NCBI GenBank assembly: GCA_018266075.1
Contig: JAFEBB010000064.1
Span: forward strand, 1 to 41,989
Direction of reading: 5' to 3'
Length of the DNA stretch: 41,989 nucleotides
Origin: Deltaproteobacteria bacterium
GTDB lineage: Bacteria; Myxococcota; Myxococcia; Myxococcales; SZAS-1
Shown here piece after piece: positions 1 through 41,989 of the stretch. Made by a program: the position numbers and the translations under genes. How positions within the stretch are numbered: the first letter of the stretch is position 1; each line of letters opens with the position of its first letter. The notes beneath the pieces are model-generated. The model saw only the letters and a list, made by a program, of their open reading frames with translations. It was not told where the DNA came from and did not search any database.

Positions 1-125
1 TGCTTCGGGGCACCGCAGTCGGTGCCGAGACATTCGGGGTTGTCCGAGCCGGCGTAGGCGCTCTTCGAGACGCCCAGGCCCGCGCAGATGATCGCTGCGG
101 CCAAGAGGGAAATACGTGCCTTCAT
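1..125 (-). CDS. Secreted protein, N-terminal fragment
   Basis: Partial gene running off the left edge; only the first 41 codons are present. The start is an ATG at 123-125, preceded on the minus strand by AAGGAG at good spacing. The product begins with two basic residues, a hydrophobic stretch of about 15 residues and a probable signal peptidase I site after SAYA (residue 25), so it is exported. The visible mature part (GSDNPECLGTDCGAPK) has two cysteines, suggesting a disulfide-bonded extracytoplasmic protein. The family cannot be told from this fragment. It diverges from the lipoprotein gene at 453. Confidence 0.7.
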   Translation of the reverse strand, partial: MKARISLLAAAIICAGLGVSKSAYAGSDNPECLGTDCGAPK

Positions 126-452
126 AGGGACGCTCCTTGCGTGCTGCAGGGCCCAAGAGCAAACGTCGGGCCAACGCTGATCCGGCCGAAAAACGCCTGA
201 TGCGGCCAGTCTATCGGATTCCAGTGGGGTCTGTACCCCACGAAAGTGGGGGTCAAACCCCCCAGATCGGCGGCGGGTGAGGGGTGCGTACTCCCCTCCC
301 AGATCTCCAACCGATCATTTCCAAAGGCGAACAGGGGGCTGGCCCAAATCCCAATGTCATGGGTAGGCTGCTTGCAACTGGCCGACACCCTCCAACTGGG
401 CCCGCGCGCGAGCCGTGCGACAGTGCAGCCGGGCCCCAACCTCTTGGATGCC
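126..452. other. Divergent intergenic region, 327 bases
   Basis: This stretch separates the minus-strand secreted protein from the plus-strand lipoprotein and should carry both promoters. A plus-strand reading frame continues upstream from the lipoprotein gene to about 246, but its residues do not look like a protein and the signal peptide begins only at 453. The striking content is the hairpin array at 224-264, listed separately. I could not pick convincing -35/-10 pairs. Confidence 0.6.
224..264. repeat. Four-arm alternating hairpin array
   Basis: Four G- or C-tracts alternate with short spacers. GTGGGGT (224-230) pairs perfectly with ACCCCAC (235-241) over a CTGT loop. ACCCCAC can instead pair with GTGGGG (246-251) over a GAAA tetraloop. 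GTGGGGGT (246-253) can in turn pair with the C-tract at 257-264 over a CAA loop. The pairings are mutually exclusive, like a switch or attenuator, but the element may equally be an intergenic palindromic repeat. It lies about 100 bases upstream of the secreted-protein start and 190 bases upstream of the lipoprotein start. Confidence 0.6.
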
Positions 453-1853
453 ATGCGCAAACTCCTCATTCTGACGGCGCCGCTGCTGGCGGTGCTCTGG
501 GGCTGCTCGGGAAACAGCAAGTGCACTCCCCCGCCGGACGGCGGCGTTTGCGTCATCGTTGGCAACGGCCAGGATGCAGGACACGACGCGGGTCCGTCCT
601 TGTTCCAGACCACCGATCTGACGATCCCTGAGATCGGCGGCGGCGAAGCGGTGGTGGCGGCGATGAGCCCCACCGGCCGGATCGGCATTGCCTACTACGG
701 CGACACCAGCTCCACCAACCGCAACATCGAGTACGTGGAGTACGACCTCACCACGGGCCAGCAGCTGCACGCGAACACGATCGCCACCGGCTACGACCGC
801 GTGAGCGATCTCGCCATCACCTGGAGCGACGCGGGCGCGAGCTCGAGCGCGTACGTCGCATTCCTCGGCAACGACCCCAACGTGAACGAGGCCATCGAGA
901 CCAATGGCGGCGACGGCGGCGTGTTCTGGCACCAGAGCGACGTGGGCCTGGCCACCATCGACTCCAACGGCAACATGACCCTCGACTTCCCCGCGCACAA
1001 CGGCTTCGACGCCACCAACCCCTGCGGCGATCCCGTCGACGATCGCGACAGCCCGGTCATCGGCCTCTCGCCCGCGCTCGCGTGGGACGGAAACCAGCTG
1101 GTGATCATGTTCCGCAACGTCCACGCCGGCCAGTTCCCCATCCAGGACTACGGCAAGAGCAGCCTGGGCGCGGTGAGCGGCACGCCCGGCAACCCCGGCA
1201 CCTGGACGCAGGTGAACGCGATCTGCGGCTCGGACAACGGCGGCAGCTTCGTCTCGGTGGGAATCGGCGAGGGCACCAGCTTCGCCGTCAACAACGGCGT
1301 GGGCGTGGCTGCCACCGGCGCCCAGTCGGACATCGACGGCATCATCTCCGGGCTCTACACCGTGCAGTACTCGCAGGGCGCGTGGACCGGCAAGCAGGCG
1401 CTCTTCACCAACCCGCCGCTCGCCAACGAGGACAGCATCGGCCCGCGCATCGTGGCCGACAGCACCGTCGGCTTCGGTCTGGCGTGGGCGGACATGAGCA
1501 CGTCCAAGGTCTACTACTCGAGCTCGAGCGACGGTCAGAACTGGGCGCCCTACACCGAAGCCTACGGCGCGGGCACCGGCGGCTGGTATCCCAGCCTCGC
1601 CTTCGACGTGAACCACCTGCCCGCACTGGCCTTCTACGTCTGCTCCCAGGAGCCGGGCGTGAACCAGGGCAGCTGCCCGCCGGCAGAAGACGAGCTCCGC
1701 TTGGCCAACTACAAGCCCAACGGCCACTGGCCGTCGGTCACGATCGACAGCGAGGGCGGCTACTACCCCACCCTCATGTACAACGGCGGCCAGGCCGTGG
1801 TGGTGTACCGCACGCTCGCGGGCGGCATCCGCATCGCCATGCAGGTGCAGTGA
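453..1853 (+). CDS. Large surface lipoprotein, possible beta-propeller
   Basis: 466 residues. The ATG at 453 is chosen because it gives a clean signal peptide (MRKLLILTAPLLAVLWGC) with the lipid cysteine at residue 18. Earlier in-frame codons only add non-hydrophobic sequence. There is no strong Shine-Dalgarno, only GGA at 446-448. After the cysteine comes a low-complexity spacer with DGG and DAG steps. The body has repeated blocks of the type IGIAYYGD, SDLAITWSDAG, FGLAWADMSTSKVYYSSSSDG and PALAFYVCSQ, resembling sialidase/BNR-type propeller blades. It is probably anchored at the outer membrane. Its stop overlaps the start of the next lipoprotein gene (TGATG), indicating translational coupling. 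The precise function is unknown. Confidence 0.8.
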   Translation: MRKLLILTAPLLAVLWGCSGNSKCTPPPDGGVCVIVGNGQDAGHDAGPSLFQTTDLTIPEIGGGEAVVAAMSPTGRIGIAYYGDTSSTNRNIEYVEYDLTTGQQLHANTIATGYDRVSDLAITWSDAGASSSAYVAFLGNDPNVNEAIETNGGDGGVFWHQSDVGLATIDSNGNMTLDFPAHNGFDATNPCGDPVDDRDSPVIGLSPALAWDGNQLVIMFRNVHAGQFPIQDYGKSSLGAVSGTPGNPGTWTQVNAICGSDNGGSFVSVGIGEGTSFAVNNGVGVAATGAQSDIDGIISGLYTVQYSQGAWTGKQALFTNPPLANEDSIGPRIVADSTVGFGLAWADMSTSKVYYSSSSDGQNWAPYTEAYGAGTGGWYPSLAFDVNHLPALAFYVCSQEPGVNQGSCPPAEDELRLANYKPNGHWPSVTIDSEGGYYPTLMYNGGQAVVVYRTLAGGIRIAMQVQ

Positions 1854-2371
1854 TGAAGGCTCGCTCGGCCCGGCTCGCAGCCCGGGCGCTCTTCTGCGCG
1901 GGCGCGCTCGCGGTCTTCGGCTCGTGCGGCGGCCCGAACCTCTCGGGCAGCGTGGGGCAGTACTTCTCGCTCGACTTCGATCGCCAGGAGATCCTGCGCG
2001 ACGACAACGCCTTCCAGGTCACCTACTTCCACGACGGCCAGGACCAGGTGGACGTGGTGGTGCGCATCACCGTGGTGACCACCGGCTACGACTTCAAGCC
2101 GGGCCACAGCTTCGATCTCTCCGGCGAGTACGCGCCCGGGCACCCGCGCGCGGTGGTGACCCACGCGGCCGGCGGCGAGCCCAGCCGCCAGCTCCCGCCC
2201 ATCAAGCACGGCTCGCTGACCTTGAGCTCCGGCGGCCAGCCCGGCCAGGACACCAAAGGCACCTTCAGCTGCAGCTTCGAAATGGAAGGCGGCGACTTCG
2301 GCCAGGGCACCGACGTGAACGGCACCTTCGAGACCACCACCACCGACGCCACCCCCGACGGTGGCCTGTGA
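1853..2371 (+). CDS. Lipoprotein of unknown function
   Basis: 172 residues. The start ATG (1853-1855) shares one base with the upstream stop, so the two lipoproteins form an operon. A long N-terminal region with several arginines leads to a hydrophobic stretch and a probable lipobox ending FGSC (Cys25). The -3 residue is Phe, which is less usual. The mature part is beta-rich by eye, with alternating hydrophobic residues around DQVDVVVRITVVTTGYDF, and ends in a Thr-rich tail with a DGG step. I do not recognise the family. The next gene on the opposite strand ends one base after this stop. Confidence 0.7.
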   Translation: MKARSARLAARALFCAGALAVFGSCGGPNLSGSVGQYFSLDFDRQEILRDDNAFQVTYFHDGQDQVDVVVRITVVTTGYDFKPGHSFDLSGEYAPGHPRAVVTHAAGGEPSRQLPPIKHGSLTLSSGGQPGQDTKGTFSCSFEMEGGDFGQGTDVNGTFETTTTDATPDGGL

Positions 2372-2372
2372 G

Positions 2373-2867
2373 CTACTGCTGCGTGGTGGGGTTCTGCTCC
2401 GTGACGGTGACGTCGAGCAGGTACGTGCAGGTCGCGTCCGAGTCGAGGATGATCAGGTGATCGCCCCCTTGCGAGACATCCTGCCCGCGCTTGAAGGGCG
2501 TGCCGGCCTCGTTCTGGCTCTCGGCGAAGAATGTCTTCCCGTCGGCGTCGATGCGGTACTGTACGCCGCAGCCCGGCTCGAAGAAGGTGATCGAGGTGTC
2601 GGTGCCCTGCGCCTCGGCGTTGTCGACCAGCAGGGCCACGTCGATGTGGGCCGGGCCCAGGGTGTGGACGATGAACTGGCTCTTCCCGGGAAGATTTCCC
2701 TTCACGTAGCTGCCGTTGTCGAGGCGGCAGCCCGCGAACGTGTCGCAGACGGGCCAGTTGGCGCCGCACGAATCGGGAATTCGCGAGCCCACGAACTCGT
2801 CCTGCGGGCTGGTGCTGCACGAGCCGAGGGCGATGGCTCCGAAGAGCAAAGCGAGCTTGAATCTCAT
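2373..2867 (-). CDS. Lipoprotein of unknown function
   Basis: 164 residues on the minus strand, convergent with the lipoprotein gene ending at 2371. The ATG at 2865-2867 gives MRFKLALLFGAIALGSC with the lipid cysteine at residue 17. The open frame extends upstream to 3044, but that part lies inside the divergent gene and has no signal sequence. The mature part contains scattered cysteines (ANWPVCDTFAGC, FEPGCGVQYRI, DATCTYLLDV), likely disulfides, and a globular beta-rich body around YVKGNLPGKSQFIVHTLGP. Family not recognised. Only 40 bases separate its start from the divergent gene at 2908, so the two promoters must be very close or overlapping. Confidence 0.75.
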   Translation of the reverse strand: MRFKLALLFGAIALGSCSTSPQDEFVGSRIPDSCGANWPVCDTFAGCRLDNGSYVKGNLPGKSQFIVHTLGPAHIDVALLVDNAEAQGTDTSITFFEPGCGVQYRIDADGKTFFAESQNEAGTPFKRGQDVSQGGDHLIILDSDATCTYLLDVTVTEQNPTTQQ

Positions 2868-2907
2868 GATTGGCCGAAACGATAGCAAAGGACTCCACGG
2901 AGAACAC

Positions 2908-3891
2908 ATGCGCAAGCTGGCTACGACTTTCTTCGCACTCGCAATGGCAGTCTTGTCGGGCTGCAGCGGCAGCAAGACCACCGACGGCGGCGGCACCACG
3001 GGCACGCAGCTCCTGCCCGGCATCCACCTCCAGACCGACCGCACCGCGCTGCTCTTCGGCCAGGACTACGGCAACGCCTCGCTGCTCGGCACGGCGCCCG
3101 CCAACACGCTGCAGCTCATCAACGCGGGCGACACCGCGGTGCACATCTCGGCGATCGCCATCGTGGCCGGCACCGCGCCGGACGGCGGCGAGGCCCAGGA
3201 CGTGAGCGCCTTCACCCTCAACGCGCCCGCGCTGCCCGACACCATCCAGGGCGGCGGCACGGACTTCGTGCAGGTGATCTTCAACGCCACCGCGGTGGGC
3301 CGCTACCAGGCGATCTTGCAGATCACCTCGGACGATCCCACCAACGGCACGCTCAAGATCCTGCTCTCGGGTGACTGCGTGACGCCGACGGTGGCCATCG
3401 AGCAGTACACCGACGCCACCGGGCACATCGTCCAGGGCAGCAGCACCGACCTCACCGCCACCGCGGTGACCCTCGTGCCCACCGGCAGCACCTTCAACGA
3501 CGGCGGCACGGCGTACACCACCGGCTACGGCAACGCGCAGATCTGGTTCGCGGATACGGGCACCTACCAGCTCCACTTCGACCAGGCCTCGCTGATCCAG
3601 GACGCGGGCACGGACTCGCCCTTCCTCATCTGCACCAACACCATTCAGGGCACCAACGTGGGCTGCCAGAACGTGGGCCCCATCCCCGACACGCTCTCGG
3701 CCGCCTACGAGGACGGCGGCATCTTCGTCACGAGCTACGCCGACGGCGGCTCCACACCCGACCTGGCGCGCCTGCAGATCATCTTCGACCCCGCCGTGCC
3801 CGGCACCTACACCGGCCACGTGCTCGTGCACAGCACGGCCACCAACACCCCGGATATCGTCCTCACGGTGACCGGCACGGCCACCCCGTGA
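2908..3891 (+). CDS. Lipoprotein with choice-of-anchor D domain
   Basis: 327 residues. The ATG at 2908 has GGAG about 7 bases upstream and starts a signal peptide ending LSGC (Cys19). Then come a TTDGGG spacer and a segment (about residues 40-155) typical of choice-of-anchor D / ASPM-SPD2-Hydin immunoglobulin-like domains: a LLFGQDYGN opening, LQLINAGDTAVHISAIAI, VIFNATAVGRYQAILQITSDD and LLSGDC. The second half holds another probable beta-sandwich ending in IVLTVTGTATP. Such proteins are surface-exposed, but partners are not known. A strong hairpin follows directly at 3901. Confidence 0.8.
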   Translation: MRKLATTFFALAMAVLSGCSGSKTTDGGGTTGTQLLPGIHLQTDRTALLFGQDYGNASLLGTAPANTLQLINAGDTAVHISAIAIVAGTAPDGGEAQDVSAFTLNAPALPDTIQGGGTDFVQVIFNATAVGRYQAILQITSDDPTNGTLKILLSGDCVTPTVAIEQYTDATGHIVQGSSTDLTATAVTLVPTGSTFNDGGTAYTTGYGNAQIWFADTGTYQLHFDQASLIQDAGTDSPFLICTNTIQGTNVGCQNVGPIPDTLSAAYEDGGIFVTSYADGGSTPDLARLQIIFDPAVPGTYTGHVLVHSTATNTPDIVLTVTGTATP

Positions 3892-3900
3892 TCCAGCGCG

Positions 3901-3933
3901 GATCCGGCGGCGGGTTGCGCCCACCGCCGGATC
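3901..3933 (+). terminator. Strong hairpin after lipoprotein gene
   Basis: GATCCGGCGG (3901-3910) pairs perfectly with CCGCCGGATC (3924-3933). Inside, GGG pairs with CCC over a TTGCG loop. It begins ten bases after the stop codon at 3891. No T-tract follows, so it may act as a GC-rich terminator or a 3'-end stabiliser. Confidence 0.6.
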
Positions 3934-3951
3934 TCGCGTAGCAACTTCTCC

Positions 3952-5142
3952 ATGCGCGCGTTGGTGACCAGCCTGGCGTTTGCCTGCGTCGTCGCGGGCT
4001 GCGACAGCACTGGCCTCTGGAGCGCGCCCCGCGACCACGAGGACGGCACCTCCGCCGCGAGCGGCAGCTCGATCGGATCCAACTCCACGGGCGGCAGCGG
4101 CGGCCACGGCTCGACGAGCGGCTCCACGACGAGCGGCTCGAGCGGCACCACCACCGGGACCACCGACACCGGCAGCACGAGCTCGAGCGGCACCACCGGC
4201 ACCACCACGAGCACGACCACCAGTAGCACCGGGACCACGGGCCTCCAGACCGTCGCCGAGGTGGACGTGATGGGCACGGTGAACCTGGGCAGCAGCAACA
4301 CCTCGACCTACGACCTGGCCATCGCCACCAACGGCACGCTCTACGCCAGCGACTGCGGCGACAACGCGATCATCACCTTCGCGGGTGGCAACGGCACCCT
4401 CTTCGCGGGCGGAACCGGCCTCCCCGGGCACCACGACGGCCAGGGCACAAGCGCCGCGCTCGCGTGCCCCTACGGAATGGTCTTCATCAACAACACGCTC
4501 TACGTGATGGATAGTGGCGACGGCAGCGAGTACAGCTACCTCCGGAGCGTGGACGGCGCAGCCAACGTGGGCTCGGTTTGCGGCAATGGACAGGACTCGA
4601 GCGCGGTGAACGGCACCTGCGCCAACGCACAGTTCAGCGACCCCAAGGGCATCGCCGTCGACGGCGCCGGCAACATCTACGTGGCCGACGACGGCGCAAA
4701 CACGGTGCGCCGCATCGAGCACGACTTCTCCTCGGTGAGCACCTGGGCGGGCTCGGGCAGCCACGCGCTGACCAACGGCCAGGGTCTCCAGGCGGCGTTC
4801 GACGGCCCCACGGCTCTGGCCGTGGACGCGAGCGGCGACGTCTTCGTGGCCGACTACACCAACAACGCCATCCGCAAGATCGACCCCAACCGCAACGTGA
4901 CCACCTTCGCGACAGCTCCGGGCGCGGGATTCGCATTCATGGGCGTCGCGGTGGATGCGAGCGGGAACGTCTACGCCTCGGACGAGAACCTCGGCCACAT
5001 CCTGCGCTGGAGCCCGGACGGCACGCTCACCGCCGAGATCACCGACTCCGCGATCTCGAACCCGTCGTGCATGAAGATCGGCCCGGACGGCAAGCTCTGG
5101 GTGGCCGACATCTCGAACGGGATCTTGAAGATCTCGTTCTAG
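3952..5142 (+). CDS. NHL-repeat lipoprotein
   Basis: 396 residues. Signal peptide with lipobox VAGC (Cys17, followed by Asp). Residues about 30-100 are a Ser/Thr/Gly-rich linker built from near-repeats of GTTTGTT type, which would hold the body away from the membrane. From about residue 105 to the end there are repeated NHL/beta-propeller blades: [26 protein letters not shown] is followed by [26 protein letters not shown] and further similar units. NHL propellers bind proteins, carbohydrates or RNA, and an extracellular scaffold role is likely here. The stop TAG shares bases with the stop of gatB on the other strand. Confidence 0.85.
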
Positions 5143-6563
5143 CCGAGCTTCTTCTTAACAATCTCGTTAATGAGCTGCGGGTTGCCCTTGCCGCCCAGGG
5201 CCTTCATGGCCTGGCCGACGAAGAAGCCGAGCAGCTTGGCGTTGCCAGCCTTGTACTTGGCCACGTTCTCCGCGTTCGCGGCGATGACGGCGTCCACGGC
5301 CTTCTCGATTGCGCCGGTGTCCGAGACCTGCGCCAGGCCCTTGCGCGCCACGATCTCCTTGGGCGACTCGCCGCTCTCCACCCACTCCGCGAAGACCTGC
5401 TTGCCCGTGCCGCCGCTGATGGTTCCCGCGTCGACGAGCCCCAGCAGCTCCACGAAGCCCTCGGGCGTAACCTTCAAGCTCGAGAGCCCGCCCGCGCGAT
5501 CCTTCAGCACGCGCAGCAGCTCGCCCATGAACCAGTTCGCGAGCTTCTTGGCGTCGGGGTAGCGCGCGGCGCAGGCGTCGAAGAGCTCCGCCACCGCGCG
5601 ATCCGCCACCAGCACGTGCGCGTCGTACGCGGGGAGCCCGAGCTCATCGATATATCTCGTTGCTTTCGCTGCAGGCAGCTCGGGCAGGCGCGCGCGCTCG
5701 CGGTCGATGAGCGCGGGCTCGAGGGTGAGCGGCAAGAGGTCCGGCTCGGGGAAGTAGCGGTAGTCGTGCGCCTCTTCCTTGCTGCGAAGCGAGCGCGTCT
5801 CGTTCAGATCGGGATCGTAGAGCCGCGTCTCCTGCGAGACCTGTCCGCCGCCCTCGATGAGCTCCACCTGCCGGGCAATTTCATAGTCGATTGCCTTCTG
5901 CAGGAAGCGGAACGAGTTGAGGTTCTTGATCTCGCAGCGCGTGCCGTACTTCTCGGCGCCGCGGCGCATCACGCTCACGTTGGCGTCGCAGCGGAGCGAG
6001 CCCTCCTCGAGGTTGCCGTCGTTCACGCCGATCCAGACCAGCAGATCACGCAGCGTCTTCAAGTAGTGCGCCGCCTCTTCCGAGGAGCGCAGATCCGGCT
6101 CGCTCACGATCTCCATGAGCGGCGTGCAGGCGCGGTTGAAGTCCACCAGGCTCGCGCGCGCGTCCGCATCGTGGACGCTCTTGCCCGCATCCTCCTCCAT
6201 GTGGATGCGCAAGATGCGGATCGTCTTGCCTTCGATCTCCAGCTTGCCGTGCTCGCAGATGGGCTGCTCGTACTGACTAATTTGATAGCCCTTGGGCAGG
6301 TCCGGGTAGAAGTAGTTTTTGCGCGCCCAGATCGACGTCTGCTTCACGTCGCAACCGAGCGCGAGCCCGGTGCGCACCGTGAGCTCGACGACCTGTCGGT
6401 TGAGCACCGGCAGCGCGCCCGGCAATCCCATGCAAACCGGGCAGGTGTGCGCATTGGGCTCGGCGCCGAAGGCCGTGGAGCAGCCGCAGAAGATCTTGCT
6501 CCGGGTGGTGAGCTGGGCGTGCACCTCGAGCCCGATCACCGGTTGGAAGTCGCGAATGCTCAT
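5139..6563 (-). CDS. gatB: Asp-tRNA(Asn)/Glu-tRNA(Gln) amidotransferase subunit B
   Basis: 474 residues, normal length for GatB. This subunit binds misacylated tRNA and activates the side-chain carboxylate with ATP before amidation. The N-terminus has the GatB signature [10 protein letters not shown] with a probable zinc site CGC (26-28) and CPVC (41-44). The catalytic cradle includes [19 protein letters not shown] and the region around [15 protein letters not shown]. The C-terminal helical and YqeY-like tail domain starts near residue 330 and ends [14 protein letters not shown]. The ATG overlaps the gatA stop (ATGA). The frame stays open far upstream, but that is only the gatA shadow. Confidence 0.97.
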
Positions 6564-8026
6564 GCGACCTCCGGCGGCTTGCGGGCGGCCCAGTCGTGCT
6601 CGCGCTCGTACGCGCGCGCGACGCGCAACAGCGTGGCCTCGTCCCAGGGCTTGCCGAGGAGCTGCAGGCCGATTGGCAGGCCGCTCGCGGTGAAGCCGCA
6701 GGGAAGGCTCATTCCTGGCAGGCTCGCGAGGTTGCACGAGAGCGTGAAGATGTCGTTGAGGTACATCTGGATCGGGTCCGACATCTTCTCGCCGATCTTG
6801 AACGCGGCCGTCGGCGAGGTCGGCGTGACGATGGCGTCGACCTTCTCGAATGCGGCGTCGAAGTCGCGGCGGATGAGCGTGCGGACCTTCTGCGCGCGCA
6901 GGTAGTACGCGTCGTAGTAGCCCGCGGAGAGCGCGTACGTTCCGAGCATGATCCGGCGCTTCACCTCGGCGCCGAAGCCCTCGTCGCGCGTGCGCGCGTA
7001 CATGTCCAGCAGGCCCTTGGGATCGGCCGTGCGGTGGCCGTACTTCACGCCGTCGTAGCGCGCGAGGTTCGACGAGGCCTCCGCAGTCGCAATTAAATAG
7101 TAACAACTGACCGCATACTGAGTATGCGGCAGGCTCACCTCCACGATCGTCGCGCCGAGCTTCTCGTACTCGGCGATGGCCGCGCGCACCGCGCGCTCCA
7201 CCTCGGCGTCCATGCCGGGAACGAAATACTCGCGCGGCACGCCGAGCTTCATGCCCTTCACGCCTGCCTCGAGCTGCTCGGAGAAGTTGGGCACCGAGCG
7301 GCGCGAGCTGGTCGAGTCGCAGGGATCGTCGCCGGCGATGACCTGCAGCATCGCCGCGCAATCCGCCGTCGTGCGAGCCAGCGGTCCCACCTGATCCAGC
7401 GAGCTCGCGAAGGCCACCACGCCGTAGCGCGACACGCGGCCGTACGTCGGCTTGAGGCCCACCACGCCACAGAGCGCGGCCGGCTGGCGAATGGAGCCGC
7501 CGGTGTCCGTGCCCAGCGCGCCCGCGCAGAGTCGCGCCGCCACCGCCGCGCTCGAGCCGCCGGAGCTGCCGCCCGGCGTGCGCGACACATCCCACGGATT
7601 GAAGGTCGGCCCGAACGCGGAGTTCTCGGTCGAGCTGCCCATGGCGAACTCGTCGAGGTTGAGCTTGCCGAGGAGCACCGCGCCCGCGGCCTTGAGGCGC
7701 TTCACCACCGTGGCGTCGTAGGGCGAGACGTATCCCTTCAGGATCTTCGAGCCCGCGGTGGTCTCGGTGCCCTCCTGGTTGAAGAGGTCCTTGAGCGCCA
7801 CGGGAATGCCGTCGAGCGGCCCGCGCTTCTGGCCTGCGCGGAGGCGCGCGTCGGCGGCGTCGGCCATGGCCAGCGCGCCCGCGCGATCCACGTGCAGGTA
7901 CGCGCGGATCCTGGGATCCACCTTCTCCACGCGCGCCAGCTGCGCTTCCGTGGCTTCGCGCGATGTAACCTTTTTGTTATCGAGCTGCGACGCCAGCTCG
8001 AGCAGGCTCAGGTCGGTGGGCGACAT
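6560..8026 (-). CDS. gatA: Asp-tRNA(Asn)/Glu-tRNA(Gln) amidotransferase subunit A
   Basis: 488 residues, the usual GatA length. It is an amidase-signature hydrolase that releases ammonia from glutamine and passes it to GatB. The catalytic Ser-cisSer-Lys triad is intact: Lys79 in GIPVALKD, Ser154 in [10 protein letters not shown] and Ser178 in [11 protein letters not shown]. The ATG at 8024-8026 follows the gatC stop by three bases, and the stop overlaps the gatB start. A gatCAB set suggests that Asn-tRNA and/or Gln-tRNA is made by transamidation; which of the two depends on synthetases not in this window. Confidence 0.98.
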
Positions 8027-8029
8027 GGC

Positions 8030-8323
8030 TCACTCGATGATCTTGGGCACGGCCACGGCCGTCCCCACGTGCGCCGGCGCGTTGGCCACGGCCTTCTCCG
8101 CGCCGAGGCCGGGCACCACCTCGTCCTCGCGAAACCGGGTGGGCTCCTGCGAGGCGTGGGTCATGGCCGGCACGTTCGACACGTCGAGCGCCTGGAGCTG
8201 CGCCACGTGCCCGAGGATGGCGGAGAGCTGCTCGCCGAGCGCGCGCTCCTCGGCCTCCGACAGGTGCAGCCGGGCCAGCTTGGCCACGTGCCGCACCTCT
8301 TCGAGCCCGAGCTTCACGCTCAC
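8030..8323 (-). CDS. gatC: Asp-tRNA(Asn)/Glu-tRNA(Gln) amidotransferase subunit C
   Basis: 97 residues, typical for GatC, the small stabilising chain that wraps around GatA and GatB. The N-terminal helix LEEVRHVAKLARLHLSEAEE and the segment REDEVVPGL match the family. The start is GTG (8321-8323), which overlaps the TGA of the upstream zinc-finger gene as GTGA, so translation is coupled. It lies three bases from gatA. Confidence 0.95.
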   Translation of the reverse strand: MSVKLGLEEVRHVAKLARLHLSEAEERALGEQLSAILGHVAQLQALDVSNVPAMTHASQEPTRFREDEVVPGLGAEKAVANAPAHVGTAVAVPKIIE

Positions 8324-8652
8324 TTGCCCTTGTGGTGCTCTTCGGGGCGGATCCAGTTGATGATCGCCTCGACCACCGCGTGCTGCTTGGCCTGGCTCTG
8401 CCTGTGGAGCTCCTCGGCCGCCTCGGGGGGGACGAAGGCGCCGCCGCAGTTGAAGCAGCGGAGCAGGGTCACGCCCTTGAAGCTGGGGAGCTTCTTCATC
8501 TCCAGGCCGCAGTTGGGGCAGCGGTTGGAGAACTGGGCCTTGGCCTCGGCCTGGCCCTTCTCGCCGAGCTGCTTCATCTGCTCGTGGTGCAGCTTGCGCA
8601 GCTTCTCCACCGATTCCTTAGCGAAGTACTCGTCCTCGTTGTGGCTGGTCAT
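8320..8652 (-). CDS. Small TFIIB-type zinc-finger protein
   Basis: 110 residues. A predicted helical N-terminus (residues 8-40, rich in Glu, Lys and Gln) is followed by a zinc ribbon with CPNCG (Cys45, Cys48) and CFNCGG (Cys66, Cys69) enclosing LEMKKLPSFKGVTLLR, as in the zf-TFIIB family. Such small proteins have no established reaction. The zinc ribbon could bind nucleic acid or protein. The start ATG at 8650-8652 is chosen over an open upstream frame that overlaps the TPR gene. It sits 16 bases after that gene and overlaps gatC by four, so it is part of the gatCAB transcript. Confidence 0.85.
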   Translation of the reverse strand: MTSHNEDEYFAKESVEKLRKLHHEQMKQLGEKGQAEAKAQFSNRCPNCGLEMKKLPSFKGVTLLRCFNCGGAFVPPEAAEELHRQSQAKQHAVVEAIINWIRPEEHHKGK

Positions 8653-8668
8653 GCGCCCCTCGAAAAGG

Positions 8669-10126
8669 TCAGTCCGAAAGCGACTTGATGCTGTTCCGTG
8701 CCGCGGGAATGTTCTCGTCGTCCGGGTGGTCGTCGATGAACTTCTTGTACTGCTTGATGGCTTCGGCCTTCTTGCCTTCTTTCTTGAGCACCTCGGCCAG
8801 GCCGATCTCCGCGTCGGCGAAGCGGCCGGAGATGCCCAGGGCCTTGCGGAAGGCCTGCTCGGCCTCGCTGTTGCGGTCGAGGTCGAAGAGGGCCTGGCCC
8901 TTGCCGCTCCAGGCCTCGGCGCTGCCGGGATCGAGCTCGATGGCGGCGGCGTAGGCCTCGAAGGCCTTCTCCGGCTTCTCGCGCTTCTCATAGGCCGCGC
9001 CCATGGCCATCCAGCCCTCGAAGCTCTTGGGCTTGTAGGCCGCGACCACCGCGCCGCCGGTCGTGGCCGGCTTGACCGCGCCGGTGGTGCCCGTGGTCCC
9101 CGTCGCTCCGGTGCTGCTGCCGCCGCCCGTGGAGCCCGCAGCGGTGCTGCCGGTGCCGCTCGTGGTCGTGCTGCCCGCGCCAGAGCTGCCTGCGGTGGCG
9201 GTGCTGCCGGTCGTCGACGCAGGCGCGCCCGCATCGGCGACCGCGCCCGTGGATCCGGATCCGGATCCGGTCGTGCCCGCGGCGGCGGCGGGGACGGCGA
9301 CGCCGGTGGTCGCGGTCGGCGCGATGGCGGTGGGCGTGCCGGTGGTGGACGTGGTCGTCGTGGCTGCGAGGGGGCTTGCGGTCGTGCCCGCGGCGACGAC
9401 GTTGGTCGGCGTGGGGTTCGCGGCCTGCTGCTGGGGCAGGATCTTGAAGTAGTAGACCGCCGCGCCGCCGCCGCCCGCGAGCAGCGCGCCCACCAGGATC
9501 CAGATGCCGGGCCCGCGCGAGGGCTTGATGGCCTGGAGATCTTCCTCGTAGGCCTCGGCGCGATCCGAGCCGGGGCTGGCCATCCACTCCGGGTTCTCCT
9601 GCTTCAGCCGCGTGGGCGAATTGCCCAGCTCGTAGTTGCCGCTCATCGTCCGCGGCTGGGGCTGCGGGCCCGGGTTCACGAAAGTCGGGTTGAGCGTGGG
9701 CTGCGGGCCGGAGCGGATCTGCTCCTCGAGGAGCGAGACGCGGTTGGCCTGGTCCACCACCATGAAGAAGCCGGCCAGCTCGGGGATGTCGCCGAGGCGC
9801 TTCCAGTTGTCGCCGGTGAGGGAGATCTCGTCGTCGCGGCTCACCTTGCGCTCGACGATCCACTTCTGCAGCGTGGTCAGCTCGCGGCAGGTGAAGACGT
9901 TGCCGTGCGGCTGGCGGATCTTCCACTCGCGCACGCGGTCGATGGCCGCGGCGTCGGGGGAGAACTCGTCGCTGCGGGGCTGCGGGGCTGTGGGCGCCGG
10001 CGCAAGGCGCTTCTTCACCTTGAACACGAACCCACAGGTGGTGCACTTCACCGTGACGCCCGCCTCGGTGACCTTGGCGTCGTCGAACTCGTACTCGGTG
10101 AGGCACTTCTCGCAGCGGACGTCCAT
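8669..10126 (-). CDS. Zinc-ribbon/GYF-like/TPR membrane protein
   Basis: 485 residues. It opens with an MJ0042-type zinc ribbon (MDVRCEKC, Cys5/Cys8; CTTC, Cys28/Cys31), which also fixes the start at 10126. A GYF_2-like segment follows (about residues 60-120, VREWKIRQPHGNVFTCRELTTLQKW). One membrane helix lies near residues 203-228 (GIWILVGALLAGGG). A Thr/Gly/Ala/Ser-rich linker runs to about residue 370, and TPR repeats end the protein (for example AFEAYAAAIELDPGSAEAW). The zinc and GYF-like parts are probably cytoplasmic and the TPRs periplasmic. In myxobacteria, zinc-ribbon plus GYF modules occur in the motility protein GltJ, but a motility role here is only a guess. Confidence 0.87.
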   Translation of the reverse strand: MDVRCEKCLTEYEFDDAKVTEAGVTVKCTTCGFVFKVKKRLAPAPTAPQPRSDEFSPDAAAIDRVREWKIRQPHGNVFTCRELTTLQKWIVERKVSRDDEISLTGDNWKRLGDIPELAGFFMVVDQANRVSLLEEQIRSGPQPTLNPTFVNPGPQPQPRTMSGNYELGNSPTRLKQENPEWMASPGSDRAEAYEEDLQAIKPSRGPGIWILVGALLAGGGGAAVYYFKILPQQQAANPTPTNVVAAGTTASPLAATTTTSTTGTPTAIAPTATTGVAVPAAAAGTTGSGSGSTGAVADAGAPASTTGSTATAGSSGAGSTTTSGTGSTAAGSTGGGSSTGATGTTGTTGAVKPATTGGAVVAAYKPKSFEGWMAMGAAYEKREKPEKAFEAYAAAIELDPGSAEAWSGKGQALFDLDRNSEAEQAFRKALGISGRFADAEIGLAEVLKKEGKKAEAIKQYKKFIDDHPDDENIPAARNSIKSLSD

Positions 10127-10145
10127 GCGGTCCTGGCACTCTAGG

Positions 10146-10206
10146 ACCCGGCCGAATGGCCAGCAAGCCATTCCCGGCCGGGTGTCCGGCGGGCTTCATG
10201 CCCGCC
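10146..10206 (-). terminator. Two tandem hairpins between minus-strand genes
   Basis: First hairpin: the arm at 10146-10160 (ACCCGGCCGAATGGC) pairs with 10167-10183, with a two-base CC bulge and a six-base loop. Second: GGCGGGC (10188-10194) pairs perfectly with GCCCGCC (10200-10206) over TTCAT. They fill the gap between the lipoprotein gene ending at 10214 and the gene starting at 10126. They probably end or attenuate the upstream transcript, although no U-tract is seen. Confidence 0.5.
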
Positions 10207-10213
10207 TGGCTGC

Positions 10214-11200
10214 TCAGCGGCCGACCGAATTCGGGTCGGGGATCTGGTTCTGGTCGTGGCCGATGACCGAGCTGTTGCGGCTGTTGTCGATCTGGTTGTC
10301 GGGCGAGTCCGCGCCCATGGAGTAGGTGTCCTTGCAGCGGCCGAATTGCTTGCAGTTCTGCGCCTCGATGATGCGCTTCATGTACGCGTTCGGGTCGTCT
10401 TTCTTCGGGGCGGCGGGCGCGGGCTTGGGCTGCGGCTTGGGTTGCGGCTCGGGCTCGGGCGGCGCGTCCGCAGCCTCGGGCATGGACGGCTCGGGCGGCG
10501 GCGCCGGGTTGATGTCCACCCGGAACAGGTGACCGTCGAAGTCGATCTTCATCATCTGGCCGTCGATGCGGGTGAAGGCCACCGCTTCGCCCTCGGGCGT
10601 GAGCGCGGGCTTGGGCCCGGGCAGGTCGCCCACGCCGTGCAACCACACCAGCTTGCCGCTCGTGGGAGCGAGACCCGTGTTGCCGCTGAAGGCCTGCTCC
10701 GCGGTGACCTCCGAGACGCGTTCGCCCACCCGGGAGAGCTCTGCCACCGGCAGCTCCTGCCAGCGAGCGCCCTCGACGGCCGGGTGAAGGGTGAGCACCC
10801 GCCGGCCGTCCGGCGCGACGAAGAAGAGGTCGTCGCGCGTGCCCAGGCAGCGCTTCGACGTCCACACCACCTGCCGGGTGCGCTCGCTGTACCAGCTCAG
10901 CTCGCACGTGCCCGGCGGCGAGCCAGGCTTCTGGGAGAGCTTGCCCGCAGCGCCCGGCGCTTCGATCTCCCAGCGGAAGGCATCAGCGGTCGGTGCGGCG
11001 GGTGCCTGAGTTGGCGCAGCAACGGCCAGAGCCGGTGCAGGAATGGGCTTCGGAGCGGGTGCGGGCTCGGAAGGGATGACGGAGGGCGGCTCGGGCGGCA
11101 GATCGACCACGGGTAGCGGCTCATTTGCGTTCGCGTCCGACGTGCTCCGCGTGCACCCTGGCGCCAGCGCGAGCAGCGCGAGAATCGGCCAGCGCTTCAT
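10214..11200 (-). CDS. Proline-rich lipoprotein
   Basis: 328 residues. The N-terminus MKRWPILALLALAPGC is a lipoprotein signal (Cys16). A Pro/Ala/Glu-rich linker (about residues 25-70) is followed by a globular part with WEIEAPGAAGKLSQ, CELSWYSERTRQVVWTSKRCLG and VAPDGRRVLTLHP, a probable beta-propeller or beta-sandwich fragment. Next is a second Pro/Glu/Lys/Gln-rich stretch (PEPEPQPKPQPKP) and a short C-terminal domain with a Cys pair (NCKQFGRC). The spacers suggest that it crosses the periplasm. No enzyme motif is seen. Function unknown. It is followed by two hairpins before the zinc-ribbon/TPR gene. Confidence 0.82.
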   Translation of the reverse strand: MKRWPILALLALAPGCTRSTSDANANEPLPVVDLPPEPPSVIPSEPAPAPKPIPAPALAVAAPTQAPAAPTADAFRWEIEAPGAAGKLSQKPGSPPGTCELSWYSERTRQVVWTSKRCLGTRDDLFFVAPDGRRVLTLHPAVEGARWQELPVAELSRVGERVSEVTAEQAFSGNTGLAPTSGKLVWLHGVGDLPGPKPALTPEGEAVAFTRIDGQMMKIDFDGHLFRVDINPAPPPEPSMPEAADAPPEPEPQPKPQPKPAPAAPKKDDPNAYMKRIIEAQNCKQFGRCKDTYSMGADSPDNQIDNSRNSSVIGHDQNQIPDPNSVGR

Positions 11201-11253
11201 GGGCTCCCCCGCGAACGACTTCCGAAATTAGCACGAGCGGTTTGGCCCGATCG

Positions 11254-11281
11254 CGGGTCGCGGGTCGTGGGTCGTGGGTCG
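11254..11281. repeat. Four-copy heptamer tandem repeat
   Basis: CGGGTCG occurs twice (11254-11267), directly followed by TGGGTCG twice (11268-11281). This gives four perfectly phased 7-base units in the gap between the starts and stops of two minus-strand genes. Another four-copy heptamer lies inside ftsK at 13158. Confidence 0.85.
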
Positions 11282-11295
11282 TTCGGCGTGGCCAG

Positions 11296-11736
11296 CTAGG
11301 GAACGCCCACGATCACCCGTGCGCGCCCAGCCATGGGCAGCTCGACCTCTTCCACCTTCATGCCACGCTCCTTCGCGAGCTCGGCCAGGTGCCGCATCCA
11401 GGGCTTGTAGGGCATGGAGTTGTCGCTGCAGCAGGGCACCACCGCGAACGGGATGTGGTGCTTGGCGGCGTACTCGATGATCACCCGGGTGGCGCCGTCG
11501 GGGTGCATGCCCACGACGAGCTCCGCCTCGCACGGCTCCTCGAGGGAGAACTCGCGCTCGGCGAAGGTCACGGGCAGGTGCTTGTGGCGCCGATCGAAGG
11601 TCGTCACCTGGCGGCCCAGCGCGGTGAGCGCCTCGTTGAGCTTTCCCATGCCGCCGGCGATGTCGAAGATGCGCGGCGCCGCGAAGCGATCGCACAGGAA
11701 TCGGGCGAAGAGCTCGAAGCGGCGCTTGTCGGCCAT
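11296..11736 (-). CDS. Small Rossmann-fold, methyltransferase-like protein
   Basis: 146 residues. The motif FDIAGGMGKLNEALTALG (about residues 24-41) resembles the glycine-rich SAM-binding loop of class I methyltransferases, followed by VTTFDRRHK at the expected acidic second strand. Later strands are AELVVGMHPDGATRVIIEYA and IPFAVVPCCSD, with a conserved-looking Pro-Cys-Cys. At 146 residues it is shorter than most methyltransferases and lacks an obvious substrate domain. It may be a minimal methyltransferase or a binding protein. The start ATG at 11734-11736 diverges from ftsK with 95 bases between them. Confidence 0.75.
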   Translation of the reverse strand: MADKRRFELFARFLCDRFAAPRIFDIAGGMGKLNEALTALGRQVTTFDRRHKHLPVTFAEREFSLEEPCEAELVVGMHPDGATRVIIEYAAKHHIPFAVVPCCSDNSMPYKPWMRHLAELAKERGMKVEEVELPMAGRARVIVGVP

Positions 11737-11770
11737 GGCCGCAAGATATCCACAGATCTGATCCGAAAAA

Positions 11771-11798
11771 TTGACCGTCGATCGCCCGCCTCTAAGCT
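11771..11798 (+). promoter_or_regulatory. Possible promoter of ftsK
   Basis: TTGACC (11771-11776) fits a -35 box, with TAAGCT (11793-11798) 16 bases further as a weak -10. ATG follows at 11832, with GGAGG (11820-11824) as ribosome binding site. The -10 matches the consensus at only three positions. Confidence 0.35.
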
Positions 11799-11831
11799 CA
11801 AAGCATCCCCGGGCAGCACGGAGGCAGCTTC

Positions 11832-14800
11832 ATGAGCACGCGTGGCATGGCGGCGCGCAAAGGCGTTCTCGACAGTCAGGATGTAGCGCCACGTGGCACT
11901 ACCAAGCCGGCCGGTAAGAAGCTCAAGGCCGTCAAGGGCAGCAAGACCGCGAAGGCCGCCCGTGCTTCGGCGCCGAGCGCGCACCCGCACCTGCGCCGCG
12001 GCGTGATGGCCGTGCTCGTGCTCGCCTTCGCCCTCGCCACGTCGCTCGCCGTCCTCAGCTTCCACGGCGGCAAGCCCAGCGCGAACCTGATCGGCCGAAT
12101 GGGCCACTCGCTGGCCGCGACCCTCTTCGACGCCGTCGGCATCTGCGCCTTCCTGGTGCCCTTCCCGCTCTTCTCGCTCGGTGCGTCGCTGGCCACCCCG
12201 GATCCCGCGCGCCGCCACTGGGCCCGCGGCCTGGCGCTGACCATCCTCGCGCTCTCGGGCGCGTGCCTCGCGCACCTCGTCATCGGCATGCACCCCGGCC
12301 AGGAGTACCCGCCCGGCGGCTGGATCGGCATCCACCTCGGCAGCGTGCTGGAGCTGAACCTCGGCTTCTGGGGCGCGGCCATCGCCATCAGCGCCATCGG
12401 CGCGAGCGCGCTGGTGGTGGCCACCGACGGCTGGCTGGTGCGCGCCGGCGTCGCCGTCGGCCGCTTCAGCAAGGTGATGGGCGAGAAGTTCGGCGTGCTC
12501 GCGTGGCAGAAGACGCGCGAGGCCGCCGTCGCGTTCCAGGCCGCGCAGGAAGAGCGCAAGAAGCAGCGCGCCGAAGAGGCCGCGTACATGGCCCAGCTCC
12601 TCGCCGAGGAAGAGCGCGCCGAGGCCGAGGCCGAAGCAGAAGAGGCCGCGCGCGAGGCGCAGGAGGCCGCCGACGAGGCCGACGAGCTGGCCGACGTCTC
12701 CGACAAGAACCGCGGGCTGGTCGAGGCGCACGCCGAGGGCGATCGCGACGAGGCGGACTTCGAGGGCGAGTCGGGCAAGCGCAAGAAGCGCGGCGCGCCC
12801 GACGCGGATCCGGCCTGGGCCACGACCCTGCCGCCCACGCCCGCCGACGACGCCAAGGTCAAGGGCAAGAAGGGCGAGAAGGCCGAGCCCGCTATTGCGG
12901 CGGAGCCGGAGAAGAGCCCGCTGCCCAAGATCGTGATGGGCAACAAGAAGGGCGAGGTGAAGGAAGTGCCCTTCGATGAAGGCGACGTCGAGGTGCTGGC
13001 CACGGCCAACCCCGACGAGGTGCTCAAGACCTCGCTGCCGCCGCAGCCCGCGAAGAAGTCAAAGAAGGGCGAGAAGGCCGTCGAGGCGAAGGCCGAAGAG
13101 GCGAAGCCGGCCGAGGCCGCGCCGCTGCCGGTGGTCGTGCCGCCGCCCGCGGAGGCCAGCCCCCAGCCCCCAGCCCCCAGCCCCCAGGCTTCTCAGCCGC
13201 AGATCGGTGGTCTGCCGGCGATCATCGAGCGCCCCAAGATCGAGAAGGTGAAGAAGAAGCAGGGCGAGTTCGTGATGGCCGACGGCGTGACGAGCTTCAA
13301 GCTCCCGCCCGTCGACGCGCTCGAGATCCCCGAGGAGAAGAAGGCGCTCCGCCTCGACAAGGAGGTCTTCTTCGCCACCGCCGAGAAGCTGCGCCTCAAG
13401 CTCAAGGACTTCGGCATCGAGGGCGAGGTGAAGGAGATCCACCCCGGCCCGGTGGTCACGATGTACGAGTTCGTGCCCGGCCCGGGCATCAAGATCTCCA
13501 AGATCGCCTCGCTCGCGGATGACCTCGCGATGGCCATGGAAGCGCTGCGCGTGCGCATCGTCGCGCCCATCCCCGGCAAGGGCTCGGTGGGCATCGAGGT
13601 GCCCAACAAGGAGCGCGAGACCGTCTACCTGCGCGAGATCGTGGAGAGCGAGAAGTACGTCAACTCGGGCTCGAAGCTCACGATGTGCCTGGGCAAGAAC
13701 ATCGAGGGCGTGCCCTTCGTGATGGACCTCGCCAAGGCGCCGCACCTGCTGATGGCCGGCACCACCGGCTCCGGCAAGAGCGTGAGCGTCAACTCGATGA
13801 TCACCTCGATCCTCCTCAAGGCCACGCCCGAGGAGGTCCGCTTCATCATGGTGGACCCGAAGATGCTCGAGCTCAGCATCTACGAGGGCATTCCGCACCT
13901 GCTGCTGCCGGTGGTCACCGACTCCAAGAAGGCCGCGCTCGCGCTGCGCTGGGCGGTGGAGGAGATGGAGCGCCGCTACCAGCTCATGAGCGACGTGGGC
14001 GTGCGAAACCTCGCCGGCTACAACAAGCTGGTCGAGAACGGCACGCTGCCGGTGAAGGAAGCGCCCAAGCCCGACGCGAAGATCGTCGTGGACATGAGCG
14101 ATGGCTCCACCTCGCTCGAGCAGCCCGAGGTCGCCGAGGCCGACAAGCCCGAGCCGCCCAAGAAGCTGCCGTACATCGTGGTCATCATCGACGAGCTCGC
14201 CGATCTGATGATGGTCGCCAGCCGCGAGGTGGAGACGTACATCGCCCGCCTGGCGCAGATGGCCCGCGCCGCCGGCATCCACCTCATGGTCGCCACCCAG
14301 CGCCCGTCGACGGACGTGGTCACCGGCGTGATCAAGGCGAACTTCCCCAGCCGCATCTCCTTCATGCTGCGCAGCAAGCCTGACTCGATGACCATCCTCG
14401 GTCAGACCGGCGCCGAAGCGCTGCTCGGCATGGGCGACATGCTCGTGCAGCCGCCCACCGACGCCCACGTGCTCCGCGTGCACGGCGCGTACGTGAGCGA
14501 GACGGAGATCAAGAAGATCGTCGACCACCTCAAGGCGCAGGGAAAGCCCATCTACGACGAGTCGATCCTCAAGCCGCGCGAGGAGGAAGGCGCGGGCGGC
14601 GACGGCGGCGGCGAGGACGACGAGCTCAGCGACGAGCTCTACGACCAGGCGCTGGCCATCGTGGGCGAGATGCGCGACGTGTCGATCAGCATCCTCCAGC
14701 GCAAGCTGCGCATCGGCTACAACCGCTCGGCGCGCATGATCGAGCGCATGGAGCGCGACGGCGTGGTCGGCCCCGCCGATGGCTCGAAGCCCCGCAAGGT

Positions 14801-14849
14801 CCTCATCCGTCCCGTCGGCCAGATGCCCGGCACAGGAGCCATGGAATGA
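11832..14849 (+). CDS. ftsK: FtsK/SpoIIIE-type DNA translocase
   Basis: 1005 residues. This ATP-driven motor moves chromosome ends through the division septum and aids dimer resolution. Four membrane helices lie near residues 57-77, 97-121, 132-152 and 173-197. A long charged Glu/Ala/Lys and Pro-rich linker runs from about 230 to 470. The motor has Walker A AGTTGSGKS (642-650, Lys649) and Walker B VVIIDELAD (Asp787, Glu788), plus HLMVATQRPSTDVVTGVIKANFPSRI. The C-terminal winged-helix gamma domain (LQRKLRIGYNRSARMIERME) normally reads the polar KOPS-type DNA motif. GGAGG precedes the ATG by 7 bases. A heptamer repeat lies in the linker. The stop overlaps the next small gene. Confidence 0.96.
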   Translation: MSTRGMAARKGVLDSQDVAPRGTTKPAGKKLKAVKGSKTAKAARASAPSAHPHLRRGVMAVLVLAFALATSLAVLSFHGGKPSANLIGRMGHSLAATLFDAVGICAFLVPFPLFSLGASLATPDPARRHWARGLALTILALSGACLAHLVIGMHPGQEYPPGGWIGIHLGSVLELNLGFWGAAIAISAIGASALVVATDGWLVRAGVAVGRFSKVMGEKFGVLAWQKTREAAVAFQAAQEERKKQRAEEAAYMAQLLAEEERAEAEAEAEEAAREAQEAADEADELADVSDKNRGLVEAHAEGDRDEADFEGESGKRKKRGAPDADPAWATTLPPTPADDAKVKGKKGEKAEPAIAAEPEKSPLPKIVMGNKKGEVKEVPFDEGDVEVLATANPDEVLKTSLPPQPAKKSKKGEKAVEAKAEEAKPAEAAPLPVVVPPPAEASPQPPAPSPQASQPQIGGLPAIIERPKIEKVKKKQGEFVMADGVTSFKLPPVDALEIPEEKKALRLDKEVFFATAEKLRLKLKDFGIEGEVKEIHPGPVVTMYEFVPGPGIKISKIASLADDLAMAMEALRVRIVAPIPGKGSVGIEVPNKERETVYLREIVESEKYVNSGSKLTMCLGKNIEGVPFVMDLAKAPHLLMAGTTGSGKSVSVNSMITSILLKATPEEVRFIMVDPKMLELSIYEGIPHLLLPVVTDSKKAALALRWAVEEMERRYQLMSDVGVRNLAGYNKLVENGTLPVKEAPKPDAKIVVDMSDGSTSLEQPEVAEADKPEPPKKLPYIVVIIDELADLMMVASREVETYIARLAQMARAAGIHLMVATQRPSTDVVTGVIKANFPSRISFMLRSKPDSMTILGQTGAEALLGMGDMLVQPPTDAHVLRVHGAYVSETEIKKIVDHLKAQGKPIYDESILKPREEEGAGGDGGGEDDELSDELYDQALAIVGEMRDVSISILQRKLRIGYNRSARMIERMERDGVVGPADGSKPRKVLIRPVGQMPGTGAME
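13158..13187 (+). repeat. Heptamer tandem repeat inside ftsK linker
   Basis: AGCCCCC is repeated four times head to tail (13158-13185), followed by AG. It codes for part of the Pro/Gln/Ser-rich linker (SPQPPAPSPQ). Since 7 is not a multiple of 3, gain or loss of one unit would shift the reading frame before the motor domain. Confidence 0.85.
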
Positions 14850-15028
14850 CGCGCGCGATCCTCATCGTGTTGGCTGCGCTGGCGTGCGGCTGTCCCGAGC
14901 ACACCGCGAGCAAGCTGGAGCTCTCGACCAAGAGCGAGCAGCCCGTGGCGCAGAACGTGGTGGCCACGCGCGGGTGCGCGAGCGTGCACCTGCGGCGGCC
15001 GGCGACGCACGTTCGCGTCCGGGCGTGA
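14846..15028 (+). CDS. Tiny putative lipoprotein coupled to ftsK
   Basis: 60 residues. The ATG overlaps the ftsK stop (ATGA). The first 13 residues form a hydrophobic signal and then ACGC gives two candidate lipid cysteines (14 or 16). The rest is short and polar (ELSTKSEQPVAQNV) with a basic end. The lipobox and overlap favour a real gene. Its shortness and lack of a known family leave doubt. Confidence 0.5.
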   Translation: MTRAILIVLAALACGCPEHTASKLELSTKSEQPVAQNVVATRGCASVHLRRPATHVRVRA

Positions 15029-15088
15029 TCCGAGTGTGGGTGAAGTCGGTCTGTGAGAGGCGCTTCCCAGCGCCGACTACAGCTGTTC

Positions 15089-15595
15089 TCAGAACTCCCG
15101 CAGCGACTTGCACGTCGCCTCGAGGCGCTCCGCAACCGCGAGCCCCGACGCCGTCCCGGTGCAGTCGTACGCCCGCGAGCCCGCGCGCACGCGCGTGTCC
15201 ACGGTGAAGCTCTCCACCCGCTCGTTGCCGGCCGGCTCGTCGTGCTGCACCAGCACGGTGAACGTGCCGTCGCCGGCCTTCTCGTCCTTGCGCAGCTCCG
15301 CGTGCTCCCCTGGCACCGACGCCCGCGTGGCGAGGCGGAGCACGTCGTCGTGCGGCGGGCTCTGGGCGTCGACCTCTTCGAGATCGAAGATCAGCTCCGG
15401 CTTCAGCGAGGTCACGTTCACCCGCCGCGGCAGGCCCGGCCCGGAGAGGTCTTCGACCTGAGCGCCCGGCGGCAGCGGCGCGGCCACCGGCAGCGGCGTG
15501 AGCTGGCGCAGCTCGCCCGAGGGCGGCTTCGACGAGGGCGCGCCGCGCGTGCAGCCCGCCAGCGTCATCGAGATGAGGAGAAGCTTCTTTCGCAT
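15089..15595 (-). CDS. Lipoprotein of unknown function
   Basis: 168 residues. Signal peptide MRKKLLLISMTLAGC with the lipid cysteine at residue 15. A Ser/Pro-rich spacer (about residues 19-45) leads to a folded part with RRVNVTSLKPELIFDLEEVD and TFTVLVQHDEPAGN, probably beta-sheet. One cysteine pair (YDCTG and EATCKS) may form a disulfide near the C-terminus. No family recognised. It is transcribed away from the coiled-coil/RNase HII block, with 142 bases between the divergent starts. Confidence 0.75.
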   Translation of the reverse strand: MRKKLLLISMTLAGCTRGAPSSKPPSGELRQLTPLPVAAPLPPGAQVEDLSGPGLPRRVNVTSLKPELIFDLEEVDAQSPPHDDVLRLATRASVPGEHAELRKDEKAGDGTFTVLVQHDEPAGNERVESFTVDTRVRAGSRAYDCTGTASGLAVAERLEATCKSLREF

Positions 15596-15697
15596 GGTGC
15601 ACCCGGCTTCGGACGCGAGCGCGTCCGGGAGGGCAACGCGGCTTCCACGGCGACTGTGAAAACAATGTGACCGTCGACACGTCCCCTCGACGCGGAC

Positions 15698-15713
15698 CTG
15701 AAAATATGTTCAG
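15698..15713 (+). promoter_or_regulatory. LexA-box-like palindrome
   Basis: CTGAA, six bases, TTCAG forms a perfect 5+5 palindrome 24 bases upstream of the ATG at 15738. The sequence CTGAAAATATGTTCAGA fits the Myxococcus xanthus LexA-binding motif as I remember it (CTRHAMRYBYGTTCAGS) at 15 of 17 positions. The position would let a bound repressor block RNA polymerase for the following repair-related genes. GGGAGG (15728-15733) is the ribosome binding site. Confidence 0.5.
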
Positions 15714-15737
15714 ATCTCCCAATCCCAGGGAGGACGC

Positions 15738-16184
15738 ATGTCGAGCCACGTTTCGCCCCCGCTGCAGGCGCTGCTGGAGCTGTTTGAGGCCGAGTTGGAG
15801 AAGGTGAAGTTCCCGAGCGTCGATGGCGACGCGCTGCAGCAGGCCGCAGAGAAGGTCGACGAGGCCGCCGCCGAGGTGGCGCGCGCGGAGGAGGCGCTGG
15901 AGGCGGCGCGGGTGCAGCGCAGCGAGGCCGATGAGGCGCTGCTGGGCCTGGCCCAGCGCGCGCTCGCGTACGCCAAGGTCTACGCCGAGGACCAGCCCGA
16001 CCTCGCCGCCAAGCTCGACGCGCTCGCCCTGCCCCGCTCGCCCCGCAAGCCACGCATCGAGGCCAAGCCCGACGGCGAGACCGCCGCGACGCCGCCCCGC
16101 CGCCGGCGCCGCACGGCCGAGCCGACGGCAAACGCCCTGCTCTTCGACGGCGACGTGGCCGGCGCGGTGACGCGGGTTGAATAG
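15738..16184 (+). CDS. Small coiled-coil protein with basic tail
   Basis: 148 residues. The start has GGGAGG five bases upstream, one of the best ribosome sites in the window. Residues about 8-100 are helical and heptad-like, rich in Ala, Glu, Leu and Arg (AEKVDEAAAEVARAEEALEAARVQ). They are followed by a basic Pro/Arg patch (PRRRRRTAEP) that could bind DNA or RNA, and a short conserved-looking end (NALLFDGDVAGAVTRVE). No family recognised. It leads a plus-strand block with RNase HII and a DNA glycosylase, and a LexA-like palindrome lies in front. A nucleoid-, replication- or repair-associated role is inferred only from that context. Confidence 0.75.
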   Translation: MSSHVSPPLQALLELFEAELEKVKFPSVDGDALQQAAEKVDEAAAEVARAEEALEAARVQRSEADEALLGLAQRALAYAKVYAEDQPDLAAKLDALALPRSPRKPRIEAKPDGETAATPPRRRRRTAEPTANALLFDGDVAGAVTRVE

Positions 16185-16204
16185 TTTTGGATAGAGTGCG
16201 GCAC

Positions 16205-17062
16205 GTGCCGCGCGCCAAGTCCGCCATGTCGAGCCTGACTGCCTTGTCGGAGAGCTACCTGCGCGAGGGCGCGTCCGTCCCCGACGAGGTCCTCGCGGCG
16301 CTGCACGCCGACCCACGCGCGGGCGCCCGCAAATTGGCCGAGCGCATCGAGGCCCGCCGGCGCGCCAACCGCGCCGAGGGCCAGCGGCTGCGACATTTGC
16401 TGCGGTTCGAGACCGAGCTCTACGAGCAGGGCTACACGCGCATCGCCGGGACGGACGAAGTGGGCATGGGGCCGCTGGCGGGCCCGGTCGTCGCGGCCGC
16501 GGTGATTCTCCCGCGCGACTTCCGGCCGAAGGGCCTCAACGACTCCAAGCAGCTGGACGAGGGCGAGCACGAGCGGCTCTGCGCCGAGGTCAAAGAGGCT
16601 GCGGTGGCCTGGTCCATCGGCCAGGTGGATCACGAGGAGATCGACCGCATCAACATCTACCGGGCGGGGCTGCTGGCGATGAAGCGCGCGGTCGAGGGCT
16701 TGAAGGTGAAGCCCGACTACCTCCTCCTCGACGCGCGGACGCTCCGCGACGTGCGCCTGCCCCAGCGCGGGATCATCAAGGGCGACGCGCGCTCGCTGAC
16801 GATCGCCGCGGCTTCCGTCGTCGCCAAGTACACCCGCGACCGCCTGATGAAGAAGATGGACGAGCGCTATCCCGGCTACGGCTTCGCGCAGCACAAGGGC
16901 TACTCCGTGCCCGAGCACTGGGAGGCGCTGAAGAAGCTCGGTCCGTGTCCGATTCATCGGCGCTCGTTCGCGCCGGTCCGTGAGGCGCTCGCGCCCAACC
17001 ATCCGGACGCGCCCGTGAAGCAGAAGCAGCTCGCGCTCTTCGCGGAGAAGGCCAGCCGGTGA
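16205..17062 (+). CDS. rnhB: Ribonuclease HII
   Basis: About 285 residues. It cuts the RNA strand of RNA-DNA hybrids and removes single ribonucleotides from DNA. The acidic site is visible: TDEVG (Asp84, Glu85), YLLLDARTL (Asp) and KGDARSLTIAAASVVAKYTRDRLM (Asp). YGFAQHKGYSVPEHWEALKKLGPCPIHRRSF is typical of the family. The arginine of the usual GRG motif is replaced by Met (DEVGMGPLAG). An N-terminal helical extension of about 75 residues precedes the catalytic fold. The start is uncertain: GTG 16205 is chosen, TTG 16187 and ATG 16226 are alternatives, and none has a strong ribosome site. The stop overlaps the next start (GTGA). Confidence 0.93.
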   Translation: MPRAKSAMSSLTALSESYLREGASVPDEVLAALHADPRAGARKLAERIEARRRANRAEGQRLRHLLRFETELYEQGYTRIAGTDEVGMGPLAGPVVAAAVILPRDFRPKGLNDSKQLDEGEHERLCAEVKEAAVAWSIGQVDHEEIDRINIYRAGLLAMKRAVEGLKVKPDYLLLDARTLRDVRLPQRGIIKGDARSLTIAAASVVAKYTRDRLMKKMDERYPGYGFAQHKGYSVPEHWEALKKLGPCPIHRRSFAPVREALAPNHPDAPVKQKQLALFAEKASR

Positions 17063-17712
17063 CGCACGCCGTCCTCTTCGACCGCCGCGGCAAGCCCACG
17101 CTCGATTGGGCCCAGGCCACGCGAAACCTCGCGCGCGCCGACGCGGAGCTGGGCTCGCTCATCAAGCAAGTCGGGCCGTTCGCGATGTCGCCTCGGCCGC
17201 TGACCAGCGTCTACGAGGCGCTCGGGACGGCGATCCTTCGCCAGCAAGTCTCGGGCGCCGCCGCCGACTCCATCCACCGCAAGCTCAACGCCCAGTACGA
17301 CGCGAAGCGCTTCCCCGCCGCCGAGCAGATCGCGCGCGCGACCGCCGAGGAGTTGCGAAAGGCCGGCGTGTCCGGATCGAAGGCGCGCTCGCTCATCGAG
17401 CTGGCGCAGAAGACGGCTGCGGGCGAGGTGCCGGAACCCAAGGCGCTGCACCTGCTGCACGACGACGCGATCATGGACGCGCTCGTCGTCCACCGCGGCA
17501 TCGGCCGCTGGACGGTGGAGATGCTGCTCATGTTCCGCATGGGCCGGCCCGACGTGTTCCCCGTCGACGACTACGGCGTGAAGAAGGGCTTTCAGCTCAC
17601 CTTCGGCATGAAGAAGCTGCCCCACAAGACGACCATGCTCCGACGCGCCGAGCGCTGGCGCCCCTTCCGGACCATCGCCGCCTGGTACATGTGGCGCGCG
17701 TGCGAGCTCTGA
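17059..17712 (+). CDS. AlkA-like HhH-GPD DNA glycosylase
   Basis: 217 residues, GTG start overlapping the rnhB stop. It belongs to the helix-hairpin-helix base-excision glycosylases that remove alkylated purines such as 3-methyladenine. ALGTAILRQQVSGAAADSIHRKL is the DNA-binding entry helix. RGIGRWTVEMLLMF is the hairpin motif, followed by DVFPVDDYGVKKG. The second aspartate (Asp171) lines up with the catalytic Asp of E. coli AlkA. The N-terminal beta domain of AlkA is absent, as in the shorter MAG type. The tail WRPFRTIAAWYMWR is typical. It lacks the FeS cysteines of endonuclease III. Coupling to rnhB suggests a repair operon. Confidence 0.92.
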   Translation: MTHAVLFDRRGKPTLDWAQATRNLARADAELGSLIKQVGPFAMSPRPLTSVYEALGTAILRQQVSGAAADSIHRKLNAQYDAKRFPAAEQIARATAEELRKAGVSGSKARSLIELAQKTAAGEVPEPKALHLLHDDAIMDALVVHRGIGRWTVEMLLMFRMGRPDVFPVDDYGVKKGFQLTFGMKKLPHKTTMLRRAERWRPFRTIAAWYMWRACEL

Positions 17713-17732
17713 CCGAACTAAGCTGGTTCGTC

Positions 17733-18359
17733 ATGTCCGCGGATCACGACATCTCGCTGCTCCTGGGCTCGCTCGGCTACGGCACGCCCGAGGACAAGGC
17801 CCGCGCGCGCGGCGAGCTCGAAGCCAAGGGCCTCACGCGTCCGGGCAAGCTGCGCATCAGCGACGAGAAGCTCGGCGCCGTGAAGGACGCGCTGTCGGTC
17901 CGCTTCGCCGTGCTCTGCGGAAATCCCGTCTGCGAGCAGGCCGCGGCGCGCGGACGCGAGGTGGTGCGCGCCATTCCGCAGTCGATGTGCGAGCACTGCG
18001 GCGGCAGCGACAACAAGAAGGCCTTCCTGAGGCTCGAGGCGCTCGCCCACAAGTGCGGCGTCACCAAGTTCGTCATCGTGGGCGGCTCGCCGAGCGTGCG
18101 CGAGGAGCTGCGCGCGCAGGCTCCCTCGCGCTGGCAGATGCGGCTCATCGACGGCACCGAGCGCCGCACCGCCCGCGACGCCCAGGCCGATCTCGACTGG
18201 GCCGACCTGATCATGGTCTGGGGCGGCAGCGAGCTCGACCACAAGGTCTCGCGGCTCTACACCGACGCCGCCGGTCCCGCGCGGCGCAAGGTGGTGCAGC
18301 TCGCGCGCCGGGGAATCGCCGCGCTGCTCAATGCGGCCGCCGATCACCTCGAGCCTTGA
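17733..18359 (+). CDS. Cysteine-bearing DUF2325-like protein
   Basis: 208 residues. The N-terminal half has two cysteine pairs (LCGNPVC, Cys62/67; MCEHCGG, Cys86/89) that could bind a metal. The second half (about 110-200) looks like a DUF2325-type Rossmann segment: KFVIVGGSPSVREELRAQ, a LIDGTERR turn and DLDWADLIMVWGGSELDHKV. DUF2325 proteins have no settled function. No ribosome site is clear before the ATG at 17733, but it follows the glycosylase by 20 bases in the same direction. Its end overlaps the convergent MpaB-like gene by 32 bases. Confidence 0.75.
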   Translation: MSADHDISLLLGSLGYGTPEDKARARGELEAKGLTRPGKLRISDEKLGAVKDALSVRFAVLCGNPVCEQAAARGREVVRAIPQSMCEHCGGSDNKKAFLRLEALAHKCGVTKFVIVGGSPSVREELRAQAPSRWQMRLIDGTERRTARDAQADLDWADLIMVWGGSELDHKVSRLYTDAAGPARRKVVQLARRGIAALLNAAADHLEP

Positions 18360-19197
18360 ACGACGGCGGACCGAGCGCGTCGAGCTCATAGCCGTGCGGA
18401 TACGAGCGCGCGGCCTTGTGGTCGAAGAACGCGCTCACCGTTCGCGGCTTCGTTCGGCGCACCAGCTGGCCGCGCCGACGCAGGAGCTCCCGCACCAGCC
18501 GCTGCTCGCCGGGTTCGGGCTTGGGGAAGCCGAGCGCCGCGCGGACGTCGTCGTCGAGCAGCGCGTGCACCGAACGCCGCACGAAGGGCCGGAGCGCGGG
18601 CTTGAACCAGGCGCACCACATCTCGCGCGCCGCGCGCCCGACGCGAGACGACGCGGCCGTGCAACAAAAGTGTTCACGTTCGTAGCGCGCGCTCCAGTCG
18701 GCGAGCGCGTCGAAGGTTGCGGGCAGCTCGCGAATGCCCATGCGCGCGCCCACCTCGCGCCAGAAGCAGAACGCTGCGCGCCGCTCGTTCGGGCTGGTGG
18801 GACGCCAGCCGTACGCGTCGATCCAGCGCACCGGCTCGAGGACGAAGGTGGAGAGCACGTAGCGGAAGTCGTCGTTGGCGATGGGGTACGGCGCGTGGAT
18901 GGCGTTGATGCGCGCCAGCGCCTGCGCGCCGGGACCCCGCTCGTAGCCGTGCTCGCAGAGGAGCGCGATGAGCAGCGCGGTATCGTCGTAGCGGCGCTGG
19001 GCGCGGTGCTGAAACTCGCCGGTGCGATCCAAAAGCTTCGCGATCGACGGCACACAGAACGTGCGCAGCAGCGCCATCTCCAGCGCGCGGTTCACGTCCC
19101 AGGGGAACTCGTAGCCGACGAACAGGTGGTAGATGCGCGCGTGATCGCGCTCGGGATCCAGCGATTCGATCTCGCGAAGCCGTTCCCAGCGATCCAT
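18328..19197 (-). CDS. MpaB/rubber-oxygenase family protein
   Basis: 289 residues. The core matches the DUF2236 / MpaB / latex-clearing protein catalytic family, a helical b-type heme oxygenase fold: ARIYHLFVGYEFPWDVNRALE, RYDDTALLIALLCEHG, NAIHAPYPIANDDFRYVLST, VLEPVRWIDAYGWRP and ERRAAFCFWREVGARMGI. The substrate is unknown; relatives cleave polyisoprene or terpenoid chains. Start ATG at 19195-19197 with GGGGGA upstream; a further in-frame ATG at 19227 would add ten residues. No signal peptide, so probably cytoplasmic or membrane-associated. Its 3' end overlaps the plus-strand gene by 32 bases. Confidence 0.85.
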   Translation of the reverse strand: MDRWERLREIESLDPERDHARIYHLFVGYEFPWDVNRALEMALLRTFCVPSIAKLLDRTGEFQHRAQRRYDDTALLIALLCEHGYERGPGAQALARINAIHAPYPIANDDFRYVLSTFVLEPVRWIDAYGWRPTSPNERRAAFCFWREVGARMGIRELPATFDALADWSARYEREHFCCTAASSRVGRAAREMWCAWFKPALRPFVRRSVHALLDDDVRAALGFPKPEPGEQRLVRELLRRRGQLVRRTKPRTVSAFFDHKAARSYPHGYELDALGPPSFKARGDRRPH

Positions 19198-19298
19198 CGC
19201 GTCCCCCGAGCGATGACGCCGAACCATCGCCCCATGCCAAGCCAGCGAGTCCGCGGGCCGCGGTCTCGCAACTCCACCGGCGGCGATGATTCGGCGCG

Positions 19299-21266
<1,968 letters not shown>

Positions 21267-21339
21267 GAGGCACCTCGGGCGGGGCGGTGATTGTCTATCC
21301 CGCGCGCGCGCCGCCACAAGTCACCGGCCTCGCAGATGC

Positions 21340-21864
21340 TCAGTTCTGCGGCGCCACCAGCGCGGCCTTGAAGCGCGTCACCAGCTGGCACGGGCTCCCC
21401 AGCTGCGCGCACGGGTCCGTCGCGGCCGGCCGGGCGAGGTCGTACGACACCGTGAGCTCGCCGATGAAGTGGTCGGCATCATCGATCGACGCGTCCATGT
21501 GCATCACCAACCGCTCCGAGGCGCACCCGCCGCCGATGCCCGGAACGGGCGCGGGCGCATCGAGCGCGGTGGCATCGGCGAGGAAGCCATCGGCCCTGCC
21601 GGTCTGCGCCGCCTTGAAGAAGCCCTGGAGGCGCGGGGCCTCGGGCACCGGTCGGCCCTGCACCGGGATGCTGAGGGTGAAGAACACCTCGGTGCCGGAG
21701 GTGGTGAGCTGGCCGCTCCAGAGCGCGCCGTTGGCTGCCGCGGGCGCGAGGCCGCAGGTGTCGATGACCGGCGCGCCGTCGGCGGTGAGGCTCCAGGCGC
21801 CGTTCTGCAGCTTCGGGCCGCAGCCCACGCACGCGAGCGCACAAAGTGCAACGAGCCCGGTCAT
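21340..21864 (-). CDS. Lipoprotein of unknown function
   Basis: 174 residues. MTGLVALCALACVGC gives a lipoprotein signal (Cys15). An upstream in-frame extension is possible but basic and not signal-like. The mature part contains WSLTADGAPVIDTCGLAPA, TEVFFTLSIPVQGRPV, ERLVMHMDASIDD and HFIGELTVSYDL, a beta-rich fold with cysteines (DTCG, GGGCAS, DPCAQLGSPC) for disulfides. No family recognised. It follows the S41 protease gene by 40 bases in the same direction and may be cotranscribed with it. Confidence 0.75.
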   Translation of the reverse strand: MTGLVALCALACVGCGPKLQNGAWSLTADGAPVIDTCGLAPAAANGALWSGQLTTSGTEVFFTLSIPVQGRPVPEAPRLQGFFKAAQTGRADGFLADATALDAPAPVPGIGGGCASERLVMHMDASIDDADHFIGELTVSYDLARPAATDPCAQLGSPCQLVTRFKAALVAPQN

Positions 21865-21904
21865 CCCGGGCCCGCGCACGTGCTGCCGACGAATGTTGCG
21901 CTCG

Positions 21905-24900
21905 TTACGGCGAAGCATGGGCGGCTGAATTGTCGCCGCCGTCGCGCCGGATGACCAGCGTCTTCCGCCCGATGAGCTCGTCGTCCTCGCGGGCCACCAC
22001 CGTGACCGCGTTGTTGCCTTCCTTGAGCTTGAAGTCGGTGGTGAAGGCGATCTTCTCGTCCGGCTTGTCGCCGGTGGAGCGGAAGAAGACCTTCTGGTCG
22101 TTCACGAAGATGTACAGGTCGCGCAGCTTGGCCGGATCGTAGGCGGTGCCGGTGAGCGTGAAGTGGTCGGCGGTGGTCTCGATGCCGCCCTTCGACGTGT
22201 CGGCGGTGACGGTCACCTGCGGCTCGTCGTGCTGGAACACGCGCTCCGCGTGGCCGGCCTTCTCGCCCTTCTTGTACTGGGGCGTGCCCACCTCGTGCGC
22301 CAGCGCCGCGGGCACGTAGCCGGTGCGGCCCTGCTCCCACTGCACGCGGTAGAAGTCGCCAATCCGCGCCTCGACGGGCAACACCTGACCGGCCTTGGCC
22401 ATGGCGATTGCGGGCAGATCGCCGCGCGCGCCGGAGAGGATGGCCACCGGGCCGCCCGCTTCCGAAGGCGCCACCGCGCCGCGCGAGGCCTCGAGGGTGC
22501 CCAGCTTCACCGCGCCGGTCTTGGCCACCGACTTCGGGCCCGAGGGCGCCACCGGCAGCACCAGCCGATCGCCGAGGTACTCCTCCATCGGCTCATCGAC
22601 GATCGCCATCTTCAGCGCGTAGGTGTCGCCCTGGTAGGCCTTCTTCACCGTGAGCGAGAAGGTGGCGGTCTTGGTCTCACCGGGCGCGAGCTCGCCGAGC
22701 TTGAAGCGGCCCTTGTCGATGAAGACGTTCTCGTCCGAATCATTCTTGATGCTGGCATAGGCGTCCTTGGCGATGCCGGTGCCGATGTTCTTCACGTCCA
22801 CCTGCAGCGTCACCTGCTCGCCGGGGTTGGTGATGCCGTCGCCGTTGCAGGTGTCCTTGCACTGGTCGAGCACCTGGAGGCTGTAGGCGAACGCGGGCTT
22901 CTGCAGCTCGGCGAAGTTGAGGTCCGCCTTGAGGGGCTCGCTCGCGGGGCCCTGGTCGTCGACGACCTTGAAGGTCACGAAGTCGCGGCGCGAGTTGAGG
23001 TCCTTGGGCGTCTGGACGGGGATGGTCCAGGAGCGCTTCTCGTGCGGCGCGAGCTGGCCAATCACGAACTCGCGGCGGTCGAGGTAGGGGTTCTCGCTCT
23101 CGGTCCAGCCGCGGACGCGGAACGCGGGCGCGTCGCCGTCGTTGCGCACGGTGACGTTCATCTGCACGGTCTCGCCGGCCTTGTTCACCGCGGTGGCGGC
23201 GGGCGTGGCCTCGGCCACGAGCTTGCTCATGCCGTGCGGCCCCGGGCTCCAGTTCACGCCGAGCTGCCCCAGCGCGGCGGCGAGCTGCTCGCCCTGCTTC
23301 TGGTTCTGCTGGGCCATGAAGTTGCGCGCCTTCTCCACGATCTGGCGGCGGTCGTTCGACGGCGCGGCCAGCAAGAGGTCGTGGCTGAAGGTGACCTGGA
23401 AGTCCTGGAGCACCTTGTCGGTGTCCTCGGCCTCGGCGTCGGCCTCGGCGTCGTCCTCGTCGTCTGTCGAGCCGGCCGAGATGAGGTCCACGTCCTCGTG
23501 GCTGCCGCCCTTCTTGTCCTTGTCGGCCTTCTTGGGCTCGGCGCGCAGGTACTCGAGCGTGTAGGCCGGCTTGTCCTTGGGCACCACGTCCTCGCGCTTG
23601 GCGAAGGGCTTGGCGTCGGCCGGGTTGGTCAGGTGGTGCTCCAGATCCGCCTCGCCCATGGTCTTGCGGGGCGCGAAGACCTCGATGCGGTCCTTGGTGA
23701 CCTTCGCCGCCTCGAGCTCCACGTCGGGCGTGATGCCCACTTCCTGGATCGAGACATCGCCCGGGGTGAGGTACTGGGCGATGGTGAGCTTGAGCGCGCT
23801 CTCGTCGGGGAAGTCGTAGAGCACCTGCACCGAGCCCTTGCCGAAGGTCTGTCGGCCCACGATCACCGCGCGGTTCAGGTTCTTGAGCGCGCCGGCCACG
23901 ATCTCGCTGGCGCTCGCGGAGCCGGAGTTCACCAGCACCGCCAGAGGCAGGTCGGCCTCGGTGCCTTCGGCGTGCGCGCGCTTCACCTCGCGCATCTTGT
24001 CGCCGTAGCCCACGGTGGTGACGATGGTGCCCTCGCTCACGAAGAGATCGCTGACGCGAATCGCTTCTTCCAGCAGGCCGCCCGGGTTGCCGCGCAGGTC
24101 GAGCACCAGGCCCTTGAGCGCGCCGCCGTTCTTGGCCTTGAGCGCGTTGAGCTGGGCCTCGATGTCGCGGGCGGAGTTGCCCTGGAAGGTCTTGAGGCGG
24201 ATGTAGCCCACGCCGTCGGGCAGGAGCTTCGACTCCACGCTCTCGATGGCGATGATGGCGCGGGTGAGCGCCATGGGCTTGGGCTCGGTGCCCGGCTTCT
24301 GGACGGTGATGGTGACCTTCGAGTCCGGCTTGCCGCGCAGGCGGCTGACGGCGTCGTTGAGGTCCATGTTGACCGTCGACTCCTCGCCGATCTTGGTGAT
24401 GATGTCCTTGGGCTTGATGCCCGCGCGCGCCGCCGGGGTGTTCTTCAGGACTTTGACAACCGTGAGGTTGCTCTCCTTCATCTGGATGACGAAGCCCAGG
24501 CCGCCGAACTCGCCCTTGGTCTGGAGCTTCATCTCCTTGAAGTAATCGGGCTTGAGCAGGATGGAGTGCGGATCCAGCGTGGAGAGCATGCCGTTGATGG
24601 CGGCGTACTCGATCTCGCGCTGATCCTGGTCCTTGCTCACCAGGTGCTTGGAGATGAAGTCGAAGACGTCGCGCATGGTGAAGCTCATCTTCCAGAGCGA
24701 GTCGACCTGGCTGATGTCGAAGTCGCGGCTGGCGGAGCCCACGGTGACCTTGATGCTGTTGGACTTCTCGTCGCCCTCGACCATCACCTCGGCGACGGTC
24801 TTCTCCACGCCGTCGAGCGCGGCCACCAGCATGAGCTTGGGGTTCACGCGCTTGGGGTCGACGTAGCTGTCCTTGAGCTGGATCACCACGCGGTTGAAGA

Positions 24901-25063
24901 TCTTGAGCGCGGCCAGGTCGTAGTGGGCCTTGGCGTCGGCGGCGTCGTCGGAGACGGACGCGTACGCGCGGGCGATGGGGCTGGGCAGCGAGTCACCGGC
25001 CAACAGGGCCCAGGAAGCGGCCAGCGCAACCAGCACCGCAGCGCGACGGAAAAAGCGAGGCAT
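21905..25063 (-). CDS. Multidomain S41 C-terminal processing peptidase
   Basis: 1052 residues, about twice the usual CTP size. Signal peptide to about residue 35 (PIARAYA). Then a conserved N-terminal region, a PDZ domain (about 180-255, GEFGGLGFVIQM, AARAGIKPKDIITKIG) and the peptidase core. Ser384 in GSASASE and Lys409 in TFGKGSVQ form the Ser-Lys dyad with the 25-residue spacing of the family. RGNPGGLLEEAI is intact. After about 540 there is an acidic stretch, then two CARDB-like modules (VQMNVTVRNDGDAPAFRV, LQVDVKNIGTGIAKDAY). An SH3-like segment (YRVQWEQGRTGYVPAAL) and an Ig-like C-terminus (ETTADHFTLTGTAYDP) follow. It is a periplasmic protease with binding modules, perhaps for cell-wall or secreted proteins. 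Confidence 0.93.
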   Translation of the reverse strand: MPRFFRRAAVLVALAASWALLAGDSLPSPIARAYASVSDDAADAKAHYDLAALKIFNRVVIQLKDSYVDPKRVNPKLMLVAALDGVEKTVAEVMVEGDEKSNSIKVTVGSASRDFDISQVDSLWKMSFTMRDVFDFISKHLVSKDQDQREIEYAAINGMLSTLDPHSILLKPDYFKEMKLQTKGEFGGLGFVIQMKESNLTVVKVLKNTPAARAGIKPKDIITKIGEESTVNMDLNDAVSRLRGKPDSKVTITVQKPGTEPKPMALTRAIIAIESVESKLLPDGVGYIRLKTFQGNSARDIEAQLNALKAKNGGALKGLVLDLRGNPGGLLEEAIRVSDLFVSEGTIVTTVGYGDKMREVKRAHAEGTEADLPLAVLVNSGSASASEIVAGALKNLNRAVIVGRQTFGKGSVQVLYDFPDESALKLTIAQYLTPGDVSIQEVGITPDVELEAAKVTKDRIEVFAPRKTMGEADLEHHLTNPADAKPFAKREDVVPKDKPAYTLEYLRAEPKKADKDKKGGSHEDVDLISAGSTDDEDDAEADAEAEDTDKVLQDFQVTFSHDLLLAAPSNDRRQIVEKARNFMAQQNQKQGEQLAAALGQLGVNWSPGPHGMSKLVAEATPAATAVNKAGETVQMNVTVRNDGDAPAFRVRGWTESENPYLDRREFVIGQLAPHEKRSWTIPVQTPKDLNSRRDFVTFKVVDDQGPASEPLKADLNFAELQKPAFAYSLQVLDQCKDTCNGDGITNPGEQVTLQVDVKNIGTGIAKDAYASIKNDSDENVFIDKGRFKLGELAPGETKTATFSLTVKKAYQGDTYALKMAIVDEPMEEYLGDRLVLPVAPSGPKSVAKTGAVKLGTLEASRGAVAPSEAGGPVAILSGARGDLPAIAMAKAGQVLPVEARIGDFYRVQWEQGRTGYVPAALAHEVGTPQYKKGEKAGHAERVFQHDEPQVTVTADTSKGGIETTADHFTLTGTAYDPAKLRDLYIFVNDQKVFFRSTGDKPDEKIAFTTDFKLKEGNNAVTVVAREDDELIGRKTLVIRRDGGDNSAAHASP

Positions 25064-25327
25064 CAGCAGACTCCAAGACGGCGAGCGGCCGGCTGGCCCC
25101 CGCAGAAGGGACCTTCGACACGGCCAGTTTCGTAACGAGAGAACATGAAAGACCTGGCCCGGTCGTCTGGACGGCGGCCGAGCGAGGACCTGGGATCGAT
25201 ACTAAGCAGCGGTCATGGGTGCTTCAACAACGGTCGGAAATCGTTCTTCTTCCCGGACATCGCGGTCCCCGGCCCTTGCCAAAGGCTGACACCGCTGGTG
25301 CGTCCCGGGTTCATGCTTGGCGAGCGC

Positions 25328-26137
25328 CTACTTGGCGCGCTGCAGCGCGGCGGTGATCTCCTTGTCGCCGGGGCGCAAGGCAGCGGCCTTCTCGAGCGCT
25401 TTCTGGGCTGCCGGCTTGTCGCCGGCCTCGAGCTGGAGCAAGCCGAGGTGGAACCAGGCCTGGGCGTTCTTGGGGTCGCGGTCGGTGGCCTTTCCGTAGG
25501 CGGCCATGGCCGGCTGGCGCTTGCCCTGGCAGGCGAGGGCGTCGCCGAGGGTGGCCTGCAGGTCGGGGTTGCGTGGATCATCGGCGACGGCCGGGGCGAC
25601 GATCTTCTCGGCATCGGCGCACTGCTTGGCGCGCACGAGCGCGTAGGCGTAGTCGGCGGCGACGTCCGGGTTCTGACTGGAGAGCGTGTAGGCCTGGGCC
25701 AGGTCCTTCACGGCCACGTCGGTCTTGCCCAGGAGCAGCGCGGAGGAGCCCGCCTCGCGCCAGGCCTCGGGCCGCTTGGGATCGGCGGCGATGCCCTTCT
25801 CGTACACCGAGAGCGCGCCTGCCGGGTCGTCGCGCAGGTCGTGGGTCATGCCCAGGAGCAGGAACGCCTGGTAGTTGTGCGGATCGAGCGCGACCGCCTG
25901 GTTGAGCTCGGCCTCGGCGTCCTTGGGCTTGTCCTGGCGCGAATAGGCGAGCCCGAGCAGGTAGTGGGCCTCGGCGTTCTTGGGGTCGCCCTTGAGCGCC
26001 TGCTGCAGCAGCGGGATGGCCTTGGCGTCCTGGCCGCGGCCCGAGTAGCCGCGCGCGACCTGGACCAGCTCGGCGGGGGTATCGGCGAACGCGACGGCTG
26101 CACACGCGAAGACAGAGACGAAAAGGGCAAGGCGCAT
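25328..26137 (-). CDS. Periplasmic TPR protein
   Basis: 269 residues. Signal peptide MRLALFVSVFACAAVAFA with cleavage before DTPAE. The rest is tandem tetratricopeptide repeats: AIPLLQQALKGDPKNAEAHYLLGLAYSR, AEAELNQAVALDPHNYQAFLLLG, ALSVYEKGIAADPKRPEAW and others to the C-terminus, about seven units. TPR proteins scaffold protein complexes, and the partner is unknown. The start ATG at 26135-26137 is chosen from the signal peptide, since the open frame upstream overlaps the neighbouring gene. A 264-base gap without a gene separates its end from the S41 protease start. Confidence 0.88.
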   Translation of the reverse strand: MRLALFVSVFACAAVAFADTPAELVQVARGYSGRGQDAKAIPLLQQALKGDPKNAEAHYLLGLAYSRQDKPKDAEAELNQAVALDPHNYQAFLLLGMTHDLRDDPAGALSVYEKGIAADPKRPEAWREAGSSALLLGKTDVAVKDLAQAYTLSSQNPDVAADYAYALVRAKQCADAEKIVAPAVADDPRNPDLQATLGDALACQGKRQPAMAAYGKATDRDPKNAQAWFHLGLLQLEAGDKPAAQKALEKAAALRPGDKEITAALQRAK

Positions 26138-26175
26138 GCCGGGCACGGTAGTTCCCGCACGCGCGCACGCGCAAG

Positions 26176-27027
26176 TCAGCCGACGTGCACCGCGACGATG
26201 CTGTCCAGCACCGAGCGCCACGCGTCCGGATCCGACACGCAGACCTCGAGGTACGCGGCGCCCACGCCCTCGGTGCGCGCGGTCTGGTGCACGGCGCGCA
26301 GACGCACCGGACGACCCGCGGCCGCATCGAGCGCCGGGATGCGCAGCTCGGTCCCGTCGGAAATCGCGTTCATGTCCACGGCGCAGGAGACGAAGGGAAC
26401 GTCGCCGTCGAGAAAAGCTTCGAGCGTGCACAGCCGCCGCTCGCCGACGTCGATACTGCCCTCGTCGAGGGTGAACGTCCCGGCTTGCAGCTCGAGCGTG
26501 CGCCGGGCGACGAACGCGAGCTCTTCGTCGCCTTCGTCATCGCCGTCCTGCGGCTCGGGCTCGGGATTCTCGTGGCGCTCGCGCCGCGCCTCTTCCTCCT
26601 CCTCCATGTCCTCGACGTCCCGGGCCAGCGCGGGACGCGACATGGGAATCGGCGGCGGCACCGGGATCTGCGGCAGCAAGTCGAGCATCGCCATGGCCGA
26701 CTCGTTGGCCCACGCGGTGGCGGCCTCGTCGGCGTGCGCTTCGGGTGGCGCTTCTTCGGCGGCGGCTTTCGACGCGCTCGCTTCGGCCTGGGTCTCGCCC
26801 TTGAGGAGCTTGTCGTACTCGGGTGCGATGCGTGCGTCGAAGTGGTCGGCGAAGTGCGCCATGCCCGTGCGCGCGGGCATGGTCATGTGCTGGCCGGGCT
26901 TGAGCACGCCGTCGACGGCCTTCTCAAGCACGGGCTTGGTCGGATCCGCGTCCGCGCCGGCGGGCTTGCGGGTCAGCGGCTGGATCGCGGGGTTGGGGCC
27001 ACCACCGCGCACGGGTCCGACGGCCAT
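26176..27027 (-). CDS. Acidic protein of unknown function
   Basis: 283 residues. The N-terminal half is low-complexity and probably disordered: Pro/Ala stretches, then VEDMEEEEEARRERHENPEPEPQDGDDEG around residues 140-170. The C-terminal part (about 170-283) looks folded, beta-rich then helical: RRTLELQAGTFTLDEGSIDV, RRLCTLEAFLDGDVPFVSCAVDM and WRSVLDSIVAVHV. No signal peptide or membrane segment. No family recognised. It precedes the TPR gene by 38 bases on the same strand. The fold and role remain open. Confidence 0.72.
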   Translation of the reverse strand: MAVGPVRGGGPNPAIQPLTRKPAGADADPTKPVLEKAVDGVLKPGQHMTMPARTGMAHFADHFDARIAPEYDKLLKGETQAEASASKAAAEEAPPEAHADEAATAWANESAMAMLDLLPQIPVPPPIPMSRPALARDVEDMEEEEEARRERHENPEPEPQDGDDEGDEELAFVARRTLELQAGTFTLDEGSIDVGERRLCTLEAFLDGDVPFVSCAVDMNAISDGTELRIPALDAAAGRPVRLRAVHQTARTEGVGAAYLEVCVSDPDAWRSVLDSIVAVHVG

Positions 27028-27087
27028 GACCAGGATTATCGCGCCGGATTGCGGAAGGTGTCACCGCGCAGCAAAGGCGCGGTTTTC

Positions 27088-28623
27088 CTAGCCGCGAAGC
27101 TGATTCTTCAGGACCTTGCCGCGATCGCTTCGCGGCAGCGCGTCGATGAAGCGAACCTCGCGCGGGTACTTGTATGGCGCGAGGTTGGTCTTCACGTGGT
27201 CCTGGAGCGTCTTGGCGAGCGCGTCGTCGGCCTGGTGCTCGGGCTTCACCACGACGAACGCGCGCGGCTTGTCGAGGCCCTCGGCGTCCTTGAAGCCCAC
27301 GACGGCCGCTTCCTTCACGGCCGGATGCGCGAGCAGGCAGTTCTCCACCTCGAGCGGGCTGAGCCACTTGCCGGCGACCTTGAGCATGTCGTCGCCGCGG
27401 CCGCAGAAGCGGAAGTAGCCCTTCTCGTCGACGGTGAACTTGTCCTGGCTCACGCACCACTCGCCGCGGAAAGTGCGCAGGCTGAGGTCGCGGTTGTGCC
27501 AGTACTCGATGGCGATGGATCCGCCGCGGACCCAGAGCGTGCCCACTTCGCCGCGGGGCAATTCGCGTCCGTCGTCGTCGCGCACCTGCGCTTCGTAGCC
27601 TTCGACCACGCGGCCGAGCGAGCCGAGCACCACGTCGCCGATGCGGTTGGTGACGAAGATGTGGAACATCTCCGCCGAGCCGATGCCGTCGAGGATCTCC
27701 ACGCCCGTCTGCTGCTTCCAGCGCGTGTAGAGCTCCTCGGGCAGGGCCTCGCCGGCCGAGATCACGCAGCGCATCTGCTTCCAGTCGTCGCGCTTGAGGC
27801 CCGCGAAGTGCGTGAGCCCGTTCAAGCTGGTGGGCACGGTGATGAAGATGGTCGCCTTCTCGCGCGCCACGACCTCGCAGACCTTCTCCGGCGTGCCCTT
27901 CTCCTGGAACAACGCGACGGTCCCGCCCGCGCGGAACGGGAACAGCAGATTCGAGCCGAGCGCATAGCCGAACGCGAGCCGCGGCACGGAGACGCTCACG
28001 TCGCTCTCGCTGTAGCCGACGACGGGAAGCGCGTAGGTGAGCGCGTTGTACGCAAAGTCGCGCGCGCGGTGCACGGCGCCCTTGGGGAATCCGGTGGAGC
28101 CGCTGGTGAAGAGCCAGACCGCCGGATCGTCGCGGTGCGTGGGGTGTGTGGGGAACGGGCCGCGGTCGTCGTAGACGAGGTCGGTGTAGCTCGAGCCGGT
28201 GTCGCCCGCATCGCCGACGACGATCACCGCGGTCTGCTCATGCGCGCGGAGCTCGTCGAGCGTCTTGGCCGCGGCTTCGGACGCGATGACGACCTTCGCG
28301 CGCGTGTACTCGAGGTAGTAGCGGGCCTCTTCCGCGGAGACGTCGGGCGAGACCGCGCAGCACACGCCGCCCACGCGCTGCACCGCGAACCACGCGACCG
28401 CGAACTGGGGGATGTCGGGCAGCATCAAGAGCACGCGCTGCTCCGGCTGCACGTCGAGCTCCACCAACGCGTGCGCCAGCCGGTGCGAGTGATCCGCGAT
28501 CTCGGCGTAGGTGTACTCGCGACCCTCGAAGCGGATGGCCACCTTGTTGGCGCGGCCCGCTTCCAGGTTGTGGTCCAGGAAGAAGCTGGCCAGGTTGAGC
28601 TGCTCGGGGATCTCGACGGCCAT
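27088..28623 (-). CDS. Benzoate-CoA ligase family protein
   Basis: 511 residues. An adenylate-forming enzyme that activates a carboxylic acid, probably aromatic, as its CoA thioester. The N-terminus LNLASFFLDHNLEAGRANKVAI and the block LDGIGSAEMFHIFVTNR are characteristic of benzoate- and hydroxybenzoate-CoA ligases. AMP-binding FTSGSTGFPKG lies near residue 165, and the C-terminal GKVLKNQLR contains the usual catalytic lysine (Lys503). GCGGAGG sits seven bases before the ATG at 28621-28623. The native substrate cannot be read from the sequence, and no ring-degradation genes lie nearby. It diverges from the GT-C gene with 76 bases between. Confidence 0.92.
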   Translation of the reverse strand: MAVEIPEQLNLASFFLDHNLEAGRANKVAIRFEGREYTYAEIADHSHRLAHALVELDVQPEQRVLLMLPDIPQFAVAWFAVQRVGGVCCAVSPDVSAEEARYYLEYTRAKVVIASEAAAKTLDELRAHEQTAVIVVGDAGDTGSSYTDLVYDDRGPFPTHPTHRDDPAVWLFTSGSTGFPKGAVHRARDFAYNALTYALPVVGYSESDVSVSVPRLAFGYALGSNLLFPFRAGGTVALFQEKGTPEKVCEVVAREKATIFITVPTSLNGLTHFAGLKRDDWKQMRCVISAGEALPEELYTRWKQQTGVEILDGIGSAEMFHIFVTNRIGDVVLGSLGRVVEGYEAQVRDDDGRELPRGEVGTLWVRGGSIAIEYWHNRDLSLRTFRGEWCVSQDKFTVDEKGYFRFCGRGDDMLKVAGKWLSPLEVENCLLAHPAVKEAAVVGFKDAEGLDKPRAFVVVKPEHQADDALAKTLQDHVKTNLAPYKYPREVRFIDALPRSDRGKVLKNQLRG

Positions 28624-28699
28624 CGCACGCCTCCGCGCAAGGCCGCCTGCATACTTCAACCTGCCTTGACTTGTCGCCGGGTGCTGGCAAGAACCGCAC

Positions 28700-30766
28700 G
28701 TGCCTTCCGCGTCACCAGCACCGCGCCTGAGCGACCGAACGTACCTGGCGCTCGCTGCGCTGCTCCTCGGCGCGCTCGTGCTTCTTGCGTACGAGAACGC
28801 GTGGCACGTGGGCTTCCTGCGCGACGCCGCGTACATCCTAGGCAAGGACCCGCGCATCGGCTCCGCGACGTGGGAGAACGTGCGGCTCGCGTTCGCGCAG
28901 GGCTACTGGTGGCCGAGCTTCCAGGCCGATCTCTACCGGCCCGCGACCACGCTGTCGTTCATGCTCGACGGCGCGCTGCTGGGCCACGTCGACGCGCCCG
29001 AGGGACACCACGCGGTGAACCTCGCGCTGCACTTCGCGAACGCGCTGTTGGTGCTGCTGATCGCGCGGCGACTGATGCCGGATTCGCGAGGGGTCGCGCT
29101 CATCGCTGCGGCGATCTTCGCTGCGCATCCGCTGGCCACCGAGGCCGTGACGTATCTGGTTGGGCGTTCCGACGAGCTCGCGGCGCTCGGGATTCTCGCG
29201 GGCTTGCTCTTTCATCTGCGCGGTTCGCGCGTGGGCGTCTTGCTCGCGTCGACGCTCGCCGCGTTCAGCAAAGAGAGCGGCGTGCTGCTCGTGGCGGTGC
29301 TGCTGCTCCACGACGCGCTCATTTCACGGCGCGCGAACCTCGCGAGCTGGCTCGCAGCCGCGATTCCGGCGATCGGCTTCGTGATCGCCCGGCTCGTGGC
29401 GTTGCGCGACTCGCCGTTCTTCGGCTGGCCGTTCGTGGACAACCCGCTCGTGGCCGCGACGCCCGTGCAGACCGTGCTCACCGCGAGCAAGGTCTTCCTG
29501 CACGGGCTGGGGCTGGCGATCTTTCCGCGCGCGCTCTCGGTGGACTACTCGTACGACGCGATTCCCGTCTTCGGCGCGGGCGGCGTCGAGGATGCGCTCT
29601 GCGTGATCGGGTTGATCGTCGCGATCGCGTTGGTCGTCGGTGCACTGCTGCTGAAGAAGCGCGCGCCCATTCCGGCCTTCGCGACGCTGCTGTTTCTCGG
29701 TTTGCTCGTGCCGACCTCGAGCGTGCTCTTCCCCATCGGCGCGATCTTCGCGGAGCGATTTCTGTACTTGCCGCTGGCGGCGTTCGCGCTCGCAGCGGCG
29801 TGGACGCTGGAGCACCTCACGCGCCTTCACGTGCGCGCGCCGGTTGCTATCGCCGCGGCGCTCACGCTCGCGTTCGCGATTCGCACGCACGCGCGCAACG
29901 ACGACTGGCACGACGAGCTCTCGCTCTACCGCAGCGCCGCCGAGGCCACGCCGAACAGCTTCAAGGTCCACCGCGTGCTCGCCGGCCTGTACTGGAATCG
30001 GGGGCCCTCCGAGGAGAACGCCGACGCCGCCATCGCCGAGGGAAATCGCGCCCTGGCCATCCTCGAGGCGCGGCCGCTCTCGCTGGATCAACGCGACGGC
30101 TGGCTGGAGCTGGAGCTTGGCAGCTACGAGCGCGCCAAGGGCGAGTACCGCCGCGCGGCGCACGACGAGCCCGCGGCGCTCACGCACTTGCAGCGCTCGC
30201 TGACGCTGCTGGAGCGCGCAGCCGAGGTCGACGCGTTCGGCGCCCAGCGCGCCCGCGAGCAGAAGCTGGCCCACGGTGCGAAGCCCGACGAGGTGCGCGC
30301 CACGGCCAATCCACGCGTGCAGCTCGCCCTCTTCGAGACCGACATGGATCTGCAGAAACTGCCTGAGGCGGACCAGGCCGCCACGGCTGCGCGCGCTGCG
30401 ATTCCGCTCTCACCCGAGCCGTATGTGGCCGCCGCGCGGCTGGATCTCGCGCAGGAAGATCTCGACGGCGCTGCGGTGGAGCTGGTGCAAGCGCTCATCC
30501 TCGATCGCCAGAGCCAGGCCGCATGGGGACCGCTGCACAGCGTCTACGCGGCGCTCGGGCACGAGGAGGCCATCACCAGCGCGTCGCAGGGCCCGACGCT
30601 GGATCCCAAGAACCCGCTGGTGCGACACCACCTGGATCGCGCGTGTAACGATTTGGTTAAGCAGCTCTCGGCCGCGCACGAGCTGGAGAGCGCGCGCGTG
30701 GTCTACGACCGCTGCGTGGAAGAGTTCGCGTGCGCGAAGGAGCAGCTCGGCGCGCGGCCTCAGTGA
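28700..30766 (+). CDS. TMTC-like GT-C/TPR membrane protein
   Basis: 688 residues with GTG start. An N-terminal polytopic part (roughly to residue 400, about ten helices) carries the TMTC/DUF1736 hallmark IFAAHPLATEAVTYLVGRSDELAALGIL and HAVNLALHFANALL. Eukaryotic TMTCs are O-mannosyltransferases, and bacterial homologues are presumed lipid-linked sugar transferases. The first loop has RDAAYI, where relatives have an Asp-Asp. The C-terminal third is TPR-like (AKGEYRRAAHDEPAAL, AARLDLAQEDLDGAAVELVQALILD). It is probably in the inner membrane with the TPRs in the periplasm. Its end overlaps the convergent small gene by seven bases. Confidence 0.85.
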   Translation: MPSASPAPRLSDRTYLALAALLLGALVLLAYENAWHVGFLRDAAYILGKDPRIGSATWENVRLAFAQGYWWPSFQADLYRPATTLSFMLDGALLGHVDAPEGHHAVNLALHFANALLVLLIARRLMPDSRGVALIAAAIFAAHPLATEAVTYLVGRSDELAALGILAGLLFHLRGSRVGVLLASTLAAFSKESGVLLVAVLLLHDALISRRANLASWLAAAIPAIGFVIARLVALRDSPFFGWPFVDNPLVAATPVQTVLTASKVFLHGLGLAIFPRALSVDYSYDAIPVFGAGGVEDALCVIGLIVAIALVVGALLLKKRAPIPAFATLLFLGLLVPTSSVLFPIGAIFAERFLYLPLAAFALAAAWTLEHLTRLHVRAPVAIAAALTLAFAIRTHARNDDWHDELSLYRSAAEATPNSFKVHRVLAGLYWNRGPSEENADAAIAEGNRALAILEARPLSLDQRDGWLELELGSYERAKGEYRRAAHDEPAALTHLQRSLTLLERAAEVDAFGAQRAREQKLAHGAKPDEVRATANPRVQLALFETDMDLQKLPEADQAATAARAAIPLSPEPYVAAARLDLAQEDLDGAAVELVQALILDRQSQAAWGPLHSVYAALGHEEAITSASQGPTLDPKNPLVRHHLDRACNDLVKQLSAAHELESARVVYDRCVEEFACAKEQLGARPQ

Positions 30767-30987
30767 TCCTTGCCGCTCGCGACCCACACGCAGATGCCGG
30801 TGAGCACGAACAGCCCAATCGCGACCTGGCGGTCGTTGTGGGTGACGCCGCCGCGCAGCGCCATGTGCTCGCAGGATGCGTCGCCCATGCAGTCGGAGGT
30901 GTCCTTGAGCTGAAGCCAGCGGCTGGTGAAGTGCAGGGCCGCGAGCCCCGAGCCCAGCGCGCACATGCCGAAGAAGATGCGCCGCAT
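30760..30987 (-). CDS. Small two-helix membrane protein
   Basis: 75 residues. Two probable membrane segments: residues about 3-22 (RIFFGMCALGSGLAALHFTS) and 55-70 (VAIGLFVLTGICVWVA). Between them lies a loop with two cysteines (SDCMGDASCEHMAL) and His residues that could form a disulfide or bind a metal. The ATG is one base after the PBP1A stop, so it is in the PBP1A transcript. Unknown function. A peptidoglycan-related accessory role is only inferred from position. Confidence 0.65.
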   Translation of the reverse strand: MRRIFFGMCALGSGLAALHFTSRWLQLKDTSDCMGDASCEHMALRGGVTHNDRQVAIGLFVLTGICVWVASGKDH

Positions 30988-30988
30988 C

Positions 30989-33844
30989 TCAGGGCGTCAT
31001 CAGCGGATCGAGCGGCTGCGCGTTGTTCTTCTCATCGTCGAGCGTGGGCTCGTTGCCGCGCTTGAACGCCTCGCGCACGCCCTCGCGGCCCTTGGCGAGC
31101 TTGCCCGTCTTGGGGTCGATGTTCGCCCAGACGATGTCCGCGCCCGGCGCCGGCTGGAACCACGGCTGCGGCACGCCCTCGAGCGCGTGCTTCATGTACT
31201 CGAGCCAGATCGGCAAGCTGGCGCGCGAGCCGGCTTCGTACTTGCCCATCGGGTCGTGCTTGTAGTCGTCGTAGCCGAGCCACACCGCCGTGAGCAGGTC
31301 GTGGGTGAAGCCCACGAACCAGGTGTCGTGCGAGTCGTTCGTCGTTCCGGTCTTGCCGGCCACGGGCTTGTTGAGCCGCGAAGCATTGGCGCCGGTGCCA
31401 CCGGTGGCCACGTCGTGCAGCAGCCAGGTGGTGAGGAACGCGGTCTCGGGCTCCATCACCTGCTCGGGCTTGTCGAAGAGGCGCGCGTAGCCCGCGCGGA
31501 TGCGGTCCATCGATGACGCCCAGGGATCGTTGTACGCGGTGTGGTCCTCGAGCACGCGGCCGTTGCGATCGCGAACCTGGCGCACGAAGTAGACGGGCTC
31601 GCGCTTCCCGTCGCGATCGAAGACCGCGTACATCTGCGCCAGCTCCCACGGGTGCACGCACGAGCTGCCCAGCGCGCTCGAGAGATCGCTGTGCACTTCC
31701 GTGGTGATGCCGAGCTTCTTGGCCCACGCGCGCACGTTCTCGATGCCCACCGCCTGGAAGACCTTGATGGCGGGGATGTTCATCGACTCCATCAGCGCGG
31801 TGCGCACGATGACGTCGCCCTTGAAGTCGTTCTCGTAGTTCTCGGGCTTCCAGCGCAGCTGCGTGTCCGGGTCGTCGAAGACGATGGGCGAGTCCACGAT
31901 GACGGTGCTCGCGGTGTAGTCGAGCTGCTCGATGGCGGCGCTGTACTCGACCGGCTTGAACGCCGAGCCCGGCTGGCGGCAGGCCTGGAACGCGCGGTTG
32001 AACTCGGAGGCGTCGTAGTCGTAGCCGCCGATCATCGCGGGCACGTAGTTCTTGTGTGGATCGATGCTCACGATCGCGCCCTGGAGCTGCGGCTCCTGCT
32101 CCAGCGAGTAGAGCGCGCTGCCGTCGGTGGGGATCTGCTTCTCGGTGAAGCTGTCGGCGTCCTTCTTCACCTCGTCGAGGGTGCGAAGCTTCACCAGCGC
32201 GACGTCGCCGACCTTCAAGGCCGTGGACACGTGCGAGATGAGCGCGCTCGGGTAGTACTGCTCCGGGTTGGGCTTGCGCGCCCAGCGCATCTCCGCGAGC
32301 GGCAGCTTGCCCTTGTGGTGCGTGCCGATGAGCAGCTCGGCGACCATGTCCTTGTCGTCGACCTTGGTCACGATGGCCGGGTAGTAGCCACCCACCACGG
32401 GCTCGTCCTTGGTGAGCTGCTTCTCGACCTTGGCCTCGAACTCCTTCTTCTCGGCTTCGCTCGTGAAGTGCATCAGCGGGCCGTAGTAGCCCTGGCGCTT
32501 GTCGACCTCGATGAGGCCCGTGAGCATGGCATCCTGGGCTTCGCGCTGGCGCTCGGCGTCCATCGTGAGATCGACGGTGAGGCCATCGGTCAGCAGCCGC
32601 TCGTTGCCATAGCGATCGACGATGTCGCGGCGCACCTGCTCGGCGAAGAACGGCGAGCTGTCGTGGAAGACGTCCTCCACGTCATAGGCCTTCACCGGGG
32701 CCTTCATGGCGTCGTCGTAGTCCTTCTGGGAGATCATCCCGTCGACGAGCATGCGGCCGAGCACGTAGGCGCGGCGCTCTTTCGAACGCTGCGGGTGCGC
32801 ATACGGGTTCGCGCTGGGGCTCTGCGGCAAGCCCGCGAGCGTGGCCATCTCTGCGAGCGTGAGGTCCTTCACGTCCTTGCGGAAGTAGTTCTCCGCCGCG
32901 GTCTGGACGCCGTACGCATGGTGGCCCAGGTAGATATTATTCAAATACAAATAAAGAATTTCCTCTTTGGTCAGCGACTTCTCGAGCCGCCGGGAGAGGA
33001 TGGCCTCGCGGATCTTGCGGATGATGCCCAGCTTGCCCGTGCGGACCGTGGCTTCCTTGAAGGCCTGGCGCAGCGCAGCTTCCTTCAAGCGCGTGTAGAC
33101 CGCCTGCACCTGCTTGTTGCGCGCGTTGGTGGCGCGCTGGGTGAGGAAGTCGGTGGCGCGCTTGAGCTCGTCGGGGCTGGGCGGGATCTTCTTGGTGTCG
33201 TCGTTGTAGGCGTTGCCCAGGCGCGCGCGGCGGCTGGAGTCGACGAACTCGTCGATGGCGGCCTGCGCGGGCGCGGGCGCGGGCGGCACCTTGGCGTCGG
33301 CGTCGCGGAGGATGGCGTCGAAGTCGACGGCGGAGAAGCTCTCGTTCACCAGGATCGACTTGGCCGTCTGCTGGGTGAGCGTGGAGCCACCCTGGATATG
33401 CTGACCGCGCAGCGTCTTGCTGGCCGCGCGGATGGTGCCCTCGATGTCGAGGCCGAAGTGGTCGAAGAAGTTCTTGTCCTCGGCGGCGATGAAGGCCTGC
33501 ACCAGCTTCTTGGGGATCTGCTCGTAGGGAACGACCTTGCGCCGCTCCTTGTAGAACTCGCCCACCAGCGCGCCGTCGTCGCTGCGGAACTCGGTGAGGA
33601 TGGGCGGCCGGTAGTCCTCGACGCGCGGCACCTCGGGCAGGCCCTTGCTGAACTTGTAGTACACGCCCAGCGCTGCGGCGCCGCCAATGAGCACCACGGC
33701 CATGCCGCAGTACACCAGGAAGAGGAACGCCTTCTTCCACCAGTGCCGCGGACGGACGGTGTCCACCAGCTCCAGGCGCGATTCGCGCTCGGGCGACGGA
33801 GGCGGCGGCGCCTCCGGGGGCAGCTCGGCAGCAGGCTGGGCCAT
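30989..33844 (-). CDS. Penicillin-binding protein 1A (bifunctional)
   Basis: 951 residues. It builds peptidoglycan with two activities: a GT51 glycosyltransferase and a DD-transpeptidase. Membrane anchor at residues about 40-62. GT51 motif EDKNFFDHFG with Glu122, then GGSTLTQQTAKS (152-163) and later RRLEKSLTKEEILYLYLNNIYLG. Between about residues 168 and 273 there is an insertion of roughly 100 residues not expected in this domain. The transpeptidase has SAFK (Ser627, Lys630), ESMN and KTGTT. The C-terminus is Pro/Asp-rich. The ATG at 33842-33844 is chosen over a longer open frame because the hydrophobic anchor follows normally. Likely class A PBP, symbol mrcA-like. Confidence 0.94.
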   Translation of the reverse strand: MAQPAAELPPEAPPPPSPERESRLELVDTVRPRHWWKKAFLFLVYCGMAVVLIGGAAALGVYYKFSKGLPEVPRVEDYRPPILTEFRSDDGALVGEFYKERRKVVPYEQIPKKLVQAFIAAEDKNFFDHFGLDIEGTIRAASKTLRGQHIQGGSTLTQQTAKSILVNESFSAVDFDAILRDADAKVPPAPAPAQAAIDEFVDSSRRARLGNAYNDDTKKIPPSPDELKRATDFLTQRATNARNKQVQAVYTRLKEAALRQAFKEATVRTGKLGIIRKIREAILSRRLEKSLTKEEILYLYLNNIYLGHHAYGVQTAAENYFRKDVKDLTLAEMATLAGLPQSPSANPYAHPQRSKERRAYVLGRMLVDGMISQKDYDDAMKAPVKAYDVEDVFHDSSPFFAEQVRRDIVDRYGNERLLTDGLTVDLTMDAERQREAQDAMLTGLIEVDKRQGYYGPLMHFTSEAEKKEFEAKVEKQLTKDEPVVGGYYPAIVTKVDDKDMVAELLIGTHHKGKLPLAEMRWARKPNPEQYYPSALISHVSTALKVGDVALVKLRTLDEVKKDADSFTEKQIPTDGSALYSLEQEPQLQGAIVSIDPHKNYVPAMIGGYDYDASEFNRAFQACRQPGSAFKPVEYSAAIEQLDYTASTVIVDSPIVFDDPDTQLRWKPENYENDFKGDVIVRTALMESMNIPAIKVFQAVGIENVRAWAKKLGITTEVHSDLSSALGSSCVHPWELAQMYAVFDRDGKREPVYFVRQVRDRNGRVLEDHTAYNDPWASSMDRIRAGYARLFDKPEQVMEPETAFLTTWLLHDVATGGTGANASRLNKPVAGKTGTTNDSHDTWFVGFTHDLLTAVWLGYDDYKHDPMGKYEAGSRASLPIWLEYMKHALEGVPQPWFQPAPGADIVWANIDPKTGKLAKGREGVREAFKRGNEPTLDDEKNNAQPLDPLMTP

Positions 33845-33950
33845 TGGCGCGCATCCTACGCACGGCTCCACACCCCCGCAACGTTCGGGCAAGCGAGCGT
33901 TGGCCGGTGGGGCGTGGTAATTCGGCCACAGTCGACAATTGGAGGGCGCG

Positions 33951-35774
33951 ATGTCGCTTCCGCAGCCGACGATCCCCGTGGTGCGCAACCCGGCCGCCCT
34001 GGCCTTTGGCGACGGCGAATCCGGGCACTTGCGCGCGCGGCCCGAAGATCCGGCGCTCGCCGTGCCCGACTTCGTGGTCCAGCTCCTGCTCAGCTGCGAC
34101 GCGCTCGAGCCCATCGCGGATCACGCGGCGCGCTTCGGCTCGCAGTTTGGCGGCATCCAGGGCTTCAAGTTCGCGGGAGTGGCCAAGTCGTTCGCGGAGT
34201 CGCTGGGGCCATTGCCCAAGGGCGGCAGCGGGCTGGACAAGGCGCTCGTCGGAATCCTCCAGCACCTCACGGCGCGCGGGCACCTGCTCACCGGGCCCGA
34301 GCTGCGAGAGCGACTCGCCCCACTGACGGGCACGGCGGGAACGATCACCTCGATGTGCCTGCCCACGGCGAATCGGCCCGAGACGCTGAAGCGCGCGCTC
34401 GCGAGCTACCTGGGCCACTTCCAGAAGCACGGGCGCAAGCTGCGCGTGGTGGTCGGCGATGACTCGACCGATCCGGCTGCGGTCGCCGCGAACGCTGCCG
34501 TGATCGAGGCCGCGCGAAAGGACTTCGGCGGGCAGGTGGAGCACCTGAGCCGCGCAGATCGGCCGGCGCTCGTGGAGAAGCACGCGGGCGGCGACGCGGC
34601 CAAGCGCGAGGCGCTCGAGTTCCTGCTCCTCGATGCCGACGGTCTCGGTCAGACCTACGGCGCGAGCCGCAACGCGCTGCTGCTTGCGACGCGCGGCGAG
34701 CTCGTCTTCTTCGCCGACGACGACACGCTCGCCGAGCTGCATTCGGCCCGAGGACGCAGCGCCGGCGTGGGCATGCTCTTTCCGGGCGAGGAGCCGCAGC
34801 CGCTCTCGCGCTGGCCAGATCGCGACGCGGCCAAGCGGTCGGTGGAAGCCGTCGACGCGGATCTGCTCGCGTTGCACGAGAAGCTGCTCGGGCGTCCGCC
34901 GGCTGCTGCGGTCGCCGACGCGCTCGGTGCGGAGGCGCTGGTGAGCGGGCTGGTTCCAGAAATCGGCGCCGCGCTCGCGAGCGGTTGGGGTCAGATCGCG
35001 GTCACGCTGAATGGCCTCGTCGGTGACTCGGGCTCGTCGATGCCGACGATCCTGTCGATGCTGGAAGCCCGCGGTGAAGAGGCCGCGCGCATCTTCGGCA
35101 ACGGCGGGCTCGCGCAGACGGTTTCGCAGAGCCGCGAGGTGGTGAAGCTCGGCGCTGAGCTTCGGCTGGGCGCGAATGGGCCGTGCATGGCCACGTTCTT
35201 CGGCTTCGACAACCGCGGCCCGCTGGTGCCGTTCTTCCCGCACTTCCGGCGCGAGGAGATTCCGTTCAAGGAGCTGCTGGTGCGCACGCGCGGCGCCGCC
35301 ACGCTCGCCTACTTGCCCTATGCATTGCTGCACGCGCCGCCGGGAAATGCGCCGCGGGTGCTGCCGTCGGTGGCCATGTCGGATGTGTTCATCGCGGCGC
35401 TCGTCGAGGTCGCGCCGGCGCCGTGGGGCGCGGATCCGGCGGCGATGCTGCGCGCGCTCGGTGCGCGACTGGCGGCCGTCGGCGAGCAGCCTGCGGCCGC
35501 GTTCCGTCGCCAGGTGCTCGACATCGCCCAGGCCGGACGCCTGCACATGCTCTCCGCCCGTCGACGCGCGCTCGCTGAGCTCCGCGGCAAGCTGCCCGGC
35601 GCGCTGGCGAGCGAGGCCGAGCGCACCATCCACACGTGGATCTCGCAGCTGCAAGGGCCGCTGGTGGCCGCCGAGCCGGCCCTGGTGGAGAAGCTCGGCG
35701 ACGGCGCGAAGGCAGAGGCGGCGACGCAGCGGCTGCTCGCACGCTTCGGGCGCGCCGTGGCGGCGCTGGCCTGA
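33951..35774 (+). CDS. Glycosyltransferase (GT-A) with extra N-terminal domain
   Basis: 607 residues; GGAGG lies five bases before the ATG. From about residue 130 it shows a GT-A fold: TSMCLPTANRPETLKRALASYL, LRVVVGDDSTD and GASRNALLLATRGELVFFADDDT (the DDD is the metal/sugar-nucleotide DXD). The preceding 120 residues do not belong to the fold. VVQLLLSCDALEPIADHAARFG and LVGILQHLTARGHLL remind me of a PqqD-like winged helix, though this is weak. The C-terminal half contains FFGFDNRGPLVPFFPHFRREEIPFKELL and a helical tail rich in Ala and Arg. No membrane segment. It probably supplies sugar to the membrane proteins encoded downstream. Confidence 0.82.
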   Translation: MSLPQPTIPVVRNPAALAFGDGESGHLRARPEDPALAVPDFVVQLLLSCDALEPIADHAARFGSQFGGIQGFKFAGVAKSFAESLGPLPKGGSGLDKALVGILQHLTARGHLLTGPELRERLAPLTGTAGTITSMCLPTANRPETLKRALASYLGHFQKHGRKLRVVVGDDSTDPAAVAANAAVIEAARKDFGGQVEHLSRADRPALVEKHAGGDAAKREALEFLLLDADGLGQTYGASRNALLLATRGELVFFADDDTLAELHSARGRSAGVGMLFPGEEPQPLSRWPDRDAAKRSVEAVDADLLALHEKLLGRPPAAAVADALGAEALVSGLVPEIGAALASGWGQIAVTLNGLVGDSGSSMPTILSMLEARGEEAARIFGNGGLAQTVSQSREVVKLGAELRLGANGPCMATFFGFDNRGPLVPFFPHFRREEIPFKELLVRTRGAATLAYLPYALLHAPPGNAPRVLPSVAMSDVFIAALVEVAPAPWGADPAAMLRALGARLAAVGEQPAAAFRRQVLDIAQAGRLHMLSARRRALAELRGKLPGALASEAERTIHTWISQLQGPLVAAEPALVEKLGDGAKAEAATQRLLARFGRAVAALA

Positions 35775-35818
35775 AGTTTCCGTCTCTCCTCGGGCGCGCC
35801 TACACTGGCCGCGTCCCG

Positions 35819-38026
35819 ATGGCGGCAAACGGAAAACTCCGGCGCGTCGCGGCCGTGCATGCGGCGCTGGCGATTGCCGCGCTGGGCGCGGTCTTCCTGC
35901 CCGCGCTGCGGCCCGGCGCCATGCTGCTCGGCCACGACGCCTACCAGCTCTTCTTGCCGCTCAAGCAGTTCCTGCGCGCCGAATTCGCGCAAGGCCACTG
36001 GCCGACGTGGTTCCCGGGCGATGGCCTGGGCATTCCCGTCGCGGGCACGTTCGTGGCCGGGCTGCTGGATCCGCTGAACGTGCTGCTGGTGCTGCCGCCG
36101 GCGCAGGCTGTGAAGTGGATGGTGCTGCTCGCGTATCCGATCGCGGCGCTGGGCGCGGCGCTCGGTGCGCGGGCGCTGGGGCTACCACGACGCGCGGCGC
36201 TCTTCTCCGGCCTGGCGTTCGCGCTCACGGGCGCGCTGGTGAGCCAGAGCGTGAGCTTGCAGTACGTGGGCGCGTTCTCGCGGCTGCCGTGGGCGCTTTG
36301 GGCGGCGCTGCGGCTGCGACGAGCGGGGCGACTCGAGTTCTCCGCGGCGCTCGCGCTGGCGCTCGCGAGCACGCTCTGGAGCGGCGACCCGGAAGTTCTG
36401 TTTCTCGGCGCGCTGACGGCGTCGGTGATCGTGGTGTGGCCGGGTGCACGTGCGTCGACGCGCGCGCGCTGGATCGGCTTGATCGCGGCGGGCATCGCGA
36501 CGGCGCTGCTCACCTTGCCGCTGCTCTTGCCGGCACTGCACACGTTCTCCGGGAGCGCGCGAGCGGGCAGCCTGGATCCCGACGAGGCGCTCGCGTGGTC
36601 GCTGCATCCGGCGCGCTTGGCGGAGCTCGTGCTGGGCACGCCATTTCTCACCGCCAGCTCGGACACGCTCGCGCGCTTCGGCGCTCAGAACGGCGGCTTC
36701 TGGAGCCAGGGCTGCGGCGTGGGCGTGATCGTCCTCGCGCTGGCGGTGCTCGGTGTGCGGCGGCCCGGGCCGCGTTGGCGATGGATCGCTGCGGGCGCGG
36801 CGGCGCTTGCGTTGCTGCTGGCCACGGGGCGCTACGGGCACGTCTACGCGCACGTGCCGGCGATGATGCATTTTCGTTATCCCGAGAAGCTCGTCGTCTG
36901 GGCTGCGCTGCCGATCGCGTGGCTCGCGGGGCGCGGGCTGGTGGGCGCGACGCGCGCGAAGCTCTCGGCCTGGGTGATTCCGTTGGGGATCATCGTCATC
37001 GCAGGCGTCGCCGGGCGCGCGATGGATCCGGGCTTTGGATCGCTGCTCGTGCGCGGGATCCTCTTCGTCGGTGTGGCGATCGCGGTCGCGAAGCTCGCGC
37101 CGCGGAGGATGCGTTGGATCGCGATCGCGGCGCTGGCGTTCGTGGAGCTCGGATCCGCCGATCGCGCGCTGCTCGATCTCGGCGAGGTGGCGACGTACTT
37201 GCCCACGCAGAGTCCGCTGCCCGAGGCGACGGCTGGCGAGCGGATCTGCTCGGATCTCGGCGCGCAGGGCTATCAACTTCCGGCGGGCGTCGAGGACAGC
37301 GAGAGTGCGAGCCGCGCGGCCCAGCTCGCCACGCTCGCGTACGGGCTGCCCTCGCTCTACGGCCTGCGCTCGACCTACGGGCTCACGCCCGCCTGGCCCG
37401 CGGATCTGGTGACGCTCTGTTCCGTCGCCGAGCAGTGCGGAACGCCGTGCGCGCGGCTGCAAGGCGCGCGGCTGCAGTGGCTGCAGCCTGCGTCGGCGAA
37501 GGCGCTGCTCGCGTCGGGGCAATATCGACGCGTGCGCGCGCTGGAGTCGCCGGTCGTGGCCGAGCTGCTCGAGGATCTGCACGCGCCGACCTACGCCGCC
37601 GTGCTTCCCGCTCGCACGTACGACGACGCGTTCGCGACGATCGCGCAGCTGCACCAGGGAAAGCTGCCGACGTCGGAGGTCGCGTGGGTGGCGCGCGCCG
37701 ACAGCGCCGACGCGAATTCGTGGACCGGTCACGGCCATGCGCAGCTCGCGTCGATCGAGCCGGGCCGGATCCGGATCTCGGCCGATGCCGACGGCTCAGC
37801 GCTCCTCGTGCTCCGCGAAGCGATCAACCGCGATTGGCGCGCGACGATCGACGGCACGCCGTCGCCCATCGTGCGCGCCGACTTCGCGATGATTGGCGTC
37901 CCGCTCGCAGCTGGCCATCACGAGGTCGCGCTCGACTTCGTTCCCTTCGGCGGACGCTGGAGCTTGCTCGGCTACGCGCTCGGCCTGCTGCTCTGCGCTG
38001 CGGCGATCGTGCGGGGGCGGCGATGA
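35819..38026 (+). CDS. YfhO-family membrane protein 1
   Basis: 735 residues. A polytopic protein with about twelve helices through residue 480, then a periplasmic part. YfhO signatures: GHDAYQLFLPLKQFLRAEFAQGHWPTWFPGDGLGIP in the first loop and FRYPEKLVVWAALPIAWL near residue 355. The C-terminal end is REAINRDWRATIDGTPSPI and VPLAAGHHEVALDF, like the sugar-transferase YfhO proteins of teichoic acid decoration. GT-C enzymes use lipid-linked sugars. The first Asp of the loop is a likely catalytic residue. ATG 35819 has no clear ribosome site. Its stop overlaps the paralogue (ATGA). Confidence 0.83.
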   Translation: MAANGKLRRVAAVHAALAIAALGAVFLPALRPGAMLLGHDAYQLFLPLKQFLRAEFAQGHWPTWFPGDGLGIPVAGTFVAGLLDPLNVLLVLPPAQAVKWMVLLAYPIAALGAALGARALGLPRRAALFSGLAFALTGALVSQSVSLQYVGAFSRLPWALWAALRLRRAGRLEFSAALALALASTLWSGDPEVLFLGALTASVIVVWPGARASTRARWIGLIAAGIATALLTLPLLLPALHTFSGSARAGSLDPDEALAWSLHPARLAELVLGTPFLTASSDTLARFGAQNGGFWSQGCGVGVIVLALAVLGVRRPGPRWRWIAAGAAALALLLATGRYGHVYAHVPAMMHFRYPEKLVVWAALPIAWLAGRGLVGATRAKLSAWVIPLGIIVIAGVAGRAMDPGFGSLLVRGILFVGVAIAVAKLAPRRMRWIAIAALAFVELGSADRALLDLGEVATYLPTQSPLPEATAGERICSDLGAQGYQLPAGVEDSESASRAAQLATLAYGLPSLYGLRSTYGLTPAWPADLVTLCSVAEQCGTPCARLQGARLQWLQPASAKALLASGQYRRVRALESPVVAELLEDLHAPTYAAVLPARTYDDAFATIAQLHQGKLPTSEVAWVARADSADANSWTGHGHAQLASIEPGRIRISADADGSALLVLREAINRDWRATIDGTPSPIVRADFAMIGVPLAAGHHEVALDFVPFGGRWSLLGYALGLLLCAAAIVRGRR

Positions 38027-40317
38027 AGAACGAGCGCGCCATCGCCTTCGGCGCGAGTGCGCTGGCCTTCGCCATCGCGTTTCGACACGCGCTCTCGCCG
38101 GACGTCTTCCTCTTCCGGCGCGACGCGTTCCGGCTGCACCTTCCGCTCGAGGAGTTCATCGCTGGCGAGCTCCGCGCCGGACGGTTGCCCACGTGGTACC
38201 CGCTCGATGGGCTCGGCGTGTCGCTCGTCGGATCATCGGCGGCCGGTCTTCTGCATCCGCGACACCTGCTGGATCTCCTGTTCTCACCCGCCCAGGCGCT
38301 GAAGTGGACGGCGCTGCTCTCGTACGCGCTCGCGGCGCTGGGCACGTGGCTCCTCGCGCGGGAGCTCGGCGCCGGAAAGCCTGGACGCGCGCTCGCGGCC
38401 GCGGGCTTCGGCACCTGCGGGTATTTGATGAGCATGAGCGAGAACCTCACCTACCTGCTCTCGGCCGCGGCGCTGCCGTGGGTGGTGCTCGCGGCGGAGC
38501 GGCTCGGACGAAGGCCGTCGGCGCGCGCGGCGGTGGGGCTCGGGTTCGCGCTCGCCATCGGAGCGTGGTCGGGCGACCTGCAGGCGGCCATGCTCCAGGC
38601 GGCGCTCGCGGTGGTCCTCGTGCTCGCGCGCGGCTTGCAGCGACGACGGTTGCTGGCGCTCGTGGGCGCGGGAGCGATCGAGCTCCTCTGGTTGCTGCCG
38701 CTGCTGCCGTCGATCGCGGTGCTCGCGCGCAGCTCGGGCCGGCTGGGCGGTCTCGACGACACCATGGCCATGAAGTGGTCTTCGCCTCCGGTGCGCCTCT
38801 TCGAATGGGCGCTCGGCGCGCCCTGGCCCGGAGACTTCATTGACGACCTGGGGCTCGATTTTTCGCGGCGCTATCTGATGCACGCGACTGGCGGGACCTG
38901 GGCGGTGTCGCTCTTCCTCGGGCCGGTGATCACTGCGCTCGCGATACGCGGCCTCCTGCGGCCGACGTCGACGCGGCGGCGTGTGCTCTGGGCCGCTCTC
39001 GCGGCGAGCTCGCTCGTGCTCACGCTGGGCTCACACGCGGGCCTGTACCACCTGTTCTGGCGCTTCGTGCCGCTGTGGAGCGCGTTCCGCTATCCGGAGA
39101 AGCTCGCGCCGTTTGCGGTGCTGCCGCTCTGTCTGCTGGCCGCGCGCGGGCTCGGCGCGCCGAAGTCTCGACGCAGCGTGCTCGCGTTGATCGCCGCGGG
39201 CGCGTCGTTGCTCGTGGCCGTGGCGCTCGTTCAGCCAGGCTGGATGAGCGCCGCCCTCACCGCGCTGGATCAAGCGCACGCGGATCCGGATCCGGAGATC
39301 CTCGACGGCATCGTGAGCACGCTGCGGCTTCAGCTCGCGGTGGGCGGTGGATGTCTGGTGCTGCTGGCACTGGTGGCGTCGCGGGGGATGCACACGTTGT
39401 GGCTCGCGCCGGCACTGCAGCTCTTGCTCGCGATGCCGGTGATCGCCTGGACGGTGCGGACTGCGCCCACCTCGTGGCTGGAGCGGCGCTCGCCATTCGT
39501 CGACGCCGCGCGCACGCTTCAAGGGCCCGGCCGCATCTGCCAGGACGCCAACGACTACCACTTCGATACGCCGCCGCAGGAGAACGGCATGGAGGTCGTG
39601 GAGGGCGCGGACTTGCTCGCGCTCGCGCCCGATCACGGCGCGCGGCTCGGCGTGGCCACGTCGCGCGCGTACCTGCCCGGCTTTCCCGCGGCGCTGAACG
39701 GGCTCTGCGACAACCGCTCCTGCGGCACGGCTTGCTCGCGGCGGCTCGGTGCTTCGGGCGGCGTGGTCGACGGCGCGAAGTTCGAGGCCCTCCAGAAAGG
39801 CGGCGCCGCACTGCGCGAGCTCGCGCGCGCGCACGATCCCGCGCTGGTGCTCTTCGCGGATCCGTCGGCGCGGCCGTTCGCCGAGCCGGTGGCCGTGCGC
39901 CACGTGGCCACGGCCGAGCTCGCGGCGGCCCAGCTCGCGGCGACGGTCGCCCACCCCATCCCGGAGGTGGTGATGGTCGGTGCCGGTGATGATTCGCCCG
40001 CGGTCGCAGGGCACGTGGACGTCGAGCGCCCTCGGCCCGACACGCTCGTCGCGCATGCGGTGATGGAGAGGGCGGGCTGGATCGTCGTCCGCGAGAGCTG
40101 CGATCCGGGCTGGCGCGGGCGGCTCGACGGCGCGCCGATTCCCCTCACGCAGGCGGACCTGGCGTTCTGCGCGGTGCAGCTCCCGGCAGGCGATCATCGG
40201 CTCGAGCTGCACTACGCGCCGCTGGGCTGGCCCTGGGCCTTCGCGGGATATGGTGCGGCGTGGCTCGTCGCGGGCGCGCTCGTTCTGCGGCCCCGGCGTC
40301 GAGCGGCGCGATCATGA
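38023..40317 (+). CDS. YfhO-family membrane protein 2
   Basis: 764 residues, paralogue of the previous protein. The two share the loop RRDAFRLHLPLEEFIAGELRAGRLPTWYPLDGLG, the FRYPEKLAPFAVLPL block and the C-terminal ESCDPGWRGRLDGAPIPL with VQLPAGDHRLELHYAPLGW. About twelve helices. Extra cysteines occur near residues 565-575 (LCDNRSCGTACSRR), comparable with the CSVAEQCGTPCARL stretch of the first paralogue, so a disulfide region is probably conserved. The ATG overlaps the upstream stop and its own stop overlaps the next start, so all three are translated together. Confidence 0.83.
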   Translation: MKNERAIAFGASALAFAIAFRHALSPDVFLFRRDAFRLHLPLEEFIAGELRAGRLPTWYPLDGLGVSLVGSSAAGLLHPRHLLDLLFSPAQALKWTALLSYALAALGTWLLARELGAGKPGRALAAAGFGTCGYLMSMSENLTYLLSAAALPWVVLAAERLGRRPSARAAVGLGFALAIGAWSGDLQAAMLQAALAVVLVLARGLQRRRLLALVGAGAIELLWLLPLLPSIAVLARSSGRLGGLDDTMAMKWSSPPVRLFEWALGAPWPGDFIDDLGLDFSRRYLMHATGGTWAVSLFLGPVITALAIRGLLRPTSTRRRVLWAALAASSLVLTLGSHAGLYHLFWRFVPLWSAFRYPEKLAPFAVLPLCLLAARGLGAPKSRRSVLALIAAGASLLVAVALVQPGWMSAALTALDQAHADPDPEILDGIVSTLRLQLAVGGGCLVLLALVASRGMHTLWLAPALQLLLAMPVIAWTVRTAPTSWLERRSPFVDAARTLQGPGRICQDANDYHFDTPPQENGMEVVEGADLLALAPDHGARLGVATSRAYLPGFPAALNGLCDNRSCGTACSRRLGASGGVVDGAKFEALQKGGAALRELARAHDPALVLFADPSARPFAEPVAVRHVATAELAAAQLAATVAHPIPEVVMVGAGDDSPAVAGHVDVERPRPDTLVAHAVMERAGWIVVRESCDPGWRGRLDGAPIPLTQADLAFCAVQLPAGDHRLELHYAPLGWPWAFAGYGAAWLVAGALVLRPRRRAARS

Positions 40318-41801
40318 CCGAGACCGTCGACATCGTCCCGACGCGCACGCGGCTCCTGCTCTGCGCCGCATCCGTGCTCGCTGTGGCGCTGCCCTTCCTC
40401 TCGGTGTCGCTGCCACCGTCGACGGACTTGCCGCAGCACCTCTCGCAGATCCGCATGCTCGGCGAGACCTTCGCCGGCTCCACGCTCTACCGGTTCCAGC
40501 CGTTCACGCCGTACGGCACCGTGTACGTGTTCTTCGGGCTACTCTGGCTGGTGGCGCCGCTCGCGAAGGTGCCAGCGCTCGCGGGCCTGGTGCTGGCCGA
40601 GGCCTGGGTGCTCGCGGTGCACGGCCTGGCCCGGGCGCGCAAGCGCTCGCCGGCTGCGGCGGTGATCGCTTCGGTGTTTGCGTTCAGCCACCTGGTGTAC
40701 TGGGGCTTCGCGTCGTTCGCGCTGGGCTTCTCGGCCTTTGCGACCTGGCTGTACCTCACTCGACCGCGCGGGGCCGCCCCGGGCCCGCGCGAGGCCGTGT
40801 CCGTTGGCGCAGGCGCGCTGCTGCTCTACTTCACGCATGCCTTGTGGTTCCTGGCCGGGCTGGGCTGGCTCGGAATGCAGGCGCTCCTCTTTCAGCGGCA
40901 GCCGCGACGTTGGCTGTGGCGAGGTGGCGCGGTGCTGGTCACGGTGGGGCTCGCGCTGGCCTGGTATCCGAGCTACGCGCGGCGCGCGGCGCGCGAGTTC
41001 GACGTCTCCATCGGCTGGATCGACTGGACGGATCGCCTCGGCCCCGCCTGGTGGATCGACGCGCTCCTGGGTGGCGTGCGCGGCCTGCTCGAGCCGGTGA
41101 CGCTGTTGGTGCTGGCCGTGGTCGCCCTCGTGGTCTGGCGGCTGCGACGCGGGCCCGCGGATCGCGAGCTGCTCACCGTCGCGGCGGTCTTCATCGTGAG
41201 CGGGCTGCTCTTGCCCGACCACTACATGAACACCGTCCGCTTCGCGCAGCGCTACGTGCCTGCGGGCGCGACGCTGCTCGCGCTCGGGCTCCCCGCGGCT
41301 TCGCGGCCCACGCGCGCGAGTGTGGCCGCCGCGCTCACCGCGCTCTTGTTGTTCTGTGGCGTCACGCGCGCGCGTTGGGTGCGCTGGAGCGAGACGGAGC
41401 TCGACGGGCTCTCGGGCGCGCTCGCGTCGCTGCCGCACAACGCGCGCGTTCTCGGACTGAACGAGCTTCCCCAGAGCCAGGTCCTGCGCGGAAAGCCGTT
41501 CCTGCAGATGACGTCGTACGCGCAGGTCTTCAACGGCGGCACGACGAACGCGTCGTTCTGCGACTACCCGCACTTCCCCGTCGTGTGTCGCGACACCGCG
41601 CATCCGTGGACGCAGGGACTCGAAGAGGAGCCGGATGGGTTGCTCGCCACCGACCTGCCCTACTTCGACGCCGTGCTCATTCAAGCCACGCCCGAGCGCC
41701 ACGACGCGCTCGCGGCGAAGTGGGGCTTCGTGCCGCTCAGTCCGCCGGCGCGGTGGCGGGCGTATCGCATCCTCGCAAAAGCAACGGGGCCAGGCCACTA
41801 G
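40314..41801 (+). CDS. GT-C-like integral membrane protein
   Basis: 495 residues. About ten predicted helices, with an Asp-rich first loop (PPSTDLPQHLSQIR) as in GT-C glycosyltransferases, WLYLTRPRG and HYMNTVRFAQRYVPAGATL. The C-terminal 90 residues are extracytoplasmic with three cysteines in NASFCDYPHFPVVCRD. The ATG overlaps the second YfhO stop. The exact family is not assigned. Together with the YfhO pair it suggests three membrane sugar transferases that modify one glycan or protein. The stop codon sits in the loop of a terminator-like hairpin. Confidence 0.75.
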   Translation: MTETVDIVPTRTRLLLCAASVLAVALPFLSVSLPPSTDLPQHLSQIRMLGETFAGSTLYRFQPFTPYGTVYVFFGLLWLVAPLAKVPALAGLVLAEAWVLAVHGLARARKRSPAAAVIASVFAFSHLVYWGFASFALGFSAFATWLYLTRPRGAAPGPREAVSVGAGALLLYFTHALWFLAGLGWLGMQALLFQRQPRRWLWRGGAVLVTVGLALAWYPSYARRAAREFDVSIGWIDWTDRLGPAWWIDALLGGVRGLLEPVTLLVLAVVALVVWRLRRGPADRELLTVAAVFIVSGLLLPDHYMNTVRFAQRYVPAGATLLALGLPAASRPTRASVAAALTALLLFCGVTRARWVRWSETELDGLSGALASLPHNARVLGLNELPQSQVLRGKPFLQMTSYAQVFNGGTTNASFCDYPHFPVVCRDTAHPWTQGLEEEPDGLLATDLPYFDAVLIQATPERHDALAAKWGFVPLSPPARWRAYRILAKATGPGH

Positions 41802-41812
41802 GCCCAGCCCCG
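41785..41812. terminator. Bidirectional hairpin between convergent genes
   Basis: CGGGGC (41785-41790) pairs with GCCCCG (41807-41812). After a 2x2 mismatch, GGCC pairs with GGCC over ACTA. The TAG stop of the GT-C gene begins in the loop. It is placed to end both the plus-strand cluster and the minus-strand gene ending at 41838. Confidence 0.5.
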
Positions 41813-41837
41813 AGGCTTAACAGAATCGTTACGACGA

Positions 41838-41989
41838 CTACGACATCGTCGAGTAAGCAGCGAAGTTCGTCACGTTGCGGTGGGTCGACGAAGCAGCGGC
41901 CTTCTTGGCGCCGGTGCTCTGGTCCGCCGTGCCCGCCAGCGCGTCGACCGAGGCGCCGAACATGCGGCGGATGTTGTCGCCGAAGAGGG
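41838..41989 (-). CDS. C-terminal fragment of unrecognised protein
   Basis: The last 49 residues of a minus-strand gene entering from the right edge, ending TAG at 41838-41840. Visible are FGDNIRRMFGASVDALAG, a short Gln/Ser/Lys/Ala linker and the end HRNVTNFAAYSTMS. This frame has no other stop to the edge and its codons are G/C-ending. The opposite strand and other frames give no better product. Family not recognised. Confidence 0.6.
   Translation of the reverse strand, partial: LFGDNIRRMFGASVDALAGTADQSTGAKKAAASSTHRNVTNFAAYSTMS

Follow-up and report, generated by a model that had tools for sequence, protein, structure and literature searches.

A rare, lineage-scattered insertion between motifs II and III of the GT51 domain in a PBP1A-family protein of Myxococcota

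The regulatory domains of class A PBPs, OB/ODD and UB2H, sit outside the GT51 domain. They are accessory segments that receive activators, LpoA for the OB/ODD of PBP1A and LpoB for the UB2H of PBP1B, in the account given in the available text of PMC10746261. The same text places the action of MacP at the interface of the jaw and TM parts of PBP2a in S. pneumoniae, and relates a proposal that polymerisation is controlled at the jaw; MacP is a separate regulator protein, and no insert in PBP2a is described in the text available from that source (PMC10746261). The jaw of the S. aureus monofunctional glycosyltransferase (SaMGT) has been studied by simulation, in which two pairs of residues, Lys140 and Asn141 where motif II ends and Arg148 and Phe150 ahead of motif III, contact moenomycin bound in the donor site, according to the available text of PMC6053601. 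Lys153 belongs to motif III, which contributes to the jaw's base, where it faces the membrane, and the jaw flap and the motif III helix are described there as cationic, amphipathic and membrane-facing (PMC6053601). From Lys140 to the residue before Lys153, in the numbering of that source, there are about 11 residues, compared with 113 in the protein examined here.

This protein, P0001, is the product of a PBP1A-family class A PBP gene from a member of the Myxococcales (NCBI GenBank assembly GCA_018266075.1, contig JAFEBB010000064.1). The gene lies at 30989..33844 on the minus strand of the window, by which we mean the whole stretch of 41,989 nucleotides that was analysed, and encodes 951 aa. 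P0001 scored 559.2 bits against TIGR02074, the model of the PBP1A subfamily (cut-off 508.75), and Pfam recognized in it Transgly (in two pieces), PCB_OB and Transpeptidase domains. The OB-like domain between GT51 and the transpeptidase matched PF17092 over residues 453-586 with 52.1 bits (cut-off 27). A hydrophobic stretch at residues 35-66 (33647..33742, minus strand), which is helical in the model described below, is the probable membrane anchor at the N-terminus. On the opposite strand, an open frame of 973 residues (31541-34462, plus strand) runs antisense to the PBP1A gene, and is probably a mere by-product of high third-position GC.

An alignment of 29 sequences was inspected for the catalytic residues of P0001. 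Those of GT51 motif I (E122, D123 and H129), motif II (G152, S154, T155, T157, Q158, Q159, A161 and K162, in GGSTLTQQTAK, residues 152-162, 33359..33391 on the minus strand) and motif III (R276, K277 and E280) were all invariant, and so were S627, K630, S687, N689, K831, T832 and G833 of the transpeptidase motifs SxxK, SxN and KTG. Because these residues are invariant, there is no hint of a dead enzyme. Domain order and motifs are the same as in the nearest solved members of the PBP1A family (4oon, 3udf/3ue1 and 5u2g), and the GT51 fold and motifs II and III are shared with SaMGT (3vmq, 3hzs and 6ftb) and with the GT51 domain of A. aeolicus PBP1A (2oqo and 3nb6). Apart from the spacing of motifs II and III, P0001 is an ordinary PBP1A; it represents a variant form of a familiar enzyme, and no new system.

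The preliminary description of this DNA had pointed to an extra stretch inside the GT51 domain, and this was borne out. P0001 has 113 residues between K162 (motif II, QQTAK) and R276 (motif III, RKxxE), compared with 11 in 76 of 76 alphaproteobacterial PBP1A loci (L013-L088) and 18 in 72 of 99 Myxococcota genomes; a spacing of about 11, or of 18 in most Myxococcota, is usual for GT51, although not defining. When P0001 was aligned with 4oon, 5u2g, 3udf and 7u4h, its segment from residues 166-168 to 270-274 stood opposite 0 to 5 chain residues, and the insertion is therefore absent from the solved PBPs compared, as the preliminary description had supposed. The Transgly match of the window gene is split accordingly. 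Its first piece, with motifs I and II, occupies 33341..33574 (minus strand, Transgly positions 2-81), and its second, from motif III onward, 32750..33061 (minus strand, Transgly positions 74-177), which leaves extra DNA of 93 codons at 33062-33340. From this gap, and from comparison with loops of 18 and 22 residues, the core of the insertion was placed at residues 169-261 (33062..33340, minus strand).

The range originally proposed, residues 168-273 (33026..33343, minus strand), has the right coordinates (33343-33341 for residue 168 and 33028-33026 for residue 273) and contains the insert, but its last dozen residues, with ATVRTGKLG, are those of the ordinary loop. They align with EATAKT in the 18-residue loops and with VRSGWAG in the 22-residue loops. 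Since most Myxococcota already have 18 residues at this place and ATVRTGKLG is ordinary loop, the true insert is nearer 91-95 residues. It is in frame, with a third-position GC of 0.972 over residues 168-273 compared with 0.940 in the remaining gene, and is therefore coding. Comparison of the insert with the rest of P0001 gave no good match (the best was of 21 residues, E 0.026), nor did comparison with the window; a search for repeats gave two weak pairs, which do not account for it, and a Pfam search with the insert gave no match. The existence of the insert and its site in PBP1A are near certain.

The distance from the motif II lysine to the motif III arginine was measured in 99 of 100 Myxococcota genomes. 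It was 10 residues in 4 genomes, 18 in 72, 19 in one, 22 in 14, 42 in one (G136, locus L211), 60-61 in five, 113 in the window and 149 in G099 (locus L178). Two fragments (G029 and G032) from a set of 60 genomes were left out of these counts, and from a second set of 30 genomes three without a match at the cut-off, as well as G132, without motif II in the stretch examined. The 60-61-residue loop, with 42 extra residues at the same site, is present in all five genomes of one family, f2. The loop of G136, with 24 extra residues, is longer than the ordinary 18 but shorter than the long types, and that of G099, the longest seen, has a low-complexity middle rich in E, A and P. Alignment with the PBP1A proteins of Myxococcota thus upheld the unusual length of the window loop, 113 residues against the usual 18, but not its being unique, as the loops of G099, f2 and G136 make clear. 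Loops of at least 42 residues occurred in 8 of the 99 genomes, five of these 8 belonging to one family, and such long loops may be over-represented, because 14 of the 99 genomes were chosen for matching the f2 loop query. We conclude that the loop between motifs II and III is a hot spot for changes in length within this Myxococcota order, and that the insert is real, rare and lineage-scattered. Three further GT51 proteins of the window's genome (L001, L002 and L003) have a short loop, and among 111 Transgly matches in 40 Pseudomonadota genomes none was split. A divergent GT51 match in Pseudomonadota (G220:C2:328143-328712) has 190 codons for 148 model positions, and may hold some 40 extra residues.

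A search with the insert through 147 genomes of the class gave G099, of family f3, as the top non-self match (E 0.0045), followed closely by unrelated-looking matches, the next at E 0.0057. The G099 match falls in the corresponding loop of the orthologue, as inspection of the locus and a hit of the f2 loop query to the same gene confirmed. With the ends removed, the interiors of the window and G099 inserts gave an alignment score of 77, where shuffled sequences averaged 33.2 (z 7.3) and none of 2000 scored as high. Similarity was strong in the C-terminal 45 residues (z 8.9) and was also found in the first 30 (z 3.9; 5 of 2000 shuffles). The two inserts have in common a helix-like start, VPP with more prolines, a PSPD/RSPD motif, and a long charged helix ending in AFxxAT, and though their ends match, their spacers are very unlike in length. 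Identity between the two genes is 78/121 and 398/672 in the gene body on the two sides, and 33/109 in the loop. G099 therefore carries a homologous insert at the same site, and its longer insert with similar ends rules out that the insert is unique to the window.

The f2 inserts had seemed by eye to match the window insert, an impression that pairwise comparison did not support (z about 0); when the f2 model was scored on the window insert, 167 of 500 shuffles were as high. The f2 insert occupies the same site as the window insert, with sequence similarity that is not significant. A loop profile run over 195 genomes of the phylum found the window, G099, the five f2 genomes and one false match, its seven true matches being genomes, or families, whose sequences had built the profile. 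The false match, in G101 (E 0.0065), is an unrelated frame of 316 residues and was not counted. The profile gave 0 matches in 398 Pseudomonadota genomes, a weak negative in a set that contained no positive. The listings of literature searches showed no description of such an insert.

The history of the insert was examined on trees. In a tree built without the loop, G099 was firmly within f3 (100/100), and the window fell outside f2 and f3 with moderate branch support (83/87 and 90/92). A single clade of insert-bearing genes was rejected (p-AU 3e-11), with the caveat that this group was named from the trait. Parsimony on the loop-free tree required three changes for the insert-bearing genes, and four on a tree with more rows, including G136, that came from a short search. 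The trees leave two kinds of history: repeated loss of an old insert, or gain of the loop on at least two occasions or its movement as a segment. The window's own family, f1, is represented by one genome, and the figures for constraint come from f2. Between pairs of the five f2 genomes, 28-39 of 48 residues of the insert interior were kept, and dN/dS was 0.11-0.63 in the loop and 0.09-0.42 in the GT51 flanks, by a simple Nei-Gojobori count with synonymous sites partly saturated. The f2 insert is thus conserved about as well as the surrounding enzyme. This conservation may not carry over to the window insert, because the two inserts are not significantly similar.

Two AlphaFold2 models were made, of the full protein and of GT51 only, and both had the GT51 fold. 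The GT51-only model matched 3nb6 with Z 16.9 (rmsd 1.8, 148 aligned residues) and 3vmq with Z 15.7 (rmsd 2.8, 179 aligned), and the full model matched 4oon with Z 46.2 (rmsd 3.3, 489 aligned residues). Within the insert, block-mean pLDDT was 29-58 and 41-60 in the two models, values of low confidence. Both models placed low-confidence helices at residues 175-185 and 191-209, and long helices through motif III, also of low confidence, at 224-240 and 244-290 in one model and at 224-270 and 273-290 in the other. The insert is thus predicted, with low confidence, to be helical, beginning with a short acidic arm, followed by a spacer of Pro and charged residues and then by a long basic helix that runs on into motif III. 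Structural matches of the insert part alone (Z about 2.5-3.2) were common helical arrangements and uninformative.

The putative acidic arm has its short helix at residues 175-185 (33290..33322, minus strand), and the net charge of the first 25 loop residues of the window is -3. A Pro/Ala stretch had been noticed in the preliminary description and is indeed there, as PPAPAPA at residues 187-193 (33266..33286, minus strand), with VPPPAEP at the matching place in G099. The predicted long basic helix, residues 224-270 (33035..33175, minus strand), runs into the motif III helix and is the part with the strongest similarity to G099; the net charge of the last 45 loop residues is +6 in the window, +6 in G099, and +3 to +6 in those f2 loops for which it was computed. 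Helical hydrophobic moments in the window insert reached at most 0.45-0.46, and these maxima had negative mean hydrophobicity and a net charge of 0 to +1. Since it falls between motifs II and III, the insert lies in the jaw, the part that holds the lipid-linked substrate at the membrane, and, counting from the motifs, we infer that it sits between the two groups of donor-site contact residues. Unlike OB/ODD and UB2H, it is within GT51, and P0001 has an OB domain too; in contrast to PBP2a with its separate regulator MacP, the jaw of P0001 itself carries the insert.

On this basis we tentatively propose, as a reading that falls somewhat short of an even chance, that the insert serves as a regulatory arm, carried on the jaw beside the donor site. 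The helical arm would comprise the acidic arm, a flexible Pro/charged tip, and the long basic helix that runs on into the helix of motif III, and would stand on the membrane face of the jaw between residues that contact the donor-site lipid. It would move or brace the motif III helix, either directly or upon binding of a membrane or periplasmic partner, and would in this way modulate the access of lipid II and the polymerisation of glycan. Precedent for the jaw as a control point comes from MacP and PBP2a of S. pneumoniae, as described in the available text of PMC10746261. A bolder version, which we consider rather unlikely, is that the arm would be a third activator site besides OB/ODD and UB2H, transferred among PBP1A genes of different families separately from the remainder of the gene, or kept in few of many descendants, hence one arm in f1 and in a single genus of f3.

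Nearly equal weight goes to the possibility that in this order the motif II-III loop merely tolerates changes in length, the insert being neutral, mostly disordered padding kept by chance. The spread of loop lengths among the 99 genomes, from 10 to 149 residues and scattered on the tree, the three to four changes needed by parsimony, the low pLDDT of the insert and the low-complexity middle of the G099 insert all point this way. However, lengths are uniform within most families (18 in 72 of 99), the f2 inserts are constrained about like the remaining protein, and at both its ends the window insert is still recognisably like that of G099, in gene bodies that are only 59% identical. It is unlikely that the basic helix does no more than add to the cationic jaw surface that faces the membrane and assist in collecting lipid II, with no protein partner. 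The positive charge of the last 45 loop residues in the window, G099 and f2 agrees with such a role, and so does the cationic, amphipathic character of the jaw flap and motif III helix in SaMGT (PMC6053601, available text), but the strongest hydrophobic moments coincide with negative mean hydrophobicity and little or no net charge, and the acidic arm would offset the charge.

As to the genes that follow PBP1A, in several other families of the order (L123, L129, L125 and L011) the next gene looks, by eye, of TatA/TatB type, with a short N-terminal helix ending in LLGPxxLP or similar. In the window, an ORF of 75 residues (30760-30987, minus strand) starts 1 base after the PBP1A stop, and its two hydrophobic stretches are separated by a loop that contains Cys. 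The preliminary description had suggested that the insert may be a docking site for this adjacent protein, which the close spacing and the lineage-restricted occurrence of both ORF and insert would favour. We now regard this as very improbable. The 146 other genomes of the class gave no convincing relative of the ORF (three weak matches, E 0.014-0.049, each fell within a 291-residue frame), and none of the 23 other loci inspected showed it after PBP1A; the f2 and G099 inserts occur without it, and insert and ORF are found together in one case (n=1). An assembly or frame artefact, conceivable in a single draft genome of 166 contigs, can practically be dismissed in view of the intact frame, the third-position GC of 0.97 and the homologous insert in an independent genome (G099).

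Donor-site residues of peptidoglycan polymerases lie in the motif II-III segment, which in the characterised enzymes compared is short. Its repeated expansion to 42-149 residues in the present group provides natural variants to test the jaw as a control point of glycan polymerisation, and these could reveal a regulator input unknown from E. coli. M. xanthus strains lacking one, two or all three of the class A PBPs are viable, according to the available text of PMC10475089, and this makes M. xanthus a tractable host. If the loop is merely tolerant, it would be a site where tags or sensors might go into these enzymes.
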